In this document: in pieces, positions 1-64,000 of the stretch | Layout: each line of letters opens with the position of its first letter | Numbering within the stretch: position 1 is the first letter of the stretch | Origin: a virus | Virus record (IMG/VR): IMGVR_UViG_3300046513_000134 | Location: 36,507-100,506 of that record | Reading direction: 5' to 3' (one strand) | DNA length: 64,000 nt | Translations under genes and position numbers: made by a program | The notes under the pieces: model-generated | Told to the model about the DNA's origin: nothing | Seen by the model: the letters and a program-made list of their open reading frames with translations, nothing else | Database searches by the model: none

Positions 1-300
1 GGTCTTCTGATCACTGAGGATGAAGCGCTCTATCTCGTAGGTCGCCCCGCCTTGGACGAGATTGTCGGTCAAAGCCGCCGTCTCGGCTGCTGTCAGGGTG
101 ACCGTGGCTTCACCATTGGCCGGATCAATATCCCATCCTGAAACGTCGCTGTCCTTGGTGATCGGGCTGTCCGCGCGGATGGTAAGGACAAGCCTAGAGC
201 CCGTCAGATCAAACGGCGACCCGTCCGCGTTCTTGAAGCGAAAGCCAAAAGCTTCGGTGTTGCCTTTCCAGACGGATAGGGTCTTCTTCACGGGGGCCAT
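1..300 (-). CDS. Virion-associated protein with baseplate-type N-terminal domain (partial)
   Basis: The first 100 codons are visible and the gene runs off the left edge. The start at 300 gives MAPVKKTLSVWKGNTEAF. The segment reads as a beta-rich domain with alternating strands (FGFRFKNADGSPFDLTGSR, then LVLTIRAD), which resembles the small N-terminal Ig-like domains of phage baseplate/upper tail proteins (BppU_N type). It lies directly downstream of the SGNH-hydrolase tail protein, so a structural role is likely. The family assignment is by eye and tentative; the rest of the protein is not visible. Confidence 0.6.
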   Translation of the reverse strand, partial: MAPVKKTLSVWKGNTEAFGFRFKNADGSPFDLTGSRLVLTIRADSPITKDSDVSGWDIDPANGEATVTLTAAETAALTDNLVQGGATYEIERFILSDQKT

Positions 301-318
301 GAGGGGTGCCTTCGATCG

Positions 319-334
319 GTGCAATTCGTTGCAC
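319..334. repeat. Palindrome copy 1
   Basis: GTGCAATTCGTTGCAC in the 87-bp gap between the SGNH gene and the left-edge gene. Both half-sites are intact. Confidence 0.8.
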
Positions 335-387
335 GCAGCCTTACGGCCCCCGCTTTTTTGGTCAAGCCCCCGTGGTTCGCTAGCGGA

Positions 388-2013
388 TCAGGTGTTCGCC
401 GTGATCCACGCGATCATCGGGTTGTCCAGATGCGGCTGCCCACCCTTGCCGCCACCGGCTACGCGAGGGTGGGTCCCGTCGTCAGACATGTAGCCGACAC
501 CCGGAAGCGCCCAGTAGGTATCCCCGATCGCCTGTGCGTTGGTGAAGGCAGCGGTGACCGTCAGGTCGCCTGCGGTGTTGGTCGAACCCGCCTTGGTCGC
601 GCCGATGTTGGCCCCGGTCAAAGGCTGCAGGACGCCGTTGGCGAAGGTGCTGTTGCCGGCGTTGTAGTTGGAAGTGAAGCGCGAGGTCGAGACCACCGAG
701 GCGACGGTGATAAGCTGGGCTGCAGGCAGCAGGCTATCCTCGCCGGCTACCAGCCAGCGGCCGCTGTCACGCGACGGTTCGCAGGCATCCGCCCATTCGA
801 CATAGCCATCGAACACGCCGCCACGTACCCATGCGTTGAACAGGCCACGGGCCGAAGATCCCCCGGCTGCGAAGGAGGCGCTGAATGCAGTCATCAGCCC
901 GGCGACCAGTGTCGGTTTCCAAGCGGTGACGGTAATCGTCCCGGTGGCGGTAGGCGAGGCCGAGCCGGCGAACAGCAGGGTGATGGTGTTGCTGCCGGTG
1001 TTGATGGCGGTGCAGAACTTGGTACCGTTGTATTCGGTTTCGACGGCCCCGGCGACCGAGTAGAATTGGTTGACCGTGAACTTCGTCGCATCGGGCACCG
1101 TCATGGTGATCAGGGTTCCCGACGATGTGGTCGAGGACGCGGTGATGACCGTGGCGGAAGACGCAGTTCGCGGCAGCATGGTGATGTGGGCGTAGCGCAT
1201 ACCTGCCGTGCGGACCATGTCACGCGCCGTGGTCAGGTAGCCCTGCAGGGTGGAGAGGGTGACTGCCCCGCCAAAGTCGTTGGTGCCGAAGTTGGTCATA
1301 ACCCAATCGACGCCGAGCAGGGCGCAGAGCGCCACTTGCTTGGTGAAGTTGGCCCCGGCGCTTGCCATGTAGGTGGTGGCCGTGGTGCCGGTGATCGAGT
1401 TGAGGTAGGCAGGGCAGCGACCGGTGGCGGCGGTGATCAGCGAGCCGCCGTTGTTGGTCATGATGCTGTCGCCAAAGCCGCCGATCGCCTTCTTCAGCAG
1501 CGTCGATTTGGCGTAGGTGCGCAGCCCGGCGAAGCCGAGGTTGAGGATGTATGTGGCGGCGTTGGCAACGGTCGAGGCAGCGTTGACCTTGAAGGTTGCG
1601 CCGGCCGGGATCGGGGTCGAGAGGGTGATGTCGGAGGTAGCGACGTTGCCACCTGCGGTGACAGTGACCGCATAGGTGCCGACCTGTGTGCCGACCGGGT
1701 ATTCGATCGAGCCGGTGACGTCATAGGAGGCCGAGGCGTCGGTGGTGCCAGTGGTCCGCAGGGTCCAGCCTTGGAACACCACGGAGGCAATCGAGATCGC
1801 TGCCCCGGACAGGTTGACGAAGTTGGCTCCGTAGGTCTTGGAGGTGCCGTCCCCGGTCAGAGGTGCCGCTCCGCTGTTGTAGCCTGCCCCGTAAAGGGTG
1901 TGGGCCAGCCGGCGAACAAACCGGGGAGAGCCGCCGAGGAGAGGGTGGCCGATGAAGCTGACGCCACCCTGTGTCAGGACATTTCCGGGAATGTCGCCCC
2001 GAACCCGCACCAT
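388..2013 (-). CDS. SGNH/GDSL-hydrolase-containing tailspike or tail fibre protein
   Basis: A 541-aa protein. Three SGNH blocks are visible: block I GFGDSI (Ser at about residue 183), block III GTND (about 243-246) and block V DDGTHP near residue 510, giving a Ser/Asp/His catalytic set. The first 170 residues are Ala/Thr/Gly/Val-rich beta sequence, as in virion attachment domains. Such phage SGNH domains usually deacetylate or de-esterify host surface polysaccharide; that role is inferred. The start at 2013 (MVRVRGDIPG) lies just after the stop of the 96-aa gene upstream. Longer in-frame versions would read through that gene in another frame and were rejected. Confidence 0.85.
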   Translation of the reverse strand: MVRVRGDIPGNVLTQGGVSFIGHPLLGGSPRFVRRLAHTLYGAGYNSGAAPLTGDGTSKTYGANFVNLSGAAISIASVVFQGWTLRTTGTTDASASYDVTGSIEYPVGTQVGTYAVTVTAGGNVATSDITLSTPIPAGATFKVNAASTVANAATYILNLGFAGLRTYAKSTLLKKAIGGFGDSIMTNNGGSLITAATGRCPAYLNSITGTTATTYMASAGANFTKQVALCALLGVDWVMTNFGTNDFGGAVTLSTLQGYLTTARDMVRTAGMRYAHITMLPRTASSATVITASSTTSSGTLITMTVPDATKFTVNQFYSVAGAVETEYNGTKFCTAINTGSNTITLLFAGSASPTATGTITVTAWKPTLVAGLMTAFSASFAAGGSSARGLFNAWVRGGVFDGYVEWADACEPSRDSGRWLVAGEDSLLPAAQLITVASVVSTSRFTSNYNAGNSTFANGVLQPLTGANIGATKAGSTNTAGDLTVTAAFTNAQAIGDTYWALPGVGYMSDDGTHPRVAGGGKGGQPHLDNPMIAWITANT

Positions 2014-2018
2014 CTGGA

Positions 2019-2309
2019 TTAAGCCGGGTTGTAGGCAGTGAGGTTGCCGGTGATGACCTGCTGGACGTTGTTGACCTTGACGTTGGCCTTGATCTTCGCC
2101 CAGACCTGCGCGCCCGATGGGATGTTGGTGAACGGGAAGCTGTCGCCGGAGGCCAGCTCGATGGTGCCGACGATGTTGGCCGAGGTGTCCGCAACGCCGA
2201 GAATGACGACGTTGGTGGTCGAGTTCAGGATCGTGGAGTTGACCACGCTCGACGCGACCGAGACCCAAGTAGCAGCATTGATGGTGGGATTGGTAACGAA
2301 GTTTGACAT
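2019..2309 (-). CDS. Small beta-rich probable virion protein
   Basis: A 96-aa protein beginning MSNFVTNPTINAATW. The start at 2309 is set by a Shine-Dalgarno GAGGGA. It has alternating short hydrophobic strands (NVVILGVADTS, IVGTIELASGDSFPF) and no Cys. It resembles small head-decoration or tail-associated proteins, but I do not recognise the family. It is the first gene after a sigma70-like promoter at 2350-2377 and is followed by the SGNH tail protein 5 bp after its stop, so the two are probably co-expressed. Confidence 0.75.
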   Translation of the reverse strand: MSNFVTNPTINAATWVSVASSVVNSTILNSTTNVVILGVADTSANIVGTIELASGDSFPFTNIPSGAQVWAKIKANVKVNNVQQVITGNLTAYNPA

Positions 2310-2349
2310 GGTGAAGTCCCTCGAACTATGACCGTTAGCTGTGAGGGAC

Positions 2350-2377
2350 GGTATAGCCGAGGGACTTCCAGTGTCAA
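2350..2377 (-). promoter_or_regulatory. Sigma70-like promoter
   Basis: Minus strand: -35 TTGACA (2377-2372), 16-bp spacer, -10 TATACC (2355-2350). It lies about 40 bp before the start at 2309 and would drive the 96-aa protein and the SGNH tail gene. A perfect 16-bp palindrome (2419-2434) lies about 42 bp upstream of the -35. Confidence 0.6.
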
Positions 2378-2418
2378 CGCAAGTGGGCTGCGGCGGGCAC
2401 CGCCTGCGTTGCCGCTGT

Positions 2419-2434
2419 GTGCAACATGTTGCAC
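2419..2434. repeat. Palindrome copy 2 (perfect)
   Basis: GTGCAACATGTTGCAC, a perfect 16-bp palindrome upstream of the promoter at 2350-2377. Confidence 0.85.
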
Positions 2435-2437
2435 CGA

Positions 2438-2629
2438 TTATTCCGGGCGCAGGACGGTGTCGAGGGCTGAAACAATGCGGTTGCGGACCTCGCGATGCAA
2501 GATGTCCCGACTGGTATGGCATGACTGGTGGGCGGCGATCATTGAGGCGGCGATGGCCTTGATGGTGTTTTCTGCGATGGCGGCGACATGATGCTCAATC
2601 GCGCCCAGATTGACAGGTGCGTCTTCCAT
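2438..2629 (-). CDS. Small hypothetical protein
   Basis: A 63-aa protein beginning MEDAPVNLGAIEHHVAAIAE, predicted mostly helical and Ala/Ile-rich, with no membrane segment. The start at 2629 has a good Shine-Dalgarno (AGAGGGG, 7 nt upstream). No family is recognised. Confidence 0.6.
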   Translation of the reverse strand: MEDAPVNLGAIEHHVAAIAENTIKAIAASMIAAHQSCHTSRDILHREVRNRIVSALDTVLRPE

Positions 2630-2679
2630 GACTTTACCCCTCTTAAAGTTCGGGAGGCTCGATGGCCCCCCGTTGCAAA

Positions 2680-2865
2680 TCAGATCATCCGTACATCGAC
2701 CGGGCGCTGCAGATCGTCAAGCACCTCCAAGGCGGACTTAACAGCTTTGATCCGATTGCTGATCTCGATAGCCTCCACCGAAGATGGATACAGGTGGTTC
2801 TTGCGTACCTGAAGAGTGTGAAGGCGATGTGTCAGAGCATGGTGCTCGTTGGAGATGTTCAGCAT
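2680..2865 (-). CDS. Small helical hypothetical protein
   Basis: A 61-aa protein beginning MLNISNEHHALTHRL. It is charged and helical and could form a short coiled coil (EAIEISNRIKAVKSALEVL). The ATG at 2865 is chosen over an upstream in-frame codon because AAGGGA lies at a normal distance before it. Function unknown. Confidence 0.55.
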   Translation of the reverse strand: MLNISNEHHALTHRLHTLQVRKNHLYPSSVEAIEISNRIKAVKSALEVLDDLQRPVDVRMI

Positions 2866-3002
2866 GATTATCGTTCCCTTAGTTTTTAGACCGGTGCCCA
2901 ACGCGTGACATGGCGATTAGTTCCGTAGTCCGATCAACTCCTTCGATCTGGGTCTATAGTCCCATGGGAGCCACTATTCCGCAAGGGGTAATCCAGCGAA
3001 AG

Positions 3003-3662
3003 TTATAGGGCTCCGCGTTCAACCACGAAGCGACGAAACTGTAGTTTTGGGTCATAACGGTCCCAAACTTTCGCCCATACCGCGTATTCCGGGAAGTCTG
3101 GGTCCTTCAGCACGAGTTGCTTCTCGAATGTGACCACCGAAGGAGGTACGCCCACCAGATGGCATACCGTGGTAGCGTAAGGCATGACGGCCAGCGTTTC
3201 CATGATGTGGGTGCGGATCGGCTGGAACTGCTTGGCCACATCTACCGCAAACTCCTCCTTGAACGTGGGGTCGGTGTGTATATGATTGGTAACGTAGCCC
3301 CAGATCGTCTCGTACTGCTTCCAGTCGATGTTGACGCTGTAGCTCATCAGGTCAGGAGCGAGGCGTTCGACGTAGAACTTCGTGTTGAGGGCCTGCACCC
3401 AGATCGTCCAGCACCCCTTGGTATATTCCCATTGGTACACCAGCTTGAAGTAGTTGGACGGCGTCGTGGGTGAGACCGTGGCTGTCTTCAGCCCCGACAG
3501 CTCACTCTGCCATGAAAAGTTGGAGTTGTACCCTTCGATGGCCCGCTTCAGGATCGTTTGACGCTGCTTCAGATAGCACGTGGCAACGGCCGTCAGGAAC
3601 TTTTTGTTGTAGCCGGAAACCTCTGGCCCCGGGGGTATCCCGCCGAGATCGAGTTCGGCCAT
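3003..3662 (-). CDS. Hypothetical protein, 219 aa
   Basis: Begins MAELDLGGIPPGPEVSGYNKK and is rich in Trp/Tyr/Phe (for example KLVYQWEYTKGCWTIWVQA), which suggests a compact globular protein. The start at 3662 overlaps the upstream stop as TGATG, showing translational coupling. Longer in-frame versions start inside the upstream gene and have out-of-character composition. No family recognised. The 137-bp gap that follows, to 2866, holds no gene I can support. Confidence 0.7.
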   Translation of the reverse strand: MAELDLGGIPPGPEVSGYNKKFLTAVATCYLKQRQTILKRAIEGYNSNFSWQSELSGLKTATVSPTTPSNYFKLVYQWEYTKGCWTIWVQALNTKFYVERLAPDLMSYSVNIDWKQYETIWGYVTNHIHTDPTFKEEFAVDVAKQFQPIRTHIMETLAVMPYATTVCHLVGVPPSVVTFEKQLVLKDPDFPEYAVWAKVWDRYDPKLQFRRFVVERGAL

Positions 3663-4225
3663 CAGCTCTTCTCCCCGCGCTTCAACCGCTCCATGCGACC
3701 GAGGTAATCTTCGTCGTCTTCGAGGTGCTTCCAGCCGGCGACGTAGCGCAGATCGACGTCCGGGTGGTTGGGGATACCCGGCGTGTTGATGACGAACGAG
3801 TTCCGCACGCCGTCCCAATAGGTGATGATGGTGTGGCCAAGCCCAGTCAGCAGCAGGAAGCGTCGCAGGTGCTGCGGTGGGAAGCGATCGATCGAGAACC
3901 ATGTCTCGTAGCGGGTGACGCGGTAGAACGGCGTCCCCTCGTCGGCCCCGTCAGGGGTGGTGTAGAGCCAGTGGTCGCGCAGGATGGTGCCTTCCTGCTG
4001 TTCCTCGGGCGGCAGCACCGCAGCCGGTTGCACGGTGATGATCGGGAAGTTGATGCCCCGCTTGACCGAGTAGCGGATCGGCTCCAGCATCCCCCACGTC
4101 CTGAGACCGAGGGTCAGGCCTGCAGCCCCTAGAGCCAGCCCATATTGACCGGTGACGGCCGCGATGCCGACGACTGATCCTGTGAGTACCATCCCGGCTT
4201 TGATAAGTGTTTTTTCTGAGAACAT
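3662..4225 (-). CDS. Hypothetical membrane-anchored protein
   Basis: A 187-aa protein with two N-terminal hydrophobic segments (about 8-25 and 28-42, GMVLTGSVVGIAAVTG then LALGAAGLTLGL) followed by a soluble domain ending in a charged tail (ERLKRGEKS). It is probably an inner-membrane protein with its C-terminal domain in the cytoplasm. Its first 97 bp overlap the end of the next gene upstream, an unusually long same-strand overlap. A later start at MVLTGSV would shorten it. Function unknown. Confidence 0.65.
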   Translation of the reverse strand: MFSEKTLIKAGMVLTGSVVGIAAVTGQYGLALGAAGLTLGLRTWGMLEPIRYSVKRGINFPIITVQPAAVLPPEEQQEGTILRDHWLYTTPDGADEGTPFYRVTRYETWFSIDRFPPQHLRRFLLLTGLGHTIITYWDGVRNSFVINTPGIPNHPDVDLRYVAGWKHLEDDEDYLGRMERLKRGEKS

Positions 4226-4671
4226 GCCTTCAGCCCTAATTCGATGATTTCTTCCAAACTTAACCCGGTGTCGCGGACCCGCGCAAACAGTTTAGCGTCG
4301 ATGCTGGTCTTGACGTTCTTCGAGATGCGGCCGGGGGCCTCCCGCTTGGTGAAAGCGATCAGGTAGTCCCGTGCAATTTGTTGCAGATCGGCCGGGGTGA
4401 TCTCCGCACCCGGCAGGGTGACCAATTCGAGCAAGGTCTCCTTGTGCATGTGGCTGTGGTATTGCAGCCCGAGTTTCTTCGCCGTGACGTCGGTCGGGGT
4501 GACGTTGTAGAACCGCCGCAGGGGCGCGCTCCAGTACGAGTTCCTGATCCTGATCAACGGACCTTTGTTCACGGCCTCCAGTACCCGGTACTCAGGCTTG
4601 GTGCGCCCATCCTTGTACCTCGGGTAGACCTTGCCGTTGCGCTTGCGCATGGGGACGACGGTGGCTGACAT
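4129..4671 (-). CDS. Basic hypothetical protein, possibly nucleic-acid binding
   Basis: A 180-aa protein. The start at 4671 (MSATVVPMRKRNGK) is supported by GGAG 5 nt upstream. The N-terminus is strongly basic (RKRNGKVYPRYKDGRTK) and a helical segment lies near residues 130-150 (DTGLSLEEIIELGLKAC), so nucleic-acid binding is possible but unproven. Its coding sequence contains one copy of the recurring palindrome (4371-4386). Confidence 0.65.
   Translation of the reverse strand: MSATVVPMRKRNGKVYPRYKDGRTKPEYRVLEAVNKGPLIRIRNSYWSAPLRRFYNVTPTDVTAKKLGLQYHSHMHKETLLELVTLPGAEITPADLQQIARDYLIAFTKREAPGRISKNVKTSIDAKLFARVRDTGLSLEEIIELGLKACSQKKHLSKPGWYSQDQSSASRPSPVNMGWL
4371..4386. repeat. Palindrome copy 3
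   Basis: GTGCAATTTGTTGCAG inside the 180-aa gene; read there as codons CTG CAA CAA ATT GCA. Confidence 0.75.
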
Positions 4672-4691
4672 GCATACTCCTAATGCAAAGA

Positions 4692-4717
4692 CCACCCCTA
4701 GCTGGGACTAGGGATGG
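4692..4717 (-). terminator. Probable intrinsic terminator hairpin
   Basis: The minus-strand stem CCATCCCTAG/CTAGGGGTGG (10 bp, one G-U) with loop TCCCAG is followed by a short T-rich tail TCTTT. It lies after the 121-aa gene (stop at 4738) and before the start at 4671. The U tract is weak. Confidence 0.45.
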
Positions 4718-4737
4718 CTGGCAAGCATATACTATTT

Positions 4738-5103
4738 TCAGTGGGCGTTTTCGCTGACCGTGCCGTTCGGGCCATGCTTGGTCGGGCCGGCCTTTAGGAA
4801 CTTCGGCATGTCGCTGAGATCCATTTCGATCGCGCTGGTGATCTCGCTGTCGATCTGCTTCTCCAGCTCGGGGATCAGCGGTGCTTCGAGGTCGATGGTG
4901 CCCTTGACCGGCGCGACATTGGCCGCATCGAGCGTGGCCTTGGCGGCCCGGAGCGATTGCAGTTTCAGCAGCAAGGACGCCTGCGTCGCATAGTCCTCGG
5001 TGTCTTTGCTGATGTGCTGCTGCAGCGCTTCCTTGACCCGCTGGTACGCTCGGTCGTTGACGAGACGGGCAAAGTTCAGGCTGGCAGTATTCGTCTGTGT
5101 CAT
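4738..5103 (-). CDS. Hypothetical helical protein, 121 aa
   Basis: Begins MTQTNTASLNFARLVND. It is mostly helical, with heptad-like Leu/Ala spacing (ASLLLKLQSLRAAKATLD), so oligomerisation is plausible. It overlaps the upstream gene by 4 bp (ATGA), so the two are translationally coupled. Function unknown. Confidence 0.7.
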   Translation of the reverse strand: MTQTNTASLNFARLVNDRAYQRVKEALQQHISKDTEDYATQASLLLKLQSLRAAKATLDAANVAPVKGTIDLEAPLIPELEKQIDSEITSAIEMDLSDMPKFLKAGPTKHGPNGTVSENAH

Positions 5104-5447
5104 GCTTCTTCTCCGCGACGGCTGAGTTGATTGTATCCGGCCAAGGTCGTCGCACCAATGACAGGAAACAGGTGGGGCAGTCTGCTTGGGTCCATTACCT
5201 CGTGGGGACGGAACAAGCTACCTTCAATCGTGATCGGGCGGGGAGTGTTGATCGTGTACCGGATGCCGTAGACGTGACCCGACCGATCGGCCAGATACTT
5301 CTTTTCGGCCCAGCCGAGATCGACCAGATGGCCCATGGCGTATCGCTCTTGCGAACCGCCGTAACTGAGAGACGCGAAGTCTAAAATCAATTCTGGTTCT
5401 TCCAGCATTTCGCGTCTGATTTGTGCAAGCACTTCATCTCTGACCAT
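5100..5447 (-). CDS. Hypothetical protein, 115 aa
   Basis: Begins MVRDEVLAQIRREMLEE, with GGAG 7 nt before the ATG. The mixed alpha/beta segment (GHLVDLGWAEKKYLADRSG, then IRYTINTPRPITIEG) hints at a small winged-helix-like fold, but no motif is decisive. It is the first gene after the promoter at 5501-5529 and overlaps its downstream neighbour by ATGA. Confidence 0.7.
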   Translation of the reverse strand: MVRDEVLAQIRREMLEEPELILDFASLSYGGSQERYAMGHLVDLGWAEKKYLADRSGHVYGIRYTINTPRPITIEGSLFRPHEVMDPSRLPHLFPVIGATTLAGYNQLSRRGEEA

Positions 5448-5500
5448 CTTCGATCTCCATGACGCACACTCCTTGTTCGCTCATGATTATCAGTATGTAG

Positions 5501-5529
5501 ATGGTAGGTTGTAGACAACTCGGTGTCAA
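5501..5529 (-). promoter_or_regulatory. Sigma70-like promoter after a terminator
   Basis: -35 TTGACA (5529-5524), 17-bp spacer, -10 TACCAT (5506-5501) on the minus strand. It begins 4 bp after the terminator T-tract at 5534-5540, so it probably restarts transcription for the 5447-to-3003 gene group. Confidence 0.55.
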
Positions 5530-5533
5530 ATAT

Positions 5534-5592
5534 AAAAAAACGCCTCCGTCCCGTTGGCTCACTCGACACAAGGTCAGGTGCGGGAGGAGGCG
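5534..5592 (-). terminator. Intrinsic terminator
   Basis: The minus-strand stem CGCCTCC/GGAGGCG is extended by TCCCG/CGGGA across one bulge, with a 25-nt loop, and is followed by seven T residues. It ends the transcript of the 398-aa acidic protein (stop at 5652). Confidence 0.8.
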
Positions 5593-5651
5593 TCTTTGGT
5601 CCCCGAAAGGAACAGTCTGGGTATAACGGGTCAGCTAAGTCCCGTCAACCC

Positions 5652-6848
5652 TCAAGCAGCTTCGTCTTCGTCCTCACCGACAGAGATGTTGATGGTCTCT
5701 TCGGGGAAGGCGTCGATCAGGGCCTGTGCCGCTTCCTGCAGGCCGAGGGTGGCCAACTGGTCCTTGAGCGGCGCTGGCTTGGTGGTCTGGCCCTTCTTGC
5801 CGGTTGCGCCGGAGTTGAAGGCGACGCAGATGAACTCAAGCGCCACGGTGTTGACGTCGGTCTTGGCTTCCGCCTTGGCCTTGTCGAGTGCCGCCTGAAT
5901 GTTCTCCTTCTGGTCGCTATGTACCTTGAAGGCCATAGTGCTGATGACCTCGGAAGGCGGTGCCGAAAGCTGGGCAGTGACGTCTTCCTTGCCGGCAGCC
6001 TTGTAGGACTTGACCAGATTGATCAGATTGTCGATGCCGTTCTCGTTGGCCGTCTTGACCCAGCTCTCGACGTTGTCCGGGTTGATGACAGAGGCGATTT
6101 CCTTGAGCTTCGACCACTTGACCGAGGATACGTCCGAATACGGGACGCCGGAAGCGACGAGGTCCTTGTAAATCGCGATCTGGTACATCGCCTTGCGGTA
6201 GCCGAAGCTGTGGCGGTCTTCGATGAATTCGCGGAACGTCGAGAAGCCCTGATCCTTGTACCATTCCTCTTCCTGAATGCGGGAAAGCACCGCGCCCAGT
6301 TTGAACAGGGTCAGTTCGGACTGATCGACCAGCTTGTCAACGAGGTCGAGGGCGTCCTTCTGCTTCAGGTTCTCGATTTCCGAGACCGTGGTCGAGAACT
6401 CATCGGCCGAAAGGACGTCGCCGTGCAGGATGTGGGTGGTGGCGACCGCCGTGGACTTCTTGCTAACCTTGCCCTTGGACTTGGTGGCCGGCTCCTGCGG
6501 CAGTTCCTGCTCGACCTGTGCGACCGGGGCTTCTTCAACCGGGGCTGCGGCAGTTTCCGTGCCTTCGGTCTCGTCCTCTTCGCTGCCGAAGTTAGCCTTC
6601 AGCCAATCGACCTTCTGGTCCTTCTTCCACTTCTTCCACTCAGCCGGGGTCTCGATCCCCAACTCAGTGACAGTCTCATCGAGCTGCTTGGCCGTCATGT
6701 TCTCGATATCGAGGTTGACTTCCTCGGCGGCATCTTCGCTCGCCGCTTCCTCAACCGGTGCTGCCTCTACAGGCTCAGCAGGGGCGGCTGCTAGTTCGTC
6801 TGCCAGCGTCTTCTTCGACGCGGACTTCAAGGATGATAGTGCTGACAT
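5652..6848 (-). CDS. Acidic hypothetical protein with possible SAP/HeH-like segment
   Basis: A 398-aa protein with a low-complexity Ala/Glu/Pro N-terminus, a short segment near residues 50-90 (MTAKQLDETVTELGI then WKKWKKDQKVDWLKANFG) resembling SAP/HeH helix-extension-helix motifs, a second acidic linker, and a helical core (about 145-330) containing LGAVLSRIQEEEWYKDQGF. The tail GEDEDEAA is acidic. It may be a DNA-associated regulatory or recombination accessory protein, given the recombination genes just upstream; this is inference. It has a very strong Shine-Dalgarno (CCACGGAGGGT) and its own promoter and terminator, suggesting high expression. Confidence 0.75.
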   Translation of the reverse strand: MSALSSLKSASKKTLADELAAAPAEPVEAAPVEEAASEDAAEEVNLDIENMTAKQLDETVTELGIETPAEWKKWKKDQKVDWLKANFGSEEDETEGTETAAAPVEEAPVAQVEQELPQEPATKSKGKVSKKSTAVATTHILHGDVLSADEFSTTVSEIENLKQKDALDLVDKLVDQSELTLFKLGAVLSRIQEEEWYKDQGFSTFREFIEDRHSFGYRKAMYQIAIYKDLVASGVPYSDVSSVKWSKLKEIASVINPDNVESWVKTANENGIDNLINLVKSYKAAGKEDVTAQLSAPPSEVISTMAFKVHSDQKENIQAALDKAKAEAKTDVNTVALEFICVAFNSGATGKKGQTTKPAPLKDQLATLGLQEAAQALIDAFPEETINISVGEDEDEAA

Positions 6849-6898
6849 GGTATGTTTACCCTCCGTGGTAACGCCCCATCGGTATCGGGGTCGAGTTT

Positions 6899-6927
6899 AG
6901 TGTATTTTCTAGTGCAACATATTTCAA
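6899..6927 (-). promoter_or_regulatory. Sigma70-like promoter overlapping a diverged palindrome copy
   Basis: -35 TTGAAA (6927-6922), 17-bp spacer, -10 TACACT (6904-6899) on the minus strand. The spacer and -35 contain TTGAAATATGTTGCAC (6912-6927), a diverged copy of the recurring palindrome. A protein bound there would occlude the promoter of the 398-aa acidic protein. Confidence 0.5.
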
Positions 6928-6939
6928 TAGTGAGGCCGA

Positions 6940-7509
6940 CTAATTCAGTTTTAATTGACCGGCGATCTCCCTCTGCTTGGCAGCCAGACCGTTGAGCGCG
7001 TGCAGGGAGCAAAGCCCCACCAAACTCAGGAAGAAGGCGTCGGCCATGTCGTCTGTCTTTGCCTCGTAGCCCATGTCGCCAGCCGCTTGGACCATGCCTT
7101 CTTTTTTGGCCCCGCCGTTGCCGGTGGCGAAAATCTTCAGTTCTGCCGGGGTCGGTTCGACCCATGAATAGCCAGCCTTGCGGATCAGGTAGCGCAGCAC
7201 CCCGCCGAGGGTGACCAGCGGCACCAGCGCCGTCTTGTTCTTCAGGTTGAGGCCGTAATATTCGATGGCGATGATATCCGGCTTGTGGAAGTCGATGAAG
7301 GCGAGCGTCGTGTCCCACATGATGTGCTGGCGTTCAACGAGGGACAGCGTCGTCTTGGGCTTGACCAGCGTGTCCGCGATCAGTTCCGCTCCGGTGGATA
7401 GACTGCCGCTGAGCAGCACGAGGCCAGTGGATTTGGTGGACGGGTCGATGCCAAGGCAGGTCTTCGGCGCGTCGAGGCGCTTCTGCGTGGATAAGTTCAG
7501 CTTCGCCAT
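6940..7509 (-). CDS. RuvC-like Holliday junction resolvase
   Basis: A 189-aa protein with the RNase H-fold endonuclease pattern of RuvC: GIDPSTKSTGLVL (Asp22), AIEYYG (Glu83) and TDDMADAFF (Asp153/154/157). Length matches the family. It would cut four-way junctions or branched DNA at the end of recombination-dependent replication or before packaging. Its start overlaps the stop of the Cas4-like nuclease gene by one base, placing both in one recombination operon with RecA. Confidence 0.85.
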   Translation of the reverse strand: MAKLNLSTQKRLDAPKTCLGIDPSTKSTGLVLLSGSLSTGAELIADTLVKPKTTLSLVERQHIMWDTTLAFIDFHKPDIIAIEYYGLNLKNKTALVPLVTLGGVLRYLIRKAGYSWVEPTPAELKIFATGNGGAKKEGMVQAAGDMGYEAKTDDMADAFFLSLVGLCSLHALNGLAAKQREIAGQLKLN

Positions 7510-8417
7510 TATTTCTTGTCCCAGTGATGGACTGCGGGGAAGTCGCCGCTAAAGCACGCCTTGCTTCGTGGGCAGGTCTTGGCTCTTGTATCGAATGCCG
7601 TGTCACAAAGTCCAGAGGGCATTCCATGTTTTCCATTGCGAAAATCGAAGGCGACCTTGGCCCGGGCAGCCATCTCGTTGGTGGCCTTGTCGTCGCGGGT
7701 GACCTCGAATTCCTTGAACGGCGAGAAGTATTCGCCCATCCCCCACTGTCGCACCTCCATGTCGGAGACGCCATAGCCCCCTTTGGTGGTGTAGAGGATG
7801 CGGGCCTTCTTCGGGTTGACCTGCTTGGCGATCGGGTCGGTGCTCTCGCTGACGATGCGCAGGTAGAAGTTGGTGCGCAGCCGATGTTCGGCCAGCGGGG
7901 CGACCAGTTTCTTGAACTCGGTCGGGTCGATGGTCTTGATCTCCACGATCTCCCACGCGCCTTCGAACCATGCCAGCATGTCGGTGCCGCAGCTTGCGCC
8001 GTTCTTGGCCGAGACGAAGCGTGGTTCCTTCGGGGTGAACGAGGTGCAGCCGCATTGCCCGCATTCCGGGGGTCTACGCCCGTACTTGTAGAGCAGCCGG
8101 CAGTTGCCGTTGTCGCACACCCAGTTGGAGATGCCGATGCCGATCTCCGAGAAATACTCGACCAGCTTGTCCTGCCACAGTCGGCCGATCTCCCACGTGG
8201 CGTTCTCCGAGGTGGTGGTGGACCTGTCCGGGAGCGTACCTTCGACCAGTGAGTTGATCGCATAAAAACGAGGGCAAATGCCCCCTTCCTTGGTCAGTTC
8301 CGAGGCGTGCACCGTATCGGTCCCACGGTGCGTGTCCATGGTCGAGAGGTGTTGGTGCAACCTATATTTTAGGCTGGTCTTCGGGACGACGTCCGAGAGC
8401 TTCTTAAGGAAGGTCAT
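7509..8417 (-). CDS. Cas4/RecB-like PD-(D/E)XK nuclease
   Basis: A 302-aa protein. Core motifs are GTDMLAWFEG (Asp) and EIVEIKTI (Glu-x-Lys) near residues 140-160. Cysteines at GICPRFYAI (N-terminal) and TCPRSKAC (C-terminal) resemble the iron-sulfur cluster ligands of Cas4/AddB-type nucleases. An inserted CDNGNC...CGQCGC segment looks like a zinc ribbon. Phage members act as exonucleases paired with a recombinase, which fits RecA two genes upstream. The ATG at 8417 is preceded by two TTG codons, so the exact start is uncertain. No CRISPR array is present. Confidence 0.75.
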   Translation of the reverse strand: MTFLKKLSDVVPKTSLKYRLHQHLSTMDTHRGTDTVHASELTKEGGICPRFYAINSLVEGTLPDRSTTTSENATWEIGRLWQDKLVEYFSEIGIGISNWVCDNGNCRLLYKYGRRPPECGQCGCTSFTPKEPRFVSAKNGASCGTDMLAWFEGAWEIVEIKTIDPTEFKKLVAPLAEHRLRTNFYLRIVSESTDPIAKQVNPKKARILYTTKGGYGVSDMEVRQWGMGEYFSPFKEFEVTRDDKATNEMAARAKVAFDFRNGKHGMPSGLCDTAFDTRAKTCPRSKACFSGDFPAVHHWDKK

Positions 8418-8760
8418 CAACAATTTCTTTCATCAGAGCCATCGGCACGAGGCACCAGTCACCGTTCGGGATCGAGTGGCCGCTTTCGGTGGTGAAGCTG
8501 ATTGACAGGATGGGGCGCTTGTTGGTGAACAGCGCCTCTTTGCTGATCTTGGCCAGCCAGTCGAACTTCAGTCCGAGGCTGTCGTTCTTGGTGCTCTTGT
8601 GTTCAAAGAGAAAATCCTTGACCCGGAAGTCCCCTTTCATCCCCTCAATTGCACCGGAGGCGGGGGTTTGTTGTCCCCCGAAGGATTTCGTCGTCCTCTT
8701 CTCAGAAACGCGTCCTGCGCGCCCTGATCCCCCCTGTCGTCGTTTCTCAAAGATATTCAT
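8404..8760 (-). CDS. Small PD-(D/E)XK-like (Holliday-junction-resolvase type) protein
   Basis: A 118-aa protein. After a basic N-terminus, GAIEGMKGDF...FLFEHKST shows an Asp followed by Glu-His-Lys spacing like the D...(E/Q)xK core of small resolvase-like nucleases. The rest (DWLAKISKEAL, then RPILSISFTT) fits the alternating helix/strand pattern. It overlaps RecA (ATGA at 8757-8760) and the Cas4-like gene (14 bp), so it belongs to the recombination operon. Enzymatic activity is inferred. Confidence 0.6.
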   Translation of the reverse strand: MNIFEKRRQGGSGRAGRVSEKRTTKSFGGQQTPASGAIEGMKGDFRVKDFLFEHKSTKNDSLGLKFDWLAKISKEALFTNKRPILSISFTTESGHSIPNGDWCLVPMALMKEIVDDLP

Positions 8761-9848
8761 GGGGTCTCCCCCTCGTCATGTTCTGCCGCCAGCGAGGCCT
8801 TCTTGGTCAGGTCATCGATCAGCGCGTTCTTCAGGGTGGTGGCAAAACCGAAGTCACTCATCAGGGTCTGCTTGAAGGCGTCCTGCGTCGGGTAAGGCTG
8901 GTTGAGCACGAGCCAGCCGCCCTTCTCGCCCTTGACCCATTCGCCGCGTTGTTCCAGCAGCGCCTTGATCAGCGTATAGTCGTCGGCCTGTCCGACCTTG
9001 AAGCCCTTGTGGGCGATGGTGGCCATCTGGAATTCGCCCGAGGCCGAGAAGATCGGCACCTTCCACTTCTTGATGACGAACTTGACTTCCTTCATCACCG
9101 GCAGGTCCTGATTGACCTTGGCGTCGATGATGTTCTTGCCGTAGACGCGGACCCACATGGCGGTCTGGAAGCGCGGCAGGTTGCCGCCCGGCATGGTCTC
9201 GGGGTCGCCAAACATGACGCCGATCTTGTGGCGGATCTGGTTGATGTAGATCAGCGACGGCTTGCGGCCGTTCTTGTCGGCTTCGCCAAGGGCCAGCGAG
9301 GTCTTGCGGCACAGCTTGGCGACGGGATTGGAGTTGCCAGCGACGACGGCCTTCTCACCGCTGCTCTCGAATTCGTTGGCGGTGACCATCGCCGCGAGGC
9401 TGTCGATGACGACGAGGCCGCAGTCGGCGGCGTGCAGCAGGGCTTCCGCGATATCGACCACCTGTTCGGCAAAGGTCGGCTGGACGATCTTCAGCTTGGT
9501 GATGTCCACCCCGAACTTCTTGGCGTAGCCGGCGTTGTACTCGTGTTCGACGTCGATGAAGCTGCAGACCAGTTTCGGCCAGAGCTTCTGATGCGCGGCG
9601 ATCGCCAGATAGGCGAGGTTGGTCTTGCACGAGCTTTCCGGCCCGTAGATGATCGAGCACTTGCCCCGGGGGAAACCGCCCCCGGTGGCTAGGTCAAAGG
9701 CAAGGATGCCGGTCGGAATACGCTCAACGGACGGGATGGTCTTCTTGTGATCGGCAACGATTTCTGCGCCGTACTCCTTCTGAAAGGATTTTAGGAGAGC
9801 GTCGGTTTCGCCGCCGCCGTTTGCAGGCTTGAAGACCAGCTTCGCCAT
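8757..9848 (-). CDS. recA: RecA/UvsX-like recombinase
   Basis: A 363-aa protein with the RecA core: Walker A GPESSCKT (69-76), an ATP-base-contacting VEHEYNAGYAKKFGVD, Walker B LVVIDSLAAM, and YINQIRHKIGVMFGDPETMP at the L2/filament region. It forms ATP-dependent filaments on ssDNA for strand exchange. The usual Gly before the P-loop Lys is Cys74 (codon TGC, read directly); T4 UvsX also deviates at this position (Phe), so function may be kept. It heads the recombination operon with two nucleases and a resolvase downstream. Confidence 0.92.
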   Translation of the reverse strand: MAKLVFKPANGGGETDALLKSFQKEYGAEIVADHKKTIPSVERIPTGILAFDLATGGGFPRGKCSIIYGPESSCKTNLAYLAIAAHQKLWPKLVCSFIDVEHEYNAGYAKKFGVDITKLKIVQPTFAEQVVDIAEALLHAADCGLVVIDSLAAMVTANEFESSGEKAVVAGNSNPVAKLCRKTSLALGEADKNGRKPSLIYINQIRHKIGVMFGDPETMPGGNLPRFQTAMWVRVYGKNIIDAKVNQDLPVMKEVKFVIKKWKVPIFSASGEFQMATIAHKGFKVGQADDYTLIKALLEQRGEWVKGEKGGWLVLNQPYPTQDAFKQTLMSDFGFATTLKNALIDDLTKKASLAAEHDEGETP

Positions 9849-9852
9849 TGAG

Positions 9853-10116
9853 CTATTCGTCCTTCACAAATTCGACGGACATGTTGCCGTCGTCGTCCTG
9901 CGTGATGTTGATGTCGTAGACCGGAATGTTGTTGTGGTCTTCCTGCTCTTCGAACTGCTCGGAGTAGCCAGAGTATTCGATGTCGTTCTGGATCATGCGA
10001 GCGCGGGCGTCGGTGATCAGGATCTGGCCGAGGATTTCACGGACCTCGTCGGGGTTGTCCTGCAACACATCGCGGGACACATAGACGCGCCCGGGTCGGT
10101 TCAGAATGTCTGACAT
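9853..10116 (-). CDS. Acidic hypothetical protein, 87 aa
   Basis: Begins MSDILNRPGRVYVSRDVLQD, with TAAGGAA upstream of the ATG. It is strongly acidic in the second half (EQFEEQEDHNN, then ITQDDDGNMS). It sits 4 bp before RecA, so it could be a recombination mediator or a DNA mimic; neither is shown by sequence. Confidence 0.7.
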   Translation of the reverse strand: MSDILNRPGRVYVSRDVLQDNPDEVREILGQILITDARARMIQNDIEYSGYSEQFEEQEDHNNIPVYDINITQDDDGNMSVEFVKDE

Positions 10117-10144
10117 AGCTTATTCCTTAATTTTCGGGGACGGT

Positions 10145-10166
10145 GGAGAAGGGCCGAAGCCCTCCT
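10145..10166 (-). other. UUCG-capped RNA hairpin after a stop codon
   Basis: On the minus strand an 8-bp stem around AGGGC-TTCG-GCCCT, with a stable UUCG tetraloop, sits directly after the stop of the 154-aa gene. No U tract follows, so it is more likely an mRNA-stability or pausing element than a full terminator. Confidence 0.45.
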
Positions 10167-10630
10167 TATTCTGCTTCGGTTTCGAGGTAGCATTCCTGCA
10201 GCCGGGTATCGACCCAGTCCTTCAGGAAGCCGTAGGCCTCATCGATCTCGGCCGGCTCGATCGGCAGCGACAGGCCGATGTTGACGCGGGTCGAATTGAA
10301 GTTGCCGAGGTTCTTGGTGAAGCCCCCGGAATACCACGCGACCGGGTTCTGCGTCTGGGCAGTCGGGTTGACGATCTTGCCGCTATCGACTTCGACGGTC
10401 TCTTCCGACTGCGAGACGATCTCGCCGGTCTTGTTGTCAACCGTTTCCTTCTGCACCGTGCCGGTGGCCTTGGCGGTGGTCGCCTTGGTCGAGGCAGCCT
10501 TGCCAACGGTTTTACCGCCAGAAAGCTTGGTCTTCGAGGGGGCTTCGGCCTTGGCGACCGGTGCTTCCTCGACTACTTCCTTCTTGGCAGCCGCGACTTC
10601 TTTCGCGGATTTATGAAAGGTGATGGCCAT
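10166..10630 (-). CDS. Hypothetical protein with Lys/Ala/Thr-rich N-terminus
   Basis: A 154-aa protein. Residues 1-85 are low-complexity (Lys/Ala/Thr/Glu). The C-terminal 60 residues form a compact domain (NFNSTRVNIGLSLPIEPAE, then IDEAYGFLKDWVDTRLQE). Small domains of this look occur beside phage replication genes, but I know no assigned function. It lies between the SF2 helicase and RecA operons. Confidence 0.7.
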   Translation of the reverse strand: MAITFHKSAKEVAAAKKEVVEEAPVAKAEAPSKTKLSGGKTVGKAASTKATTAKATGTVQKETVDNKTGEIVSQSEETVEVDSGKIVNPTAQTQNPVAWYSGGFTKNLGNFNSTRVNIGLSLPIEPAEIDEAYGFLKDWVDTRLQECYLETEAE

Positions 10631-10648
10631 CGTTCACTCCTTATTTGA

Positions 10649-12016
10649 TTAAGCCATTTCCACTACTTCAGCGCCGATGGACTTGTACCAATCGCGACGC
10701 TTATTCGCGTAGCCGAAGAAGACTGGACTATCGAGGTCCATGAAATCGAAGACTACGGGAAACTTCTTGCCCTCCCACTCGCGGCGGATACGGCCGGTCG
10801 CCTGTCGCACGTCGGAGCGCGGCATGGCGAAGGTGCACGTATCGAGCCAGTCGATGGAGGTCCCCTCATTCATCATGGCGTAGGTCGTGAAGATGATCGG
10901 CTTGACCTTGACCCTCTCGCGCTCCGCCTTCTCTTCCTTGGTCGATGCCGACTTGTAGACCCCCATCATCTTGTACGGGATGCCGTGCAATTTGTTGCAA
11001 GCATCAAGCATCAGGTCGAGGTGTTCCAGCCGATTGGAGAAAATCACGTGGCATCGTTTGGCTTCATAGGCCTGATTGATGCACTCCACGATCTGCCTCG
11101 TGCGGATCGGATCGTTCATCAGAAAGGTTTCGATGTGAGCGGTTTTCCCTGCCGTATGGGGTATCTTCTTCAGGACTTTCTGTCCAGTCCCTTCATCGAA
11201 TGTCCACCGCGCAGGACAGTCCCATGCCGTCTGGTAGCGCAGCACTTTCGGCACCATCAGCTCGGCGTCGGCGGTGGCACGGATCGGCCCGACATTGGTG
11301 TAGATCATCACCTCCTTGCCGTCCTTGCGGTCGGGGGTGGCGGACAGGGCGAGGCGAACCTTGGCCGGGAACATGGTGACGACGTTCTGGAAGTAGTCGG
11401 CCGGCATCCGCTGGCACTCGTCAAAGATCACCAGCCCGAAGTTGTCCACGATCCAGTCGGGGTACTTGCCTTCCTTGCACAGCGATTGCACCAGCGCCAC
11501 GCAGAAGTCGGTGTCGATCACTTCGCACTTGTCGCCCCGGATATTGCCGATCCGCCACTTGGGGACGCCGAGGAATTCGTGCGCGCCCTTGATCCATTGC
11601 TCGTAGATGTCTTCCTTGGTGGTAATGACCAGCGTCTTCTTCTGCAGCGTATAGGCGGCGAGGAACCCCAGCAGGGTCTTGCCGAAGCCGGTATAGGCGA
11701 CCGCGACACCGGAGAGCTTCTGGCTGATGAACTCCTCGACGTCCTTGAACATCTTGCCCTGATGCGGCCGGGGCTGCGGCTTCTTCGGGAAGTGGACGTC
11801 CTGCCCATCAACCCGGGTGTCAGTCTCGCCTATCGGGCAGACGCCGCGTGGCAGATAGATGAACTCGTCATCCTTCTTGTACAGGTTGATCATGTCATCG
11901 AAGCGGGTGATGAAACGGAACTTGCGTTCCAAGGCATAGCTGTAGGGGTATTTGGCCATGCACCCGGTTTCGATGGGCTGCTCGGTCATCATGTATTTGG
12001 CGATACCCGTGGACAT
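10649..12016 (-). CDS. SF2 DNA helicase (DEAD/DEAH-type, UvsW-like role possible)
   Basis: A 455-aa protein with SF2 motifs: motif I YTGFGKT (108-114), motif II DECQ (199-202), motif III LALSATPDR (about 223), motif V region FTTYAMMNEGTSID and motif VI RQATGRIRREW (about 410). Length and motif order fit RecG/UvsW/XPB-like phage helicases that remodel forks and D-loops. The start at 12016 is set by AAAGG 6 nt upstream. A 16-bp palindrome copy lies in its coding sequence at 10985-11000. Confidence 0.88.
   Translation of the reverse strand: MSTGIAKYMMTEQPIETGCMAKYPYSYALERKFRFITRFDDMINLYKKDDEFIYLPRGVCPIGETDTRVDGQDVHFPKKPQPRPHQGKMFKDVEEFISQKLSGVAVAYTGFGKTLLGFLAAYTLQKKTLVITTKEDIYEQWIKGAHEFLGVPKWRIGNIRGDKCEVIDTDFCVALVQSLCKEGKYPDWIVDNFGLVIFDECQRMPADYFQNVVTMFPAKVRLALSATPDRKDGKEVMIYTNVGPIRATADAELMVPKVLRYQTAWDCPARWTFDEGTGQKVLKKIPHTAGKTAHIETFLMNDPIRTRQIVECINQAYEAKRCHVIFSNRLEHLDLMLDACNKLHGIPYKMMGVYKSASTKEEKAERERVKVKPIIFTTYAMMNEGTSIDWLDTCTFAMPRSDVRQATGRIRREWEGKKFPVVFDFMDLDSPVFFGYANKRRDWYKSIGAEVVEMA
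10985..11000. repeat. Palindrome copy 4
   Basis: GTGCAATTTGTTGCAA inside the SF2 helicase gene, read in a different frame (TGC AAC AAA TTG CAC) from copy 3. Confidence 0.75.
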
Positions 12017-12036
12017 GCAGTGCCTTTCAGATAGCA

Positions 12037-12065
12037 ACGCCTCCCGTTGTTCAGACGAGAGGCGT
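12037..12065 (-). other. Strong RNA hairpin between two replication genes
   Basis: On the minus strand, ACGCCTCTCGT pairs with ACGGGAGGCGT (11 bp, one G-U) around a 7-nt loop. No T-run follows. It lies between the possible ssDNA-binding gene and the SF2 helicase and may attenuate or stabilise the transcript. Confidence 0.45.
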
Positions 12066-12085
12066 GTTTCAGGACGGGTGAGGGC

Positions 12086-12988
12086 TTAGAGCTGGTTCTT
12101 CAGGTTGCCGGTATCGACGTTGCCGTTGTGCTTGGTGCCGACCCCGGTGAAGTTCTTGCCGATGCCAAGGTCGATCAGTTCTTCCGGCGACTTGTAGACG
12201 ATCTCGGCATTGTAGTCGGCCGGCTGCACTTCGTCAGGCTTGAGGCTCTGCTCCTTGGCGAATGCGCCCCGGCTTTCCCACTGCAGGTCGGGGATGAAGT
12301 TGTCACCGACTGCCGGGGTCTTGTCGCCGCCAGAGCGCGAGGCGTCGAAGGTCCAGCCGGTCAGGCCACCCTTCTTCGAGGCGATCTTCGACAGGATCTT
12401 GATCGTCCCCTGCTTGCACTTGAACAGCTTCTTCTGGTTCTGCACGGTGTTGCCGGCCTTGGCCCCCGACTTGATGGTGTAGGGCGTGTGGTCGATCACC
12501 GTCATCAGCCCGACGAGGTAGCGCTTGTTGCTGATGGCGCAGAGCGGGCACGGCTGCGAGGTATCGACCTCGGCGGTGCAGACGTACTGATCGTAGCCCC
12601 CGGCCATCTGCAGGTTATGCTCGTGGTACATGGTGATGTTGAGAATGCCGTCCGGGCCGATGTCACCGTCGAGGAAAGTGATGCGACGTTCCTCGCCTTC
12701 CTTCATGCGGAAGTCGAACATCTTGCCCTGTTTTTCCTTGTTGGCTTCGATCTTCGCCTGTTCCTGCTTGAACATGGCCTGTGCGTCGGCCCCCTTCTTC
12801 AGGAAGCCCATGCCGCCGCCAGCGGATTTCTGCGGAGCGGGTTCGTCATCGGAGGACTTGGCTTGTGTGTGAGCGGTGGAAGACGCCGCGTTCTTGTTCA
12901 GCGACGACAGCCCTGTCTTCTTCGGGGCCTGTTCTTCGACTACTGCGCCCTTAGCTTCAGCAGCCTTCTTGAGAAAGCTCAATGCCAT
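12086..12988 (-). CDS. Possible single-stranded-DNA-binding protein with Cys pair
   Basis: A 300-aa protein. After a Lys/Ala/Ser-rich N-terminus (about 1-75), a region FDFRMKEGEERRITFLDGD is followed by VCTAEVDTSQPCPLCAIS with a CxxC and a nearby Cys that could bind zinc, then KSPEELIDLGIGKNF near the end. The order of beta segments and the CPLC pair resemble phage gp32-like proteins seen near primase/helicase genes; the function is inferred. The start at 12988 has GGAG 7 nt upstream. Confidence 0.6.
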   Translation of the reverse strand: MALSFLKKAAEAKGAVVEEQAPKKTGLSSLNKNAASSTAHTQAKSSDDEPAPQKSAGGGMGFLKKGADAQAMFKQEQAKIEANKEKQGKMFDFRMKEGEERRITFLDGDIGPDGILNITMYHEHNLQMAGGYDQYVCTAEVDTSQPCPLCAISNKRYLVGLMTVIDHTPYTIKSGAKAGNTVQNQKKLFKCKQGTIKILSKIASKKGGLTGWTFDASRSGGDKTPAVGDNFIPDLQWESRGAFAKEQSLKPDEVQPADYNAEIVYKSPEELIDLGIGKNFTGVGTKHNGNVDTGNLKNQL

Positions 12989-13074
12989 TTTCGTGCTCCA
13001 ATGTTTCCCGATGTGTGCCAATGATCCTCATGGATCGATGTCGAGATTGGCACGGCGAGGACTTCTCGACAAGG

Positions 13075-14052
13075 TCAAATCGGTATGTGCGGGGCCAATA
13101 CAGAGGCTATTTCACCGAAATTACAGGCCCCGGGGTCCTTGCGGTGCGGTGGTGGGACGACGTGGGTGATGACGTGGGTCTTGCCGAAAACCTTGTCGAT
13201 CCGTTCGCGGCCTTTGTCGCCGCCCGTGCCGTGGTCGAAGAAGGTGATGAACTCGGAAACGTGGGCCATCCGCATCAGCTTTTCGATCGACGGATTGGCG
13301 AAGAGCGGACTGGTGACGTTGTCGTAGACCGGCAGGGTGGCAGCCAGATCGAAGTAGCCTTCGACAATCACCACCGGGCGATCGGTATCGACCCAGTTCT
13401 CCCCGAGCCAGTATTGTGGATTGTTCTTGCCCTTGTACAGGTACATCCGGTAGCGCGGATCGATGTCGTCTGACATGGCGCGGCCGTGCAGCCCGATGTA
13501 CTGTTCCTTGGTGTTGCGCAGCGGGCAGCAGACGCGGTTCTGGTGCGGGTCGTAGCGCAGCTCCAGATACTCGATCACGGCGGGCTCGATGCCTCGCTCC
13601 ACGGTCAGGTACTTCATCGCCGCTGGCGAGTGGATGGCCAACGGGAAGGTCTCGACCCACCACTTGTCGAAGATCGTCACGTCGTTCTTGTTGGCCAGCA
13701 GCGCCTCTTCGTAATCGATCGGCTCGAAATCGAACACCACTTCGTCGTCGGCCTTGACGCACAGTTCCATGGCCTTCTTGAAATCGTATTCGCCGTGCGG
13801 TTCGCCAGCGTTGAAGTTGCGCATCTTCAGAACGAGGTCCGCGCCTGAACCGTGGTAGCCGCATGCGAAGCAGTTGCAGAAGGGGTCCCCCTGCTCCAGT
13901 CGCACACCAAAGACGTCGTCCCCTGACTTTCCGTCCTTGTGTTCCCATGCCTGTAAAGGACAATTAGAAACTACCCATTTAGCGCGGCCTTGGCTCTTCG
14001 GGACCTTGGCTCCAAGAGCGTCAAGGAATTCCATGACATCTGATTTCTTCAT
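13075..14052 (-). CDS. DnaG-like DNA primase
   Basis: A 325-aa protein with an N-terminal CHC2-type zinc motif (Cys31, His38, then CNCFAC at 59-64) and a TOPRIM core with VVIVEGYFDLA (catalytic Glu) and FFDHGTGGDKG (metal-binding Asp). It makes RNA primers for the replisome. It is shorter than bacterial DnaG and lacks a helicase-binding C-terminal domain, as is common in phages. It overlaps a small membrane-protein gene by ATGA and sits downstream of RNase HI in one operon. Confidence 0.88.
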   Translation of the reverse strand: MKKSDVMEFLDALGAKVPKSQGRAKWVVSNCPLQAWEHKDGKSGDDVFGVRLEQGDPFCNCFACGYHGSGADLVLKMRNFNAGEPHGEYDFKKAMELCVKADDEVVFDFEPIDYEEALLANKNDVTIFDKWWVETFPLAIHSPAAMKYLTVERGIEPAVIEYLELRYDPHQNRVCCPLRNTKEQYIGLHGRAMSDDIDPRYRMYLYKGKNNPQYWLGENWVDTDRPVVIVEGYFDLAATLPVYDNVTSPLFANPSIEKLMRMAHVSEFITFFDHGTGGDKGRERIDKVFGKTHVITHVVPPPHRKDPGACNFGEIASVLAPHIPI

Positions 14053-14237
14053 GACTTGTCCGAAACGTAGAAGATCCCTTCGTAGACGGCGACGGTCAAG
14101 ACCCCGGCGAGAAGTACGCATGGGCCAATCGCGATCCACGGGACTGCTCCGAACCAGTTGTTCACGATGACCAGCATGCAGATGAAAATGATATTGCTGA
14201 ATATCGCAAACAGCGCCATCGCGGCACGTTCTCTCAT
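14049..14237 (-). CDS. Small two-TM membrane protein
   Basis: A 62-aa protein with two hydrophobic helices (about 7-25, ALFAIFSNIIFICMLVIV, and 30-52, WIAIGPCVLLAGVLTVAV) and short charged ends. It is coupled to RNase HI upstream and primase downstream, each by a 4-bp ATGA overlap. Its role in a replication operon is unknown; superinfection exclusion or membrane anchoring are possibilities without direct evidence. Confidence 0.7.
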   Translation of the reverse strand: MRERAAMALFAIFSNIIFICMLVIVNNWFGAVPWIAIGPCVLLAGVLTVAVYEGIFYVSDKS

Positions 14238-14881
14238 GCTGGCACCTTCTCTTTCTTTACCTTTGGCTTCTTTAAAAATCTGCCGTCGTAGAACTCGTCC
14301 TTGGGCCTCACCCACCAGACGCCGTCTTCGCCCTCGTAGAGAGCAGCCGGCACCATGCTTGCTTCGATATAGACACCCGTGTCCCGAAGCATGCGATACT
14401 TTCCCCCAGACTTAATATGCGTGTGGGTCCATTTGAACTCGACTTCAGACCCCCGCGATTGGGCTTGGGCCAGCTTGTCGGCAATTTCGTTGAACTGGTT
14501 TCCGGCATGGCCCTTGACCCATTCGAAAGTGACCTCGACGCCGAGGCCCTGCTTCAGTTCCCAGAGCCGCTTCCAGTGCTCCTTGTTCTTCACCTGTGTG
14601 CCGTTCGACGTCATCCAGCCGTTTGACTTCCACGCATAGATGTAGTCGGAGATGCCTTGGACGACGTACTGGCTGTCACTGATGATGGTCAGCGGTTCGT
14701 CAATGTCCATGATATCGGTCAGGGCCATGATCGGCCCCATCAGCTCCATGGTGTTGTTGGTGGCCCCGTCTTCCTGCCCAGAGGCGGCGCGGATCTGTTT
14801 GCCGTCCTCGACTACGACGTAGGCCCATCCGCCGCTGCCTTCTTTGGTGACAGCCCCGTCAACGTAAATGGAAAGGGCCAT
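14234..14881 (-). CDS. rnhA: Ribonuclease HI with C-terminal extension
   Basis: A 215-aa protein with all four RNase HI carboxylates: Asp8 (YVDGA), Glu46 (TMELMGP), Asp69 (ISDSQYV), Asp135 (FNEIADKLA), and His125 in KGHAGN. It degrades RNA in RNA-DNA hybrids such as primers. About 65 residues after the catalytic domain (from FKWTHTHIKSGGKY) are not part of standard RNase HI and end in a Lys-rich tail. It overlaps the HTH gene upstream by one base. Confidence 0.92.
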   Translation of the reverse strand: MALSIYVDGAVTKEGSGGWAYVVVEDGKQIRAASGQEDGATNNTMELMGPIMALTDIMDIDEPLTIISDSQYVVQGISDYIYAWKSNGWMTSNGTQVKNKEHWKRLWELKQGLGVEVTFEWVKGHAGNQFNEIADKLAQAQSRGSEVEFKWTHTHIKSGGKYRMLRDTGVYIEASMVPAALYEGEDGVWWVRPKDEFYDGRFLKKPKVKKEKVPA

Positions 14882-15147
14882 CAGGGACGGAACCCCGCCA
14901 GTGTCTCGGACACCCGGCCCGGATTGACGTTGAAGAACTTGGCGATCTCGACCTGCGATGCCCCCGGGTTCTGCTTCTTGAAGGTGCGGATCTGTTTCCG
15001 CAGCTCTTCCGTCATCGGCACCGACTTGGCACGGGTGCGTTCCTTCGGAGAGCGACGTTCCAGTTCGTCGGCCAGTTCAAACAGCCGCTGGCAGCGCAGG
15101 TCGTAGGCCAGAGCGCGCAGCTCGGCGCGGATCTCGGGGATGCGCAT
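14881..15147 (-). CDS. Small helix-turn-helix DNA-binding protein
   Basis: An 88-aa protein whose C-terminal half, QVEIAKFFNVNPGRVSETLA, is a clear helix-turn-helix (helix, Val-Asn turn, recognition helix). The N-terminal half is helical and charged, suitable for dimerisation. It could be a transcriptional regulator, and it is one candidate reader of the dispersed palindrome; that link is speculation. Confidence 0.75.
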   Translation of the reverse strand: MRIPEIRAELRALAYDLRCQRLFELADELERRSPKERTRAKSVPMTEELRKQIRTFKKQNPGASQVEIAKFFNVNPGRVSETLAGFRP

Positions 15148-15552
15148 TCATGCCTCCTCTTCCGACGACATGGCCCCGGCGACGGTGACCTTCTTCGAGT
15201 AACCGGTGACGCCGAGACGGAAGGTCAGGAGTTTGCTGATCGGGGAATACGACATGTCGTGGCTGATGCCGACGATGATCTCGACCTTGCTGTTGGAGAT
15301 GGCTAGATTGGAGCCGATCGCCTTGAGCACCGTGGCCATGATGGCGTTGCCGAGGTTGGACATGGTGATGTAGTCATCGAACTCCGTGTTGTATTCACGG
15401 GGTGTCACGGTCAGCGTCACGTCGGGGTCCAACTGTGACTTGACGTCGGCCGGGCCGGGCCGGTTGAGGGTCAGAACCCGGACGCGGTCGGGGACGTTCA
15501 ATGCAACATATTGCACGACGCGGCGTCGAAAATCGAGATCGAGGTCAGTCAC
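15148..15552 (-). CDS. Hypothetical protein, 134 aa, GTG start
   Basis: The start is GTG at 15552, overlapping the upstream stop as GTGA, with GAAGG 8 nt upstream. The protein (VTDLDLDFRRRVVQYVALN...) is alpha/beta, with a central TMSNLGNAIMATVLKAIGSN helix and a C-terminal strand region. No family recognised. It contains a palindrome copy at 15501-15516. Confidence 0.7.
   Translation of the reverse strand: MTDLDLDFRRRVVQYVALNVPDRVRVLTLNRPGPADVKSQLDPDVTLTVTPREYNTEFDDYITMSNLGNAIMATVLKAIGSNLAISNSKVEIIVGISHDMSYSPISKLLTFRLGVTGYSKKVTVAGAMSSEEEA
15501..15516. repeat. Palindrome copy 5
   Basis: ATGCAACATATTGCAC inside the 134-aa gene, read as GTG CAA TAT GTT GCA. Confidence 0.75.
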
Positions 15553-16055
15553 TTCTTTGCCTTCTCCGCTACGCCGGCCAACGTGATGTTGCGCTTGGTT
15601 TCCTCGACGGAGAGGCACAGCGCCTTTTCCTCCGGTGTCAGGTAATTGTCCACGGCAGTCAGCGGGAAGGCGCAGGCCCCGAGGAAGGCGTCCTTCTTCA
15701 TCTTGCCGAAGATGTAGAGCATGTCGATGATGGTGCGCTTGATCCCGACCTTGCCGAGCTTCAGCTTGTTCTTCTTGCTCTCGACAAAGAATTCCTTGTC
15801 CTTGATCGCCACCTCGTCGGGATAGTGAACCGGCACCAGTGACATCAGGTCGGCTTCGAGCGGGGCCAGATCGACCTGCTTCAAGGTCAGTTCCTTGATC
15901 TGGGCCTTGATCGCCTCGTTGGCGGCGAGGGCGTCGTGGTACTTGTCGATAGCCTTGTGCAGGACGGTTTTGTCCAGCACCTTCGGGTCAACGATCTGGG
16001 CCTGTTTCTCCGGCGCGATCACGCCTTTGGGGGTAGACTTGATGATGAAAGCCAT
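15549..16055 (-). CDS. Helical hypothetical protein, 168 aa
   Basis: Begins MAFIIKSTPKGVIAPEKQAQ. Residues 30-75 form a probable coiled coil (YHDALAANEAIKAQIKELTL). It is coupled to its downstream neighbour (GTGA) and preceded by a possible promoter at 16084-16111. Located between the DnaB helicase and RNase HI genes; function unknown. Confidence 0.72.
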   Translation of the reverse strand: MAFIIKSTPKGVIAPEKQAQIVDPKVLDKTVLHKAIDKYHDALAANEAIKAQIKELTLKQVDLAPLEADLMSLVPVHYPDEVAIKDKEFFVESKKNKLKLGKVGIKRTIIDMLYIFGKMKKDAFLGACAFPLTAVDNYLTPEEKALCLSVEETKRNITLAGVAEKAKK

Positions 16056-16083
16056 GTGTCAATCTCCGTATTGATCTTCAAAA

Positions 16084-16111
16084 AGTATATCTGGAATGGG
16101 CTTCAAAACAA
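16084..16111 (-). promoter_or_regulatory. Possible sigma70-like promoter
   Basis: -10 TATACT (16089-16084, five of six consensus) with a weak -35 TTGTTT (16111-16106) and 16-bp spacing on the minus strand, in the 104-bp gap after the helicase gene. It could re-initiate transcription of the RNase HI/primase operon. Confidence 0.4.
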
Positions 16112-16115
16112 GGGT

Positions 16116-16160
16116 TTAGAGGTCCTTGTAGGCGTGTTTTGTCGTCAGTATTTTGGCCAT
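16116..16160 (-). CDS. Possible 14-residue peptide coupled to the helicase stop
   Basis: A start codon overlaps the helicase stop as TGATG and opens 14 codons (MAKILTTKHAYKDL). Coupling would allow its translation, but it is too short to support on composition alone. Confidence 0.2.
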   Translation of the reverse strand: MAKILTTKHAYKDL

Positions 16161-17449
16161 CACAAAAAGTTCAGCTCTTCTACGGTCGGCTCTTCGTACT
16201 GGCTGAAGTCCATCGAATTAAAATTCCAGTTGGTGGTGAACTGCCCGGTTTCGCCCTTGCGGCCCTTGAGGATGTCGATGACGCGTTGGACGACGGTCTC
16301 GACGCTATCCTTCTGCATGATGCCGCAGACCAGCGAGGACACCTGCCCGATGGCGTCGGAGTACCCGATGTCCTCCAGATCCTTCTTCTGCGGTTCGCCC
16401 TTCTTGCCGCCCTTGTTCTTGTCGCGGGCGAACTGCCATGTCGCCACGGTCGGAGCGATCTCGGCCAGTTGCGATTTCATCAGGTCGGCGTTCTCGGCCA
16501 CGCGCTGGTAACGGTCCTTGATGGTCGGATGCTTGGCGAGGTAGGCCCCGTCAATGCCGATGGCATCCGGCTTGAGCTGGCGGGCGATCATCCACATGTC
16601 ATCGACGGTCGCCGCGAGATTACCGTCCACGATCCAGAACGGCGCTCCAGCCATCTTGATCTCGGTCAGGCCCTCCTTCAGCTTCTTCTGGCCGCTGCTC
16701 GACAGGGTGGCCTTGTCGAGGTCGGAGTAGGGCATCGACAGCAGCATAGACGTCAGGCGTTGGGCAATCGGCAGCGGCTTCATCTCCATCGAGAACAGCA
16801 GCCGGGACTGGCCCTGTTGCAGGATCTTGCCGTCCTCGTCCAGCGTGTCCTTCCAGCCGTGCATCATCAGGTACAGGAGCTGCCACGTCTTGCCCATCGC
16901 CGGTCGGCCGACGAAGCTGAGCATGTCGCCCTTGGCCAGTCCGCCTGACATGTCGTCAAGGAACGGCCAGCCGGTGAATAGCCGGTGGCTGTCGTCGCCG
17001 GTCATCTGCTGGACGTAGTCGCCCCAGACCATCTCGTAGGCCTCGCGGAAGTCCACGATCTGCTTGCCGAACTTGTGGGTGGTCAGCTCCATCACCTTCT
17101 CGGTGACGATCTCCAGCGCCTTGTGCGGGTCGAGGTTGCCGCCGACCTGCAGGTACTTGTTGGCCTCTTGGAAGGTCAGGTTGAGCGCCTGCTGGGTGAA
17201 GCGCTTCAGCAGCTCGTCGTAGTAGTAGCCCGGGGCCTCCGGGGCGATCGGCAGTTCTTCCTTGGTGTGCAGCTCGACCGTGCCGATGGTCGGGATCTTG
17301 CCGTACTTCTTGACGTGCTCCTTGACGAAGGCATAGGCCGGCAGCTCGTTGATCTTGAACAGGTGGGTGATGTCGCCGTGGTTCAGGAACTCGTACGTGC
17401 TCCCGCCTTCGAGACATGCCGCCAGAAATTGGTGACCCATCGTCGCCAT
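16160..17449 (-). CDS. DnaB-like replicative helicase
   Basis: A 429-aa protein. An N-terminal region (1-150) replaces the DnaB N-domain. The RecA-like core has GWPFLDDMSGGLAKGD, Walker A GRPAMGKT (181-188), SMEMKPLPIAQRL (motif H2) and AIGIDGAYL (Walker B). It would unwind the fork as a hexamer with the phage primase. The start at 17449 lies 3 bp after the upstream stop, so it is coupled to the loader-like gene and initiator. Confidence 0.88.
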   Translation of the reverse strand: MATMGHQFLAACLEGGSTYEFLNHGDITHLFKINELPAYAFVKEHVKKYGKIPTIGTVELHTKEELPIAPEAPGYYYDELLKRFTQQALNLTFQEANKYLQVGGNLDPHKALEIVTEKVMELTTHKFGKQIVDFREAYEMVWGDYVQQMTGDDSHRLFTGWPFLDDMSGGLAKGDMLSFVGRPAMGKTWQLLYLMMHGWKDTLDEDGKILQQGQSRLLFSMEMKPLPIAQRLTSMLLSMPYSDLDKATLSSSGQKKLKEGLTEIKMAGAPFWIVDGNLAATVDDMWMIARQLKPDAIGIDGAYLAKHPTIKDRYQRVAENADLMKSQLAEIAPTVATWQFARDKNKGGKKGEPQKKDLEDIGYSDAIGQVSSLVCGIMQKDSVETVVQRVIDILKGRKGETGQFTTNWNFNSMDFSQYEEPTVEELNFL

Positions 17450-17452
17450 TGG

Positions 17453-17995
17453 TCAGTTACCCTTCATTTCGAGCGCGGAGTAGGTGGCTTGGACGTGATT
17501 GGCGATCGCCGCGCCGTAGGCCGTGCGGAACTTGTCGATGTTGCTGACCTGCACCACGGTCTTCTTGCCCTTGGCAGCGCGGCGGACGAGGATGTCGTAG
17601 ATCGCCGGCAGCTTCCAGTTCTGGATCACGTCTCCGTGGGCAGTGTGGTTGTAGAAGTTGGCGATGAACAGGCAGGTGATGTCGAACAGGTCTTCGTCGG
17701 CGTCGTGGTCGAGCAATTGCTGCAGCGTGTAGAACCGGGCGCGGATGAAGTTGCGGGTCAGCATCCCGGCCATCGCCATCATCTCCATCGTCGGGTCGCC
17801 CGATCCCACGAGGATCAGACCATTTTCGTCAGGCGCGATGAACTTGTAGCGGCTCAGCCACAACGCCTCTTGATCCGTGCAATATGTTGCACTGGAATAC
17901 ATGATCATCGACGGCGGGATGTTGGCGTCGAGGGCATAGCCTTCGATCCCCTTGATCAGCCGCTCGTGGATGACTGGGTCGAGAACGGACTTCAT
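17453..17995 (-). CDS. Degenerate helicase-loader-like protein (DnaC-type AAA+ remnant?)
   Basis: A 180-aa protein. Its order of segments mirrors DnaC-type loaders: ENGLILVGSGDPTMEM where a P-loop should be, ARFYTLQQLLD (helix after sensor strand), LFDITCLFIANF where Walker B should be, and KKTVVQVSNIDKF then YGAAIANHV near sensor positions. The P-loop Gly-Lys-Thr and Walker B acids are missing, so it should not hydrolyse ATP. It lies between an O-like initiator and a DnaB helicase, exactly where a loader belongs. The assignment rests on pattern and context, not on identity. Confidence 0.5.
   Translation of the reverse strand: MKSVLDPVIHERLIKGIEGYALDANIPPSMIMYSSATYCTDQEALWLSRYKFIAPDENGLILVGSGDPTMEMMAMAGMLTRNFIRARFYTLQQLLDHDADEDLFDITCLFIANFYNHTAHGDVIQNWKLPAIYDILVRRAAKGKKTVVQVSNIDKFRTAYGAAIANHVQATYSALEMKGN
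17877..17892. repeat. Palindrome copy 6
   Basis: GTGCAATATGTTGCAC inside the loader-like gene, read in the third frame (GCA ACA TAT TGC). Confidence 0.8.
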
Positions 17996-17998
17996 GGC

Positions 17999-18943
17999 TC
18001 AGTCCCCCTTGAACACCTTCAGACCCTTCAGCGCGGCTGGCACGCCGTCGTCGGTCTTGACGACCTCGGTGGTCACCCCGGTGGTCTTGGTGAAGTGATA
18101 GGCGACGTGGCGGTGCTCGAAGAAGAACGCGAAGGTCGGCTGCGACGGAACCTTGCTGACGTGCGGGAACAGATCCCGGACCTTCTCGGTGAAGCCGACC
18201 CAGTCGGTGACCACGTCCTTGATCCGCTCGACCGGTTTGAACTTCGGGTCCTTGGTGCCGTGGACAAACATCTTCATCTGCCCGACCTGCTTGCCGCTGA
18301 AGTTCGGCTGGAACTCGCCGGTCTTCTCGGCACAGCGATCCCGCCATTCGGCAATGGCCTTGTTGAGCGTGGTGGTGTTGTTCGCCCCCTTCTTAGGGTT
18401 GAGCTTGCCAGAGATGACGTCTTCGACCGAATGGAGGAACTTGGGCATGTGTTGGTCCTCTGAATTTTTTCCCTCTCCCGAAAGGACTTCGGGTGATGGG
18501 GGTAGGGGGTTCTGCGAACCCGTCTTCGGGTGAGCCTTATCTAGTGTTAATTCTAGTGTAGTCTCTAGTGTACTATAAGGATTGTCCCCCGAGGGCTGTA
18601 CTGGCGAGTGCTCCGAAGGGGTATCCGGGGTAGCCCCTAGACCGTCAATCTTGGCCTTGAATTCGGCCGTCAGCCGGGCGTAGGTGTGGCTGGCATTCTT
18701 GAATAAATGGCTCTCGGTGACCACGGCCCCGATCTTGCGCAGGTGGGCAATCGAGCGGTTGTATTGCTTGCGGGTGAGGCCCGTATCCTCCATCCAGTCG
18801 ATCGCCTGTTTGACGACCCAGACGTGGTCCCCGAATTTGATGCGCGCGTATTTCGACCAGTGCACGATCCGCAGAAGCAGGATGGCAGCCGTTGCGTCGC
18901 CGCCCGTCTCGGTGACGGCCAAGGAGAAGATATTGCTGGGCAT
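17999..18943 (-). CDS. Replication initiator, lambda O-like winged-helix protein
   Basis: A 314-aa protein. Residues 1-95 form a winged-helix pattern common in phage replication proteins (AILLLRIVHWSKYARIKFG, then MEDTGLTRKQYNRSIAHLRK). A low-complexity linker follows (about 105-160), then a C-terminal domain from about 185 that could contact the helicase loader. The linker DNA carries three 12-bp direct repeats at 18541-18571. Gene order initiator, loader-like, helicase matches lambda O/P logic. Confidence 0.75.
   Translation of the reverse strand: MPSNIFSLAVTETGGDATAAILLLRIVHWSKYARIKFGDHVWVVKQAIDWMEDTGLTRKQYNRSIAHLRKIGAVVTESHLFKNASHTYARLTAEFKAKIDGLGATPDTPSEHSPVQPSGDNPYSTLETTLELTLDKAHPKTGSQNPLPPSPEVLSGEGKNSEDQHMPKFLHSVEDVISGKLNPKKGANNTTTLNKAIAEWRDRCAEKTGEFQPNFSGKQVGQMKMFVHGTKDPKFKPVERIKDVVTDWVGFTEKVRDLFPHVSKVPSQPTFAFFFEHRHVAYHFTKTTGVTTEVVKTDDGVPAALKGLKVFKGD
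18538..18585 (-). repeat. Three 12-bp direct repeats in an AT-rich patch: candidate origin iterons
   Basis: Plus-strand CTAGTGT recurs at 18541, 18553 and 18565, a perfect 12-bp period (minus strand ACACTAGAnnnn three times). The patch is AT-rich within GC-rich DNA and lies in the linker of the initiator gene, as lambda ori lies inside gene O. It also encodes a short TLE-type amino-acid repeat, so a protein-level cause is possible. Related CACTAGA motifs occur upstream of genes at 6911, 19848 and 21115. Confidence 0.5.
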
Positions 18944-18977
18944 GGAAGGAAAACCCTTGTGATTATGAGTGAGCCAA

Positions 18978-19011
18978 TAAAAACCCTCTACCCCGGTTAA
19001 GAGGCAGAGGG
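18978..19011 (-). terminator. Intrinsic terminator
   Basis: The minus-strand stem CCCTCT/AGAGGG, extended inward by GCC/GGT, is followed by five T residues. It ends the transcript of the acidic-tail protein (stop at 19042), 35 bp before the initiator start. Confidence 0.75.
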
Positions 19012-19041
19012 GAAGGCCCTTACGGGGTAATCCACAGGTTA

Positions 19042-19809
19042 CTAGCCGGGGAATTTAGTAACGTTGGTATCATCGTCCTCGGCTGTGTCTTCTTCGCCAC
19101 TATCGGCGTCATCTTCGTCGTCTTCGAGATCATGGTCCGCGAACTCGTCTTCTGCGACGTCCTCGTCAGGGCTGTCGTCATCGTCTTCACCCGTGACGCC
19201 AATCTCGTCAGCCAGATCCCCGAGCGACGGTTCGTAACCAGCCGTGGCTGCTGCCACGCCCTGCCCTGCGGGGTTTCCACCTGACACCTTGCCACCGTCT
19301 TGGTATTTCTGCGCGCACAGCCCTGTCCAGACCGCCAAGGTGGCCGGGTAGAGCATCGCCGCGATGTGTTGCTTGAAGTCGTCCAGCGTCGTCAGCCCGA
19401 AGGCGTCGTCCGGCAGGGTGACATGGGCAAGGATGCCTTCGTCCCAGATCTTCTGGGCCAGCTCGATCGGGTCGAGCCCGACCAGTTCGCCATCGTCGTT
19501 GATCGACGGGTCGATGTGCAGTCCCAGATCCTTGTGGAAGCTGGACCGGGTGTCGTCGGTCTGCGCCCACGCGCCGGGGAACAGGTCACCCGGGTTGGTC
19601 GGCTTCTCCGTTACCTCGTTGCCGGTGACGCGCTTGATGAAGTCGTCGGAGACGTAGGCTGCCCGGACCCGCAGATTGGCGTGCAGGTTGTTTGAGGTGA
19701 ACCCTAGACCGGCGATTTTCAGCGACAGGACGGTATTGCCCTTGGCCGCGATGCCGATGTAGTCGAAATGCCCGCCTGTGCCTTTTACCATGAATGGAAG
19801 CTTTGACAT
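19042..19809 (-). CDS. Protein with long acidic C-terminal tail, possible ssDNA-binding protein
   Basis: A 255-aa protein. Residues 1-190 form a soluble domain (KGTGGHFDYIGIAAKGNTVL near the start). Residues 205-250 are almost continuous Asp/Glu. Acidic C-terminal tails on replication proteins are typical of SSBs such as T7 gp2.5, where the tail recruits partners. Location between the AAA+ ATPase and the initiator fits, but the OB fold is not demonstrable by eye. Confidence 0.6.
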   Translation of the reverse strand: MSKLPFMVKGTGGHFDYIGIAAKGNTVLSLKIAGLGFTSNNLHANLRVRAAYVSDDFIKRVTGNEVTEKPTNPGDLFPGAWAQTDDTRSSFHKDLGLHIDPSINDDGELVGLDPIELAQKIWDEGILAHVTLPDDAFGLTTLDDFKQHIAAMLYPATLAVWTGLCAQKYQDGGKVSGGNPAGQGVAAATAGYEPSLGDLADEIGVTGEDDDDSPDEDVAEDEFADHDLEDDEDDADSGEEDTAEDDDTNVTKFPG

Positions 19810-19869
19810 GTGAAACTCCTTTTTCCTGTCAATTCCCAGTTATCAGTCTAGTGGTTTACCACCCCGTTT

Positions 19870-21099
19870 CTAGGGTTTTTTCTTGAAAACGAGCTTTGGT
19901 TTCGCTGCCCCAAGCTGCTTGACGGCCTTCTTCACCTCGGCCTCGATCACGGCCGGCGTGGTGTGGTTTCCGTGCTTCTCGGTGATCACCAGATCATAGA
20001 TCTTGGCGTACATCATCTCATTGTCGCCGTGGCCGTACTGGGCCAGCACCTGCTTCAGGAAGGTCGTTGCTTCCTTCGGCGGCAGCGCGTTGATCCGCAT
20101 CACCTCGTCCAGTCGGCCCGGCCGGTAGAACTCCTTGGGGATGGCGCTGATGTCGTTGGTGGTGCAAATCGTCAGCACCTTGGTCGTGTGGGTCTGCATC
20201 CACCACAGCAGCACCGAGATCAGTTCCTGCGAGTAGTTGGATGAACCGGTGTTGATCACCTTCTCGACCTCGTCAATCAGCACGACGCACGGTTCCTGCT
20301 GGTCGAGGGTGTCGAGGTTCTGCTGCAGGAACTTGGCCGAGTTGCCGACGTATTTGTCCTGTGTGGTGGCGAGGTCCAGTCGGTACAGCGGCACCTCGAA
20401 CTGGCGGGCAATGTATTTCGCCGCCTCTGACTTGCCGGTTCCCGGTTCCCCGTCCAGCATCAGGCCCCTCGGCACCAGCCGGGTGTCGGTCTCGGTCAGG
20501 AAGAACTTCTTCTCGCGATCGACCCAATCCTTGAGGGCAGGGGCGGGCGTGTAGAGCGGTTGGTCGGTCAGGACGGGGTACAGGCCCTTCTGGGGCTTGA
20601 ACAGCTCGTTGCGGCTCTGGGCGAGGCCGGCAGGGGTCAGCGAGCCGTAGACCGCCATCGAATAGCGGGCGATGTCGTTGGCCTCCTTCAAACTCAGACC
20701 GCCGAGGCAGTTGAGGGCGCTCTTCAGCAGCTCCGGGCTCTTGGCAATCGGCTTCAGCATGTTGGCCATCATTTCCTGCGGCACCGGGATCATTCCCGCC
20801 GACAGGGTCAGGTCGTCATTGTGCTGCGCGGGAGGATTGACGATCAGCAGCGAGCACGAGTTCTTCGGGTCGAGGAACTTGGTGCGAAGAAGGGCGGCAC
20901 CTTCCGGGTCGCTGAACCCGCCGCCGACGACGTAATACAGGGTATCCTTGGTGATCGGCGCGGCCGGGCCTGCCCACTTCTCGATCTTCTTGCCCGGGAA
21001 GAAATGGGCCAGCGTTTCGGGGAGGTTGGTGACGTCGCGGGTGGTGCAGGCAATGAGCGGGACGCGGCCCTTGACGGCATTCTGAAGTTTGTTCGCCAC
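19870..21099 (-). CDS. AAA+ ATPase (FtsH/Cdc48-like core)
   Basis: A 409-aa protein. A novel N-terminal half (1-190) precedes an AAA+ module with Walker A GEPGTGKS (217-224), Walker B VVLIDEVEKV (272-281), sensor-1 ICTTNDISAIP and the arginine-finger segment FYRPGRLDEV. No protease domain is present. It may remodel replication complexes or host proteins. It has a transcript boundary upstream (terminator at 21141-21172) and precedes the acidic-tail protein and initiator. Confidence 0.85.
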   Translation of the reverse strand: MANKLQNAVKGRVPLIACTTRDVTNLPETLAHFFPGKKIEKWAGPAAPITKDTLYYVVGGGFSDPEGAALLRTKFLDPKNSCSLLIVNPPAQHNDDLTLSAGMIPVPQEMMANMLKPIAKSPELLKSALNCLGGLSLKEANDIARYSMAVYGSLTPAGLAQSRNELFKPQKGLYPVLTDQPLYTPAPALKDWVDREKKFFLTETDTRLVPRGLMLDGEPGTGKSEAAKYIARQFEVPLYRLDLATTQDKYVGNSAKFLQQNLDTLDQQEPCVVLIDEVEKVINTGSSNYSQELISVLLWWMQTHTTKVLTICTTNDISAIPKEFYRPGRLDEVMRINALPPKEATTFLKQVLAQYGHGDNEMMYAKIYDLVITEKHGNHTTPAVIEAEVKKAVKQLGAAKPKLVFKKKP

Positions 21100-21140
21100 G
21101 GATAACTCCTTTATCTCTAGTGGTATGATCCATCTTAGAA

Positions 21141-21172
21141 AGGAAAGGCCCCGAGTACAAGGTCTCAGGGCC
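21141..21172 (-). terminator. Intrinsic terminator ending the lysis operon
   Basis: The minus-strand stem GGCCCTGAG/CTCGGGGCC (9 bp, one G-U), loop ACCTTGTA, is followed by TTTCCTTTC. It lies after the 189-aa membrane protein (stop at 21201). The loop resembles that of the terminator at 58520-58559. Confidence 0.75.
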
Positions 21173-21200
21173 GCATCATTTGGGTTTGTGCCTGACGGGC

Positions 21201-21770
21201 TCAGCCCGCCTTGAGGAGACTTCGATCAGGGAGTTTGAAGGGGCCGATAGTTTGTCGGACGGGCCACAGCTTGTGCTTCGGCATGTGCGTAATCTCCACG
21301 AACCAAGACGAGAGAGGGGTCTCGCCAGCCCCTACGAGCAACCAGTTTCGCCAAACTTGGCAGCCTGTCGTTCGTCCAGACTTGATCGGTGTCAACATCT
21401 CCAGACGGGCTGGGTCCATCATGCCATCGGGAGTGCCGAAGGCCACCTTCATAGACTGGAAGTCGTAGTCATGCGCCTTGCACAGGGTCCCTGACAGCAG
21501 CAGCAGGTCTTTGCCGACCCACTGCTGGTCGAGGATCTGGAAGGCTGGATAGTTGGCCACGGTGGTCTTGCCGGTCGCGGGGTCGGTGATCTCGACCGCT
21601 CGCGCCTCCAATGTTGGCATGACCCATTCCTGCAGGGTTTCGCCGGCCGTGGTGAAAGCCGCCGATCCGAAGGTGTTGGAGAATGCCAACGCCACAGCAA
21701 TCAGGAGAACAAGTCCCGTGTACTCCACAAACCGCTGTGTCGCGTAGTTAAACGATGCCCTGATCGTCAT
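21201..21770 (-). CDS. Hypothetical membrane protein, 189 aa
   Basis: The start at 21770 (MTIRASFNYATQRFVEYTG) is followed by one hydrophobic helix (about 18-38, GLVLLIAVALAFSNTFG) and a soluble domain, probably periplasmic. Longer in-frame versions enter the preceding gene. It is the last gene of the lysis-region transcript; function unknown. Confidence 0.65.
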   Translation of the reverse strand: MTIRASFNYATQRFVEYTGLVLLIAVALAFSNTFGSAAFTTAGETLQEWVMPTLEARAVEITDPATGKTTVANYPAFQILDQQWVGKDLLLLSGTLCKAHDYDFQSMKVAFGTPDGMMDPARLEMLTPIKSGRTTGCQVWRNWLLVGAGETPLSSWFVEITHMPKHKLWPVRQTIGPFKLPDRSLLKAG

Positions 21771-22077
21771 TGCTGGGTCCCTTCTTAATCCGGCTCTCAA
21801 TCAAATCGTAAAACCATCCTACGACAGCGACCCCACCTGCCCCCAACAGGAAACCGGAGAGTTCGAGCTTACCTTTCAAGGCCTCGGCATTGACGACATT
21901 TCCAATAACCCACCGTAGAAGTTCAGGGCCTTCCGGCCCCAAGTATCTGGCAACGAGCGCCCCGGAAACCACGTTAATGACGAACTCCTTCCAGTCGGCC
22001 CGGTAGTAGAGCGACCGTAGAAGTCCACCTGCGGCTCCTGCCAGCGTGAGCTGAAGCATTTCCATAAGGGTGACCAC
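21748..22077 (-). CDS. Small membrane protein, possible second holin-like protein
   Basis: A 109-aa protein with an alternative GTG start at 22077 (GGA upstream) or ATG at 22065. It has hydrophobic segments at LTLAGAAGGLLRSLYY, FVINVVSGALVARYL and LSGFLLGAGGVAVVGWFYDL and ends with a charged tail. Size, topology and neighbours fit a holin or antiholin. Overlaps the next gene by 23 bp. Confidence 0.5.
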   Translation of the reverse strand: MVTLMEMLQLTLAGAAGGLLRSLYYRADWKEFVINVVSGALVARYLGPEGPELLRWVIGNVVNAEALKGKLELSGFLLGAGGVAVVGWFYDLIESRIKKGPSNDDQGIV

Positions 22078-22146
22078 GATTGTTATCCACTTGTTCTGGC
22101 CGAATAGATGCTGTCCACTCGACCGTTGTGATACGGCTTGAGATTA

Positions 22147-22159
22147 TTGTCATTGACAA
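22147..22159. promoter_or_regulatory. Short perfect palindrome TTGTCATTGACAA
   Basis: A 13-bp perfect inverted repeat in the 200-bp gap between the lysis genes, upstream of the 109-aa membrane protein. It could be an operator or a -35-like element. Only one copy was noticed. Confidence 0.3.
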
Positions 22160-22220
22160 AATGCTGAGTGGATGAGGGGCTGGCCGGTAACGTGATCCGG
22201 GGCTTAGGAGCCAAGACGAG

Positions 22221-22244
22221 AAAAAGCCCCACATCCGTGAGGCT
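22221..22244 (-). terminator. Intrinsic terminator after spanin genes
   Basis: Minus-strand stem AGCC(T)CAC/GTG(G)GGCT, loop GGAT, is followed by five T residues, 37 bp after the outer-spanin stop. The rest of the 22078-22280 gap holds no gene I can support. Confidence 0.7.
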
Positions 22245-22280
22245 CCTCCCAGCTCGTTATAGGTCTAAACACTTTAAATA

Positions 22281-22664
22281 TCAAGACTTCTTCGTGTCTT
22301 GGTCCCATTGCCAACAGGCGACGATGCGGTTGTTGGCTTTTGTCAATGCACCGTCAAGTTTGGTGATGACGACGCCGTTCGGGTCTGTGGATTTCACGTC
22401 CGATTGCACCCGGTACTGGCACCAGTCTGGCTTGACCGGCTGCGCCTTGTAGAGATCGATCACCTGATCCATCTGCTTCAGGCTGTCCTCCCGGGCGCTG
22501 GCCTCGGCCGCAGCCTTCTTGTTGGCGAAATACTGGCTATCGGTTGTTGTGCAGCTTCCTAAAAATATCAGTATCGATAACATCAACAGGGCAGTCAGGA
22601 TGAGCCCGAGCAGCGGACTTGGCGCGCTCCTCAAGTTCTGCAATAAGTCGCGCAGTTTCTGCAT
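22281..22664 (-). CDS. Outer-membrane spanin lipoprotein (Rz1-like)
   Basis: A 127-aa protein. It has an N-terminal signal (PLLGLILTALLMLSILIF) ending in lipobox LGSC at about residue 38, so it is a lipoprotein; the mature part is soluble. It starts inside the i-spanin gene in another frame (128-bp overlap), the classic Rz/Rz1 arrangement. With the i-spanin it would fuse inner and outer membranes at lysis. A Gram-negative host is implied. Confidence 0.8.
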   Translation of the reverse strand: MQKLRDLLQNLRSAPSPLLGLILTALLMLSILIFLGSCTTTDSQYFANKKAAAEASAREDSLKQMDQVIDLYKAQPVKPDWCQYRVQSDVKSTDPNGVVITKLDGALTKANNRIVACWQWDQDTKKS

Positions 22665-22995
22665 CGTCTTGGTCCTCTTGGGCTCTGGCCTTCTCCAGCG
22701 TGGCGGTTGCCTGCTGGGCGCGGTCCATCTTGGCCTTGTAGTCGTCGCTGGCCGCCTTGAAGCGGGCCGCCTGCCTCTGGCTTTCGGCTAGCTGGGCCTG
22801 CAGTTTCTCCTTCTCAGCCCCAGTCACCATTTCGTGGACGCGGGCCTCGACGGCCTTCTTCACAGCCGACGTCGTATCCCACCAGCCGAGACCGTACCAC
22901 GCAGCTACGGCAGCCACGATCAGTCCCAGTGGCAGCGGGATCTGGATCTTGGCGATCGACCAGATGATCTTGAGCAGCGGCAGCAGGAAGGCCAT
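22537..22995 (-). CDS. Inner-membrane spanin (Rz-like)
   Basis: A 152-aa protein with an N-terminal membrane helix (about 18-37, LPLGLIVAAVAAWYGLGWW) and a long periplasmic coiled coil (about 45-130, Lys/Glu/Ala-rich, KEKLQAQLAESQRQAARFK). This is the i-spanin design. The nested lipoprotein gene is its partner. Confidence 0.85.
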   Translation of the reverse strand: MAFLLPLLKIIWSIAKIQIPLPLGLIVAAVAAWYGLGWWDTTSAVKKAVEARVHEMVTGAEKEKLQAQLAESQRQAARFKAASDDYKAKMDRAQQATATLEKARAQEDQDDAETARLIAELEERAKSAARAHPDCPVDVIDTDIFRKLHNNR

Positions 22996-23331
22996 TCATT
23001 CCTCCCATTCGGGCAGCGGCACGTCTTGGCCGGCCAGTGCATGAGTGCAGTCGGACAGGAACTTGATCCGACCCTCGGTGACGTAGGAGTGGCAGATATG
23101 CTTCTTGTCCTTGCTCTCGTCGTCAAACTCGCCCTCGACGTCGCTGGGTTCGTTCCATGTCACGAGGATAGACGGGAAGAAGGTCGGGCTAGCCGGCTGC
23201 TGATTATAGTCCCAGCGCGGGCCGGGGCCGGTGTCGATGTTGACTATGTGGCGTTCGTTGCATCCCGGGCACATGAAGGAAAGGCGGCCGGGGGTGAAGC
23301 AGCGGAGGACCTTGGAGAGAATGATGCTCAT
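22996..23331 (-). CDS. DUF6527-like zinc-binding phage protein
   Basis: A 111-aa protein with CPGCNERH, PTFFPSIL, CHSYVTEGRIKFLSDCTH and ALAGQDVPLPEW. This pattern is typical of the small phage family often mislabelled ammonia monooxygenase and now DUF6527. The Cys and His residues probably bind zinc. It lies between the endolysin and the spanins, its usual location. Function unknown. Confidence 0.75.
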   Translation of the reverse strand: MSIILSKVLRCFTPGRLSFMCPGCNERHIVNIDTGPGPRWDYNQQPASPTFFPSILVTWNEPSDVEGEFDDESKDKKHICHSYVTEGRIKFLSDCTHALAGQDVPLPEWEE

Positions 23332-23333
23332 AG

Positions 23334-23948
23334 CTATAATCCTGAGACACAGAGTTCGGCTTCGCCCATGCGCTGGGCGTCACCCATCTCTCGGCGCACG
23401 ACCAGTCCACGAACGATCTTCTTGCCTGCCTTGTTGAAGGCAGTCTGGGCTTCGCATGCCTGCCGGTAGTTGTGGGTGACGATCCACCGGGCCGCCGTGG
23501 ATTTCTTCATGGCGAAGAGCCCGAAGTTGTAGGCCCCGGAGGTGGCGGCGGCTTGGACGCTGTCAGGGGCGAGCACGAAGTCAGCCACGCCATCGACCAG
23601 CGGCAGATAGTAGTCGTGGATCACCTCGTTGATCAGGCGGTCCTCACATTCCTTGTCGGTGGCGTAGTCGCCCATCTTGACGCCACTGGTCGCCCCGTAG
23701 CAGATCGTCGGAACCTTGACAATGTCGAGGTAGGCCTTGTTGGAGAAGCCCTCCCACGGTTTGATCAGCTTGTCCACAGCCAAGCGGACGGCCGGAGGGA
23801 TGTAGCCCTTGGCCACCAGTTCGTGCACCTTGGCGGGGGTTGGATGGTCGTGCATCAGCGTGGCCCAGCCGCTGGTGAGGGCAAACAGCGCGGCGGCCGC
23901 AACGGCAGCGATCCCGCGCTTGCTCGACGTGATCTTATTCACTGGCAT
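23334..23948 (-). CDS. SAR-type endolysin (GH24 lysozyme)
   Basis: A 204-aa protein. After a few basic residues, an Ala-rich weakly hydrophobic helix (about 12-30, GIAAVAAAALFALTSGWA) fits a signal-anchor-release domain. The catalytic pattern is Glu66-x8-Asp75-x5-Thr81 (WEGFSNKAYLDIVKVPT), as in T4/P21-type lysozymes. It degrades peptidoglycan after release from the membrane. The start at 23948 overlaps the holin gene by 14 bp; longer versions read through it. Confidence 0.9.
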   Translation of the reverse strand: MPVNKITSSKRGIAAVAAAALFALTSGWATLMHDHPTPAKVHELVAKGYIPPAVRLAVDKLIKPWEGFSNKAYLDIVKVPTICYGATSGVKMGDYATDKECEDRLINEVIHDYYLPLVDGVADFVLAPDSVQAAATSGAYNFGLFAMKKSTAARWIVTHNYRQACEAQTAFNKAGKKIVRGLVVRREMGDAQRMGEAELCVSGL

Positions 23949-24177
23949 CGTCGTCTCCGAATTTCTGTTGAATGAAGCGGCCGAGATAAGCCAAGCTGCC
24001 CGACAGGCTTGCGCCGAGGAGGAGCCAGCGTTGGTCGATCGGGATGTAGTCGCCCATGAACGGGAGCACGGCTTGAGCACCGTCGAGGATCGTGAAGACC
24101 ATGCTGAGTTCGATGAACCGGAGCGTTATCGACTTCTTCCAAGTCGTCTTGGCATTTTTGATGAGCTTCGGTGCCAT
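23935..24177 (-). CDS. Holin-like small membrane protein
   Basis: An 80-aa protein with two hydrophobic segments (IELSMVFTILDGAQAVLPFMG, broken by charged ends, and WLLLGASLSGSLAYLGRFI) and a basic N-terminus. It has the size and layout of class II / pinholin-type holins paired with SAR endolysins and is immediately upstream of one. It is the first gene after the promoter at 24207-24235. Confidence 0.75.
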   Translation of the reverse strand: MAPKLIKNAKTTWKKSITLRFIELSMVFTILDGAQAVLPFMGDYIPIDQRWLLLGASLSGSLAYLGRFIQQKFGDDDASE

Positions 24178-24188
24178 GGGCCGCCCCC

Positions 24189-24204
24189 GTGCAATATGTT
24201 GCAA
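24189..24204. repeat. Palindrome copy 7 at lysis promoter
   Basis: GTGCAATATGTTGCAA between the -10 of the lysis promoter and the holin start; covers the expected transcription start. Confidence 0.8.
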
Positions 24205-24206
24205 TT

Positions 24207-24235
24207 GGTATCGGAGGAGGGCGGCCTGCTGTCAA
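24207..24235 (-). promoter_or_regulatory. Promoter of lysis operon with palindrome over start site
   Basis: Minus strand: perfect -35 TTGACA (24235-24230), 17-bp spacer, weak -10 GATACC (24212-24207). The recurring palindrome (24189-24204) begins 2 bp after the -10 and covers the expected start site, as an operator would. The first gene downstream is the holin. Confidence 0.55.
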
Positions 24236-24260
24236 CTCGGGCGGTCTAGCGCTGGAGCCG

Positions 24261-24905
24261 CTACTCCTCCGGGATTATCTCCACGAGGGTGAGGGGCGGC
24301 CAGTGGCTGTCGTCTTGATAATCTTCTGGAATTGGGTCGGCGTCTTTCAAGGTCCGGGCTGCGAAGATGTGGGCTTTCTTCCATGCCAAGGCGGTCTTTC
24401 CAAACGCGAACATCATATGGGCGTCCATGGCCAGCTTGGAGTTGTCGGCAGCGATCCATTCAAAGTCTTCGTCAGGATCGGCCCAACGCAGGTTGCCCTC
24501 TTCCGCCCCAGCCATAATCGCGGCCAAGGCGAGTGTCGCGGCTCCGGCGATGTCCTCGCGGTTGGCAGGTGCTGACTGGAATATCTTGCCGCCGAAGACG
24601 ACGCCGATGCTGATCCGTTTGTCGCGCTCGACATCGACGTCAGAGGCGCTTGGGCCTAGTGGTTCAGGCTCTGGCTCCATACCCAAATCTTCAGGCTTAA
24701 TGTACCCCCAGCGCTGCAGGGCGAAGTCAAACACCCGCAGATTACCGGGGTACTCGTCGGGAGGCGCGATGAAGGTGGCGTTGCTCGGCAGGAGCCACAC
24801 ACCTTCGTCCAGTTCAGCGGGGTTCTCCAGAGGGTCAGGGTCTGCATAGCCGAAGCCGATGAAGAACTTGTAGGTAGGGTCCACGTTATAGACGAGCTTG
24901 CTCAT
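24261..24905 (-). CDS. DUF4376-type tail-fibre-associated protein
   Basis: A 214-aa protein. The C-terminal part (RDKRISIGVVFGGKIFQS, then FEWIAADNSKLAMDAHMM and KAHIFAARTLKD) matches the DUF4376 pattern found in fibre-assembly or fibre-associated proteins. It lies 9 bp after the collar-domain fibre, consistent with a chaperone or fibre part. Confidence 0.75.
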   Translation of the reverse strand: MSKLVYNVDPTYKFFIGFGYADPDPLENPAELDEGVWLLPSNATFIAPPDEYPGNLRVFDFALQRWGYIKPEDLGMEPEPEPLGPSASDVDVERDKRISIGVVFGGKIFQSAPANREDIAGAATLALAAIMAGAEEGNLRWADPDEDFEWIAADNSKLAMDAHMMFAFGKTALAWKKAHIFAARTLKDADPIPEDYQDDSHWPPLTLVEIIPEE

Positions 24906-24914
24906 GATGGCCTC

Positions 24915-25979
24915 TTAATAGCGAATGCAGGCGAGGAGGGCGACGTTACGCGGGCGGGTTTCCGCGCCACCGGCAGCGGCGATCGAGATGCCGGTTCCAG
25001 CCCCGTAGATGCCGATACCCGTACCCGCAGCGGCTGTACCTGCGGTAATGTCTTTACCGTAACCGGGGTTACCGTCGAGCGAACCGTTTCTGTTACCGTC
25101 AACCAAATAACGGGTATAGTTGTGGGCGTGACCGGGGTCATAGACCGAGTGGGCATGCGTCGGGTCTGAAACGCCGTGGTTGTGGCTGGCGAACAGATGG
25201 GCCTGCAGTGACCCGAAGACACGGGATGCATCCACGCCACGCGCGTCGTCCCAGCCGCGAATGAACTCGCCACGCAGATCAGGAACGTTGAAGGTCGTGC
25301 TACCGTCCCCGACGCCGTAGGTCGTTCCTACCTGTGTGTACAGGGCCGCGTAGGTGGTTCGGCTGATGGCTGCGCCGTTGCACTTCAGCCAGCCAGTCGG
25401 AGGCGTGCTACGGGCGAACCAAGCGACCTGTGACGGGTCGCCGGCCGATACCGGTGCCGCGAAGACGTAGGCGACGCCAGCATTATCCGTGACGACAATG
25501 ATCGTCTGCCCGGCAACAACCGCGAGGTTGGAGCCCGAGCCGGTGACGATGTTCGCACCATTGGTGATCGTCAGAGACCCGGAGAAGCGCACGTACTTGA
25601 CGGCGTTTGCCCGAGTGCCGAAGGACGAGATCGCGGTAGTCCCCGAAATTATCACATGCTCGGTAGTGGTCGCCATGATGTCGGTGGTCGTGGCCGAGGC
25701 GACCGTCGTCTCTGGCCGGTGGTTGGTCAGATCCGGTATCCACTTGTGCGTGGTCGGATCGACGGTGCCGAGCAGCAAGTCGGCTGCCCCGTCGTAGCTT
25801 TTCATCAACCACTGCGCCGCAGCCGTGTCCAGCCACGTCTGGCCGGTCTGGATGTAACTGGGTCGCGCGGTCCCCGAGTGCGTCGTAGCAAGCGCCGTCC
25901 TGAAGCTGCCAATGATAGCGGCCAGCGCGGTGCCGGTTGTCGTGGTGGGGTTGATAGTGCTGAAATCGTACTGGCTCAT
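24915..25979 (-). CDS. Tail fibre with phage collar domain
   Basis: A 354-aa protein. Residues about 190-265 show the Collar (microcystin-dependent-protein) motif: PPTGWLKCNGAAISRTTY, YGVGDGSTTFNVPDLRGEF, RGWDDARGVD. The N-terminal half is Thr/Ala/Gly-rich beta sequence, the C-terminal end AETRPRNVALLACIRY is the typical closing segment. It is probably the distal receptor-binding fibre. Coupled by ATGA to the tail-tip protein. Confidence 0.88.
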   Translation of the reverse strand: MSQYDFSTINPTTTTGTALAAIIGSFRTALATTHSGTARPSYIQTGQTWLDTAAAQWLMKSYDGAADLLLGTVDPTTHKWIPDLTNHRPETTVASATTTDIMATTTEHVIISGTTAISSFGTRANAVKYVRFSGSLTITNGANIVTGSGSNLAVVAGQTIIVVTDNAGVAYVFAAPVSAGDPSQVAWFARSTPPTGWLKCNGAAISRTTYAALYTQVGTTYGVGDGSTTFNVPDLRGEFIRGWDDARGVDASRVFGSLQAHLFASHNHGVSDPTHAHSVYDPGHAHNYTRYLVDGNRNGSLDGNPGYGKDITAGTAAAGTGIGIYGAGTGISIAAAGGAETRPRNVALLACIRY

Positions 25980-28900
25980 CTCTTCACTCCGTAGCCGACC
26001 GCCGTGTAGTCGAAGGTGCGGCTGATTGCCGTCCCGACACTGTTATAATAACGGATGGTGAAGCCGTTCTCCGACTTCGCCGTGATCGCCGCACGGTCCC
26101 CGGTGGCCATGTCTTGGCTTGCCATCGAGAGACCCGTGAGGCCCTTAAACGGTGGGTCGAAGACGACGGTAAGCCCGCCTGTGGGAACCACTAGGTCATT
26201 TCCTGCTATGATGCGGTCAGGCATGTCAACGGTGACGTTGAGGGTACGGAGCACGGGCGTAACCGCAGGGTCGTACGAGATCAGCTTGGCGCGGAACTTG
26301 ATCGCCCTGAAATTAACGTCGCGGGTGATGAACGGCACCCATTCAGACCACGTCGGCTGGGACGTGATTAGTTCGGCCGCCCGGGTTACCGTTGCCGTGG
26401 TGGTCGGAATGATCGACGTTGGAGTAAGCCCTGTCTCAAGCTGGTAGTCAGAGAGGCGGCAAGCAAGCAAGCCGACCGTCCCGGCGTAAGCCTGTGCGTT
26501 GGCTACGGCGCAAGGGAAAACCCCGACGCGGGTATTGTTGGCCGCGCCTCCGGGGGACGGAGTGCCGCTAACCCAACAACGGAATAGGCCGTTACCTAGT
26601 TTCTGGACGCCGCATTGCCCGTTAGTAGCGGTACCCAGCGCTGTCTTGAACGTGACGGTAGGGTTGTTAGGGTCGGTCAAGTCAAAGTTGGCCGCGACTT
26701 GGTTGGATAAGATTTCGTCCCATATAAAAAGCTGAAACAGCTTTCGACCTTCGGGGTCGATGACGCAAGAGAAACAGCTCGCGATGTTGGATACCCGTGA
26801 GATGTTGGCCGCATAGAGTGCTTTGCTGGCATTGGTTGTCGAACTTTCGGTGATTTCCATCATGTTGGTGACGCCGTCAACGCTCTTGCGCGTTCCTACG
26901 GCAAAGGTCGCCGTTGTCGATTGCTTAGTCCAGAAAGCATTGGTGAAATCCCTTGACCAGAGCATGTAGTTCGTCTTGGCCTGCTCATCCAACAGCACTG
27001 GTGCGGCCAGCAGGTCGGCAGGGTTGAAGTTGTAGCGCGGGGCGTTAGCGGCCGCCGTCTTCAGGATGCCATCGGCGTCGAAGTAGGTTCCGGTCGAAGT
27101 GCGAGTTACAACGGCAGTCGGACTGTCCAGTGTCGTGGCATATTCGAGGGCGAAGTTCCACGCGTCGGAGGAAGCCGTCGAGAGCGCGTCCACCGTGGAC
27201 AGCGACGCCCACTTGTCGATCGTGTCGCGGCTGTCGAGGCCGAAGACTTCGATGGATGCCGTCAGGCGGGACGTGTATTCATCCCCAAGGTCCACGACCG
27301 TCGCGAAACTATAAACGCCAACCCCCGGGAAAGCCCCGCCAAAGGGCGTCAATTGCAAGTCGCCCAGCACCACCTGTGAATTGCCCTTGGCTCCAGAGAA
27401 AGTGGGGGCTTCGATCAGATCGACCACGGCGTTGCGGGCGGCGGCGGTGACCGTGTTGATCACCATGGCGACGCCGTCCGAGTAGGTCCCGACAAACGAC
27501 ACTGATCGGATCAGGAAGGTGCCGGCCATGGTCGGAAGCTGGATGCCGGTGCCGGTGGCGTGCTCCACGAGAATGACCGAGCCGTTCCACTCGGGGGTGG
27601 CGACGTTCGGGGTGTGGCGGATTTCGACGTGGCTGACATTGAGGATGTTGGGGATACGCCACGAGAACTGGCTCTGTTCCCCGAGCACCGAGATGCGGAA
27701 CTGGTCCGGGGTTGCCGGTGGAGACTGCAATCCTAGCAACAACACGTTGGTCGAGACGAGCCACCCTGACACGCCAGAGCCAAAGGCTCCGACCGATCGA
27801 ACCCGGAAATTGTAGGTGCCGCCCGGCAGATCCTGAATTGTGATGATCGGGTCATAAGTGTACCCGGCCACCTGCCAAGCGTTAAGCGTGCCGGCCGCGT
27901 CGCGGGTCTGGTACTGCCATTCGAACTGGCCGATACGAGGGTCCTTCGGCGCGGTGACCGCCCAGTCAAGGCCCATGATGGTGCCGGTCTGGCCGAGGGC
28001 ATAGGCGTATTCGTTGAACAACGGAGCCGTGGGGACGCCGAGAGGTCCAGACGGGATCTGCGAGGTATCGATCAGCGAGAACTGGGCATCGACGTCCACG
28101 GCCGCGAACTTCGACGGTTCGTACTGCAGGGTCATGATGTCGTACTTGTTGGGCTCGCTTTCCTTGATGGTGATGACGCGCCCGAGTTCCGGCACAAGAT
28201 CCGAGCGGGACAGCACCCACGTGCTTTGTTCGTCTGGGGCCACGGCAAAGGCGGGGCTGACCGTGATAGCCGATACTGGGTCGCCGTAGGTGTCGATGAC
28301 CACGTTGCTCTCCGCTACCGTGCCATCCGGCAGGGTAACATAAAGCCAGTAGAGGTTGCCCGGTTCGTAGGTGATCGGCTCGTCTATCTGGATGATCGAC
28401 TTGGTGCTCGCCAGCTTCTTGATCGAGGCGTAGTCAACGATCACCGTGCCCGCCGCCGAGCGCCATAGCCGTAGCCACGTCGTCGTCGCCGTTGCAACAA
28501 ATTGCACCTCGGTGTACGTCGCTGCATATGACGTATTGTGGAGGGTGGTGCCCCCTTGGGTTACCCCGATACGCACGCCGCACCCAGCGCCGTTGGTGAC
28601 GCCAAACCGCAGTATGTAGGTCTGGCCGATGACGGTCTTGAAGGACTGATCAGCGGCAACAGTCGCCGTGCCATTGCCGGTGAGGTTGAGTGCGCCGCTG
28701 GTGACCGTGGCGGTCGTGCCTGCCGGAGCGGTTATGGTCCAGCCGGTCAGCCCCTTGGCGAAGTGCCCGTTGTTCAGGAATTCCTGCGGGTCGCCAGAGC
28801 AGCGGCCACTCTGTTCGACACCGGCTTGTGACGGGTCCTGAATGGCAACGATGTCCCCCGGCCGTACCCCGGCATGATCGAGGCCGGCCTGATAGTTTAT

Positions 28901-30379
28901 GCTGTCGGTCTCAAACAGTTCGGTCAGCACCGTCCACTTGGCCATGCGATGGGCCTGACCTCGCGAGGTGCAGCCGACCGCTTCGAACTTGGTGTCGCGG
29001 TAGCCGTATTTGGCGATCCCCTGCTCATTCTGGTAGCAGGCGTAGTCTTCCTTGTAGAAGTCGTCGGGGTTGAGGAACTTGGCGAAGGCCACCGTGTGCC
29101 GGCTCTTCAGCGACGTGCTCTGGCGCTCGAAGGTGCCGTCGATGACGTTCGCCGGGTTGGCCAGCACCGAGGGGTCCTTCGGGCGGTCTTGCGTGGCGAT
29201 GATGGCCCCGGATGACCAGTAGCTCATGCCACGGAAGCACGAGGCCATGGAAGCGAGAGTATCGTAGGCTTCGCGCTTGGTGGAGATGACACCGTTGAAG
29301 GTCATGCGCGGTTCGCTGCCGCCGACGCCGTTGGGGACGTACTCGTCGCAATACTTGGCGATCTCGTAGAGGCCCCACTTGTCTACCTGCGAGATGTCCA
29401 CGTAGTTGCCGAGCCCGTAGCGATCGTTGACGATCATGTCATAGAAGACCCACGCCGGGTTGTTGGTCCACTCCAGCTTGAACGTGCCGTTCCATACCCC
29501 CGTGTAGACGGGGTTGCGACTGATGTTGCCGTTCACGTCGTAGAGGCGGGTGGTGTAGTTCGTCGGCACCCTGATGATGACGCCGTCGATCAGGTACTTG
29601 CGCTCCGGGATCTGCTGGTTGAACTGTTCGCCGTCGATCACCATGCCGATATAGGCGGTGTTCGGGTAGGTGAACTTGGCTTCGACGATCCCCTCGAACG
29701 ACGAGAAGTAGGTCTGGTTCTGCAGCTTGATCTCGCCGCTGTCGGCGGTGAAGCGCGTGACCCGGATTTCCCACGGCGCGCTGGCACCCGAGGGGTTCAC
29801 GGGCAGCTTGAAATAGAACTGCTTGTCGTACGGGGAGACGCACTTGCCGGTGAGGGTAACGACCCCCGAGGACACCGACCACGGCCCGCCTACATAGCGG
29901 ATGTCGATCTGGAACTGCACCGTCGTGCCGTTGATGTTGCCCTTGTCGTCGGATTTCGACAGCGTCGGGATACGAATGGTGACGACGGTGGCGTCATAGT
30001 CGGGGTCGGTCAGCGACCGGGTCAGTGGCACGCCGTACTTGACTTCGGCACCGACGTTGGTGATGGCTTCGACGCCGGAGGCTCCCGGCATCACCGACTG
30101 GTCGGGGTAACCGGCCCTGAAGTCCCAGTTGACGCCCTTGAAGTTATAGTCGCCAGAGGCCGAGACCAGCGGCGTCTCGTTCAGGTAGATAGACTTCGCG
30201 CCGTTGACGAGACCCTTGATGACGCCCTCGCCCAGCATGTCGAGCAGGCGAACCGTGGCCTTCGACCGAAGAGTGTTGGCGCTCTCCTTGCCGCTGTCCC
30301 CTCCTGACCCGCTTTTCCCGCCACCGCCCTTGCGGCCGTTGATGATGAACTGTGGCATGTCTGGTGCGTGAACGTGCAT
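25976..30379 (-). CDS. J: Tail tip / host specificity protein (lambda gpJ-like)
   Basis: A 1467-aa protein. It has the canonical N-terminus (RSKATVRLLDMLGEGVIKGL), a Phage-tail_3-like core with GDIVAIQDPSQAG, FN3-like repeats (about 790-1030), and the C-terminal GYGVKR. Two apparent insertions stand out: a carbohydrate-binding-like beta domain at about 525-650 (NNGHFAKGLTGWTIT, typical of CBM4/9) and another at about 1100-1340. It forms the tip that contacts the receptor. The alternative start at 30358 lacks a better ribosome site. Confidence 0.9.
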   Translation of the reverse strand: MHVHAPDMPQFIINGRKGGGGKSGSGGDSGKESANTLRSKATVRLLDMLGEGVIKGLVNGAKSIYLNETPLVSASGDYNFKGVNWDFRAGYPDQSVMPGASGVEAITNVGAEVKYGVPLTRSLTDPDYDATVVTIRIPTLSKSDDKGNINGTTVQFQIDIRYVGGPWSVSSGVVTLTGKCVSPYDKQFYFKLPVNPSGASAPWEIRVTRFTADSGEIKLQNQTYFSSFEGIVEAKFTYPNTAYIGMVIDGEQFNQQIPERKYLIDGVIIRVPTNYTTRLYDVNGNISRNPVYTGVWNGTFKLEWTNNPAWVFYDMIVNDRYGLGNYVDISQVDKWGLYEIAKYCDEYVPNGVGGSEPRMTFNGVISTKREAYDTLASMASCFRGMSYWSSGAIIATQDRPKDPSVLANPANVIDGTFERQSTSLKSRHTVAFAKFLNPDDFYKEDYACYQNEQGIAKYGYRDTKFEAVGCTSRGQAHRMAKWTVLTELFETDSINYQAGLDHAGVRPGDIVAIQDPSQAGVEQSGRCSGDPQEFLNNGHFAKGLTGWTITAPAGTTATVTSGALNLTGNGTATVAADQSFKTVIGQTYILRFGVTNGAGCGVRIGVTQGGTTLHNTSYAATYTEVQFVATATTTWLRLWRSAAGTVIVDYASIKKLASTKSIIQIDEPITYEPGNLYWLYVTLPDGTVAESNVVIDTYGDPVSAITVSPAFAVAPDEQSTWVLSRSDLVPELGRVITIKESEPNKYDIMTLQYEPSKFAAVDVDAQFSLIDTSQIPSGPLGVPTAPLFNEYAYALGQTGTIMGLDWAVTAPKDPRIGQFEWQYQTRDAAGTLNAWQVAGYTYDPIITIQDLPGGTYNFRVRSVGAFGSGVSGWLVSTNVLLLGLQSPPATPDQFRISVLGEQSQFSWRIPNILNVSHVEIRHTPNVATPEWNGSVILVEHATGTGIQLPTMAGTFLIRSVSFVGTYSDGVAMVINTVTAAARNAVVDLIEAPTFSGAKGNSQVVLGDLQLTPFGGAFPGVGVYSFATVVDLGDEYTSRLTASIEVFGLDSRDTIDKWASLSTVDALSTASSDAWNFALEYATTLDSPTAVVTRTSTGTYFDADGILKTAAANAPRYNFNPADLLAAPVLLDEQAKTNYMLWSRDFTNAFWTKQSTTATFAVGTRKSVDGVTNMMEITESSTTNASKALYAANISRVSNIASCFSCVIDPEGRKLFQLFIWDEILSNQVAANFDLTDPNNPTVTFKTALGTATNGQCGVQKLGNGLFRCWVSGTPSPGGAANNTRVGVFPCAVANAQAYAGTVGLLACRLSDYQLETGLTPTSIIPTTTATVTRAAELITSQPTWSEWVPFITRDVNFRAIKFRAKLISYDPAVTPVLRTLNVTVDMPDRIIAGNDLVVPTGGLTVVFDPPFKGLTGLSMASQDMATGDRAAITAKSENGFTIRYYNSVGTAISRTFDYTAVGYGVKR
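28492..28507. repeat. Palindrome copy 8
   Basis: TTGCAACAAATTGCAC inside the tail-tip gene at the end of its first carbohydrate-binding-like insertion. Confidence 0.75.
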
Positions 30380-30386
30380 CGTGGGC

Positions 30387-31013
30387 TCACTTGCTCGACT
30401 GGTTGGGGATGGCGATATCGACGGTAGACATGCCGGCAGACATCAGGACGGAGCCGACCATAATCCGGCCGTAGGGGACGGGGACGCCGCCGCCCTGTTC
30501 GGTCACGTTCAACTGGCCGTCGATCATGAAGCTGTCGTCCTTCTTGTCGTCAGCCTTCTTGTTGCTGGTCAGCATCTGCGAGACACCGGCCGCGATCAAC
30601 CCGAGGCCAAGAACCGCGAGGTTGCCGTAGGTCATGCCGCCCAACCCAAAGGTCGAGGCCATGGTCGTAGCCCCGCCGAGAGCCATTGGCACGAAGAAGG
30701 CCGTGGCGAGCAGGAATACCCCGGCGATGATCTTGATCAGGCCGCCCTTCTTGTTGCCCTTCAGGATGGGCATGATGTGGATGTCGCCCTTCTTGCCGAG
30801 CATCAGGTGGACGTCGTCCTGCCCGAGCACCAGCCCCTGCGTCCGGTCCTTGCCCCAGACGACATGGAAATTGTGCTTCTCAAGGAATTCCCGGAAACCT
30901 TCCAGTTGCACGGATAGGGCGCGGACGGCTTCCCCGAGGGAGGCAACCTCCAGCAGGAACGACGCTCCGTATTTCTTCTTGGCGAGGCCGTAGAGGCGCA
31001 CAGTCCTAAGCAT
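30387..31013 (-). CDS. I: Tail assembly protein I (lambda gpI-like)
   Basis: A 208-aa protein with a ubiquitin-like N-terminus (MLRTVRLYGLAKKKYGASF, VASLGEAVRAL), a central hydrophobic stretch (LIKIIAGVFLLATAFFVP) and C-terminal VPVPYGRIMVGSVLMSAGMS. Both parts match phage lambda tail assembly I. It is between K and J homologues, the conserved place. One-base overlap with the K gene. Confidence 0.88.
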   Translation of the reverse strand: MLRTVRLYGLAKKKYGASFLLEVASLGEAVRALSVQLEGFREFLEKHNFHVVWGKDRTQGLVLGQDDVHLMLGKKGDIHIMPILKGNKKGGLIKIIAGVFLLATAFFVPMALGGATTMASTFGLGGMTYGNLAVLGLGLIAAGVSQMLTSNKKADDKKDDSFMIDGQLNVTEQGGGVPVPYGRIMVGSVLMSAGMSTVDIAIPNQSSK

Positions 31014-31855
31014 TATTCTACCTCCGGGAGATCTTGGTGGCGGACAAGGAAATCGATGCGGTTCTGCCAGATGCTGCCGAGCTGGCGCTTGGAGAGCTGA
31101 TCGCCGGCATGGTGGGCGAATTCGTCGTCGCTGATGAAGACGCCTGCGTGGTTCCTGACCAGCGGCGAATGGAACTTGACGATGAAGCAGTCGCCCATCT
31201 GCGGGTAGTCGCGGTGAACGCGCTTGAACCCACGGCTTTCGAACAGGTCCATGTAGAGATCAACCTTGGCCTCACCCTGTTCGTTGGTCTCTTTCCACCA
31301 TGCGAGGTCGCGGGGGACGTCATCGAAGTGGATGCCCTGCAGGCGGTGCCAGTCGCGCACGAGGCTGTAGCAGTCGTTGATGCCGTGCAGGAAGCCCCGG
31401 CCAATCAGCGGGCGAATGGGCAGGCTGTCGCCCCACCAGACCGGGTTGCCGCAAGTGGTCTCGTCTACGACGGAGATACCGAACGGCCAGCCGCTGGCGA
31501 TCTGCGATGCCATGTCTTCCTTGGTCGGGGAACCGTCCGCCTTGACCAGCGTGCCATCAGTGTTCGTCTCCGGTCCCGACGTGTGGCTGTGGACAAAGCC
31601 TTCGATGTCGTCCTCGTAGGCCGCGTAATCGCGGATGTCGAAGCTGAAGGACGAATGCCGTTGGTCGGCCGGTGCTTGGTTCTCGACCGGCAGGAAACGG
31701 TTTCCCTTCAGGAAGAAGCCGCACGCCTCTTCCGGGAACTTCTCTAGGGCGTAAGCCTTCCAAGCATGCACCGCCATCGGGTGCGTGTTGTTCAGGCCGA
31801 TGTCATGCGCGCATGCGAGCAGCGCCGGGGAAACCACCGAAGGGATAGCTAGCAT
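31013..31855 (-). CDS. K: Tail assembly protein K: JAMM plus NlpC/P60 domains
   Basis: A 280-aa protein. N-terminal JAMM-like metalloprotease domain: EEACGFFL (Glu), VHSHTSG (His-x-His) and later TKEDM (Asp). C-terminal NlpC/P60 domain: NDCYSLVRDW (Cys nucleophile) and NHAGVFI (His). This is the lambda gpK architecture, believed to process tail tip or peptidoglycan. The start at 31855 overlaps the L gene by 53 bp; an ATG at 31915 is possible. Confidence 0.86.
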   Translation of the reverse strand: MLAIPSVVSPALLACAHDIGLNNTHPMAVHAWKAYALEKFPEEACGFFLKGNRFLPVENQAPADQRHSSFSFDIRDYAAYEDDIEGFVHSHTSGPETNTDGTLVKADGSPTKEDMASQIASGWPFGISVVDETTCGNPVWWGDSLPIRPLIGRGFLHGINDCYSLVRDWHRLQGIHFDDVPRDLAWWKETNEQGEAKVDLYMDLFESRGFKRVHRDYPQMGDCFIVKFHSPLVRNHAGVFISDDEFAHHAGDQLSKRQLGSIWQNRIDFLVRHQDLPEVE

Positions 31856-32516
31856 TGGGTCCGAACCTCTTTTTGCAGCATGTGTCGAAGCGCCGGGATG
31901 GCGTATCGTGGTCATTGGTTGTCGGGACACCCTTCTCGTCAAACGAGCCGCGTGCGCCGGTATAGGGGCACTGGACCCCGGTGTAGTCGAAGGCGGTGCC
32001 TGTCCAGTTACGGTAGCGCCACAGGCAGAAGTCGCGGATGACGGTGCGGGCCGGGAGCTGAATACCCTGCTGATCCATCGCGGCCGCCAGCTTCCACTCG
32101 ACTTGGAACTTGGTGTGCTTGGTCTTCTGCTCGAAGGTGTAGATCTCCGGGGCGAACATCGCCGCGCCGTCCGTCTCTGCGCCGTCGTCCAGAAACTGGG
32201 CGTAGGTCTTGATGCGGGTCAGCTTCGCCCCGATAAGATCGTCGTACTGGGCGGCTATGCCCGAGACGAAACGGGTGGCGTTCGCCAGTTTGATTATGGG
32301 CTGGGGGAGTGGCCCCTGCCCTGACCATTCGAAACCGTCTGCCTGCACGTCGGCAAAGGTGAAGTGCACCCCACCGAAATCGGCCGAACCAGAAGGGCAG
32401 AAGTTCCATACTTGGTTGGTGCCGATCGGGTTTAGATCGACAATGAAGAGTTCGACCAGTGCGCCCGGTTCGAGCTTCTGCGAGGCGCGTTGTACTTTGG
32501 CGTTGGTTACGGTCAC
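31803..32516 (-). CDS. L: Minor tail protein L (lambda gpL-like)
   Basis: A 237-aa protein with ALVELFIVDLNPIG at the start and the C-terminal pattern FCLWRY, QCPYTG, DTCCKKRFG and YPFGGFPGAAR. The four C-terminal Cys match the iron-sulfur cluster ligands known in lambda gpL. It is part of the tail tip. Start 32516 is coupled to M by ATGA. Confidence 0.9.
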   Translation of the reverse strand: MTVTNAKVQRASQKLEPGALVELFIVDLNPIGTNQVWNFCPSGSADFGGVHFTFADVQADGFEWSGQGPLPQPIIKLANATRFVSGIAAQYDDLIGAKLTRIKTYAQFLDDGAETDGAAMFAPEIYTFEQKTKHTKFQVEWKLAAAMDQQGIQLPARTVIRDFCLWRYRNWTGTAFDYTGVQCPYTGARGSFDEKGVPTTNDHDTPSRRFDTCCKKRFGPNASYPFGGFPGAARMRA

Positions 32517-32869
32517 GGGGTAAAGACCTCATTGAAGGTGGCGGTGAAGTCGTCGTGCTGGTCTGCAATGTGTTTCACTTCCCACTTCTCGCAGGTCCAC
32601 ATGCGGGGATCGATCTCGCCCGGCACGGTGAACCAGAACGACTGCCAGCCGGCGCGTTCGCGGAAGAAGTCGTCCAGATACTTGCTCTCTGCGCGGGTCA
32701 GGGTAGAGACGGTCAGCGAATAGCTCTGGTTGACGTTGTTGACGCCATCGCCGGCCCGCTGGACGTAGTTGCTGGAAAACTGTGCCTTGAGGACCTTGGC
32801 CTGACGCTGAGCGCCAGAGCCGAAGGAGACGTAGACGTCGTTGGGGAAGGTGAGGGTGTTCGTTGCCAT
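32513..32869 (-). CDS. M: Minor tail protein M (lambda gpM-like)
   Basis: A 118-aa protein with LTRAESKYLDDFFRERAGWQ and WFTVPGEIDPRMW, the pattern of phage minor tail protein M. Length fits the family. It lies between the tape measure and L genes and links them in the tail tip. Confidence 0.85.
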   Translation of the reverse strand: MATNTLTFPNDVYVSFGSGAQRQAKVLKAQFSSNYVQRAGDGVNNVNQSYSLTVSTLTRAESKYLDDFFRERAGWQSFWFTVPGEIDPRMWTCEKWEVKHIADQHDDFTATFNEVFTP

Positions 32870-32871
32870 CG

Positions 32872-35800
32872 TTACCTCTTAGCCGCTGTAGAGAAGAGCC
32901 CACCCGGGCGCATCTGGTTAAGGACCCACTCGGTCATGTGCTGATCGACGGCGTTGCCCACTTGCTTGCCCATGTTCTTGGCGTGCTCATCGTCACGCGA
33001 CTTGTCTCCCGTGGAAGGCCCGGCGTTGACCGTGACGTTGACGCCACCGACGTTGACACCACCGACCGTGGACGAACCGCCCGAGCGGCCCTTGAGCAGC
33101 TTGGCCGTGCGCTTGTCGTCATCGGCGGTCAGTACCCGTTCGCCCTGCTTGAGGACGGCGCGGTATTCGTCGTTGCCCATGTTGTTGCCACCGCCCGTGT
33201 GGAACTTCGGGGCAGAGCGCCACGACCCACCAAAGCTGAGGCCCGGAGTGCCGTGCCCGGCCATGCCGCCATTGTGGTGGAACATGAAGCCGAGGAGCTG
33301 GCCGAAGATGCCGAGCCCTGCGCCGGCTCCACCGCCGAGTGATCCACCGATCGAGGAGAACAGCCCGCCAAGCCCCTGACCCAAGCCAGCGAAGCCCTGT
33401 GTGGCCCCTGCAGCGGCTGAGCCCGAGGTGGACACCGCGCCGCCGAAGCCAGCGACCGTTGGGGTCGTGGAGTTCAGCTTGGTGTTCATCTGCTGGACGT
33501 TGTTGCCTGCGGTCTGGGCGGCCGGTCCCGTCTGCTGAACGTTCTGACCGAAGCTGCTGACATTGGCACCGGCCGAGGTGGCGGCCGTCGAGGCTCCGAG
33601 GAACTGTGTCTTCAGGCTGTTGAGAGACCCCTGTAGCTGCCCGATCCCCATCGACTGGGCACCCGGGAAGTTGGCCTTCTGTCCCCAGTTCAAGCCGTTC
33701 TGCCAGCTACCGCCAGCCATGCCAGCACTCCTCGATCCACCGAGGTCGAAGTGCATCTGGTCCATCGCGCCATAAGTACCGCGTGTGCCACCGAAGTACC
33801 CACCCCAGCGGAACTGCTGGTTAAGTTCAGGGTACATCTGCTGCTGGGCGACCTTGGCATTCTGGGCGTAGAGTTCGTATTGGCGGAAGGTGGCTGGGTT
33901 CTGGTAGTTGCCGTTGGTCCCGCCGATTGGCTTACCCGCCTGATCGAGGATACGAACGTCGGTGGCGAGGCCCTGACCGTGGAAGCGTGGGTCTCCTGCG
34001 CGGTAGCCGGAGTAAGCCTCGACCTGCATGCCAGAACGCTTGGCTGCTTCCGAGAGGATGGCCGTGAGCCGGGGATCGACGTTCTGGATACCCGCCTTGG
34101 AAAAGTTCCCGACGCCCCGGAGGCTGCCTTCCCCGCTGCCAGCGTTGAGGACTTCCGAGACGATGTCGCCTTTCAGATCCTTGAGAGCGCCGCCTCTGGT
34201 CACGGCTCCGAGTGGGGCTGCGCCTGTGATGTTTGCAATGCCGGGGCCTTGCAGGACGACGGAGGTGGTGTTGACGTAGGCGACGTTGGCGTTCAGGGCA
34301 TTCTGGCCAAGCGTGCCGAACTGGCCGGCCGCCTTCTTCGCATTGGCGAATGCGTCCTTGCCGCCGTTGTCCCCGACACCGGTCTTGGTGATGATCCCGG
34401 CCATGAAGCTGTCGATGCCGTTCTTCAGGTAGGTCTTGGCGATCGACTTGAGCATGCCAGCGGCGGCCGATTTCCAGTCGCCATCCATGAAGCCGTCCAC
34501 GAGACCATCCGATACCGCGTCGGCGGTGGACATCTGCAGGTGGCCGAGCTGTTCCTGCCACGTTCCCAGACCGTTGGCCCAAGCCTGCAGCGACGCTTCC
34601 TGCGCCACCTTCAACTGGTACATGGAAGTGATGTAGTCGCGGAGCGCCTGCTCCTGTTCCTTGGAGACCGCGACGTTCTGGTCCTTCAGCGCGTTGAGGT
34701 CGCTCTGGATGTCCGTTTCGATGTCGGCCTGTTGGCCAATGAACTGGGCGACCTGCAGCTCTTCGCGCATCGTCTTGAGCCGGGCACCGAAGGGGTCTCG
34801 CGAGGACAGCGTCTGGCGGTCGAGGTTCTGCTGCATCTGCGCATACTTCTCGGCCGAGGGGATCAGCCCGGTGTCGTAGGCGTCCTTGAGGCGGCGGGTA
34901 TTGTCAACCCAGCTTCGGATGGCTGCGGTCACCGGGTCAGCGGTGTCGGCAAGCTGGTTGAACGCTTCGAGGTTGGCGACATCCGTCATCTTCTGACGCA
35001 GGCTGAGCTGGTCTTCGAGGCTGATACCCTGTTCCTTGATCAGGTCAGCGATGGCCTGTTCGATCTGAACCTGCTGCTGGCCGAGGCTGGAGCGCTGGCG
35101 GGCGGCTTCCATCTGCTTGGTCAGCGTGTAGTCCTGATTAGCAGCTTCAGCGGCAGCCCGGATCGCCTGCGTCTTCTGCAGGACAGCAGTCAGGCGCTTG
35201 GCCTCTTCGTCGTCAATGCGCCCCTTCGTTTCCTTGATGTCGAGGATGGCGTCGTTGATCTCAAGCTGGTTCTTCTGCTCCTTGGTCACCGCGCCGGTCA
35301 GTGCCTGCTCGCGTTCAAGGTCATAGACCCGGCGCTCGTAGGGGTCAGCCAGTCGCTTGGCGACGGAGAACAAGGTTTCAAGCCGCTGCTGTTCCTTGCT
35401 GTCAACCGCAGATCCACGGCCGGCTTCCTGCTTGGAGGAGATCTTGGCGAGCTGGTCGAGGGCGACGCGGTACTCGTTGATCTGGTCCTTCTGCTTGGTC
35501 CACGTGTCCAGCTTCTCGATGTTGTTCTGCTGCTCTTCGATCAGGCGCAGCGGCACCGTGAATTTCTTGCCTTCATTGAGGTCGAAGCCGCCGACGTTGC
35601 TGTCGTCCACGAGGCGCTGGACCTGCGCCATCTTCTTCTTGCGGGCCTCTTCGTTCTTCATGGCTTCTTCGAACTGCATGGAGGCAGCGTTGTCGTAACC
35701 CTTCCACATGCTGTTGAGTTTGTCACCGCCGTGCTCGATCAGGTCCTGCACGCCGAAGCCGGTCGTGTATTTCTTCTCGTTGCCCTTGGCCCCCTCGACC

Positions 35801-37365
35801 AGCCGCATCGCCCCGGCAATGGCCGCGTAAGCTCCACCGATCTTCGCCAAGGTGGCGACGACTGGGCCGAGACGGGTGGTGAGGATGGATGCGGCCGCGC
35901 CGGCCGAGAACAACGACCCTTCCAGCGACCCCAGCACCGTAACGGCCGTGCGGCTGGCCCCGATGAAGCCGACGAAGCCTCGGGACAGGACGGCCCACGT
36001 GCTGGTGAGGAAGGTGGCGGAGCGGGCGATCACCGGGAGGCCAAAGCTGAAGGCGGCCCCGACCAGTCGAATGGTGGCCGCCAGCGGGATGGCAGCGGCA
36101 GCAATGCCTGCGATGGATACGGCGACGGTGCGTGAGGTTGGAGACAGGTCACGGAGCGTTTCCGAGAATGCGTCCATGGCCGCTGATGCCAGTTTCAGGC
36201 CACCCTTGGCGATAGGCGAGAAGGCTTCACCGACATCCTTCTGCAGCAGCATCAGGCTGTCTTGGTAGTTCTTGATGTTGTTGTTCAGCGTATCGTTGAC
36301 CGTATCGTACTCCTGCTGCAGCGCCCGGGCCTGCGGGTTCCCGATCGCCACCTGCTGCCTCATGAGATCGAGCGCCAACTTGCGAGCTTGGTTCTGCTGA
36401 GACAGGGTGCCAAGGACGCGCTGGTTTTCTTCGGCGTAGAGGTTCCACTCCTGCAGGAATTGCTGCATCGATCCGCCGCTGTCGGCAGTGGCCTTCATCA
36501 ACTGCAGGAATTTCTCCAGCGCCTGTGCCGGGTCCTTGTCGATCAGCGCAGCAAAGGCGTCGGCGGTTTCGCCAGTTGCCTCGTTCATGTGGCGCATCGC
36601 CTTGGTGTTGTTGACCGCCGCGTTCTCAAGCTGGTTCAGGGTACGGCCGATGACCGAGCCGAACAGTTCCGGCTTGAACTGCAGCTTCGCACCAGCACCC
36701 GAGATTGCCAGAATGTCCTGATAGGAGAGCTTGAACTTGGAGGTCGCCTGCGCCAACAGCGTGGCGTTGTCGAGGATCGACTGTTCCCCGCCTCGAAGGC
36801 CGCCGAGATTGTTACCCATGGCGGTCAGGATGTCGCCCAGCTTGCCGACCTCGGACATGTCGGAGTTGGTCAACTGCAGGATAGAGGCGACCTGCGAGGC
36901 ACCCTCCTGTCCGTGGACGTTGGTGGCGACGTTCAGCTTGGCCATGGTGGTGGCGAATTGCAGGATGCTCCGCGATCCACGGACACCGAGCTGGACGGCG
37001 GTTGCCGACAGATCCTGTAGTTCGTCGGCGTTGATACCGGAGAGATTGCGGGCGGTCGCGTCCAGCGTCGAGTTGAAGGCGGCCATCTCGCCCTTGGAGG
37101 CGTTGATGACCTTCTGGATGTTGGTGGCCCGGGTCTCGTAGTCGGCGTAGCTCTTGATGACGTCGCCGCCGACCTTGGTGATCAGCGCACCGCCTCCGAA
37201 CGCGATCGTTAGATCCCGCGCGGATTTGGCGAGCCGGTCAAACTTGGTGGCAAGCTGGTCAACGCCCGATCCAGTCTGTCCTGCGTTCTGATTGAACTGT
37301 TGCAAGATACGCGAAGCTTCGTCGCGCATCTTCAGAATGAACTGGATTTCCTGTGGCGTTGCCAT
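32872..37365 (-). CDS. H: Tape measure protein with embedded M15-like peptidase
   Basis: A 1497-aa protein. The N-terminus (FILKMRDEASRILQQF) and long helical stretches are typical of tape measures; hydrophobic segments occur near 410-530. At about residues 1105-1210 is an M15/VanY-like peptidase signature: SGYR, HGQGLATDVRI and MDQMHFDL (His, Asp, His). This domain could open peptidoglycan during genome entry. The C-terminal 200 residues are Gly/Ala/Ser-rich. It sets tail length; starts at TAATG after the GT frame. Confidence 0.92.
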   Translation of the reverse strand: MATPQEIQFILKMRDEASRILQQFNQNAGQTGSGVDQLATKFDRLAKSARDLTIAFGGGALITKVGGDVIKSYADYETRATNIQKVINASKGEMAAFNSTLDATARNLSGINADELQDLSATAVQLGVRGSRSILQFATTMAKLNVATNVHGQEGASQVASILQLTNSDMSEVGKLGDILTAMGNNLGGLRGGEQSILDNATLLAQATSKFKLSYQDILAISGAGAKLQFKPELFGSVIGRTLNQLENAAVNNTKAMRHMNEATGETADAFAALIDKDPAQALEKFLQLMKATADSGGSMQQFLQEWNLYAEENQRVLGTLSQQNQARKLALDLMRQQVAIGNPQARALQQEYDTVNDTLNNNIKNYQDSLMLLQKDVGEAFSPIAKGGLKLASAAMDAFSETLRDLSPTSRTVAVSIAGIAAAAIPLAATIRLVGAAFSFGLPVIARSATFLTSTWAVLSRGFVGFIGASRTAVTVLGSLEGSLFSAGAAASILTTRLGPVVATLAKIGGAYAAIAGAMRLVEGAKGNEKKYTTGFGVQDLIEHGGDKLNSMWKGYDNAASMQFEEAMKNEEARKKKMAQVQRLVDDSNVGGFDLNEGKKFTVPLRLIEEQQNNIEKLDTWTKQKDQINEYRVALDQLAKISSKQEAGRGSAVDSKEQQRLETLFSVAKRLADPYERRVYDLEREQALTGAVTKEQKNQLEINDAILDIKETKGRIDDEEAKRLTAVLQKTQAIRAAAEAANQDYTLTKQMEAARQRSSLGQQQVQIEQAIADLIKEQGISLEDQLSLRQKMTDVANLEAFNQLADTADPVTAAIRSWVDNTRRLKDAYDTGLIPSAEKYAQMQQNLDRQTLSSRDPFGARLKTMREELQVAQFIGQQADIETDIQSDLNALKDQNVAVSKEQEQALRDYITSMYQLKVAQEASLQAWANGLGTWQEQLGHLQMSTADAVSDGLVDGFMDGDWKSAAAGMLKSIAKTYLKNGIDSFMAGIITKTGVGDNGGKDAFANAKKAAGQFGTLGQNALNANVAYVNTTSVVLQGPGIANITGAAPLGAVTRGGALKDLKGDIVSEVLNAGSGEGSLRGVGNFSKAGIQNVDPRLTAILSEAAKRSGMQVEAYSGYRAGDPRFHGQGLATDVRILDQAGKPIGGTNGNYQNPATFRQYELYAQNAKVAQQQMYPELNQQFRWGGYFGGTRGTYGAMDQMHFDLGGSRSAGMAGGSWQNGLNWGQKANFPGAQSMGIGQLQGSLNSLKTQFLGASTAATSAGANVSSFGQNVQQTGPAAQTAGNNVQQMNTKLNSTTPTVAGFGGAVSTSGSAAAGATQGFAGLGQGLGGLFSSIGGSLGGGAGAGLGIFGQLLGFMFHHNGGMAGHGTPGLSFGGSWRSAPKFHTGGGNNMGNDEYRAVLKQGERVLTADDDKRTAKLLKGRSGGSSTVGGVNVGGVNVTVNAGPSTGDKSRDDEHAKNMGKQVGNAVDQHMTEWVLNQMRPGGLFSTAAKR

Positions 37366-37757
37366 TACCGCTTCCGTCCCTTTTGTTTGCGGAGTTCCCG
37401 ACGTTCGAGTTCCGCGTCACAGTCCTGATTTTCGTTCTCGACCACCCTGAGCAGGGCCATCATCTGATTTGATTGACTGGCGACCGATCCTTCGTCTGGG
37501 AGGTGGCCTTTCTTAAACAAATCGTAAAAGAACAGGATGCGGGACCATTCCTCGGGGTTCTCTCGGATCGTCGCCCGGGGGCATCCCCAATGCGCTTCTC
37601 CTTGGACCGCGAGGGGCTGGGCGGCTTTGCTAGTCCAAACCGCCTCGCCTTCGTCATTCACCACCAGCTTGGCGGTGCATCCGTATTTGACTTGGTGGGT
37701 GCACTTGCTGCATTCGCGATCCGGCAGAAGCCGAATGGCGGCTACACCCAGTCTTAG
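37365..37757 (-). CDS. T: Tail assembly chaperone extension (T part of GT frameshift product)
   Basis: An open frame of 130 codons that has no independent start with a good ribosome site and is joined to the G gene by -1 slippage at 37757-37763. The fusion is 292 aa. The extension begins KLRLGVAAIRLL and has a Cys set (CSKCTHQVKYGC, possibly zinc-binding). In lambda the GT protein binds the tape measure and recruits tail tube protein. It abuts the tape measure start. Confidence 0.8.
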   Translation of the reverse strand, partial: LRLGVAAIRLLPDRECSKCTHQVKYGCTAKLVVNDEGEAVWTSKAAQPLAVQGEAHWGCPRATIRENPEEWSRILFFYDLFKKGHLPDEGSVASQSNQMMALLRVVENENQDCDAELERRELRKQKGRKR

Positions 37758-38242
37758 TTTTTTTCGTCTTCCCTCTTCAGGGTCGAGGCTTCCTTGATCT
37801 GATGCGCGAGTTCCGCCAGCGATCCGGCGTCGAGCTTGATGATCACTTCGTCGGGGAGGGCGTCGTATTCGCGGCCGTTGACCATGCGCTTGACGAATTT
37901 GATCGGCACCTGTGTCACGCCATCGGCTTCGAAGAAGTTGCTGATCGCGGTGATGCCAAAGCGGACGGCGTCAATGTTGGTCTCGTTGAGGCGGGTCTTC
38001 ATGTCGGTCGAGCCGTCACCAGACTGCGACAGGATCGAAGCGCGGTCATAGATGTAGCCCATCAGGAAGACGTCGAGCGGCTTGTAGGAGAATACCGTGG
38101 CATCGGCGTCGATGACGACGTCGGTCTTGGAGCCCTTGGACGCGTCGTCCGGGTCAACCGGCGAGGTCACGGACCTACGGCTCGGATCGTTGAAAAGAAC
38201 ATGGGTGAGAACCGTGCTGAGCACGAGGGCTTTAATCGCCAT
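37754..38242 (-). CDS. G: Tail assembly chaperone G
   Basis: A 162-aa protein, highly expressed relative to GT. It lies between the tail tube protein and the tape measure, the conserved place of G, and ends REDEKN followed by TAA. Contains VFSYKPLDVFLMGYIYDRAS. The last codons hold the slippery heptamer. Function follows from synteny and the frameshift, since G proteins diverge strongly in sequence. Confidence 0.82.
   Translation of the reverse strand: MAIKALVLSTVLTHVLFNDPSRRSVTSPVDPDDASKGSKTDVVIDADATVFSYKPLDVFLMGYIYDRASILSQSGDGSTDMKTRLNETNIDAVRFGITAISNFFEADGVTQVPIKFVKRMVNGREYDALPDEVIIKLDAGSLAELAHQIKEASTLKREDEKN
37757..37763 (-). promoter_or_regulatory. Programmed -1 ribosomal frameshift slippery site A AAA AAC
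   Basis: In the G frame the codons are GAA AAA AAC TAA, a canonical X XXY YYZ heptamer immediately before the stop. A -1 slip continues as CTA AGA CTG into the T frame, open to 37365. A downstream stimulatory structure was not modelled. Confidence 0.82.
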
Positions 38243-38305
38243 ATCTGCCTCCTTGGCCGTTGGCTATGTGTTTGCATAGTCAGGATTGGCCGAAGTCGGC
38301 GGTCA

Positions 38306-38321
38306 GTGCAATATGTTGCAG
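38306..38321. repeat. Palindrome copy 9
   Basis: GTGCAATATGTTGCAG in the gap between the 61-aa gene and the G chaperone. Confidence 0.78.
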
Positions 38322-38332
38322 CGACGCTGGTT

Positions 38333-38518
38333 TCAGATGCGAACCATGGGGGATTTGGTGAGGCGCTTGTCAGCGAAGAAGCCAATGACCTTGGCGGGGG
38401 CGTTAGCCTTGGCGATCTCTTGGGCGGCAGCCAATGTCAGCTTCGCGTCGATCACCTCGCCGGGATTTCCCTGACGATCGAATTTCTGAATAACGTAGAC
38501 TTTTGTCTCGAACGCCAT
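38333..38518 (-). CDS. Small hypothetical protein, 61 aa
   Basis: Begins MAFETKVYVIQKFDRQGNPG, ATG at 38518 with AGGG 8 nt upstream. Short alpha/beta sequence with KLTLAAAQEIAKANAPAK. Located between the tail tube and G genes, next to the HNH insertion. Function unknown. Confidence 0.65.
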   Translation of the reverse strand: MAFETKVYVIQKFDRQGNPGEVIDAKLTLAAAQEIAKANAPAKVIGFFADKRLTKSPMVRI

Positions 38519-38519
38519 G

Positions 38520-39116
38520 TCATGGCCCTGATTTACCAAAGATTGCTTCTTCTGGGGACCATCCTCTTTTCAGTCTTTTTGTCAACAACTGTGGTTTTAT
38601 CCCGGCCCGCCTTGCCCATCCGGCTTGGGTGTCAGTGACCCCGTTCAGGGTGATATGCTTGGCTTGTCTGGTATTGGACGCCTGTTCGGTCGGCGTGGCC
38701 CAATAGCAGTTGCCCTTGGTGTAGTTGCCGTCGTTGTCCCTACGTTCAAGGCTGGTGCCCTTGGGGCGGTCCCCCATGTCCTCGTAGAAGCCTTCGAACG
38801 TCATCCACTTCGGGCAGACGGTAATCCCGCGCTCTCCGTGGCTCTCGTAGCGTGAGTTGTTTGGGTTTAGGCACCTGCCCTTCATTGAGTTCCATGAAAC
38901 GTATGCCCGCGTACCTGTCATGCCGTGAGAGGTGTTTCCTCCTATCGCATACCGGGTACACCCACAGGACTGTGTTGCCCCCTTTACCAGAGCGGTCGCC
39001 GTGACCCATTTCTCGTTCCCGCAGTCACACTTTACTTTCCAGCTACTGTTTATTCGTTCGTTGCTGACCGTAAGAAGACCGAACCGTTTTCCCGCAATGT
39101 TATGTGCTTTAGGCAT
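38520..39116 (-). CDS. HNH-type homing-endonuclease-like protein
   Basis: A 198-aa protein. N-terminal zinc-like motif (CDCG...SCGC), central nuclease pattern W(N)SMKGRCLNPNN, RYESHGERGITVCPKWM, FYEDMGDRP, SLERRDNDGNYTKGNCYWA, and a C-terminal helical DNA-binding part (LTKRLKRGWSPEEAI). It belongs to the free-standing HNH family that inserts between phage genes. It interrupts the otherwise continuous tail operon, which suggests later acquisition. Ribosome site lies inside a hairpin. Confidence 0.85.
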   Translation of the reverse strand: MPKAHNIAGKRFGLLTVSNERINSSWKVKCDCGNEKWVTATALVKGATQSCGCTRYAIGGNTSHGMTGTRAYVSWNSMKGRCLNPNNSRYESHGERGITVCPKWMTFEGFYEDMGDRPKGTSLERRDNDGNYTKGNCYWATPTEQASNTRQAKHITLNGVTDTQAGWARRAGIKPQLLTKRLKRGWSPEEAIFGKSGP

Positions 39117-39118
39117 AA

Positions 39119-39150
39119 GAAAAGCCCTCCTGTTTCCAAGAGGGCTTTCT
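39119..39150 (-). terminator. Terminator hairpin overlapping the HNH ribosome-binding site
   Basis: AAAGCCCTC/GAGGGCTTT stem (minus strand) with a short loop and TTTTC tail, right after the tail tube gene. The 3' arm contains GGAGGGC, the Shine-Dalgarno of the HNH gene (ATG 39116), so the hairpin may both end tube mRNA and mask that ribosome site. It would also work as a terminator on the plus strand. Confidence 0.75.
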
Positions 39151-39198
39151 AGCAGGGTTAGTTAAAGAATGTCAACAGTTAAATGTTGGTAGTCTTCC

Positions 39199-40437
39199 TT
39201 AGCCAAAAAAGATGAGCACCTCATCGTCACCTGCCGCCGAGGAGATACGCAGGCCAGCATCGTAGTTCAGGATGTTGTTACGATCCTGATACGTGAGGCC
39301 CGAATACTGTACCTGCGGGTGGATCAGGTTGACGATGTTGCCGACGACCGTACCGCAGCGCATGACGAATGGCATACGGGTGGCGGCCGAGAGCTTGCCC
39401 CAGAAGTCATGGCTTGCGACCAGATCGGCTTCAGGGTCGATCCCGCCTTCCGGCTTGCGGTCAACCAGTCGAAGACCGATGTAACCGTTGGCGGACGACA
39501 CGTCAGGACGCGGCTGGATGTCGTTGGCGATATCGAGCGTGTACTTCGAGACGATGGCATTGAAGTCATCGATACGAAGCTGCGCCAATTCGACCATCGC
39601 CGGCAGCGTCTGTTCGTAGGACAGGTTGGTCGGCACTGCGACGTCGGTCGGGGCCACGTAGATCCCTTGGAAGTCGAAGTTGATCTTGGCGTACTGCCCA
39701 GCTTCAGCTTCGATGTCGAAGGTACCGATTGCGCCCGGCATCTGGTGCTGCACGCCCGACTTGTTCATCACGAGCGTGACGCTCTCGAAGGCCGAGGAGA
39801 TCGGGTTGAGCATGATGCCCTTCGGGAACACGAAGACCACCCATTCCTGACCAGCGACGAGCGAGCCAGTGAAGGAGATGGTCGCCGTAGCGCCCTTGGT
39901 GCCGAGGGTCTTCGGGGTGCCCGAGGTGAAGATCGCCGCAGCCATTGCTTCGCCCGGCGTGTCGGAGAACACCTGAACGGTTGCCGTGGCCGAAGCACCG
40001 GGGGTGATGACCCTGAGCACGTACATGATTGCCGTGGTGTTGGTAGCCGAAGCCGCCGATACCAACATGGACGATGCTTGGTTGGCGTGGTCACCGACTT
40101 GGAAGATCTTCGCGGTCGGTGTTGCCGATGCCGTGATGGCGAAGCCGCAGGCACGGAACAGGCGCGAGATGATCGGCGCGTCTGCAAGGATGCCAGTGTT
40201 CTTGCCGTTAGAGCGAAGTTCGAGCGAGAACTTCATGCGAGCAATCTTACGACCGTTGATGATGGCGGTCGGAGAGATCGATGCACGGACGAAGTTACGT
40301 TCGAGAGTGGTCAGGTCCACGGAAAAGTCAGGGTCCTCGCAGAGGATGCTGTCTGACGATACCGGGGTGACGGCCGTGCCGTAGGTGGTTTCCATAGCCA
40401 CCTGCAGCGTTGCCGAAGTTTTAACCAGAACTGCCAT
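39199..40437 (-). CDS. Major tail tube protein
   Basis: A 412-aa protein beginning MAVLVKTSATLQVAMETTYG, the usual opening of siphovirus tube proteins (TxYGTAVTP). Followed by VDLTTLERNFVRASISP, and a C-terminal beta domain. Its place between tail-terminator/completion genes and the chaperones is that of lambda V. The extra length and mid-region Thr/Ala-rich section suggest an Ig-like addition. Confidence 0.82.
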   Translation of the reverse strand: MAVLVKTSATLQVAMETTYGTAVTPVSSDSILCEDPDFSVDLTTLERNFVRASISPTAIINGRKIARMKFSLELRSNGKNTGILADAPIISRLFRACGFAITASATPTAKIFQVGDHANQASSMLVSAASATNTTAIMYVLRVITPGASATATVQVFSDTPGEAMAAAIFTSGTPKTLGTKGATATISFTGSLVAGQEWVVFVFPKGIMLNPISSAFESVTLVMNKSGVQHQMPGAIGTFDIEAEAGQYAKINFDFQGIYVAPTDVAVPTNLSYEQTLPAMVELAQLRIDDFNAIVSKYTLDIANDIQPRPDVSSANGYIGLRLVDRKPEGGIDPEADLVASHDFWGKLSAATRMPFVMRCGTVVGNIVNLIHPQVQYSGLTYQDRNNILNYDAGLRISSAAGDDEVLIFFG

Positions 40438-40473
40438 TGTTGTCTCCTATTGCCTCGTTGCCCCGGGAGCCGA

Positions 40474-41226
40474 TTACTTGGCTGCGATTGCGACGAGAGG
40501 CAGCGTTGCGTTGGCGTCTGCCGTCATTGCGTTGAGCTTCGCCGCCATGGAGGCGATGGAAGCGCGCAGAACGGTCAGGCGAGCCGTAGCTTCGGTTGCC
40601 AGTACGATCGCGTTGGCACCAGCGTCAGCTCCCGAAGCCGCCGTACCCGTGTCAGCCGGGAGGGCTGCGAACGTGGTGCCGTAGGTCTTGGAGCCCGAGA
40701 CAGTGCTGTCGGTCAGAGGCGTGATGCCTGCAGCGTAGCAAAGCTCGTTGACGAAGTAGGCGGCCTGTGCCGTACGGGCAGCGAGCGCTGCGAGATAGGC
40801 GTTAGACCCTGCTGCTTGTGCCATGGAAGTGCTCACGCCCGTGATGGCGACGGTTACGGCGTCGATGGTGCCGTTTGCGCCTGTGCCACCAAGGCTGTCT
40901 GTCAGTGCCGAGAACGCCGGAACCTTCGCGCGGATCACGTTGACCTGCGAGACGATTTCCTTAATTGCGTCACGGACTGTCCCATAGGCTGCTTCCAGTG
41001 CCGCCTTCTGAGCAGCATTGGCGCCTGACACGGCAGCCGGAGTGAAAGCGGCAACGTTGGCAAGAGTGCCAGTTGCTGCGCCACCCGAAGTGTCGGTCAC
41101 GTCTGCCAGCGCAGCCGCAATCATGAGTGCGTCTCGCTGGGCCATGCCTCGAAGTATCGAAGCAAGGGTGCCATCGAAAACACGGCCGGAACCGTTAAAG
41201 CTTTTCGATCCAATCTTTACAGGCAT
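40474..41226 (-). CDS. Ala-rich probable virion protein
   Basis: A 250-aa protein, strongly Ala/Thr/Gly-rich, beginning MPVKIGSKSFNGSGRVFDG. Helices predominate (QKAALEAAYGTVRDAIKEIV). It lies between tube and connector genes, so a virion or tail assembly role is likely. No family recognised. Confidence 0.7.
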   Translation of the reverse strand: MPVKIGSKSFNGSGRVFDGTLASILRGMAQRDALMIAAALADVTDTSGGAATGTLANVAAFTPAAVSGANAAQKAALEAAYGTVRDAIKEIVSQVNVIRAKVPAFSALTDSLGGTGANGTIDAVTVAITGVSTSMAQAAGSNAYLAALAARTAQAAYFVNELCYAAGITPLTDSTVSGSKTYGTTFAALPADTGTAASGADAGANAIVLATEATARLTVLRASIASMAAKLNAMTADANATLPLVAIAAK

Positions 41227-41256
41227 TGGGGCATCCTTTCGTGAAGCCGTTTCTGG

Positions 41257-41448
41257 TTATTCAGCCTTGCTGAGTTCACCATTTTCATTGATCTGGAAGG
41301 CACCACCGGACGTGGGTAACTGAAGGCCATGGGAGGAGGAGATGGCTTCAGTCACAGTCTGGGAGGAGGAGACGGCTGCCTCGTCCGATGTTGCCTCTGC
41401 GTCGGTTGTCACGGTCTTTGCCGGAATTTTCAAGCTAGTCTTTGCCAT
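41257..41448 (-). CDS. Small Ser/Thr-rich protein, 63 aa
   Basis: Start at 41448 (MAKTSLKIPAKTVTTDAEAT) with AGGAG 9 nt upstream. An alternative GTG at 41472 lacks a good ribosome site. Low-complexity; may be a small tail component. Function unknown. Confidence 0.6.
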   Translation of the reverse strand: MAKTSLKIPAKTVTTDAEATSDEAAVSSSQTVTEAISSSHGLQLPTSGGAFQINENGELSKAE

Positions 41449-41464
41449 GTGGTATGCTCCTGTA

Positions 41465-41944
41465 TCAGGCACGGGGATCGTGCGCGCTGTGCCGGTACTG
41501 CACGATGAAGTCCAAGGTCCCGGCTACGGCCTTGTCTCCGAAGGTCTCCAAGTCGATCCCGTTGCCCACTTCACTGACGTTGAAAACCAGATCCGGGAGG
41601 CCGAGGGTCAGGTCGGAGAGGCAGGTGCGCTGGCAGATGGTCAGCAGCATCTCCGCGAAGATCGCCGGCTCCGGGTCGGCCTTCTGCTTGACGCCCTTGA
41701 ATTCAATGGTGATCGGCAGGGTGACGTCCTTGAACGGGTACAGGTCTTTCTTGACCTCGTCCCCGGCGATGATCCCCACGGTGAAATGCTTGTTGAAGTC
41801 CACCATCGACAGCGGGCCGATGCCGACGCCGTCCTTGCTAGGCTTATACGGAAAAGGATCGGCGGCCGCCTCGTTGATGTCGATCGCGCAGAACAGGGAC
41901 TTGAGCTGTTCCAGAATGATCTGGCGTTTGGATTTCGTGGTCAT
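41465..41944 (-). CDS. Probable tail terminator protein (lambda gpU position)
   Basis: A 159-aa protein. The alpha/beta sequence (RQIILEQLKSLFCAI, then LPITIEFKGV) and location directly after the gp10/Z-like gene fit the tail terminator that caps the tube. The start at 41944 is ATG with GAGGGG close upstream; a TTG at 41959 lies inside the palindrome. Assignment is by synteny. Confidence 0.6.
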   Translation of the reverse strand: MTTKSKRQIILEQLKSLFCAIDINEAAADPFPYKPSKDGVGIGPLSMVDFNKHFTVGIIAGDEVKKDLYPFKDVTLPITIEFKGVKQKADPEPAIFAEMLLTICQRTCLSDLTLGLPDLVFNVSEVGNGIDLETFGDKAVAGTLDFIVQYRHSAHDPRA

Positions 41945-41953
41945 CTGCCCCTC

Positions 41954-41969
41954 GTGCAATTTGTTGCAA
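41954..41969. repeat. Palindrome copy 10
   Basis: GTGCAATTTGTTGCAA fills the 26-bp gap between tail-completion and tail-terminator genes. Confidence 0.78.
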
Positions 41970-41970
41970 T

Positions 41971-42600
41971 CTATTTGAACGCTCTGGCAATCTCGTCAGC
42001 CATGCGCTCCGAGAAGCGTGGGATGGCTCTCTGCAGCATGGCCCCTGCGCCGAGGCGTGGCTTGACGGTGACGGTATCCTTCAGCACGTACAGCGGAATG
42101 ATCCGGTTGCCACGACGCTGGAAGATGATCAGGTTCCCGGCCCGGCTGGTGGCGACGAAGGTGTTCTTCCATGCCCGGGCGTTGGGCTTCAGTGGCACGC
42201 CGTTCGGGGACAGGGCACCCGGCAGCGGGATGGTCAGCAGCCGTCCCCCGGCTTTCTTGGTGTAGCCGTATTCGTGGTAGGCCAGCGGGAAGGGGATGTT
42301 CAGGGTGGCGCGCATGGTGTCGAGCCGGTTGCCGGTGACCTTGATCCCCTTGCGCAGGGCATCCATCGAGCGGCCGCTGCGCCGCGACAGGGTGGTCGCC
42401 GTGGTGCCGCCCGGGTAACCCCCGGAATGCTTGGCGATCAGCAGCTCGACCACCTCGGTCAGGTGCGCCACCATGTCAGGCTTGACCTGCTTGACCGTCT
42501 GGTTGTAGCCGTCCTCGACATAGGCCCTATACGCCTCAAGTCCCCGCTTGGGGGACCTGTAGTCTCGACCTCGGAATTTGACGGTAAGCGATAGATCCAT
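41971..42600 (-). CDS. Tail completion / HK97 gp10-like protein (lambda Z position)
   Basis: A 209-aa protein with GLEAYRAYVEDGYNQTVKQV then GYPGGTTATTLSRRSGRSMDALRKGI, IPFPLAYHEYGYTKKAG. The HEYG segment and Ser/Arg-rich loop are typical of HK97 gp10-type tail-completion proteins. It adjoins the connector by one base. Confidence 0.75.
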   Translation of the reverse strand: MDLSLTVKFRGRDYRSPKRGLEAYRAYVEDGYNQTVKQVKPDMVAHLTEVVELLIAKHSGGYPGGTTATTLSRRSGRSMDALRKGIKVTGNRLDTMRATLNIPFPLAYHEYGYTKKAGGRLLTIPLPGALSPNGVPLKPNARAWKNTFVATSRAGNLIIFQRRGNRIIPLYVLKDTVTVKPRLGAGAMLQRAIPRFSERMADEIARAFK

Positions 42601-43209
42601 TTAGATCGCTAGGACGGCACCCGGAGCATATCGGACACGGCGCGAGAGGATGGCTTCGCATTGCTTGGCCAGCATCTTGGTGTCCTGCTTCGTGCCTGCC
42701 TTCTCCTGTGCTGGGACGTTTTCCATGGTGACAAGGGCGAGGAGCTTGCAGCACTCCTTCAGCCATGCCGGCACTTGGCTCTGCTTGTAGAGGAGGGGGT
42801 CGGCCCCTTCGACGTCGAAACCTGCTTGATAGGACAGTCGGAGGAATTGGAACTGGAGGTCCGCCGCTGTCTCGGTCACGACCCCAGCCTCGGCGTCCAC
42901 GACCAATGACAGTCCAGTGACTTCCTCGTCGGTCCCGAAGGCCGCGAGCGTCGGAGCGAACGACCCCGTCACGTTGCCTTGGATAAATCCTCGGCTCAGT
43001 TTGAATTTGGTGAAGAAGGCTGATCCCTGCCACACACCTCCTGCTACGTCGAGAAACGTATCGACGGTCGTCGCCTTGTCGAAGAGGGTATCGAGGCGGG
43101 CTTCGATCACAGCAGTCGCGATTGAGATAGCCGAAGTGGCGGCCATCGCTGCATCGCTTAGGTCAGTTCCAAGATGTTCCGTGATGGCTGTAGCAGGGAT
43201 CAGTTTCAT
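42601..43209 (-). CDS. Head-tail connector (gp6-like)
   Basis: A 202-aa helical protein beginning MKLIPATAITEHLGTDLSD, with AISIATAVIEARLDTLF and C-terminal LLYKQSQVPAWLKECCKLLA. Pattern and place between capsid and tail-completion genes fit the HK97 gp6 / SPP1 gp15 adaptor class. Sequence evidence is weak; synteny is good. Confidence 0.65.
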   Translation of the reverse strand: MKLIPATAITEHLGTDLSDAAMAATSAISIATAVIEARLDTLFDKATTVDTFLDVAGGVWQGSAFFTKFKLSRGFIQGNVTGSFAPTLAAFGTDEEVTGLSLVVDAEAGVVTETAADLQFQFLRLSYQAGFDVEGADPLLYKQSQVPAWLKECCKLLALVTMENVPAQEKAGTKQDTKMLAKQCEAILSRRVRYAPGAVLAI

Positions 43210-43215
43210 GAACGT

Positions 43216-43830
43216 TTAGACCTGTTCCGCGCCTTCGGTGGTAGCGTCCTTGACGGCTGCCGCCTTCTTGGCTTTGCTGGAGAGTTTCAGGGAGCCCTTG
43301 GGGGCGCTCTGAGGAGCGGGTTGTTCCTTCGGCGGTGTCAGGTCCTCGGCAGCGAGTTTCGTGTCTCCTGCGTCTTCCTTGGCCGGTTCTGCGTGGGTCT
43401 CTTCCTTCTTCTCCGGTGCGGAGTAAGGAATACCCTCAAGCGCTTCGGTGGAATGCAGTTTGACGGCGGTGTCGCGATCCGTGGAGGATACCTGCCATCC
43501 GAGCATCGACGTCAGATACCGAGCGTCGAGTTTGCCAGTCGAAGTGTAAGCGTCCTCGGCGTCTACCGGGATCGCATCGATCGCGCCAATGATGTAGCGC
43601 AGCCGGGTCTGCTTGTCCTTGGGAACGCCGTTGGCGTCAAGCTCGCCTTCCACGTCGGCAGCGACAGCGGCTGCTTCACGCTCGCCGGGATCGAAGACGA
43701 CCTCGAAGCGGGGATCGACCAGCATGTCGTCGCTGATCAGGAAGGCGGAGATGTTCGCGTTAAGACCGCGCACTAAATGCAGGTCGCCCCTATGGAAGGA
43801 GCCAAGCTTGGGAAGGTTGATCGTCGCCAT
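43216..43830 (-). CDS. Hypothetical virion protein, 204 aa
   Basis: Residues 1-125 form a globular domain (HRGDLHLVRGLNANISAFLI, then RLRYIIGAIDAIPVD). The C-terminal 75 residues are a Lys/Glu/Ala/Pro-rich low-complexity tail. It lies between capsid and connector genes; possible head protein. Family not recognised. Confidence 0.7.
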   Translation of the reverse strand: MATINLPKLGSFHRGDLHLVRGLNANISAFLISDDMLVDPRFEVVFDPGEREAAAVAADVEGELDANGVPKDKQTRLRYIIGAIDAIPVDAEDAYTSTGKLDARYLTSMLGWQVSSTDRDTAVKLHSTEALEGIPYSAPEKKEETHAEPAKEDAGDTKLAAEDLTPPKEQPAPQSAPKGSLKLSSKAKKAAAVKDATTEGAEQV

Positions 43831-43862
43831 CGGGCGTCTCCTCTAAAACTGATTGAAGGATG

Positions 43863-43890
43863 AAAAAAGGGGAAAGCCGAAGCTCTCCCC
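43863..43890 (-). terminator. Intrinsic terminator after major capsid gene
   Basis: Minus-strand stem GGGGAGAGC/GCTTTCCCC (9 bp, one G-U) capped by a TTCG tetraloop and followed by six T residues. It would limit expression after the capsid gene. Confidence 0.85.
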
Positions 43891-43917
43891 CTCGGTTTGG
43901 CACTGGGAGCCGAAACC

Positions 43918-44889
43918 TTATGCTGCGATGTTCTGGAAGTAGACGACTGCATCGTCTTCTTCGACTTGGCAATCGACGCGGGCGGTGAGCACGATCTTGT
44001 AGACGCGTGCTTCGATGTCCTTGTCGAATTCCATCGACACCTGACGCTGGATACCGAAGATCAGGTTCAGCGGGTTGGTGTAGAGGCCCTTGTCGCCCGG
44101 CATGTACTGGATGCCTTCAACCTTGGAGGCGTAGGCGTAAGCCGGAGCGTTGCCGCTCGTGTAGCTGTCGCCCATGGCCGTGCCACGGTTGGCGAGGGTG
44201 TCGCGGTACTCGATCTCGTTGTTGAGCGAGATGAAGTGCTTCATCTGCGGGATGTTCTTCTGGTACTGGACCGGAAGAGCCTTCATGCCGCCCTTGAAGA
44301 GTTCCTTGGCAACGGTGGAGTTGCCGGCGTCGAAGACGTTGCCGCCCGTAGCTGCGCGCTTCAGGTAGCCTTCCCAGAGGCGGATGTAGGCCTGATCGTC
44401 AGCGTCGCCGCCGTTGACGTAGGTGCTGTCACCGAGCAACAGACCTTCTTCGAGGTCGGATGCCGCACGCTCAGCGATCAGTTCGATGATCGTCTGGCGG
44501 AAAGCAGCCGGGCCGTCATTGGCATTTTCGTTGTTGGCCGAGACAGCGCGTTCGATGTTGTCTTCGATGACGTCGTACGGAAGGTAGACGACAGCGATGA
44601 CTTCCTTGGTGTTGAGCTGGATCTGCTCGGTCGAAGGCTTGGAGCGCTGGCTGGAGCCCGGAGCCGTTGCAGAAACAGCCGCGCGCAGAATGCGGGAAGC
44701 GAACTGGATCTTGTTGATCTTGCGGGTCGGAGCATTCATCTCGACCGTGCGGACCTGTGGCAGCAGCGTGGACTGCTTGATCAGCTTGCGGATGAAGGTT
44801 GCGCCCTGTTCGGGGAGAAGTACACCGCCGTTCGAGGACAGGTCCGCGATCGTCAGGTCGGCTTTCTGAAGGAGGGATACGTTATCCAT
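43918..44889 (-). CDS. Major capsid protein (HK97 fold)
   Basis: A 323-aa protein with GGVLLPEQGATFIRKLIKQ (N-arm to E-loop), LNTKEVIAVVYLPYDVIED, ASDLEEGLLLGDSTYVNGGD and FGIQRQVSMEFDKDIEARVY near the end. These follow the HK97 phage_capsid pattern. The scaffold and protease genes lie upstream and a strong terminator lies downstream, fitting high expression. Confidence 0.88.
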   Translation of the reverse strand: MDNVSLLQKADLTIADLSSNGGVLLPEQGATFIRKLIKQSTLLPQVRTVEMNAPTRKINKIQFASRILRAAVSATAPGSSQRSKPSTEQIQLNTKEVIAVVYLPYDVIEDNIERAVSANNENANDGPAAFRQTIIELIAERAASDLEEGLLLGDSTYVNGGDADDQAYIRLWEGYLKRAATGGNVFDAGNSTVAKELFKGGMKALPVQYQKNIPQMKHFISLNNEIEYRDTLANRGTAMGDSYTSGNAPAYAYASKVEGIQYMPGDKGLYTNPLNLIFGIQRQVSMEFDKDIEARVYKIVLTARVDCQVEEDDAVVYFQNIAA

Positions 44890-44949
44890 GTTTTCCTCTT
44901 ACTTTATCTGTTTGCTGCGAGGGTTGGTCTTAGTGATGGCTTCCGCCGC

Positions 44950-46044
44950 TTAGGCGCGGTTGAAGGCCGTATCGAGCAGAGGAGGAACCCCCGCTTGCTC
45001 AGATTTCTTGGTGGTGACCGTACGATCAGTCGGGCTGCTGGCGATGATGGTGCCCTTCAGGACCTTGTCCGTCTTCAGGGTCTCAACTTCGACCTTGGAG
45101 GCAAGGGCCGAGAGGTCCGCCTTCAGGGCTTCATTAGCGGCGGTGACCGGTTCCATGGCCTTAGCGACCGTGGTCGTGATCAGCGCGCCCAGCTTGGCGA
45201 GGAGGTCTTCGGTGTTGCCTTCGGACTTCACTGCTTCCACTGCAGGAGCGGCTTCTTCCTTGACGGCTTCGTCTTCGCCTTCCGGCTTGTCTTCGGCCTT
45301 CTCGGTTTCTTCCGGCTTCTTTTCTTCGGTCTTTTCGACCGCTGGCTCTTCAGCCTTTGGCTCTTCCTTCTTCGCCGGCTCGGCAGCAGCAGGTGCTACG
45401 ACGGCGGTGGAAGCGCGGAGGGCTTCGTCAGCCTTGACGGCGGCTTCCGGGATCGAGGCCACCAGCGTGTTGACGAGCTGGCCGAAATCGCTGTGCGCCT
45501 TGGAGACGAGGGTCGAGATCGCGCCCTTGTCTTCCGACTTCTGCATGATGTTGTAGACGCAATCGCGGAAGGCTTCCGTTGCCTGATACAGGGTCGGGAA
45601 GAAGCTCTGCTGTGCGAAGATCGTGGAGAAGTCCGTATCCGACCAGTTGTAGGTCGAGAAGGATTTCTGGAGACCGGAGACAGCGACGACGACGTTGTCA
45701 TCGAGCTTGAGGAAACCGACTTCGAATTCCTTGATGCCGTCCTGCTTGAAGACGATGGTGTCTTCGCCCTCTTCACCCTTTTCGAGGGAGAGGCCGGTGT
45801 CCTTCAGGGTTTCCTTGACGGCCGCAAGATCGGCCGACTTGTTGACGATGACGGCGAGAACGCCGGGTTTCTTGACTTCGGCCTTGGCGAATGCCGACTG
45901 GCCGATTTTGTTAAGATCGAGCATTTCTTCGCTGTCCTCTTTAACGAAACGAAAGGGAATGCGGTTCGCACCGCGTTTGACCATCGAAACGATGTTGGTG
46001 TGGGCGTTTGCTAGTTCAGTTGCTGTCAGCTTGATCGTCGTCAT
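44950..46044 (-). CDS. Capsid scaffold-like protein
   Basis: A 364-aa protein. N-terminus has HTNIVSMVKRGANRIPF, a motif seen at XkdF/scaffold boundaries. A globular part (to about 195) is followed by a long Glu/Lys/Ala/Pro-rich region (about 210-290) and a coiled coil (ALKADLSALASKVEV). Between protease and capsid, this is a scaffold position. Overlaps the protease gene by 29 bp. Confidence 0.75.
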   Translation of the reverse strand: MTTIKLTATELANAHTNIVSMVKRGANRIPFRFVKEDSEEMLDLNKIGQSAFAKAEVKKPGVLAVIVNKSADLAAVKETLKDTGLSLEKGEEGEDTIVFKQDGIKEFEVGFLKLDDNVVVAVSGLQKSFSTYNWSDTDFSTIFAQQSFFPTLYQATEAFRDCVYNIMQKSEDKGAISTLVSKAHSDFGQLVNTLVASIPEAAVKADEALRASTAVVAPAAAEPAKKEEPKAEEPAVEKTEEKKPEETEKAEDKPEGEDEAVKEEAAPAVEAVKSEGNTEDLLAKLGALITTTVAKAMEPVTAANEALKADLSALASKVEVETLKTDKVLKGTIIASSPTDRTVTTKKSEQAGVPPLLDTAFNRA

Positions 46045-46651
46045 CGCCGTAAACCATCACCACTGTTTCGAGGTAAGAGAACCGATGATTGTGCCCGTTG
46101 GAGTTTTCAGTCACGGTCCCCCGGAGGATTTCGTGCTTGTGACCGTCAGGACCGGCATCAGTCATTCCACCAATCAGGTTGCCGTCTCCATCGTACCAAA
46201 CAACGAACTCGTGATCGTGATCGTCGTCTTCGTGCTTGGAGGTGCGACCCTTCATGACATCTGGCAGGATGAGAGTGACTTCGGTTGCGACGCGTACCCC
46301 GGTGCCATCAAGAGAGAAGCCGTTCAGCTCGCCAGACTTGACCATGGCCCAGACGTCGTCTGAAGGGACGTAGACTGCCACCACCCAAGAACCGGGGATG
46401 AAGTCTGGATCTCCGTCACGAGCGATGAAGCTCTCGACTACGACTGAACCGTTCGGCACCCGGTCGTGGTTCGTGTCTACGTTCAGGACCCTTGCGTTCG
46501 CTAGGAACTCGTGGCCCATCTTGCGGATCGTCTCGGCCGTCATGAAATCATTCTGGCTGTCGAGTTTGTCCGGTGCGTAAACTTCCCCGTAGACCAAGCG
46601 CTGGTCTTCGTCTGCTTTCTTGATCGCGATGGAGATGGCGTTGTCGGTCAC
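46016..46651 (-). CDS. Prohead protease (XkdF-like, peptidase S78-2)
   Basis: A 211-aa protein. GTG start at 46651 with AGAGGG upstream. QRLVYGEVYAPDKLDSQND, VDTNHDR (catalytic His), GSWVVAVYVPSDDVWAMVK and GELNGFSLDG (catalytic Ser) follow the XkdF pattern. It matures the capsid by cleavage. The C-terminus is His/Asp-rich (KHEDDDHDHEF) and may bind metal. Confidence 0.85.
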   Translation of the reverse strand: MTDNAISIAIKKADEDQRLVYGEVYAPDKLDSQNDFMTAETIRKMGHEFLANARVLNVDTNHDRVPNGSVVVESFIARDGDPDFIPGSWVVAVYVPSDDVWAMVKSGELNGFSLDGTGVRVATEVTLILPDVMKGRTSKHEDDDHDHEFVVWYDGDGNLIGGMTDAGPDGHKHEILRGTVTENSNGHNHRFSYLETVVMVYGDDDDQADSN

Positions 46652-46708
46652 CGTTTCCCTCTCGAACCAACCACAGAATGGATGATGAATGGCAGAGGGG
46701 GGTTGCCA

Positions 46709-46724
46709 GTGCAATATGTTGCAA
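46709..46724. repeat. Palindrome copy 11
   Basis: GTGCAATATGTTGCAA in the 149-bp gap between portal and protease genes. Confidence 0.78.
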
Positions 46725-46800
46725 ACGCAAACGCGGCCCGATGGTTATCTCCATGGACCGCGCTGTGTGAATTATAGGGACAGTGAAATGTCTCTGTAGG

Positions 46801-48420
46801 TTATTTCGAGCCGCTGGGCAGTACCTTGCCGTTGGGAAGGCCCGTCTGGCTGTTGAGATCCTTGGTCGGAGCCTTGCCGCCTTCGCCGGGAGCCTCTGTC
46901 ACCTGCCCGACCTGTGGCATTGTCTGGGTCGCCTCGATCTTCAGGTTCAGCCCGGCGAACTCGTTGACGGACTGAATTACTGTCGCTGGCGAGACAAAGC
47001 CGGTGTCGCGGGCGATCTTCACGCCTTCGATCTTCGTAGAGGCTTCCTGAATTTGCAAAGGCAGGCTGCGCATGCAGTAAACCCGCTTGGTCTTCTTCAG
47101 CGCCGGGATCAGCTTGATCGAAATTGCTTCGTCAAAGTCCTCTCGTTCGGGGCGGAATACCTGTGCCTCGGCTACCGTGTAGGACGCGTAGGCGGTAGCG
47201 AAGTTATAATCCGAGGACGCACCGACGAAGATCGGCGGTAGACGGAAGGATCGACGGACGCGCTGTTCGCACTTGTCGTCGTATTTCTCAAACATGCTGT
47301 CGTTCTGGCGTTCGGTGCCGAAGCGCTCGACCGTGACCCTGACGTTGCCGGGATTGTCCAGTGACCCGCCATTTGGTTCTGCCTCCACGACCATCAAGCG
47401 CTGCTTCTTGGCAGCCTTGACGAACATCATGCTCTCCAGTGCCTGCCGTGTCTTGGCCGCGAGGGTGCCGCCCTGCAGGACGATCAGCGCCGGGGGAATA
47501 CCGCCATTGTCGAAGAAGTCCATGTTGAACTCTTCCGCCTTGCGGGAGCCGAGCACCGAGGGGAGCTGGGTGATCCAGCGCGGCACGCCGTAGGGCGAGG
47601 TCGCGTCAGGGATATCAACGAAGTGCATGATCTCTGTGGCGCGGTCAGAGAGGGCGACGGGGTTGGCCGCGTCTTCCCACTTGCCAGTGGTCTTGCTCAG
47701 GTGGCGGGTCGCCCCGAATTCACGGAAGTAGATGACCTGCCCGCCCATGTTGGTGATCTGGGCAAAGCGCCGTTCGCGGATATAGGAGGTGACGGGGACG
47801 TCTTCGCCCCAGCGCTTGTAGGTCTTGGTGACCGGGATCGGATCGTCCAGTGCCACGATGCGCATGGTCTTGGCATCGACGTGGCGCATGAAGGTGATCT
47901 CCGACATCAGGTTGCGGATGATCTCGAAATAGCCGTTGCCCACGGTGTGGCGGTCGCGGCGGACCTTCTTGCGCAGGAGCTGGAAGCTCTCACCCGGCCA
48001 GACCTCTCCGAAGAAGTCCCACAGTTCCTTCAGCTCAGGATCGTTGTCGGCGTCATCCGGCTTGGCGTCGTCGGCCATCAGCGTGTAGCCGGTGCCGTCG
48101 ATGTTGGTGACGTAGGCGTCGATGCACGGCAGCAGGGCGTTGTTCTCCGTGGTCAAGCGCCAGAGCTGGTCCTGATTGTACGGCGGTTTGATGATCGCAT
48201 ACTGCTGGCCGGCCGAGCCGCCGATGTAATAGTTCTTGAACTGGTCCTCGGTCTCCTTGGCATTCGAGGAGGCCTCGAAGCCTGCCAGCTTCAGCAGGGT
48301 GTCCATCTCGGGCATGGCGATCGACACCGAATAGCCCTTGCGGCCGTCGTCGTTCTTCACCAGCTCGCGGGTTATCGGCAGCGCCGCGTCGATCTCTTTC
48401 TTGCTCACTTTTTTGGTCAC
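46801..48420 (-). CDS. Portal protein
   Basis: A 539-aa protein with GTG start at 48420 (AAAGGG 6 nt upstream). It has DQLWRLTTENNALLPCIDAY, RDRHTVGNGYFEIIRN, a loop YFREFGA then EIMHFVDIPDATSPYGVPRW, and DDKCEQRVRRSFRLPPIFVG, all typical of HK97/PBSX-type portals. It forms the dodecameric channel for packaging and ejection. A 149-bp gap to the protease gene holds a weak hairpin and one palindrome copy. Confidence 0.92.
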   Translation of the reverse strand: MTKKVSKKEIDAALPITRELVKNDDGRKGYSVSIAMPEMDTLLKLAGFEASSNAKETEDQFKNYYIGGSAGQQYAIIKPPYNQDQLWRLTTENNALLPCIDAYVTNIDGTGYTLMADDAKPDDADNDPELKELWDFFGEVWPGESFQLLRKKVRRDRHTVGNGYFEIIRNLMSEITFMRHVDAKTMRIVALDDPIPVTKTYKRWGEDVPVTSYIRERRFAQITNMGGQVIYFREFGATRHLSKTTGKWEDAANPVALSDRATEIMHFVDIPDATSPYGVPRWITQLPSVLGSRKAEEFNMDFFDNGGIPPALIVLQGGTLAAKTRQALESMMFVKAAKKQRLMVVEAEPNGGSLDNPGNVRVTVERFGTERQNDSMFEKYDDKCEQRVRRSFRLPPIFVGASSDYNFATAYASYTVAEAQVFRPEREDFDEAISIKLIPALKKTKRVYCMRSLPLQIQEASTKIEGVKIARDTGFVSPATVIQSVNEFAGLNLKIEATQTMPQVGQVTEAPGEGGKAPTKDLNSQTGLPNGKVLPSGSK

Positions 48421-48433
48421 GGTGCGCCCTTTC

Positions 48434-50899
48434 TCAAGCCGCGAGTTTAAACTTAGACATATCAGCCATGTTCGGCCCGAATTCTGCATCGACCGGGAAG
48501 GACAGTTGTGGGTTCCAGCCCAGCTCCTTGACGGGGAGCGTGGACATCAGTTCCATGACCTGTGGCATCAGTTCCTGAACCTTGTCTTCCCGCATGTAGC
48601 CTACCAGCGCGTCGTGCACCATCCCGATCGACCGGACATCGTCGGGGTGGAAGTTAGCTTCGATCAGGGCGATTGACCAGAGCATCAAGTCGGAAAGCGT
48701 GGATTGGATGGGCGAGTTGATCGCCTGACGCTCCGCCCGTGCCCTGACCTCTTGGTCCCAAGACTTGATCATCGGCAGGTGGCGGATGCGGCCGAGCGGG
48801 CTCTCGACGTACTGGTGGATCTTGGCGAACTTCTTGTATTCGTCGTGGTAATGTACCAGCCCCGGGTAGAGCTGGAAGAACGCCTCGCGGATCTGCATCG
48901 CTTCCTTGTCGGAGAGCACGAGGTTGTACTGCGCCCACGCCATCGCTTGGAAGCCCTGCCAGCCCATGCCGTAGAGCAGTCCGAAGTTCGCCGGCTTGGC
49001 CTTGCCGCGCAGGTCATCGAACATCTGTGCCTTGGCCTTTTCGTGGTGGTCCTTCCACGACAGGAACTCGTTGAACTCGACGCCGGCCAGCTTGGCCCCG
49101 GTAACGGCGTGCAGGTCAAGGCCCTGCTCGTAGGCATTGATCATCGTCGTCTCGTTGGCGACGCAGGCAACGATGCGCAACTCCCCTTGCGAGAAGTCGA
49201 TGTTGAACATCACGTAGCCGGGCGGGGCGATGAAGCAACGGCGGATCTTCTTGGCCCAGATGGTCTTTTTCGGCACCGTCTGGAATGCCGGGTCCTTGGC
49301 CGACAGTCTCCCGGTGACCGTGCCGCTCTCGTCGCCCTCGTCGTCCTGATACGCCCCCTTGTAGAGCATGTAGGTCGGGTGGAACTTGTTGTCGGGGGTC
49401 AGGTGCTTGAGGAAGCCGATGACGAAGGTCGAGCGGGTCTTGCTGGCCGATCCCATCTCCTGCAACGACTTGACCATCGTCGCCGCTTCCGGGCTTTCGA
49501 TGATGAACTGCTTCAGGTGGCTCATCGCCATCGACGGCTGTTCGGTCTTGCCGGTCAGCATCTTCGGCTTCAGGTCGAGGCCCTGTGGCGAAAAGAAGAA
49601 GTCCTTGAGGATCGACGGCAGCATCGGGTCCTTGCCTTGGGCAAGCTGATCCTCAATGCGGTCCTTGTACTTGTATCTGAGTTTGCCGGGCAGCAGCTCG
49701 ATACACCGTTGCTCGGCCCCGGCGATCGTCGTGTTCAGCTCGTCGTGCAGTTTGGCGTAGGCGTCGGTGTCGATGTGAATACCACGGTGTTCGATCATTT
49801 CGAAGGCACGGGCGGCGGGGTGCAGGATGGTGATGTAGAACCGGGCCAAGGCCGGTTGGTTCAGCAGGTCATCGCGCAGTTGGTCGGCCACCCGGTGCGC
49901 CGCATCAACGTCACCGGCCGCGTACGGCAGCAGATCCTCGGGCGGGATGTTCTCCATGTGCGACTTGTCGTGGAGGCTGTTCAGTTCATCGTCGTAGCCG
50001 CCGAGATCCGGGACCATCACCTTGGTGTGGACGTTCAGCGAGTTCGAGCGGTTCTCGTCCAGCATCGAGCCGACGAGGGCATTATCGAATTTGAAGTTCT
50101 CCGCGCGGAAGCCCCACTTCTCGTACATCCACAGATTATCGTACTTGAGGTTGGAGCCGCGCATCTTGACCTGATCGGTCTGGCAGAGCCACTTGATCTG
50201 ATCGAGGACGGTGTGCAGTTGCGTGAGATTGCCGTGGGCGTCCATCACCTTGAAATGATCAGGCTGTTCGATCGGGCATGGGTCGAAGTTGTCGCCCAGA
50301 TACAACACCTCCCCGAAACCGGAGCGGTCGGTGAAGGCGATCGAGATGATGTCCCTGTCTTCATGGAAGGGCGACAGCCCCATGGTTTCCAGATCGAGGG
50401 TCACGTCGGAAGCAGCGCCCTCCTTCATGAAGCTGACCATGACGCGGTTGATCAGGTCGGAGAAGTTCTCGACCCATTTGTATTTGCCCAGCTTCGGCTG
50501 CAGCGAACCGGTCTCCATGTAGCGTGCAATAAGTTGCACGTCCCATTGCATCAGCGGTTTGTTGCCGACGTCGGAGGCGCAGGAGTTCGGGTCGAAGCTG
50601 ATGAAGATGTGGCCCCCGCTTGCTATGGGCCACGGGGTCTCGCGCAGCTTCAGCAGTCCGAGGTTCTTCGGCAGCAGTCCTTCCGATTGCAGCATCTTCA
50701 TCGGCTTGCTGCCGCACGCAAGAAGAACCTGCCCCGGTTGTGGAACTGGGACAGGCTCGGAAGGATCAAAGGTCAGGAACTGGTGGCTGAGCCACGGTTT
50801 ATCCTTGAAGCAGCTTCCGAAGATTGTTGTCAACGTTGCCGCGTTCGCGGAGGTCCATATAAGCAGCTTCGGGTAGTTCTGCCCACTGTTTTCGATCAT
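48434..50899 (-). CDS. Family A DNA polymerase with 3'-5' exonuclease
   Basis: An 821-aa protein. Exonuclease motifs: VTLDLETMG (Exo I), GSNLKYDNL (Exo II), YAAGDVDAA (Exo III). Polymerase motifs: A, NIDFSQGELRI; B, KPANFGLLYGMGWQGF; C, IGMVHDALVGY. It is the replicative polymerase. The start at 50899 (MIENSGQNYPK) has GGAG nearby and overlaps the upstream gene by 101 bp. It is located away from the other replication genes, next to the portal. Confidence 0.93.
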   Translation of the reverse strand: MIENSGQNYPKLLIWTSANAATLTTIFGSCFKDKPWLSHQFLTFDPSEPVPVPQPGQVLLACGSKPMKMLQSEGLLPKNLGLLKLRETPWPIASGGHIFISFDPNSCASDVGNKPLMQWDVQLIARYMETGSLQPKLGKYKWVENFSDLINRVMVSFMKEGAASDVTLDLETMGLSPFHEDRDIISIAFTDRSGFGEVLYLGDNFDPCPIEQPDHFKVMDAHGNLTQLHTVLDQIKWLCQTDQVKMRGSNLKYDNLWMYEKWGFRAENFKFDNALVGSMLDENRSNSLNVHTKVMVPDLGGYDDELNSLHDKSHMENIPPEDLLPYAAGDVDAAHRVADQLRDDLLNQPALARFYITILHPAARAFEMIEHRGIHIDTDAYAKLHDELNTTIAGAEQRCIELLPGKLRYKYKDRIEDQLAQGKDPMLPSILKDFFFSPQGLDLKPKMLTGKTEQPSMAMSHLKQFIIESPEAATMVKSLQEMGSASKTRSTFVIGFLKHLTPDNKFHPTYMLYKGAYQDDEGDESGTVTGRLSAKDPAFQTVPKKTIWAKKIRRCFIAPPGYVMFNIDFSQGELRIVACVANETTMINAYEQGLDLHAVTGAKLAGVEFNEFLSWKDHHEKAKAQMFDDLRGKAKPANFGLLYGMGWQGFQAMAWAQYNLVLSDKEAMQIREAFFQLYPGLVHYHDEYKKFAKIHQYVESPLGRIRHLPMIKSWDQEVRARAERQAINSPIQSTLSDLMLWSIALIEANFHPDDVRSIGMVHDALVGYMREDKVQELMPQVMELMSTLPVKELGWNPQLSFPVDAEFGPNMADMSKFKLAA
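50524..50539. repeat. Palindrome copy 12
   Basis: GTGCAATAAGTTGCAC inside the DNA polymerase gene, upstream of the exonuclease motifs. Confidence 0.75.
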
Positions 50900-51344
50900 T
50901 ACTCCAAAATCCCTGCTTAGTATTTCCGTCAAAAAGGGGAAGAAAATCGGGAAGGGGTTTCGGTTCGTCCCCATCCTTTAAAGCACTCTGTAGAGGCTCT
51001 GTGGGGTTTCCAGAGGATATCCAAAGGATGGTAAAGTTTCGGATATGATCAGATGCCAGCACGAGCAAGTATAGGTGAAGGACCCCACCAATGTGGATGT
51101 CCAATGCTGCGTATTCCTTACCGACGATGCCGTCAACGCGCTTGGGCTGGTAGCTGATCGGGAACCCCCTGATATCCAAGGTTTTCTGACCCGGAACGCC
51201 CTCCAGCCGGTGGCCGTCGATGCGCATGGCCATGCCGGTGATGTCGGCCAGATGGTAAAGGTTGGCGGTGCCGAGCTGGTAGAGAGGCTTGTACTTCTCC
51301 GGCTTCGGTTCCTTGACCTTCTTGGCCCCTAGCGATGCAGCCAT
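50799..51344 (-). CDS. Hypothetical protein, 181 aa
   Basis: Begins MAASLGAKKVKEPKPEKYKP. Central GHRLEGVPGQKTLDIRGFPI and HIGGVLHLYLLVLASDHIRN, C-terminus RERGNVDNNLRKLLQG. The last 101 bp overlap the polymerase start in another frame. Function unknown; possible polymerase accessory by location only. Confidence 0.65.
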   Translation of the reverse strand: MAASLGAKKVKEPKPEKYKPLYQLGTANLYHLADITGMAMRIDGHRLEGVPGQKTLDIRGFPISYQPKRVDGIVGKEYAALDIHIGGVLHLYLLVLASDHIRNFTILWISSGNPTEPLQSALKDGDEPKPLPDFLPLFDGNTKQGFWSNDRKQWAELPEAAYMDLRERGNVDNNLRKLLQG

Positions 51345-51559
51345 TTCTGTTCTCCTTTCGTGTTCACGCTGACCGACATTTCGCCCATGTACGTGCCGAA
51401 ATAAGTCTTGGCGAACCGGACGAAGAACGACCCGTCGTTCTGGACGATGACGTCAGCGACCGTGGCCTTGACCAGTTCTTTGGAGACCTTGGGGAGCAGC
51501 GGGGCGAGGTTCGCCACCTGCCCGACCTTTATAGCCCGAAGGATTTCGGTTGAGAACAT
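51329..51559 (-). CDS. Small hypothetical protein, 76 aa
   Basis: Start at 51559 (MFSTEILRAIKVGQVANLAP) with AAAGG 9 nt upstream. Alpha/beta, with GSFFVRFAKTYFGTYMGEMS. Overlaps neighbours on both sides by 16 and 31 bp. Function unknown. Confidence 0.65.
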   Translation of the reverse strand: MFSTEILRAIKVGQVANLAPLLPKVSKELVKATVADVIVQNDGSFFVRFAKTYFGTYMGEMSVSVNTKGEQKWLHR

Positions 51560-53214
51560 TTCTTGAGCCTTTCGATACTCGGGATCGGGGAATTGAATTT
51601 GTACATCGTCGCCCCGATCATCGAGAGCAGGGTCCGCTGCATCAGTGACAGGTTGTTCTCGCCCTCGAAGCCGATATGGCAGGAGGCGTAGCCTGTCTTC
51701 ATTTCGATGCCGGCCATGGACAGCCACTTGGCGGCGTCACCCTGCAGGTCTGGTCCCTCGAAGCGGATCGCCAGTGCATGCGGTGACCACCGGGCTCCCA
51801 CCTTCAGGCCGGGTCCGATCGCCACGGCGTAGTAGGGGTTCTGCGTCCCCTTGGTCTCTTGATACATGAACTTGGCGAGGGCCAGCTTCGGCGGTACTGC
51901 CGGCAGGGCTCCCCCGGCTTCGCTGACATCCTTGACGCTTTCGAAGGCCGTCTTCAGGGTAACGGTCACGGGTTCCGCCGTGGGTTCGATGGTCGCGGTC
52001 TTGGCCTTCTCGGCCAGTTGCGCCTTGAGTTTGTCGATGCTTAACGGTGTCATCTCATCACCTGTAGGAGAGGGTGTTTCCATATAAGATAGCGGATCAT
52101 AGGGGGCAGTCGGGATCAAGGTCGCGCCTACAGATTTTCCGAAGCCACCCCACGGCGCACTCAGCATCTGGTCCAGCATCTCTTGATTGGGGCTGTGGTG
52201 GAGGGTGCCAGCCGGTACGATCTCGGTCGGCGGCGTGTAGGTGGCGACGATCTTCTCCAGCGTTATGTCGAAGTTACCGACGATCAAGCCGCCATAGCTA
52301 ACGGTCGGGACCTTGTTCATGCAGATGTACTGCTTGCCGAGCAGCGAAGAATTCGGCCACTTGGGCGAGGGGTTGGCCAGAGCCGATGGGTGGATGCCGT
52401 CGCTGGTGATAAACGGAGGAGGGGTCAGGACCGGCGTGAAGTCAACGCCGCCGATATCCACGCCCACCTGCAGCGAAGAGGCCGCGTCCAGCCACGTCGA
52501 GGCCTTGATCAGATTGTACAGGTCCCATGTTGTCATGACCCCCTGCTTCGACAGCCAGTGGACCACGAGGGCAAGAAAGGCAGTGCCGTTGCTCTTGTCG
52601 GCAGACGAGGATAGGAACACCGCGAAGCCCTTGAATGTGTCGATGGAAATCTGCTTGTACATCGCCAGTGACTGCCCCAGCTCCACGAGGAACGGCGGAA
52701 CTTTGCTGGGCTCGAAGAACAGCTCGCACCAGTTACCGAACCATTTCTCGAAGTAGGCACCTTTCAGCTTGGCGACATGCGTGAGGGTGCTCTCCAGCAT
52801 GCCGGTTGCCATCATGATGGTCTTCATCTTCTCGGCAAAGATCAGATCAGCGGCGTCGTGCGAGATGTTCCCATAGGTGTTGTAGTTGTACTTTGGGAGC
52901 CCTTGGGGGGTCCACTCGGCAGTGTAGTCGAGGGTAGGTTTGTCTGCGCCTGTGAGCGCCGCATTCGGCCCCTCCTCCCACGCCTTGATCACGCCTGCGC
53001 AATTGCCGGCCAGAAGCGCCGACTTGTAGATGAGCGGGGTGTACGAACCCCAGTGGTGGAGCCCGTGCTTCACGTAGCCATTGGCCGGCGTTTCTTTGGG
53101 GACCATGCCCGGGCCAACGTAGAAGTGGTTCGACACTACGTGGTTGAATTCAGGCACGGGATCAGCCGACTTCTTCAAGTTGACCTTCTTCAATTTGGTG
53201 AGATCCAGTTTCAT
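51529..53214 (-). CDS. Large hypothetical protein, 561 aa
   Basis: Begins MKLDLTKLKKVNLKKSADPV. A first half rich in aromatic residues (NHFYVGPGMVPKETPANGY, then HWGSYTPLIYKSALLAGN) and a Pro/Thr/Glu linker (about 360-425) before a C-terminal domain with ARWSPHALAIRFEGPDL and YASCHIGFEGENNLSLMQRT. I recognise no family. It lies 12 bp downstream of a phosphatase gene and may function with it. Confidence 0.7.
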   Translation of the reverse strand: MKLDLTKLKKVNLKKSADPVPEFNHVVSNHFYVGPGMVPKETPANGYVKHGLHHWGSYTPLIYKSALLAGNCAGVIKAWEEGPNAALTGADKPTLDYTAEWTPQGLPKYNYNTYGNISHDAADLIFAEKMKTIMMATGMLESTLTHVAKLKGAYFEKWFGNWCELFFEPSKVPPFLVELGQSLAMYKQISIDTFKGFAVFLSSSADKSNGTAFLALVVHWLSKQGVMTTWDLYNLIKASTWLDAASSLQVGVDIGGVDFTPVLTPPPFITSDGIHPSALANPSPKWPNSSLLGKQYICMNKVPTVSYGGLIVGNFDITLEKIVATYTPPTEIVPAGTLHHSPNQEMLDQMLSAPWGGFGKSVGATLIPTAPYDPLSYMETPSPTGDEMTPLSIDKLKAQLAEKAKTATIEPTAEPVTVTLKTAFESVKDVSEAGGALPAVPPKLALAKFMYQETKGTQNPYYAVAIGPGLKVGARWSPHALAIRFEGPDLQGDAAKWLSMAGIEMKTGYASCHIGFEGENNLSLMQRTLLSMIGATMYKFNSPIPSIERLKKCSQPKSFGL

Positions 53215-53226
53215 TCCCGCCTCCGA

Positions 53227-53994
53227 TCAGGCTTTGAAGATGTCGTGCCCGCCCAGTGGCGTGAACGTGGTTTCGGTCAGGAGCTTCTTCTTGGCCTTGG
53301 GCTTTGTCTTGGGGCTCTCGTCCCAGACGCTGCTGTAGTTCTTCTGGGGCTTACCCGTCTCGTAGTCCAAATGGATCGCGGTCGGGGGCAGGTTGCCGGT
53401 CTTGTAGCCAGCGGCCGGGAGGATGCCGAAGTGCTTCTTCAGGAACTCGACCTGCACGCCGCTCTCCACCGCCTTCTTGCAGTAGTTCTCGCGGACCCAG
53501 TTGATGGCGTCCTCGATCCCGAGGGCTTCCTTGACCACGGCGCAGATGAAGGTGCCGGTGCGCCCGTGCCCGCCGATGCAGCCGCAGTGAATGGTCTCGC
53601 CGGCCAGCAGTTGCGCTGCCGTCCATTGCACCAGCTTCTTGAACTCGGTGGCATTCGCCGGCGCTTGCATGTCGGTGATCTTGTGGTGGATGACGTGCGG
53701 CCGGTGCGCGGCGACCTCGTCGTTGGCATAGTCGTATTCGGGGATGTGCATGTTCCAGTCGAAGCCGATGAAGGCGAACGCCTCCTTGGCCACCGGGAAG
53801 CCGCAGGAGCCGCCGATCAGGGTACCAGTGCCGATGCTCAGGGCCGGATGGCTCTTGTAGCATCTCTCGCCGCTGATGTTCTTGTTCGCGCTGTCCAACA
53901 GGGGTACTCCTTCGACCGGTTTCACGTATTGCTTGGCACGGACGTCGGCCCGGTCGCCGTAGATGACATCATTGAGGGATTTATTGACGGGCAT
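53227..53994 (-). CDS. CX5R (dual-specificity/tyrosine) phosphatase-like protein 1
   Basis: A 255-aa protein. P-loop: IHCGCIGGHGRTGTF, with Cys139-x5-Arg145 then Thr-Gly, the signature of PTP/DSP enzymes. An Asp at about 108 (KITDMQAP) could be the general acid. C-terminal 60 residues are Lys-rich. It could remove phosphate from protein or other substrates in the infected cell. Upstream Asp-rich N-terminus and WPD loop position are approximate. Confidence 0.8.
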   Translation of the reverse strand: MPVNKSLNDVIYGDRADVRAKQYVKPVEGVPLLDSANKNISGERCYKSHPALSIGTGTLIGGSCGFPVAKEAFAFIGFDWNMHIPEYDYANDEVAAHRPHVIHHKITDMQAPANATEFKKLVQWTAAQLLAGETIHCGCIGGHGRTGTFICAVVKEALGIEDAINWVRENYCKKAVESGVQVEFLKKHFGILPAAGYKTGNLPPTAIHLDYETGKPQKNYSSVWDESPKTKPKAKKKLLTETTFTPLGGHDIFKA

Positions 53995-54008
53995 GTAGCA
54001 CTCCTTTG

Positions 54009-55103
54009 CTAATCAGCTCGGTTGATCTTTTTGACGAAGGTGTCGTTGTCCACCTGATAATGGTGAAGCAGGAACTCGGCCTCGTCCATGGCTTTCTTGG
54101 CGGCTAGCAGATCGGCCATGGCCTTCTTGGCTTTGGCTTGCTCGTAGGCCAGCTTCTCCGCTTCCCCCGACTTCGCGGTGGGGCCGTATTTCTCGACCTG
54201 CTTCTTCTGCCAGCTAGCGCAGTTGTTCACCGCGCCCAGCGCCTGTACCTCGTACCAGTCGATGTAGCGGCGCTCGAAGCATTCCGAATGGCGCTCCACG
54301 AATTCCTCGGTCAGAACCCGCATCTTCGGGGTGGTTCCCTGCTGGGTGACCGCGTGGCTCTCAAGGATGCCTTCAAGGATCATCCCGGCCCGCTGGACGT
54401 CGAGGACGCTCAGCAGGTAACCGGAGTAGCCGCTGTAGAGCATGCCCTTGTTGAAGATCGGCCCGTTGTTGTGGCTTAGCGTCCAGTTGGTGTCGAGCAT
54501 GATCTCCAGCGAGGTGCGGCCGTAGACGTAGCTCTCCAAGCAATCGGCCACGGCTCCCCACTTCGGCCCGCCATAGCCACTGGAGAACTTGTGCTCGTAG
54601 AAGAAGCGGCGGATCGCGGTGGCCAGTTGCCCGAGCGTCGCCTGTGGTGGGTCTGTCCAGAGCGACGAGTAGTTTTCCCCGCTCGCATATTGGCGCAGCC
54701 ATTTGACCACCGGGAAGCCGACCTCTTTGGCGATCAGATTGTCCTTGCTTTCATTGGTGAAGGTATGGCGGCTCTCGCGGATGACGATGACCAACAGGTA
54801 CATCGCGGCGCGGATCGCCTCGGACTGGGTCCAGTTAAGGTAGGCATCCATCGTCGCCAGATCATCGGCCGGCAACGGTTCGTTGCGATCGAACTTGGCC
54901 GACAGGACCGCGATCATCTGCTGGAACCCGTAAAAGGTCACCGCAGCTTCGTCGGGATTGGCGAGATCCTTGTTGTTGTGCTGGTTCATGTACGCCTTGA
55001 CCTGCGCTCCGACCGTGGCCAGAGGGGTAGCAGAGACGTCCAACGATTGCCGGATCGGGTGGATGCTGAGGTATCCGAGCGTGTGACGCGGGCTGACGGC
55101 CAT
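54009..55103 (-). CDS. Hypothetical protein between two phosphatases, 364 aa
   Basis: Start at 55103 (MAVSPRHTLGYLSIHP); a GTG at 55118 overlaps the only Shine-Dalgarno, so the true start is unsure. Mainly helical, with a coiled-coil-like Ala/Lys/Glu end (AKAKKAMADLLAAKKAMDEA). Cys pair and Trp-rich segments (RYIDWYEVQALGAVNNCASW). No family recognised. Confidence 0.7.
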   Translation of the reverse strand: MAVSPRHTLGYLSIHPIRQSLDVSATPLATVGAQVKAYMNQHNNKDLANPDEAAVTFYGFQQMIAVLSAKFDRNEPLPADDLATMDAYLNWTQSEAIRAAMYLLVIVIRESRHTFTNESKDNLIAKEVGFPVVKWLRQYASGENYSSLWTDPPQATLGQLATAIRRFFYEHKFSSGYGGPKWGAVADCLESYVYGRTSLEIMLDTNWTLSHNNGPIFNKGMLYSGYSGYLLSVLDVQRAGMILEGILESHAVTQQGTTPKMRVLTEEFVERHSECFERRYIDWYEVQALGAVNNCASWQKKQVEKYGPTAKSGEAEKLAYEQAKAKKAMADLLAAKKAMDEAEFLLHHYQVDNDTFVKKINRAD

Positions 55104-55130
55104 GATGATTTCTTTCACTCCTTGAAAGTA

Positions 55131-55159
55131 AAATCCCTAGAGTTTTAGTCTAGGGATTT
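55131..55159 (-). terminator. Terminator hairpin between phosphatase 2 and the next gene
   Basis: A perfect 11-bp inverted repeat AAATCCCTAGA/TCTAGGGATTT with a 7-nt loop, followed on the minus strand by TTTTAC. It separates the second phosphatase from the 364-aa gene. Confidence 0.65.
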
Positions 55160-55188
55160 CTGGCCTCGGAACAAGATGTTTCTTTGGT

Positions 55189-55782
55189 CTACCGGGCGAT
55201 ATTGGCGTTCCACCAGTTGGCGATCGTCTGCCAGAAGCTTGGGTTGGTGGCCGGCTCGACCCGAACCGGAGCCTCGCGGAGGGTGAGCGGTGGGGCGACG
55301 GCGTTCAGCGCCAAGTAGGTCCTGCGGATGAACATCGGTGCCCAAGCGACATCGAAGCTATCAACGTAGGCCTGCTGCTCAGGCGTCTCGACGGCGTGCC
55401 GGTAGTAGTTGGCGCGGACGTAGGCGACCGGGTTGCGGATGCCGACCGCCTTGGCCAACAGGGCGAGGAACAGCCCGGTACGACCCATACCCCCGGCGCA
55501 GCCGACGACGAGTATCCTGCCGGCCAGCGCCTGCTCTATCGCCTCTTCAAGGATCGCCTTGACCGACGGGTAGTCACTCGGGACGTCGAAGTCACGGATC
55601 GGCAGTTCCGCGTCGAACTTGACCCGGGTGCCTTCGGCCTTGAGGTTGATGTTCCACGTGTCTGCGGTGTTGATGCCGGTGTCGAACGGCCCGCCCATGA
55701 TGAAAATCTTGTTGTGGGCGGCGCGGTCCCCAAGATCGAGAACCAGTGTGCCGTTGAAAGCGATGCCAGTGTAGTTAGCCAT
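55189..55782 (-). CDS. CX5R phosphatase-like protein 2
   Basis: A 197-aa protein. P-loop VVGCAGGMGRTGLF, Cys95-x5-Arg101, with Asp64/66 (PIRDFDVPSD) as general acid candidates. It resembles phosphatase 1 in layout (FIMGG at start, YVRANYYRHAVET after the P-loop), so the two are probably paralogues. It has a very strong Shine-Dalgarno (CCACGGAGGGT). A C-terminal Trp-rich tail (FWQTIANWWNANIAR) is unusual. Confidence 0.8.
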   Translation of the reverse strand: MANYTGIAFNGTLVLDLGDRAAHNKIFIMGGPFDTGINTADTWNINLKAEGTRVKFDAELPIRDFDVPSDYPSVKAILEEAIEQALAGRILVVGCAGGMGRTGLFLALLAKAVGIRNPVAYVRANYYRHAVETPEQQAYVDSFDVAWAPMFIRRTYLALNAVAPPLTLREAPVRVEPATNPSFWQTIANWWNANIAR

Positions 55783-55808
55783 GAAACCCTCCGTGGTTAG
55801 TTTGGCTG

Positions 55809-55824
55809 TTGCAATAAATTGCAC
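55809..55824. repeat. Palindrome copy 13
   Basis: TTGCAATAAATTGCAC in the 44-bp leader of phosphatase 2. Confidence 0.78.
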
Positions 55825-55826
55825 GC

Positions 55827-56057
55827 TTACCGAATGACCGACTTGGTCTTCGGGTCGTACTCCATGATGGCCTCCAGCGTACCCTCGCGGATACGAAGCA
55901 GGTAGTTCCCAAATCGCCGGTTGCCCTGCGGATGGGTGATGACCGCCGAGCGTAGCGCCATGCGCTCCAGTCGGGCTCTTGCGCCGGTCAGGAAGCCAAG
56001 CTTCTTGGCCTGCTGCACCGCTTCGACAGAGATCAGGACGTGCCGGTTATCAGACAT
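55827..56057 (-). CDS. Small basic hypothetical protein, 76 aa
   Basis: Begins MSDNRHVLISVEAVQQAKKL. Basic middle (GARARLERMALRSAVI) and a beta-hairpin-like end (YLLRIREGTLEAIMEYDPK). Overlaps the CsrA-like gene by 8 bp. Function unknown. Confidence 0.65.
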   Translation of the reverse strand: MSDNRHVLISVEAVQQAKKLGFLTGARARLERMALRSAVITHPQGNRRFGNYLLRIREGTLEAIMEYDPKTKSVIR

Positions 56058-56331
56058 GGCTGTTATCCCGGTAGTTAGCCCCCCGCATGATGCGGATCTC
56101 GGTCGGGGCGTCGATGGCGCAGCGGGCGCGTTTGGCTGCCAGCGGCTTGCCCGAGGACAGGAATACCTCCGGCAGGATCTCCGTAGCCTCCTCGTCGGAA
56201 ATGTGGAAGACCTTCTTGTCGCCGCAGCGGACGACCTTCATCCGGTTCGGCAGGATGATATCTTCCAGCTCGAAGCGCGTGTCCCCGACGTAGAAGTCCT
56301 CATGGAGTTCGATACCTATGATCAAGGGCAT
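56050..56331 (-). CDS. Divergent CsrA/RsmA-like RNA-binding protein
   Basis: A 93-aa protein. LHEDFYVGDTRFELEDI aligns in pattern with the CsrA beginning (..ETLMIGDEVTVTVL..) and KRARCAIDAPTEIRIMRGANY with CsrA RIGVNAPKEVSVHREEIY. A 35-residue insertion separates them. CsrA proteins bind GGA motifs in mRNA leaders, so it might reprogram host or phage translation. The assignment is by motif pattern. Confidence 0.5.
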   Translation of the reverse strand: MPLIIGIELHEDFYVGDTRFELEDIILPNRMKVVRCGDKKVFHISDEEATEILPEVFLSSGKPLAAKRARCAIDAPTEIRIMRGANYRDNSHV

Positions 56332-56363
56332 GTGCGTTTCCTTTCCGTTACTCTACGCCTAAC

Positions 56364-58475
56364 TCAATCGGCCAGCAGGGTAAACAAGACATGTTCAGGG
56401 TGGATATCTCTGGCAGCACCCTTGAGTTCTACCCCGGCCTTCTTCAGGGCGTTGAGGACGATGTCAGCGGTGGCAGCGCCCCCCATGACGTTTTCAATGA
56501 AGCCCTCGCTCATCGTCGCCGGCCCCGAGAGCAGGTCATTCAGGGTCTTGGCTTCCTTGACCACGATGAACCCGACCTTCTCCAAGGCGTCGAGAATATC
56601 CTCAGACCCCCGGGCGACGAGGATGGTGGTGGGGTCGAGGGTGCCCGACTTCACCTGTGCAATAAGTTGCAGCAGAACCTGATGGTAAGCCTGCTCCATC
56701 GGGTCGGTGCTGGAGAAGATCGTCCGCAACCCCTTGGTCTTGTAAATCTGCATCGGGTTGAGGTCGATCAGGACCGAGCGGTTCAGGGCCTGTGCGCCGA
56801 CGATGCAGAGCACGATGTCATCCGTGGCCACGCCCAGCATTACGTGCATGCCGACATTGACCGCGCAATACTGGGGCAGGGTGTTCTCGTCGGTCTCCAG
56901 CAGGTTGACCTGTTGGTAGGCATCCTCGGCTACGAGGTCGAGGAGCGTCTTCCGCTGTGACCCTGCCCCTTCGATCACTGGGACGTCCAAAGCGATCCAG
57001 ACGCGGCCTGTGGAGCCACAGATCGTGATCGAGACGTCCAGCCCATTCAGGTGGGGCAGCAGGTCGTGTCCGACACCACAGACGCAGGGCTTGTCCATCG
57101 CGCGGGCCACGACGGCGGCGTGTGAGGTCGAGCCCCCGGTGGCCGTCAGGATGCCAACTGCCGCGTTCATGCCGGCGATATCGTCCGGTGTCGTCTCGTG
57201 CGTAACCAGAATGACCTTGTCGCCCTTCTCAGCGGCGGCGACGGCGTCCTTGGACGAATACACCGCGTACCCGGTGGCGACGCCCGGCGAGGCGTTGATC
57301 CCCTTGAACTGCGGTTCCCCCTTGAAGGCCTGATCGACCGAGGGGCGCTTGGTGGTCTTGTACTGGCTGCGGGTGATCCGCCCGAACATCTGCTGGCGGG
57401 TGATATCCCCGGCTTGGAGCATGTCCGTGGCGATCCTGATCGCGGCCGCTGCCGAGCGCTTGCCGACGCGGCTCTGCAAGACGTAAAGCACCCCGTCCTG
57501 AACCGTGAACTCGATATCGACCATATCGTTGTAATGGTTTTCGAGAACGTTGCAGACATACTCCAGTTCGCCGTGAAGTTCGGCCCATGCCGGATCATTG
57601 CTATCCTTCATGGACTGGATCGGCTCTGGGGTCCGTATCCCGGCGACAACATCCTCGCCTTGGGCGTTGATCAGATATTCGCCATACATCCCCGGCTCGC
57701 CGGTCAGCGGGTTGGCTGTGAACAGCACCCCGGTGCCGGAGATATCGTTCATGTTGCCGAAGACCATCGCTTGTATCGTGACGGCGGTGCCGGTCACATG
57801 TTCCAGCTTGTTGATCTTGCGGTAGACCTTGGCGCGTTCCGAGTTCCATGACCGGAAGACCGCGTCGATCGCCACGAAGAGCTGGTCGTCCAGATTGGTA
57901 GGGAACTCGAAGCCCTTGTGGACCTTGAAGGTCTTCAGCATGCCGTCGCAGACGATCTTGAGATCTTCGACCGTCAGGTCGGTGTCGGCGTCGTAGCCCT
58001 TGTCTTCCTTGACCTGTTCCAGCGGCCCGTTCATCAGCTTCTCTTCCAGATCGTAGCCGGTGGTCGAGAGCATCAGGATCAGGCGGCGGTAGCTGTCCCA
58101 TGTGGCGCGTGCCCCGAGACGTTGTTCCCAATCACCGATATTGTGAAGGTTGAGGCCGACATTGAGGATGGTGTCCATCATCCCCGGCATTGAAACCGGA
58201 GCCCCGGAGCGAACCGACAGCAGCGGGTCGTAGCCGAAGTGGTCTTCCATCTTGTTGAGGTGCGGGGTGGCTTCGTAGACAATGTCGTTGACGAACTTGA
58301 CCTGCTTGGTCGTGGGCGACCAGTAGTTCTGGCACATCGAGATCGGGATGATGAAACCGGGAGGAACCGCCAGACCCATGTTGGTCATGAGGGACAGCGA
58401 TGCTGCCTTGCCCCCGACGATTTCCTTATCTGTGGGGACGTCTGTTTCCCCCGTGCCAAAGCTGTAGAATTCCAT
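56364..58475 (-). CDS. Pyruvate phosphate dikinase-like phosphotransferase with replaced C-terminus
   Basis: A 703-aa protein. N-terminal ATP-grasp nucleotide domain: VGGKAASLSLMTNMG, LLSVRSGAPVSMPGMMDTI, FTANPLTGEPGMYGEYL, DIEFTVQDGVLYVLQSR. Swivelling phosphohistidine domain: TGGSTSHAAVVARAMDKPC (His at about 450). The PEP/pyruvate TIM barrel that should follow is absent; about 220 residues of unrelated sequence replace it. It can probably be autophosphorylated at His, but the acceptor is unknown. Start at 58475 with CCACGGAGGGT. Confidence 0.85.
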   Translation of the reverse strand: MEFYSFGTGETDVPTDKEIVGGKAASLSLMTNMGLAVPPGFIIPISMCQNYWSPTTKQVKFVNDIVYEATPHLNKMEDHFGYDPLLSVRSGAPVSMPGMMDTILNVGLNLHNIGDWEQRLGARATWDSYRRLILMLSTTGYDLEEKLMNGPLEQVKEDKGYDADTDLTVEDLKIVCDGMLKTFKVHKGFEFPTNLDDQLFVAIDAVFRSWNSERAKVYRKINKLEHVTGTAVTIQAMVFGNMNDISGTGVLFTANPLTGEPGMYGEYLINAQGEDVVAGIRTPEPIQSMKDSNDPAWAELHGELEYVCNVLENHYNDMVDIEFTVQDGVLYVLQSRVGKRSAAAAIRIATDMLQAGDITRQQMFGRITRSQYKTTKRPSVDQAFKGEPQFKGINASPGVATGYAVYSSKDAVAAAEKGDKVILVTHETTPDDIAGMNAAVGILTATGGSTSHAAVVARAMDKPCVCGVGHDLLPHLNGLDVSITICGSTGRVWIALDVPVIEGAGSQRKTLLDLVAEDAYQQVNLLETDENTLPQYCAVNVGMHVMLGVATDDIVLCIVGAQALNRSVLIDLNPMQIYKTKGLRTIFSSTDPMEQAYHQVLLQLIAQVKSGTLDPTTILVARGSEDILDALEKVGFIVVKEAKTLNDLLSGPATMSEGFIENVMGGAATADIVLNALKKAGVELKGAARDIHPEHVLFTLLAD
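56657..56672. repeat. Palindrome copy 14
   Basis: GTGCAATAAGTTGCAG inside the PPDK-like gene, only 850 bp from copy 13, the closest pair. Confidence 0.75.
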
Positions 58476-58519
58476 GACATAACCCTCCGTGGAAATTGTC
58501 ATTCAGTAGATTGAATATA

Positions 58520-58559
58520 AAAAGAAGAGGCCCGGGATACAAGGAGTATCGGGCCTCTC
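58520..58559 (-). terminator. Intrinsic terminator
   Basis: Minus-strand stem GAGGCCCG/CGGGCCTC extended by ATAC/GTAT across a 2-nt bulge, with a TCCTT loop, followed by TTCTTTTTAT. It ends the terminase transcript before the PPDK-like gene. The CCTTGTA loop region resembles the terminator at 21141-21172. Confidence 0.8.
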
Positions 58560-58581
58560 GGATACTAATAATGGATAACCC

Positions 58582-59076
58582 TCAGAAATAGCCGTGGTAA
58601 TAGACTGTGGAGAACATCTCCCCCGCCTTTTGCTTGCACCACGCGGTGTTGATCTTGGTCGCGAAGCCCATGTCCTCGCTCTCGTTGATCATCAGCACGG
58701 CGTAGAGCACCGGTTGGCTGCCGACGTCCGTGATCAGACCTTCGTCCACGGCCTTCAGTATGCAGTAGAAAATGGTGTAGAGGCAAGCGATTGGGTCGGT
58801 GGTGTTGACCGCCTGCATCAGTTCCAGCGCCCGGTCCTCGACCAGCTTCGACACGCGGGCGACGGACAGCTCATCGAGATTGACCACGGCCGCAGCCATG
58901 TGGCGGCGCAGGTGTTCGAAGTAGTCCTCGCGCAGGGCGAGGTTGACCTCGTTGGCCTTCATGCCGATGGCGAACATCAGGTAGGCCGGCATCATCTCGC
59001 GGGCCGCCTTCTGGATCGACGGGAAGAGCTGGTTGGTTTCGACCGAGTGGCCGATGTTGACGTTGGTGATTTCCAT
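58582..59076 (-). CDS. Hypothetical helical protein, 164 aa
   Basis: Begins MEITNVNIGHSVETNQLFPS. Predicted helical throughout (MMPAYLMFAIGMKANEVNLA, VARVSKLVEDRALELMQAV). Overlaps the upstream 57-aa gene as TAATG. Function unknown. Confidence 0.7.
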   Translation of the reverse strand: MEITNVNIGHSVETNQLFPSIQKAAREMMPAYLMFAIGMKANEVNLALREDYFEHLRRHMAAAVVNLDELSVARVSKLVEDRALELMQAVNTTDPIACLYTIFYCILKAVDEGLITDVGSQPVLYAVLMINESEDMGFATKINTAWCKQKAGEMFSTVYYHGYF

Positions 59077-59249
59077 TAGAGTTCTGTAGCTCCCAAGCTG
59101 CGCGCCTCTTCTATCGCCTCACGCGGCGCGTCGGTGAGTTCGATGGTATCCCATGCACTCTCCACATAGGCGATACCCTCTCCCATGCAGAAGTCTTTGA
59201 ATTCCGACATGTTGGTGTCGGAGTAGAAACGAAGGCGAATGCGGCCCAT
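59076..59249 (-). CDS. Small hypothetical protein, 57 aa
   Basis: ATG at 59249 overlaps the terminase stop (TGATG) and the TAA overlaps the next start (TAATG), so coupling on both sides supports it. The product, MGRIRLRFYSDTNMSEFKD..., is mixed alpha/beta and acidic toward the end. Function unknown. Confidence 0.65.
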   Translation of the reverse strand: MGRIRLRFYSDTNMSEFKDFCMGEGIAYVESAWDTIELTDAPREAIEEARSLGATEL

Positions 59250-61246
59250 CAGGCTTTCTCCATCTGGCGCTTCTCGGTGTCGGAGACCGACCCCTTATGA
59301 TCCGGTTTCTTGGCCTGCAGCAAGCTCTTCGGAATGAGGCTGAGCGGAATGTTGTGCATAGACCAGATCTCCCGGCGCATGGTCAATCCGTAGATCACCC
59401 CGGCCATGGCGTCGGAGACGTCCTTCGAGCCCTTCGACGGGTGGTCGATCTTGTTCTTGGCGACGTTCTTCTCCAACCGCACCCATTCGCGCTTGGCGAC
59501 GTCATGCTCCGGGGTCAGGACGCGGGCGTCGTAGAACGCCAGCTTCGACACCTCGTAGGGGGCCATGTCGGTATCGACCGACTGGTAGCCACTCTTGTAG
59601 CCGAGCCGCATCAGCGTCTGCAGCGTGTCCTTCGATTGCATGCTGTCGAGGGTGATGTACTTGATCGGCAGGCCCATCTCCTTGAGCTTGTAGATCAGCT
59701 TGCGGACGTTGGCCAGTTCGATCTCGCCGCCCGGTGGGGGCTTGACCTCCAGCGTGAAATCGAAGTGCACCACCGGCAGCATCTCGACGTCCTCGCCGCG
59801 ATGGACCGGGACGAAGTGCGAGACGTAGCCACAGGCGACGCCCGTGCTGTCACCACTGATCGAGGGGTCGATATGTATCCACCGTGGCATATGCGTATTC
59901 AGGAACCGCTTCGGGTAGACCAGCAGCCCGTGCTTGTCGAAGTCGCACCAGTCGTTCGACAGGATCGACGGCACGGTATCGAAGCAGGAGGACAGCGCCT
60001 CGACGTTCATGATGAACGGGTGCATCGCGAGGGTCGAGTGGCCGGCGATGTCGCGGATGTTGTTGAAGATGTCTTCCTCGAACTTCTTCAGGTATTCCTG
60101 CGGCACCTTCATCACCAGCTTCTGGTCGGCCCCGCTGAAGTGCTCGCTCTCGCCGTCCTTGAGGATGCGCGGCTTGCGGTTCTCGTCACCGAGGAACAGG
60201 TCGAACCACAGGCCGGTGAATTTCTCGATCGGCTTCACCTCCCACGAACGCTTGTCGTAGACGAAGATCACCGTCTTGCCGAGGGTGTCGAGTTCGACCT
60301 GCGCCTGCTGCATCTTCACGTCGGTGAATTCGCCGGGGTAGCGTTTCGAGGAGACGAGGCAGAGCAGGCCGGGCAGCTTGCCTTGGTTCATGAAGCGGCT
60401 TTCGCGGCGGCGGGCGATCGAGTTGTAGATGGCCACGGCCTGATCGTAGGTGCCGCCGTCCTCTCCGGCCTTCTTGGACTTCTCGGTGACTTCCATGAAG
60501 TTCACTTCGTCAATCAGCCCGCCGAAGACGTTCTGGCCGATGGCGGCTGTGGCGTCGCCGGAGAGCGGCTTGACGATGATGTTGTTGGGGAACCGCATTT
60601 CCGAGGTCAGGCCCCGGTCATACTGGAAATAGGTGCAGAAGAACGGGCTGGCGTCGAGCATCGATTTGAAGCGGTTGTAATCGACCGCCTTCGACAGTTC
60701 CTTCTTCATCGACTGGAAGATGAACATGATTTCCGAGGAGGCAGCCAGATCGAACGACTTGTGCGGCTTGGCCATGCAGGCCAGTTCGTAGATCGTGTAG
60801 GCGATGGCCACGAGGGCGCAGGTGGTCTTGCCGGTGCCGATGCCTCCGGTGAAGATCGCCTCGTCGTAGTCGCCGGTCAGCAGCTCCTCGATCTCGACCA
60901 TGTTCAGGGGCCAGATTTCCTCGCCCATGTTGAGGTACTTCTTCGAATGCACGAAGGTCCACGGATCGACCGGCAGGAACCGCCATTCGACGCCGGCCTG
61001 TGCCTTCTTCTTCAGCCACGCGGTGGCCTTCAGCAGGTACTTGGCGCGTTCGATCAGATCGGGGATGGTGTTGGCATGTTCCCAGATATGCTGGCCCGAC
61101 ATGCCGCACTTCTGCAAGACGTTAATGCTGGTACGGAAGATGGCCTCAAGGCTGGTGCTCGATGACGAGGTTGGGGTCGAGGCCGTCGAGGAGGTCGAAG
61201 AGCTTTGCGGTTTCTTCGGTCCACTCGAAAGACGTAGCTTGGCCAT
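59249..61246 (-). CDS. terL: Terminase large subunit
   Basis: A 665-aa protein. ATPase domain: Walker A FTGGIGTGKTTC (about 140), Walker B GGLIDEVNF. Nuclease domain: HIDPSISGDSTGVACGYV, YITLDSMQSKD and SDAMAGVIYGL (acidic triad). Length fits family. It packages DNA with the portal. ATG at 61246 is preferred over 61252 because GGTGG lies 6 nt upstream. Overlaps the small subunit by 101 bp. Confidence 0.93.
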   Translation of the reverse strand: MAKLRLSSGPKKPQSSSTSSTASTPTSSSSTSLEAIFRTSINVLQKCGMSGQHIWEHANTIPDLIERAKYLLKATAWLKKKAQAGVEWRFLPVDPWTFVHSKKYLNMGEEIWPLNMVEIEELLTGDYDEAIFTGGIGTGKTTCALVAIAYTIYELACMAKPHKSFDLAASSEIMFIFQSMKKELSKAVDYNRFKSMLDASPFFCTYFQYDRGLTSEMRFPNNIIVKPLSGDATAAIGQNVFGGLIDEVNFMEVTEKSKKAGEDGGTYDQAVAIYNSIARRRESRFMNQGKLPGLLCLVSSKRYPGEFTDVKMQQAQVELDTLGKTVIFVYDKRSWEVKPIEKFTGLWFDLFLGDENRKPRILKDGESEHFSGADQKLVMKVPQEYLKKFEEDIFNNIRDIAGHSTLAMHPFIMNVEALSSCFDTVPSILSNDWCDFDKHGLLVYPKRFLNTHMPRWIHIDPSISGDSTGVACGYVSHFVPVHRGEDVEMLPVVHFDFTLEVKPPPGGEIELANVRKLIYKLKEMGLPIKYITLDSMQSKDTLQTLMRLGYKSGYQSVDTDMAPYEVSKLAFYDARVLTPEHDVAKREWVRLEKNVAKNKIDHPSKGSKDVSDAMAGVIYGLTMRREIWSMHNIPLSLIPKSLLQAKKPDHKGSVSDTEKRQMEKA

Positions 61247-61730
61247 TATCATCCACCATAGTTCCAGAGACGGTCTTCGGAGCGCGGCGCAGGGCTCCTG
61301 TTTCCAATTGCAGATTGCCGAGAGCGACGAGGTTTTCCTTCAGCAGCTTGATCTCTTCCGAGGCCTGCTTCAGCACCATGTGCTCGTTCTTGTTTTCAGT
61401 CAGCAGGATCTTGTCCACGCGTGCCCGCTGCAGCACACAGAGGTCGTTGAGTTCGTGCATGGCGTTGAGCTTGCGGGAGAGCACGGGCGAGGACATGCCC
61501 TTGGTGGCGTCGAGGACCAGCGCCCGGGTCTTCTCCAGCAGGTCGGAGGACTTGTAGCGTTCCAGCATCTTCTTCAGGCTGTCAGGCTTCTTGTCAGTCA
61601 GGTGCCCGTCGCCCTGTAGCCAACCAACCACCTCTCGGGCAGGGGTGCCGGCGTTCAACCTTGTGTCCACCTCTTCCTGCACCTCGGTGGGCAGGGAGCG
61701 CAATTCGGAAAAGCGTCCGTCTCTGGCCAT
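61146..61730 (-). CDS. terS: Terminase small subunit-like (Mu gp27/DUF3486 type)
   Basis: A 194-aa protein beginning MARDGRFSELRSLPTEVQEE, then VDTRLNAGTPAREVVGWLQG, an HTH-like segment seen in DUF3486 small terminases. A helical body (LNDLCVLQRARVDKILLTEN, ASEEIKLLKENLVALG) would form the oligomer. Directly upstream of the large subunit. Confidence 0.75.
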   Translation of the reverse strand: MARDGRFSELRSLPTEVQEEVDTRLNAGTPAREVVGWLQGDGHLTDKKPDSLKKMLERYKSSDLLEKTRALVLDATKGMSSPVLSRKLNAMHELNDLCVLQRARVDKILLTENKNEHMVLKQASEEIKLLKENLVALGNLQLETGALRRAPKTVSGTMVDDNGQATSFEWTEETAKLFDLLDGLDPNLVIEHQP

Positions 61731-61891
61731 CAGTGCACCTCACGCAGAGCGTATTCCTTGGCCTCGACCAGATACTCTTCAAGGTCATAGCCGCAGCGTT
61801 GAAATTCGAGGATTGCCTTGGCCCGTTCGAGGTTGTCATCGCAGCCCCATTCGTCCAGCGCGTCTAGGAAATGTGCCAGCTTCTCCTCCAT
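61730..61891 (-). CDS. Small hypothetical protein, 53 aa
   Basis: Start at 61891 (MEEKLAHFLDALDEWGCDDN) overlaps the ParB stop as TAATG, with GGAGAG 9 nt upstream. Helical and acidic. Overlaps terS by one base. Function unknown. Confidence 0.65.
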   Translation of the reverse strand: MEEKLAHFLDALDEWGCDDNLERAKAILEFQRCGYDLEEYLVEAKEYALREVH

Positions 61892-62754
61892 TACTTGACG
61901 CTCTCCAGATCGCCCAGCACCTGCTTGGTGGGAGGCAGTTTCAGCTTCAGCAGCTTCTTGATCGGGAGGGCTGCCGGGATCGTGGCCTTGACCGCTGCCG
62001 CCAGTGTCGGCGTCTCGCCCTGTGCAATTTGTTGCAATATCGAACCGAGCACGTCGTCCATGGTACGGTCCTGCTGGATACACATGTCACCGAGGACGTC
62101 GAGGGCCTTGTAGGTCTTGTTGCCGATCTGTATCCACACCTGCTTCTGCGAGGCGTAGTCGAACACCATGAAGCCGTAGGGGGCGGTGTCGCCGTACTTG
62201 TTGAAGATGTGGTTGAGCAGCTTGGAGAGGCCGTCCACGGTGCGGATTTCCTTGGCCGCTTCCTTGAACTTCTCCTTCATCAGCGGCGTCGGCAGGCTCT
62301 TGGCCGACTGCTCGACCATCTTGTTGTACTGCGCTTCGTCGGAGAAACCGAAGGCGTCCTGCAGGATGTCGTCGCCGTATTTGGCCTGTACCTTCTCCCA
62401 CATGGTGAAGAACGCGGCCGGGTCCATCTGACCCTTGATCATGTTCATTCTGACGATCTGAAAGGTCTCGGCGTCTTCATCGAAATCATCGTGGTCGATG
62501 ACGCAGACGGGGACCTTGTCGAAGCCGAGATACTGGGCGGCGTCGTATCTGTGGTGGCCCCCGACGATCCGGTACTTGCCGGCGTCGATCGGTCGGACGA
62601 GGATGGCGTCGGTCATCCCGGTCTTTTCGAGGTTATCGCAGAGCAGGTCGAACTGCTTCGAGGACATTTTGTTGGGGTTGGCGGTGTTCTTCACCAGCAG
62701 CCCGATATCGCAGTCGAACCGCTGCAAATGCTTTGTTTTTGAGATTGCGTTCAA
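61891..62754 (-). CDS. ParB/Spo0J-like nuclease-fold (ParB-N domain) protein
   Basis: A 287-aa protein. ParB N-terminal domain: CDIGLLVKNTANPNKMS, FDLLCDNLEKTGMTDAILVR, YRIVGGHHRYDAAQYLGF (GxxRxxA-type CTP/phosphate box). A helical middle and C-terminal KLLKLKLPPTK follow; no clear HTH. TTG start at 62754 with AGGAG 8 nt upstream. It could be a DNA-segregation-like, regulatory or packaging-associated protein. It contains a copy of the palindrome at 62022-62037. Confidence 0.8.
   Translation of the reverse strand: MNAISKTKHLQRFDCDIGLLVKNTANPNKMSSKQFDLLCDNLEKTGMTDAILVRPIDAGKYRIVGGHHRYDAAQYLGFDKVPVCVIDHDDFDEDAETFQIVRMNMIKGQMDPAAFFTMWEKVQAKYGDDILQDAFGFSDEAQYNKMVEQSAKSLPTPLMKEKFKEAAKEIRTVDGLSKLLNHIFNKYGDTAPYGFMVFDYASQKQVWIQIGNKTYKALDVLGDMCIQQDRTMDDVLGSILQQIAQGETPTLAAAVKATIPAALPIKKLLKLKLPPTKQVLGDLESVK
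62022..62037. repeat. Palindrome copy 15
   Basis: GTGCAATTTGTTGCAA inside the ParB-like gene, near its 3' end. Confidence 0.75.
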
Positions 62755-62833
62755 TGCCCCAACTCCTAAGAGACGTGTTGTCTCTCGAAGACATAACCGA
62801 CAATGTGGGGGGCGCGATAGAGGGGGTGGTAAT

Positions 62834-62868
62834 GAAAAAGGCCCACAGGTCACAACTCCCGGGGCCTT
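62834..62868 (-). terminator. Intrinsic terminator of the structured RNA
   Basis: Minus-strand stem AAGGCCC/GGGCCTT with a 17-nt loop, followed by TTTTTC. It ends the RNA starting near 63126, 80 bp before the ParB start; readthrough would be needed to reach parB. Confidence 0.8.
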
Positions 62869-63126
62869 ATCCACATGCTTGGTACGGTTAGTCGCCGCCG
62901 ACGACTGGCCTTGGAAATCGATGGTCGGAATGTGCAGATGCCGACGTTTCTTTCTGCAAGGGACGACATCTCCGATGGAAAGCCCAGCTTTCAAGTCTCG
63001 CCTGCGTACTCCAAAGGAGCGACGTAAGTTACTGCCTGTATCTGGAGGAGGCTGCCTATGGGAATTTCTCCCGGCCGGTTAGCAGCATTCCTTCGAGTTC
63101 CACCGCCCGTTCCATCGGAGGTGTCG
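62834..63126 (-). ncRNA. Candidate structured non-coding RNA (about 290 nt)
   Basis: This 400-bp gap has no supportable gene. From the predicted start the RNA begins with a 17-nt strand (63126-63110) that pairs with 62980-62964, 16 of 17 bases. Inside it are GCTGC/GCAGC enclosing GGGA/TCCC, CTCC/GGAG and CTCG/CGAG pairings. After it, GCAGA(62957-62953)-GTCGG(62945-62941)-TCTGC(62938-62934)-CCGAC(62928-62924) forms an H-type pseudoknot with plausible loops, then a hairpin AGTCG/CGACT (62906-62890), then the terminator. No tRNA, tmRNA or known riboswitch pattern was recognised. Confidence 0.6.
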
Positions 63127-63132
63127 AGGATT

Positions 63133-63161
63133 GATATACGGTCCCCACTTTTCCTTGTCAA
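63133..63161 (-). promoter_or_regulatory. Strong sigma70-like promoter
   Basis: -35 TTGACA (63161-63156), 17-bp spacer, -10 TATATC (63138-63133) on the minus strand, the best promoter in the window. The predicted start near 63126-63125 coincides with the first base of the long stem of the downstream RNA. The upstream gene ends inside the -35 (TGA at 63160-63158). Confidence 0.75.
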
Positions 63162-64000
63162 CGGGTAAAAATGCCGGGTTCCAAAGTATCTTTCCAACCA
63201 CATTGGTTGAGATGCCACTTCAGCAAGTAGAGGATCGGCCGGTTGCCAATCGGGGTGCCGCGCCACGTCTCCGGCTTCTGGAACATGTCGAAGGTCTCCT
63301 GCCACAGCTTCAGGGCGTCGATCTTCTTGACCTTGTCCTTGATGCAGGCGTCGGTCAGGGCCTTGGCCTGTTCGCGCATGCTGCCCTGTCTCTCGGCCCC
63401 GTGGGTCCATTCCTTCAGCCGGGCGAAGTGTTCGGCCATCAGCCCCTGTACCGCCTCGGTGGTGGACTGATTGCGCGGCCCCTCCACGAAGTCCTTCCAG
63501 TAGGTCGCCTCCCACTGCAGGAAGCGCGCATACATGCCCTCGTAGTCGTCGGCAAAGGCGCGGATCATCGCGTAGCTCTCGGTCATCGAATTGGTGATGA
63601 ACGGGTAGTCCTTGCCGACGAAGTTGGCCCATGCCTTGTCGGGCAGGATCACCGGCACGCCGTGCACCAGCGGCTCGTAGGTGGACATCGAGAAGTCTTC
63701 CACCTTGGAGATGTTGATGGCGACGTGGGCGTCGTTCTCCAGCAGGTCATGGAATTGCTGGCGGTTGTTCTTCATCACCTTAACGAAGTCGAAATCTTCC
63801 CCGGCATTTGTGCCGAGCGAGTGGGTGGACACCATGTAATTTATCGGCACGCCCTTTTTGTGTAGCCCCGAGCCAGCGAACCCTTTCTGGAACAGTTCGA
63901 CCACGTCCTGAAAGTTCCTCACGGACGTCGTACGCCCGGCAAACAGTACGTTCAGCCCCTTGGATACATCTTTTGCGTTGTTCGAGAGCCGCGTCAATTT
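63158..64000 (-). CDS. Glycosyltransferase-like protein (GT-B; partial)
   Basis: At least 279 residues, cut by the right edge. LNVLFAGRTTSVRNFQDVVE, then DAHVAINISKVEDFSMSTYE followed by PLVHGVPVILPD, which is the GT4-type nucleotide-sugar end of a GT-B fold. It may modify phage DNA, virion or host surface sugars; no choice is possible from this fragment. The true start is outside the window. Confidence 0.75.
   Translation of the reverse strand, partial: KLTRLSNNAKDVSKGLNVLFAGRTTSVRNFQDVVELFQKGFAGSGLHKKGVPINYMVSTHSLGTNAGEDFDFVKVMKNNRQQFHDLLENDAHVAINISKVEDFSMSTYEPLVHGVPVILPDKAWANFVGKDYPFITNSMTESYAMIRAFADDYEGMYARFLQWEATYWKDFVEGPRNQSTTEAVQGLMAEHFARLKEWTHGAERQGSMREQAKALTDACIKDKVKKIDALKLWQETFDMFQKPETWRGTPIGNRPILYLLKWHLNQCGWKDTLEPGIFTR

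What the first reader, a model, noticed from the sequence alone, without database searches (positions are those of the whole stretch)
62834..63161. Orphan structured RNA with its own strong promoter and terminator
The only gene-free stretch over 300 bp has TTGACA-17-TATATC, then a 17-bp stem (16 paired) whose first base is at the predicted start, several internal hairpins, an H-type pseudoknot arrangement (GCAGA/GTCGG/TCTGC/CCGAC) and a T-run terminator. This is the design of a stable non-coding RNA, or of a large leader controlling readthrough into parB and terminase. It matches no RNA class I recognise. A packaging-RNA or riboswitch-like role are hypotheses.
Basis: partly seen in the sequence, partly recalled or inferred. 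Interest (0 to 1): 0.86.

Follow-up and report, generated by a model that had tools for sequence, protein, structure and literature searches.

The report
Conserved orphan structured RNA in rhizobiophages
Four related Rhizobium-type phages keep, just before their DNA-packaging genes, a roughly 290-380 base RNA gene with its own start and stop signals, and evolution has preserved its folded shape even where nearly every letter has changed, so it is very probably a real new phage RNA whose job is still unknown.

Summary
On the minus strand, window 63161-62834 is a complete RNA transcription unit: TTGACA-17-TATATC, start near 63126, a 17-column stem (16 paired), an H-type pseudoknot and an intrinsic terminator. 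Single-sequence energy for the whole unit is unremarkable (z -1.1), but comparative evidence is strong.

Three other phages (RHph_TM16, RHph_Y1_11, IMG/VR contig 3300037420_000928) carry the unit at the same glycosyltransferase/parB junction. Each has TTGACA with a 17-nt spacer, a 16-17-column closing stem starting at the predicted transcript start, and a terminator. In the stem 61 of 64 cells pair and 12 of 16 pairs show two-sided changes. A covariance model from window+TM16 alone ranks the syntenic site first in both diverged phages. Each four-arm domain folds better than its shuffles. Outgroups with the same gene order (RcZahn, Delepquintavirus, others) lack the unit. No Rfam family matches.

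Best reading: an autonomous, highly structured phage ncRNA made by host sigma-70 RNA polymerase, insulated from the packaging operon, acting in trans. Main rival: an elaborate leader controlling readthrough into parB-terminase. A phi29-type packaging RNA is unlikely. Function is inferred, and no transcript data were available. It is a new RNA family of a known kind (orphan phage ncRNAs such as T4 C/D and PAK_P3 sRNAs).

The parts
63133..63161 (-). sigma-70-type promoter TTGACA-N17-TATATC (-35 63161-63156, -10 63138-63133)
   Evidence: Sequence. TTGACA and the 17-nt spacer are invariant in all four homologues, -10 being TATATC/TATACC/TATTCA/TATACC. In TM16 the flanking DNA has a 24-nt insertion yet TTGACA is kept.
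62834..63126 (-). predicted ncRNA, about 290 nt, predicted start C63126 to end of terminator U-run
   Evidence: Homologous unit in TM16, Y1_11 and IMG/VR 3300037420_000928. 82% identity to TM16 over 280 aligned bases against 64-74% at fourfold-degenerate sites of the flanking genes.
63110..63126 (-). P1, 5' arm of the long closing stem
   Evidence: 17 columns, 16 paired here. Across four phages 61 of 64 cells are paired and 12 of 16 pairs have two-sided changes.
62964..62980 (-). P1, 3' arm of the long closing stem
   Evidence: As above; shuffle and background tests.
63094..63109 (-). P2 hairpin of the junction domain
   Evidence: 15 of 16 cells paired, 2 of 4 pairs with two-sided changes. Present in the independent MFE folds of TM16, Y1_11 and L005.
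63046..63092 (-). P3 arm (GGA/TCC base, GCUGCU/GGCAGC helix, apical hairpin 63072-63060)
   Evidence: P3b: 24 of 24 cells paired, 6 of 6 pairs with two-sided changes. In the window the common fold costs 3 kcal/mol over its MFE.
62984..63045 (-). P4 arm, base CCAG/CUGG, apical part variable
   Evidence: A helix lies at this place in all four; its alignment is ambiguous, so it was not counted.
62924..62958 (-). H-type pseudoknot: P5 62958-62953 with 62938-62933; P6 62945-62941 with 62928-62924
   Evidence: P6 GTCGG/CCGAC in the window, ATCGG/CCGAT in TM16 (compensatory). P5 is conserved in sequence in TM16 and Y1_11 and replaced by another helix in L005. P6 is only 4 bp and ambiguous in Y1_11 and L005.
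62890..62906 (-). P7 hairpin with GCGGCG-type loop
   Evidence: Hairpin in window and TM16 with different stem; loop region TCACGCGGCGG shared by TM16 and Y1_11.
62879..62886 (-). conserved linker CGTACCAA just before the terminator
   Evidence: Identical in window, TM16 and Y1_11 although the surroundings diverge; mostly unpaired in the window.
62835..62868 (-). intrinsic terminator, GGCC-rich hairpin and U5
   Evidence: Terminator with changed arms kept in all four.
63158..64000 (-). upstream gene: glycosyltransferase (context)
   Evidence: Homologues annotated glycosyltransferase; PHROG 30253.
61891..62754 (-). downstream gene: ParB-like nuclease (context)
   Evidence: Pfam PF02195, PHROG 26387.
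59249..61252 (-). TerL, packaging operon downstream (context)
   Evidence: PHROG 2 and annotated homologues.

Best explanation
An autonomous, stable, structured non-coding RNA gene of a small clade of Rhizobium-type phages. Shown by comparison: a promoter-to-terminator unit; a four-arm domain (P1 closing stem, P2, P3, P4) whose 5' end is locked in P1; a following pseudoknot; an intrinsic terminator; selection on the fold. Inferred: host sigma-70 RNA polymerase makes the RNA from soon after infection. The P1 stem at the extreme 5' end and the terminator hairpin at the 3' end protect it from 5'- and 3'-end decay. The compact domain acts in trans, by binding a protein or RNA. The terminator insulates the unit from the packaging operon behind it.
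For: Four homologues at one syntenic place. P1 has 61 of 64 cells paired and 12 of 16 pairs with two-sided changes; sliding the partner drops pairing to 18-32 of about 58. A CM from window+TM16 only finds the Y1_11 site as top hit (17.9 bits, E 0.0019) and the L005 site as the best hit in its locus (12.7 bits, E 0.039), and nothing else in 600 kb of relatives. The domain is more stable than shuffles in all four (z -3.4, -4.0, -4.35, -2.1). TTGACA, the 17-nt spacer and the P1 start near +1 are kept in all four. RNA positions are more conserved than fourfold sites. G-U pairs in P1 and P3 favour a minus-strand RNA over a DNA structure. In L005 a tRNA-Ala sits inside the unit between P1 and the pseudoknot; normal tRNA processing would cut the P1-P4 domain free of the terminator, which suits a free-standing RNA. 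The same phage has a second promoter-RNA-terminator unit followed by its own downstream promoter.
Against: No transcript, half-life or phenotype data. Only four homologues, all at the same site, so a cis role cannot be separated from a trans role by synteny. No convincing -35 is seen for a separate parB promoter in this clade, although several outgroups without the RNA have a TTG-N17 promoter-like element there (by eye). No conserved target or partner was found.
Confidence: 0.55

Rival explanations
1. A regulated leader of the packaging operon. Transcription from the strong promoter stops at the terminator early; later a phage factor, or the RNA fold itself, lets polymerase read through into parB-terS-terL, as at the lambda late promoter with Q.
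For: The unit lies directly upstream of parB-TerL on the same strand, in a genome whose annotated genes (TM16) all run one way. The clade lacks an obvious separate -35 before parB, whereas several RNA-less outgroups have a promoter-like element there.
Against: No conserved alternative (antiterminator) pairing of the terminator arm. A tRNA inside the unit in L005 would sever fold from terminator. Lambda-type leaders do not need a conserved four-arm fold (own knowledge). TM16 has a second inverted repeat between unit and parB (by eye).
Confidence: 0.28
2. A packaging (prohead) RNA working like phi29 pRNA as part of the terminase motor.
For: Next to terminase genes; 5' and 3' ends of the main domain paired.
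Against: Phages with homologous TerL (46-50% identity) and the same gene order have no such RNA at this site, and the CM finds none in 600 kb of relatives' packaging loci. No Rfam pRNA match.
Confidence: 0.03
3. The conserved element works as DNA (origin, pac/cos site, protein-binding inverted repeat), the promoter and terminator being incidental.
For: ParB-like gene and terminase next door; P1 is also an inverted repeat in DNA, and the opposite strand matches the model through P1.
Against: Arm sequences turn over completely while pairing persists, with G-U pairs that would be A-C mismatches on the other strand. TTGACA-17 and terminator are conserved with it. P3 and pseudoknot changes fit an RNA.
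Confidence: 0.07
4. Only a terminator/insulator region with fortuitous folding.
For: Whole-unit MFE is not exceptional (z -1.1).
Against: Covariation, CM transfer and slower evolution than fourfold sites.
Confidence: 0.04

Closest known systems
Phage T4 band C and D RNAs; Pseudomonas phage PAK_P3 sRNA1/sRNA2 (PMC4933390)
   Same: Abundant orphan small RNAs of virulent phages. PAK_P3 sRNA2 lies between tRNAs, as part of this unit does in L005. Functions unknown (PMC4933390).
   Different: PAK_P3 RNAs are about 100 nt and shown by RNA-seq; this one is about 290-380 nt with a four-arm domain and pseudoknot, not yet shown to be expressed. No sequence relation was tested directly.
phi29 prohead RNA (pRNA)
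   Same: Phage RNA with a paired-ends domain, encoded in a phage genome; here next to packaging genes.
   Different: No Rfam match, and relatives with homologous terminase lack it.
lambda pR' leader (6S RNA) / tR' late-gene antitermination
   Same: sigma-70 promoter, short RNA, intrinsic terminator directly before late genes on the same strand.
   Different: Conserved elaborate fold; no Q-type factor or binding element identified here.
GOLLD / ROOL / OLE large ornate RNAs (PMC12286853)
   Same: Large structured RNAs of unknown role; GOLLD and ROOL often in phages near tRNA genes (own knowledge).
   Different: Smaller and no covariance-model match in Rfam 15.

Membership tests
any Rfam 15 family | covariance-model score above gathering cut-off | tested here: not met
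   0 hits in 64 kb at gathering. At relaxed E only chance-level hits for the window, TM16 and Y1_11; in L005 only the inserted tRNA is significant.
phi29-type packaging RNA | matches the pRNA covariance model | tested here: not met
phi29-type packaging RNA | present wherever the cognate motor is present | tested here: not met
   RcZahn, DLP3, DLP5, Summit and several IMG/VR relatives with homologous parB have coding sequence or a short gap instead; CM negative over 46 loci apart from the clade.
phi29-type packaging RNA | bound to the prohead portal and needed for packaging | not testable with these tools
   Needs virions and mutants.
lambda-type late leader with antitermination | promoter and intrinsic terminator directly upstream of late operon | tested here: met
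lambda-type late leader with antitermination | regulated readthrough by an antiterminator | not testable with these tools
   Needs a time course; no antiterminator gene was sought systematically.
riboswitch / attenuator | conserved mutually exclusive antiterminator pairing | tested here: not met
   Terminator 5' arm pairs with different upstream segments in each homologue, mostly 4-bp partners.
tmRNA or tRNA | ARAGORN or Rfam match within the unit | tested here: not met
   No match in window, TM16 or Y1_11; L005 has a separate inserted tRNA-Ala.
orphan phage ncRNA (kind, not a homologous family) | own promoter and terminator, no ORF, conserved structure | tested here: met
orphan phage ncRNA (kind, not a homologous family) | discrete transcript during infection | not testable with these tools
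   No RNA-seq available.

The most novel reading that the evidence does not exclude
A new class of phage RNA whose four-arm domain is a free-standing scaffold or decoy, released in one lineage from its terminator module by an embedded tRNA, that binds a host or phage protein (for example RNA polymerase, an RNase or a defence component) to shape infection.
Probability: 0.2. Interest if true: 0.8.

Novelty: new variant of a known kind. Interest (0 to 1): 0.52.

Why it matters
Functions of structured RNAs from virulent phages are almost entirely unknown (PMC4933390 notes T4 C/D RNAs have lacked one since the 1970s). This is a compact, well-delimited family with covariation support. Two isolated phages, RHph_TM16 and RHph_Y1_11, are on record with named Rhizobium hosts (R693, Y1_11), so expression and deletion experiments can be done directly.

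Tried and rejected
Rfam at gathering and relaxed thresholds: no match beyond the inserted tRNA. MFE z-score of the whole window unit: not significant, so single-sequence stability was not used as proof. Exact motif scans of viral contigs found only the known L005 contig or nothing; the one genome-contig hit (L090, a deltaproteobacterial MAG) is at chance level and was not pursued. Plasmids: only 31-bp chance matches for the window RNA, none for TM16. Profile searches with TerL, ParB and the glycosyltransferase gave many packaging loci but no further carrier of the RNA. Automatic MAFFT alignment of all four misaligned P1, so the four-way pair counts use a hand structural alignment; the independent support is CM transfer and the shuffle tests. 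Antiterminator pairing and linker-complement target search: nothing conserved. tmRNA: rejected by ARAGORN and Rfam.

Full report
What is there. The window is the last 64 kb of a 100,506-base virus record (G000). In TM16 every annotated gene of the first 100 kb lies on one strand; here that is the minus strand. At the junction between a glycosyltransferase gene and a parB-TerS-like-TerL block lies the reported element. Reading the minus strand: TTGACA (63161-63156), 17 nt, TATATC (63138-63133), predicted start C63126, a 17-column stem (63126-63110 with 62980-62964, 16 paired) that closes a 163-nt domain, an H-type pseudoknot (62958-62924), a hairpin (62906-62890), a linker CGTACCAA (62886-62879) and a terminator (62868-62835). 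Annotation of the homologues offers only a 39-codon hypothetical ORF overlapping the TM16 terminator, which is not seen in Y1_11.

Is it more than chance? From this one sequence, only partly: the full unit folds no better than shuffles (z -1.1), though the domain closed by the stem does (z -3.4, 0 of 200). The decisive evidence is comparative. Rhizobium phage RHph_TM16 has the unit at 77% identity. RHph_Y1_11 and IMG/VR contig 3300037420_000928 (L005) have it at the same gene junction with little sequence left. In all four the -35 is TTGACA and the spacer 17 nt, and a terminator follows. In Y1_11 and L005 a 17-bp and a 16-bp uninterrupted stem begins 6-7 nt after the -10; only 1 of 2000 shuffles reached that in each. 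These are the only helices of 15 bp or more with that spacing in 12 and 14 kb. The domain is more stable than shuffles in TM16 (z -4.0), Y1_11 (z -4.35) and L005 (z -2.1) as well.

A common fold. Independent MFE folds of TM16, Y1_11 and L005 give the same layout: P1 closing a junction with P2, P3 (with an apical hairpin) and P4. In the window that fold lies 3 kcal/mol above its MFE. In a hand structural alignment P1 has 61 of 64 cells paired and 12 of 16 pairs with two-sided changes; P3b has 24 of 24 and 6 of 6; P2 has 15 of 16 and 2 of 4; sliding partners in P1 by 1-2 columns roughly halves the pairing or worse. Because that alignment was fitted by eye, I rely more on a blind test. A covariance model built only from window and TM16, run without filters over both strands of the two diverged loci, puts the syntenic site first in Y1_11 (17.9 bits, E 0.0019) and first in L005 (12.7 bits, E 0.039; next best in that locus 9.5 bits). 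The same model finds no other site in 600 kb of relatives or elsewhere in G000 or TM16. The pseudoknot is well supported between window and TM16 (GTCGG/CCGAC against ATCGG/CCGAT). In Y1_11 and L005 the first stem is clear but the second is only 4 bp and ambiguous. Window-TM16 identity in the RNA is 82%, against 64-74% at fourfold sites of the flanking genes. G-U pairs point to a minus-strand RNA rather than a DNA structure.

Distribution. The nearest outgroups have the same glycosyltransferase/parB/TerL order but no such unit. RcZahn and the Stenotrophomonas Delepquintavirus phages have a small ORF there; soil contigs have a dUTPase/dCTP-deaminase-like gene, a methyltransferase, another gene or a short gap (gene names by eye from the translations). 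So the unit is an accessory RNA gene of one clade, not a part of the packaging motor of this TerL family. In L005 a tRNA-Ala (TGC) gene (51.3 bits to the Rfam tRNA model) is embedded between P1 and the pseudoknot; its presence suggests the P1-P4 domain and the pseudoknot-terminator module can be separated.

How it probably works. Shown: a promoter-to-terminator unit with a selected RNA fold. Inferred: host sigma-70 polymerase makes it early (TTGACA-17-TAT fits the rhizobial sigma-70 consensus, own knowledge); pairing of the very 5' end and the terminator give stability; the domain acts in trans; the terminator insulates it from the packaging genes. Support for insulation as a theme: the same genome has a second, shorter promoter-RNA-terminator unit followed at once by a second promoter (window about 5649-5447). 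Against full confidence: the parB-proximal promoter of this clade has no clear -35, unlike several outgroups, so a leader role in which the packaging operon depends on readthrough remains a serious rival (about 0.28). No conserved antiterminator pairing was found.

Compared with what is known. It is not a member of any Rfam family. It works, if the best reading is right, like the orphan RNAs of virulent phages (T4 C and D; PAK_P3 sRNA1/2, PMC4933390), but with its own architecture. It resembles a lambda late leader in position only, and fails the tested expectations of a phi29-type pRNA. The literature search found the phage clade mentioned (RHph_TM16 as capsid relative of RcZahn, PMC8601537) but found no description of the RNA.

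Verdict. A real, previously unnamed RNA family with strong comparative support, few members and unknown function: interesting to phage-RNA specialists and directly testable in cultured phages, but no surprising mechanism is shown.

Noticed in passing
window 5447-5651 (minus strand): A second orphan unit: TTGACG-17-TATACC promoter, about 90-nt RNA ending in a strong hairpin with T-run, then immediately TTGACA-17-TACCAT promoter for the next gene. 78% identical in RHph_TM16 30347-30554, where it folds far better than mononucleotide shuffles (z -4.6).
   Followed up: partly
window 56364-58502 (minus strand): PPDK-like protein matching residues about 7-474 of pyruvate phosphate dikinases only; no PEP/pyruvate-barrel match in its C-terminal 230 residues. 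PPDK-annotated genes sit at the same place in TM16, Y1_11 and RcZahn. Possibly a dikinase with another acceptor domain.
   Followed up: no
L005 4369-4444: tRNA-Ala (TGC) embedded inside the RNA transcription unit, with C instead of U by eye at position 33 of the anticodon loop; TM16 has a possible tRNA remnant on the opposite strand between unit and parB.
   Followed up: partly
RHph_TM16 53711-54186 (L101 3711-4186); G000 coding 82219-82696, outside the window: Conserved non-coding stretch with 5-6 copies of GTAGATGTTTA(A/T)T, an iteron-like array that could be a replication origin or operator cluster.
   Followed up: no
L098 8649-8719 (minus): G000 carries one tRNA-Ser(TGA) where TM16 carries a tRNA-Thr(TGT), 71 nt each, in an otherwise conserved early-region gap.
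   Followed up: no
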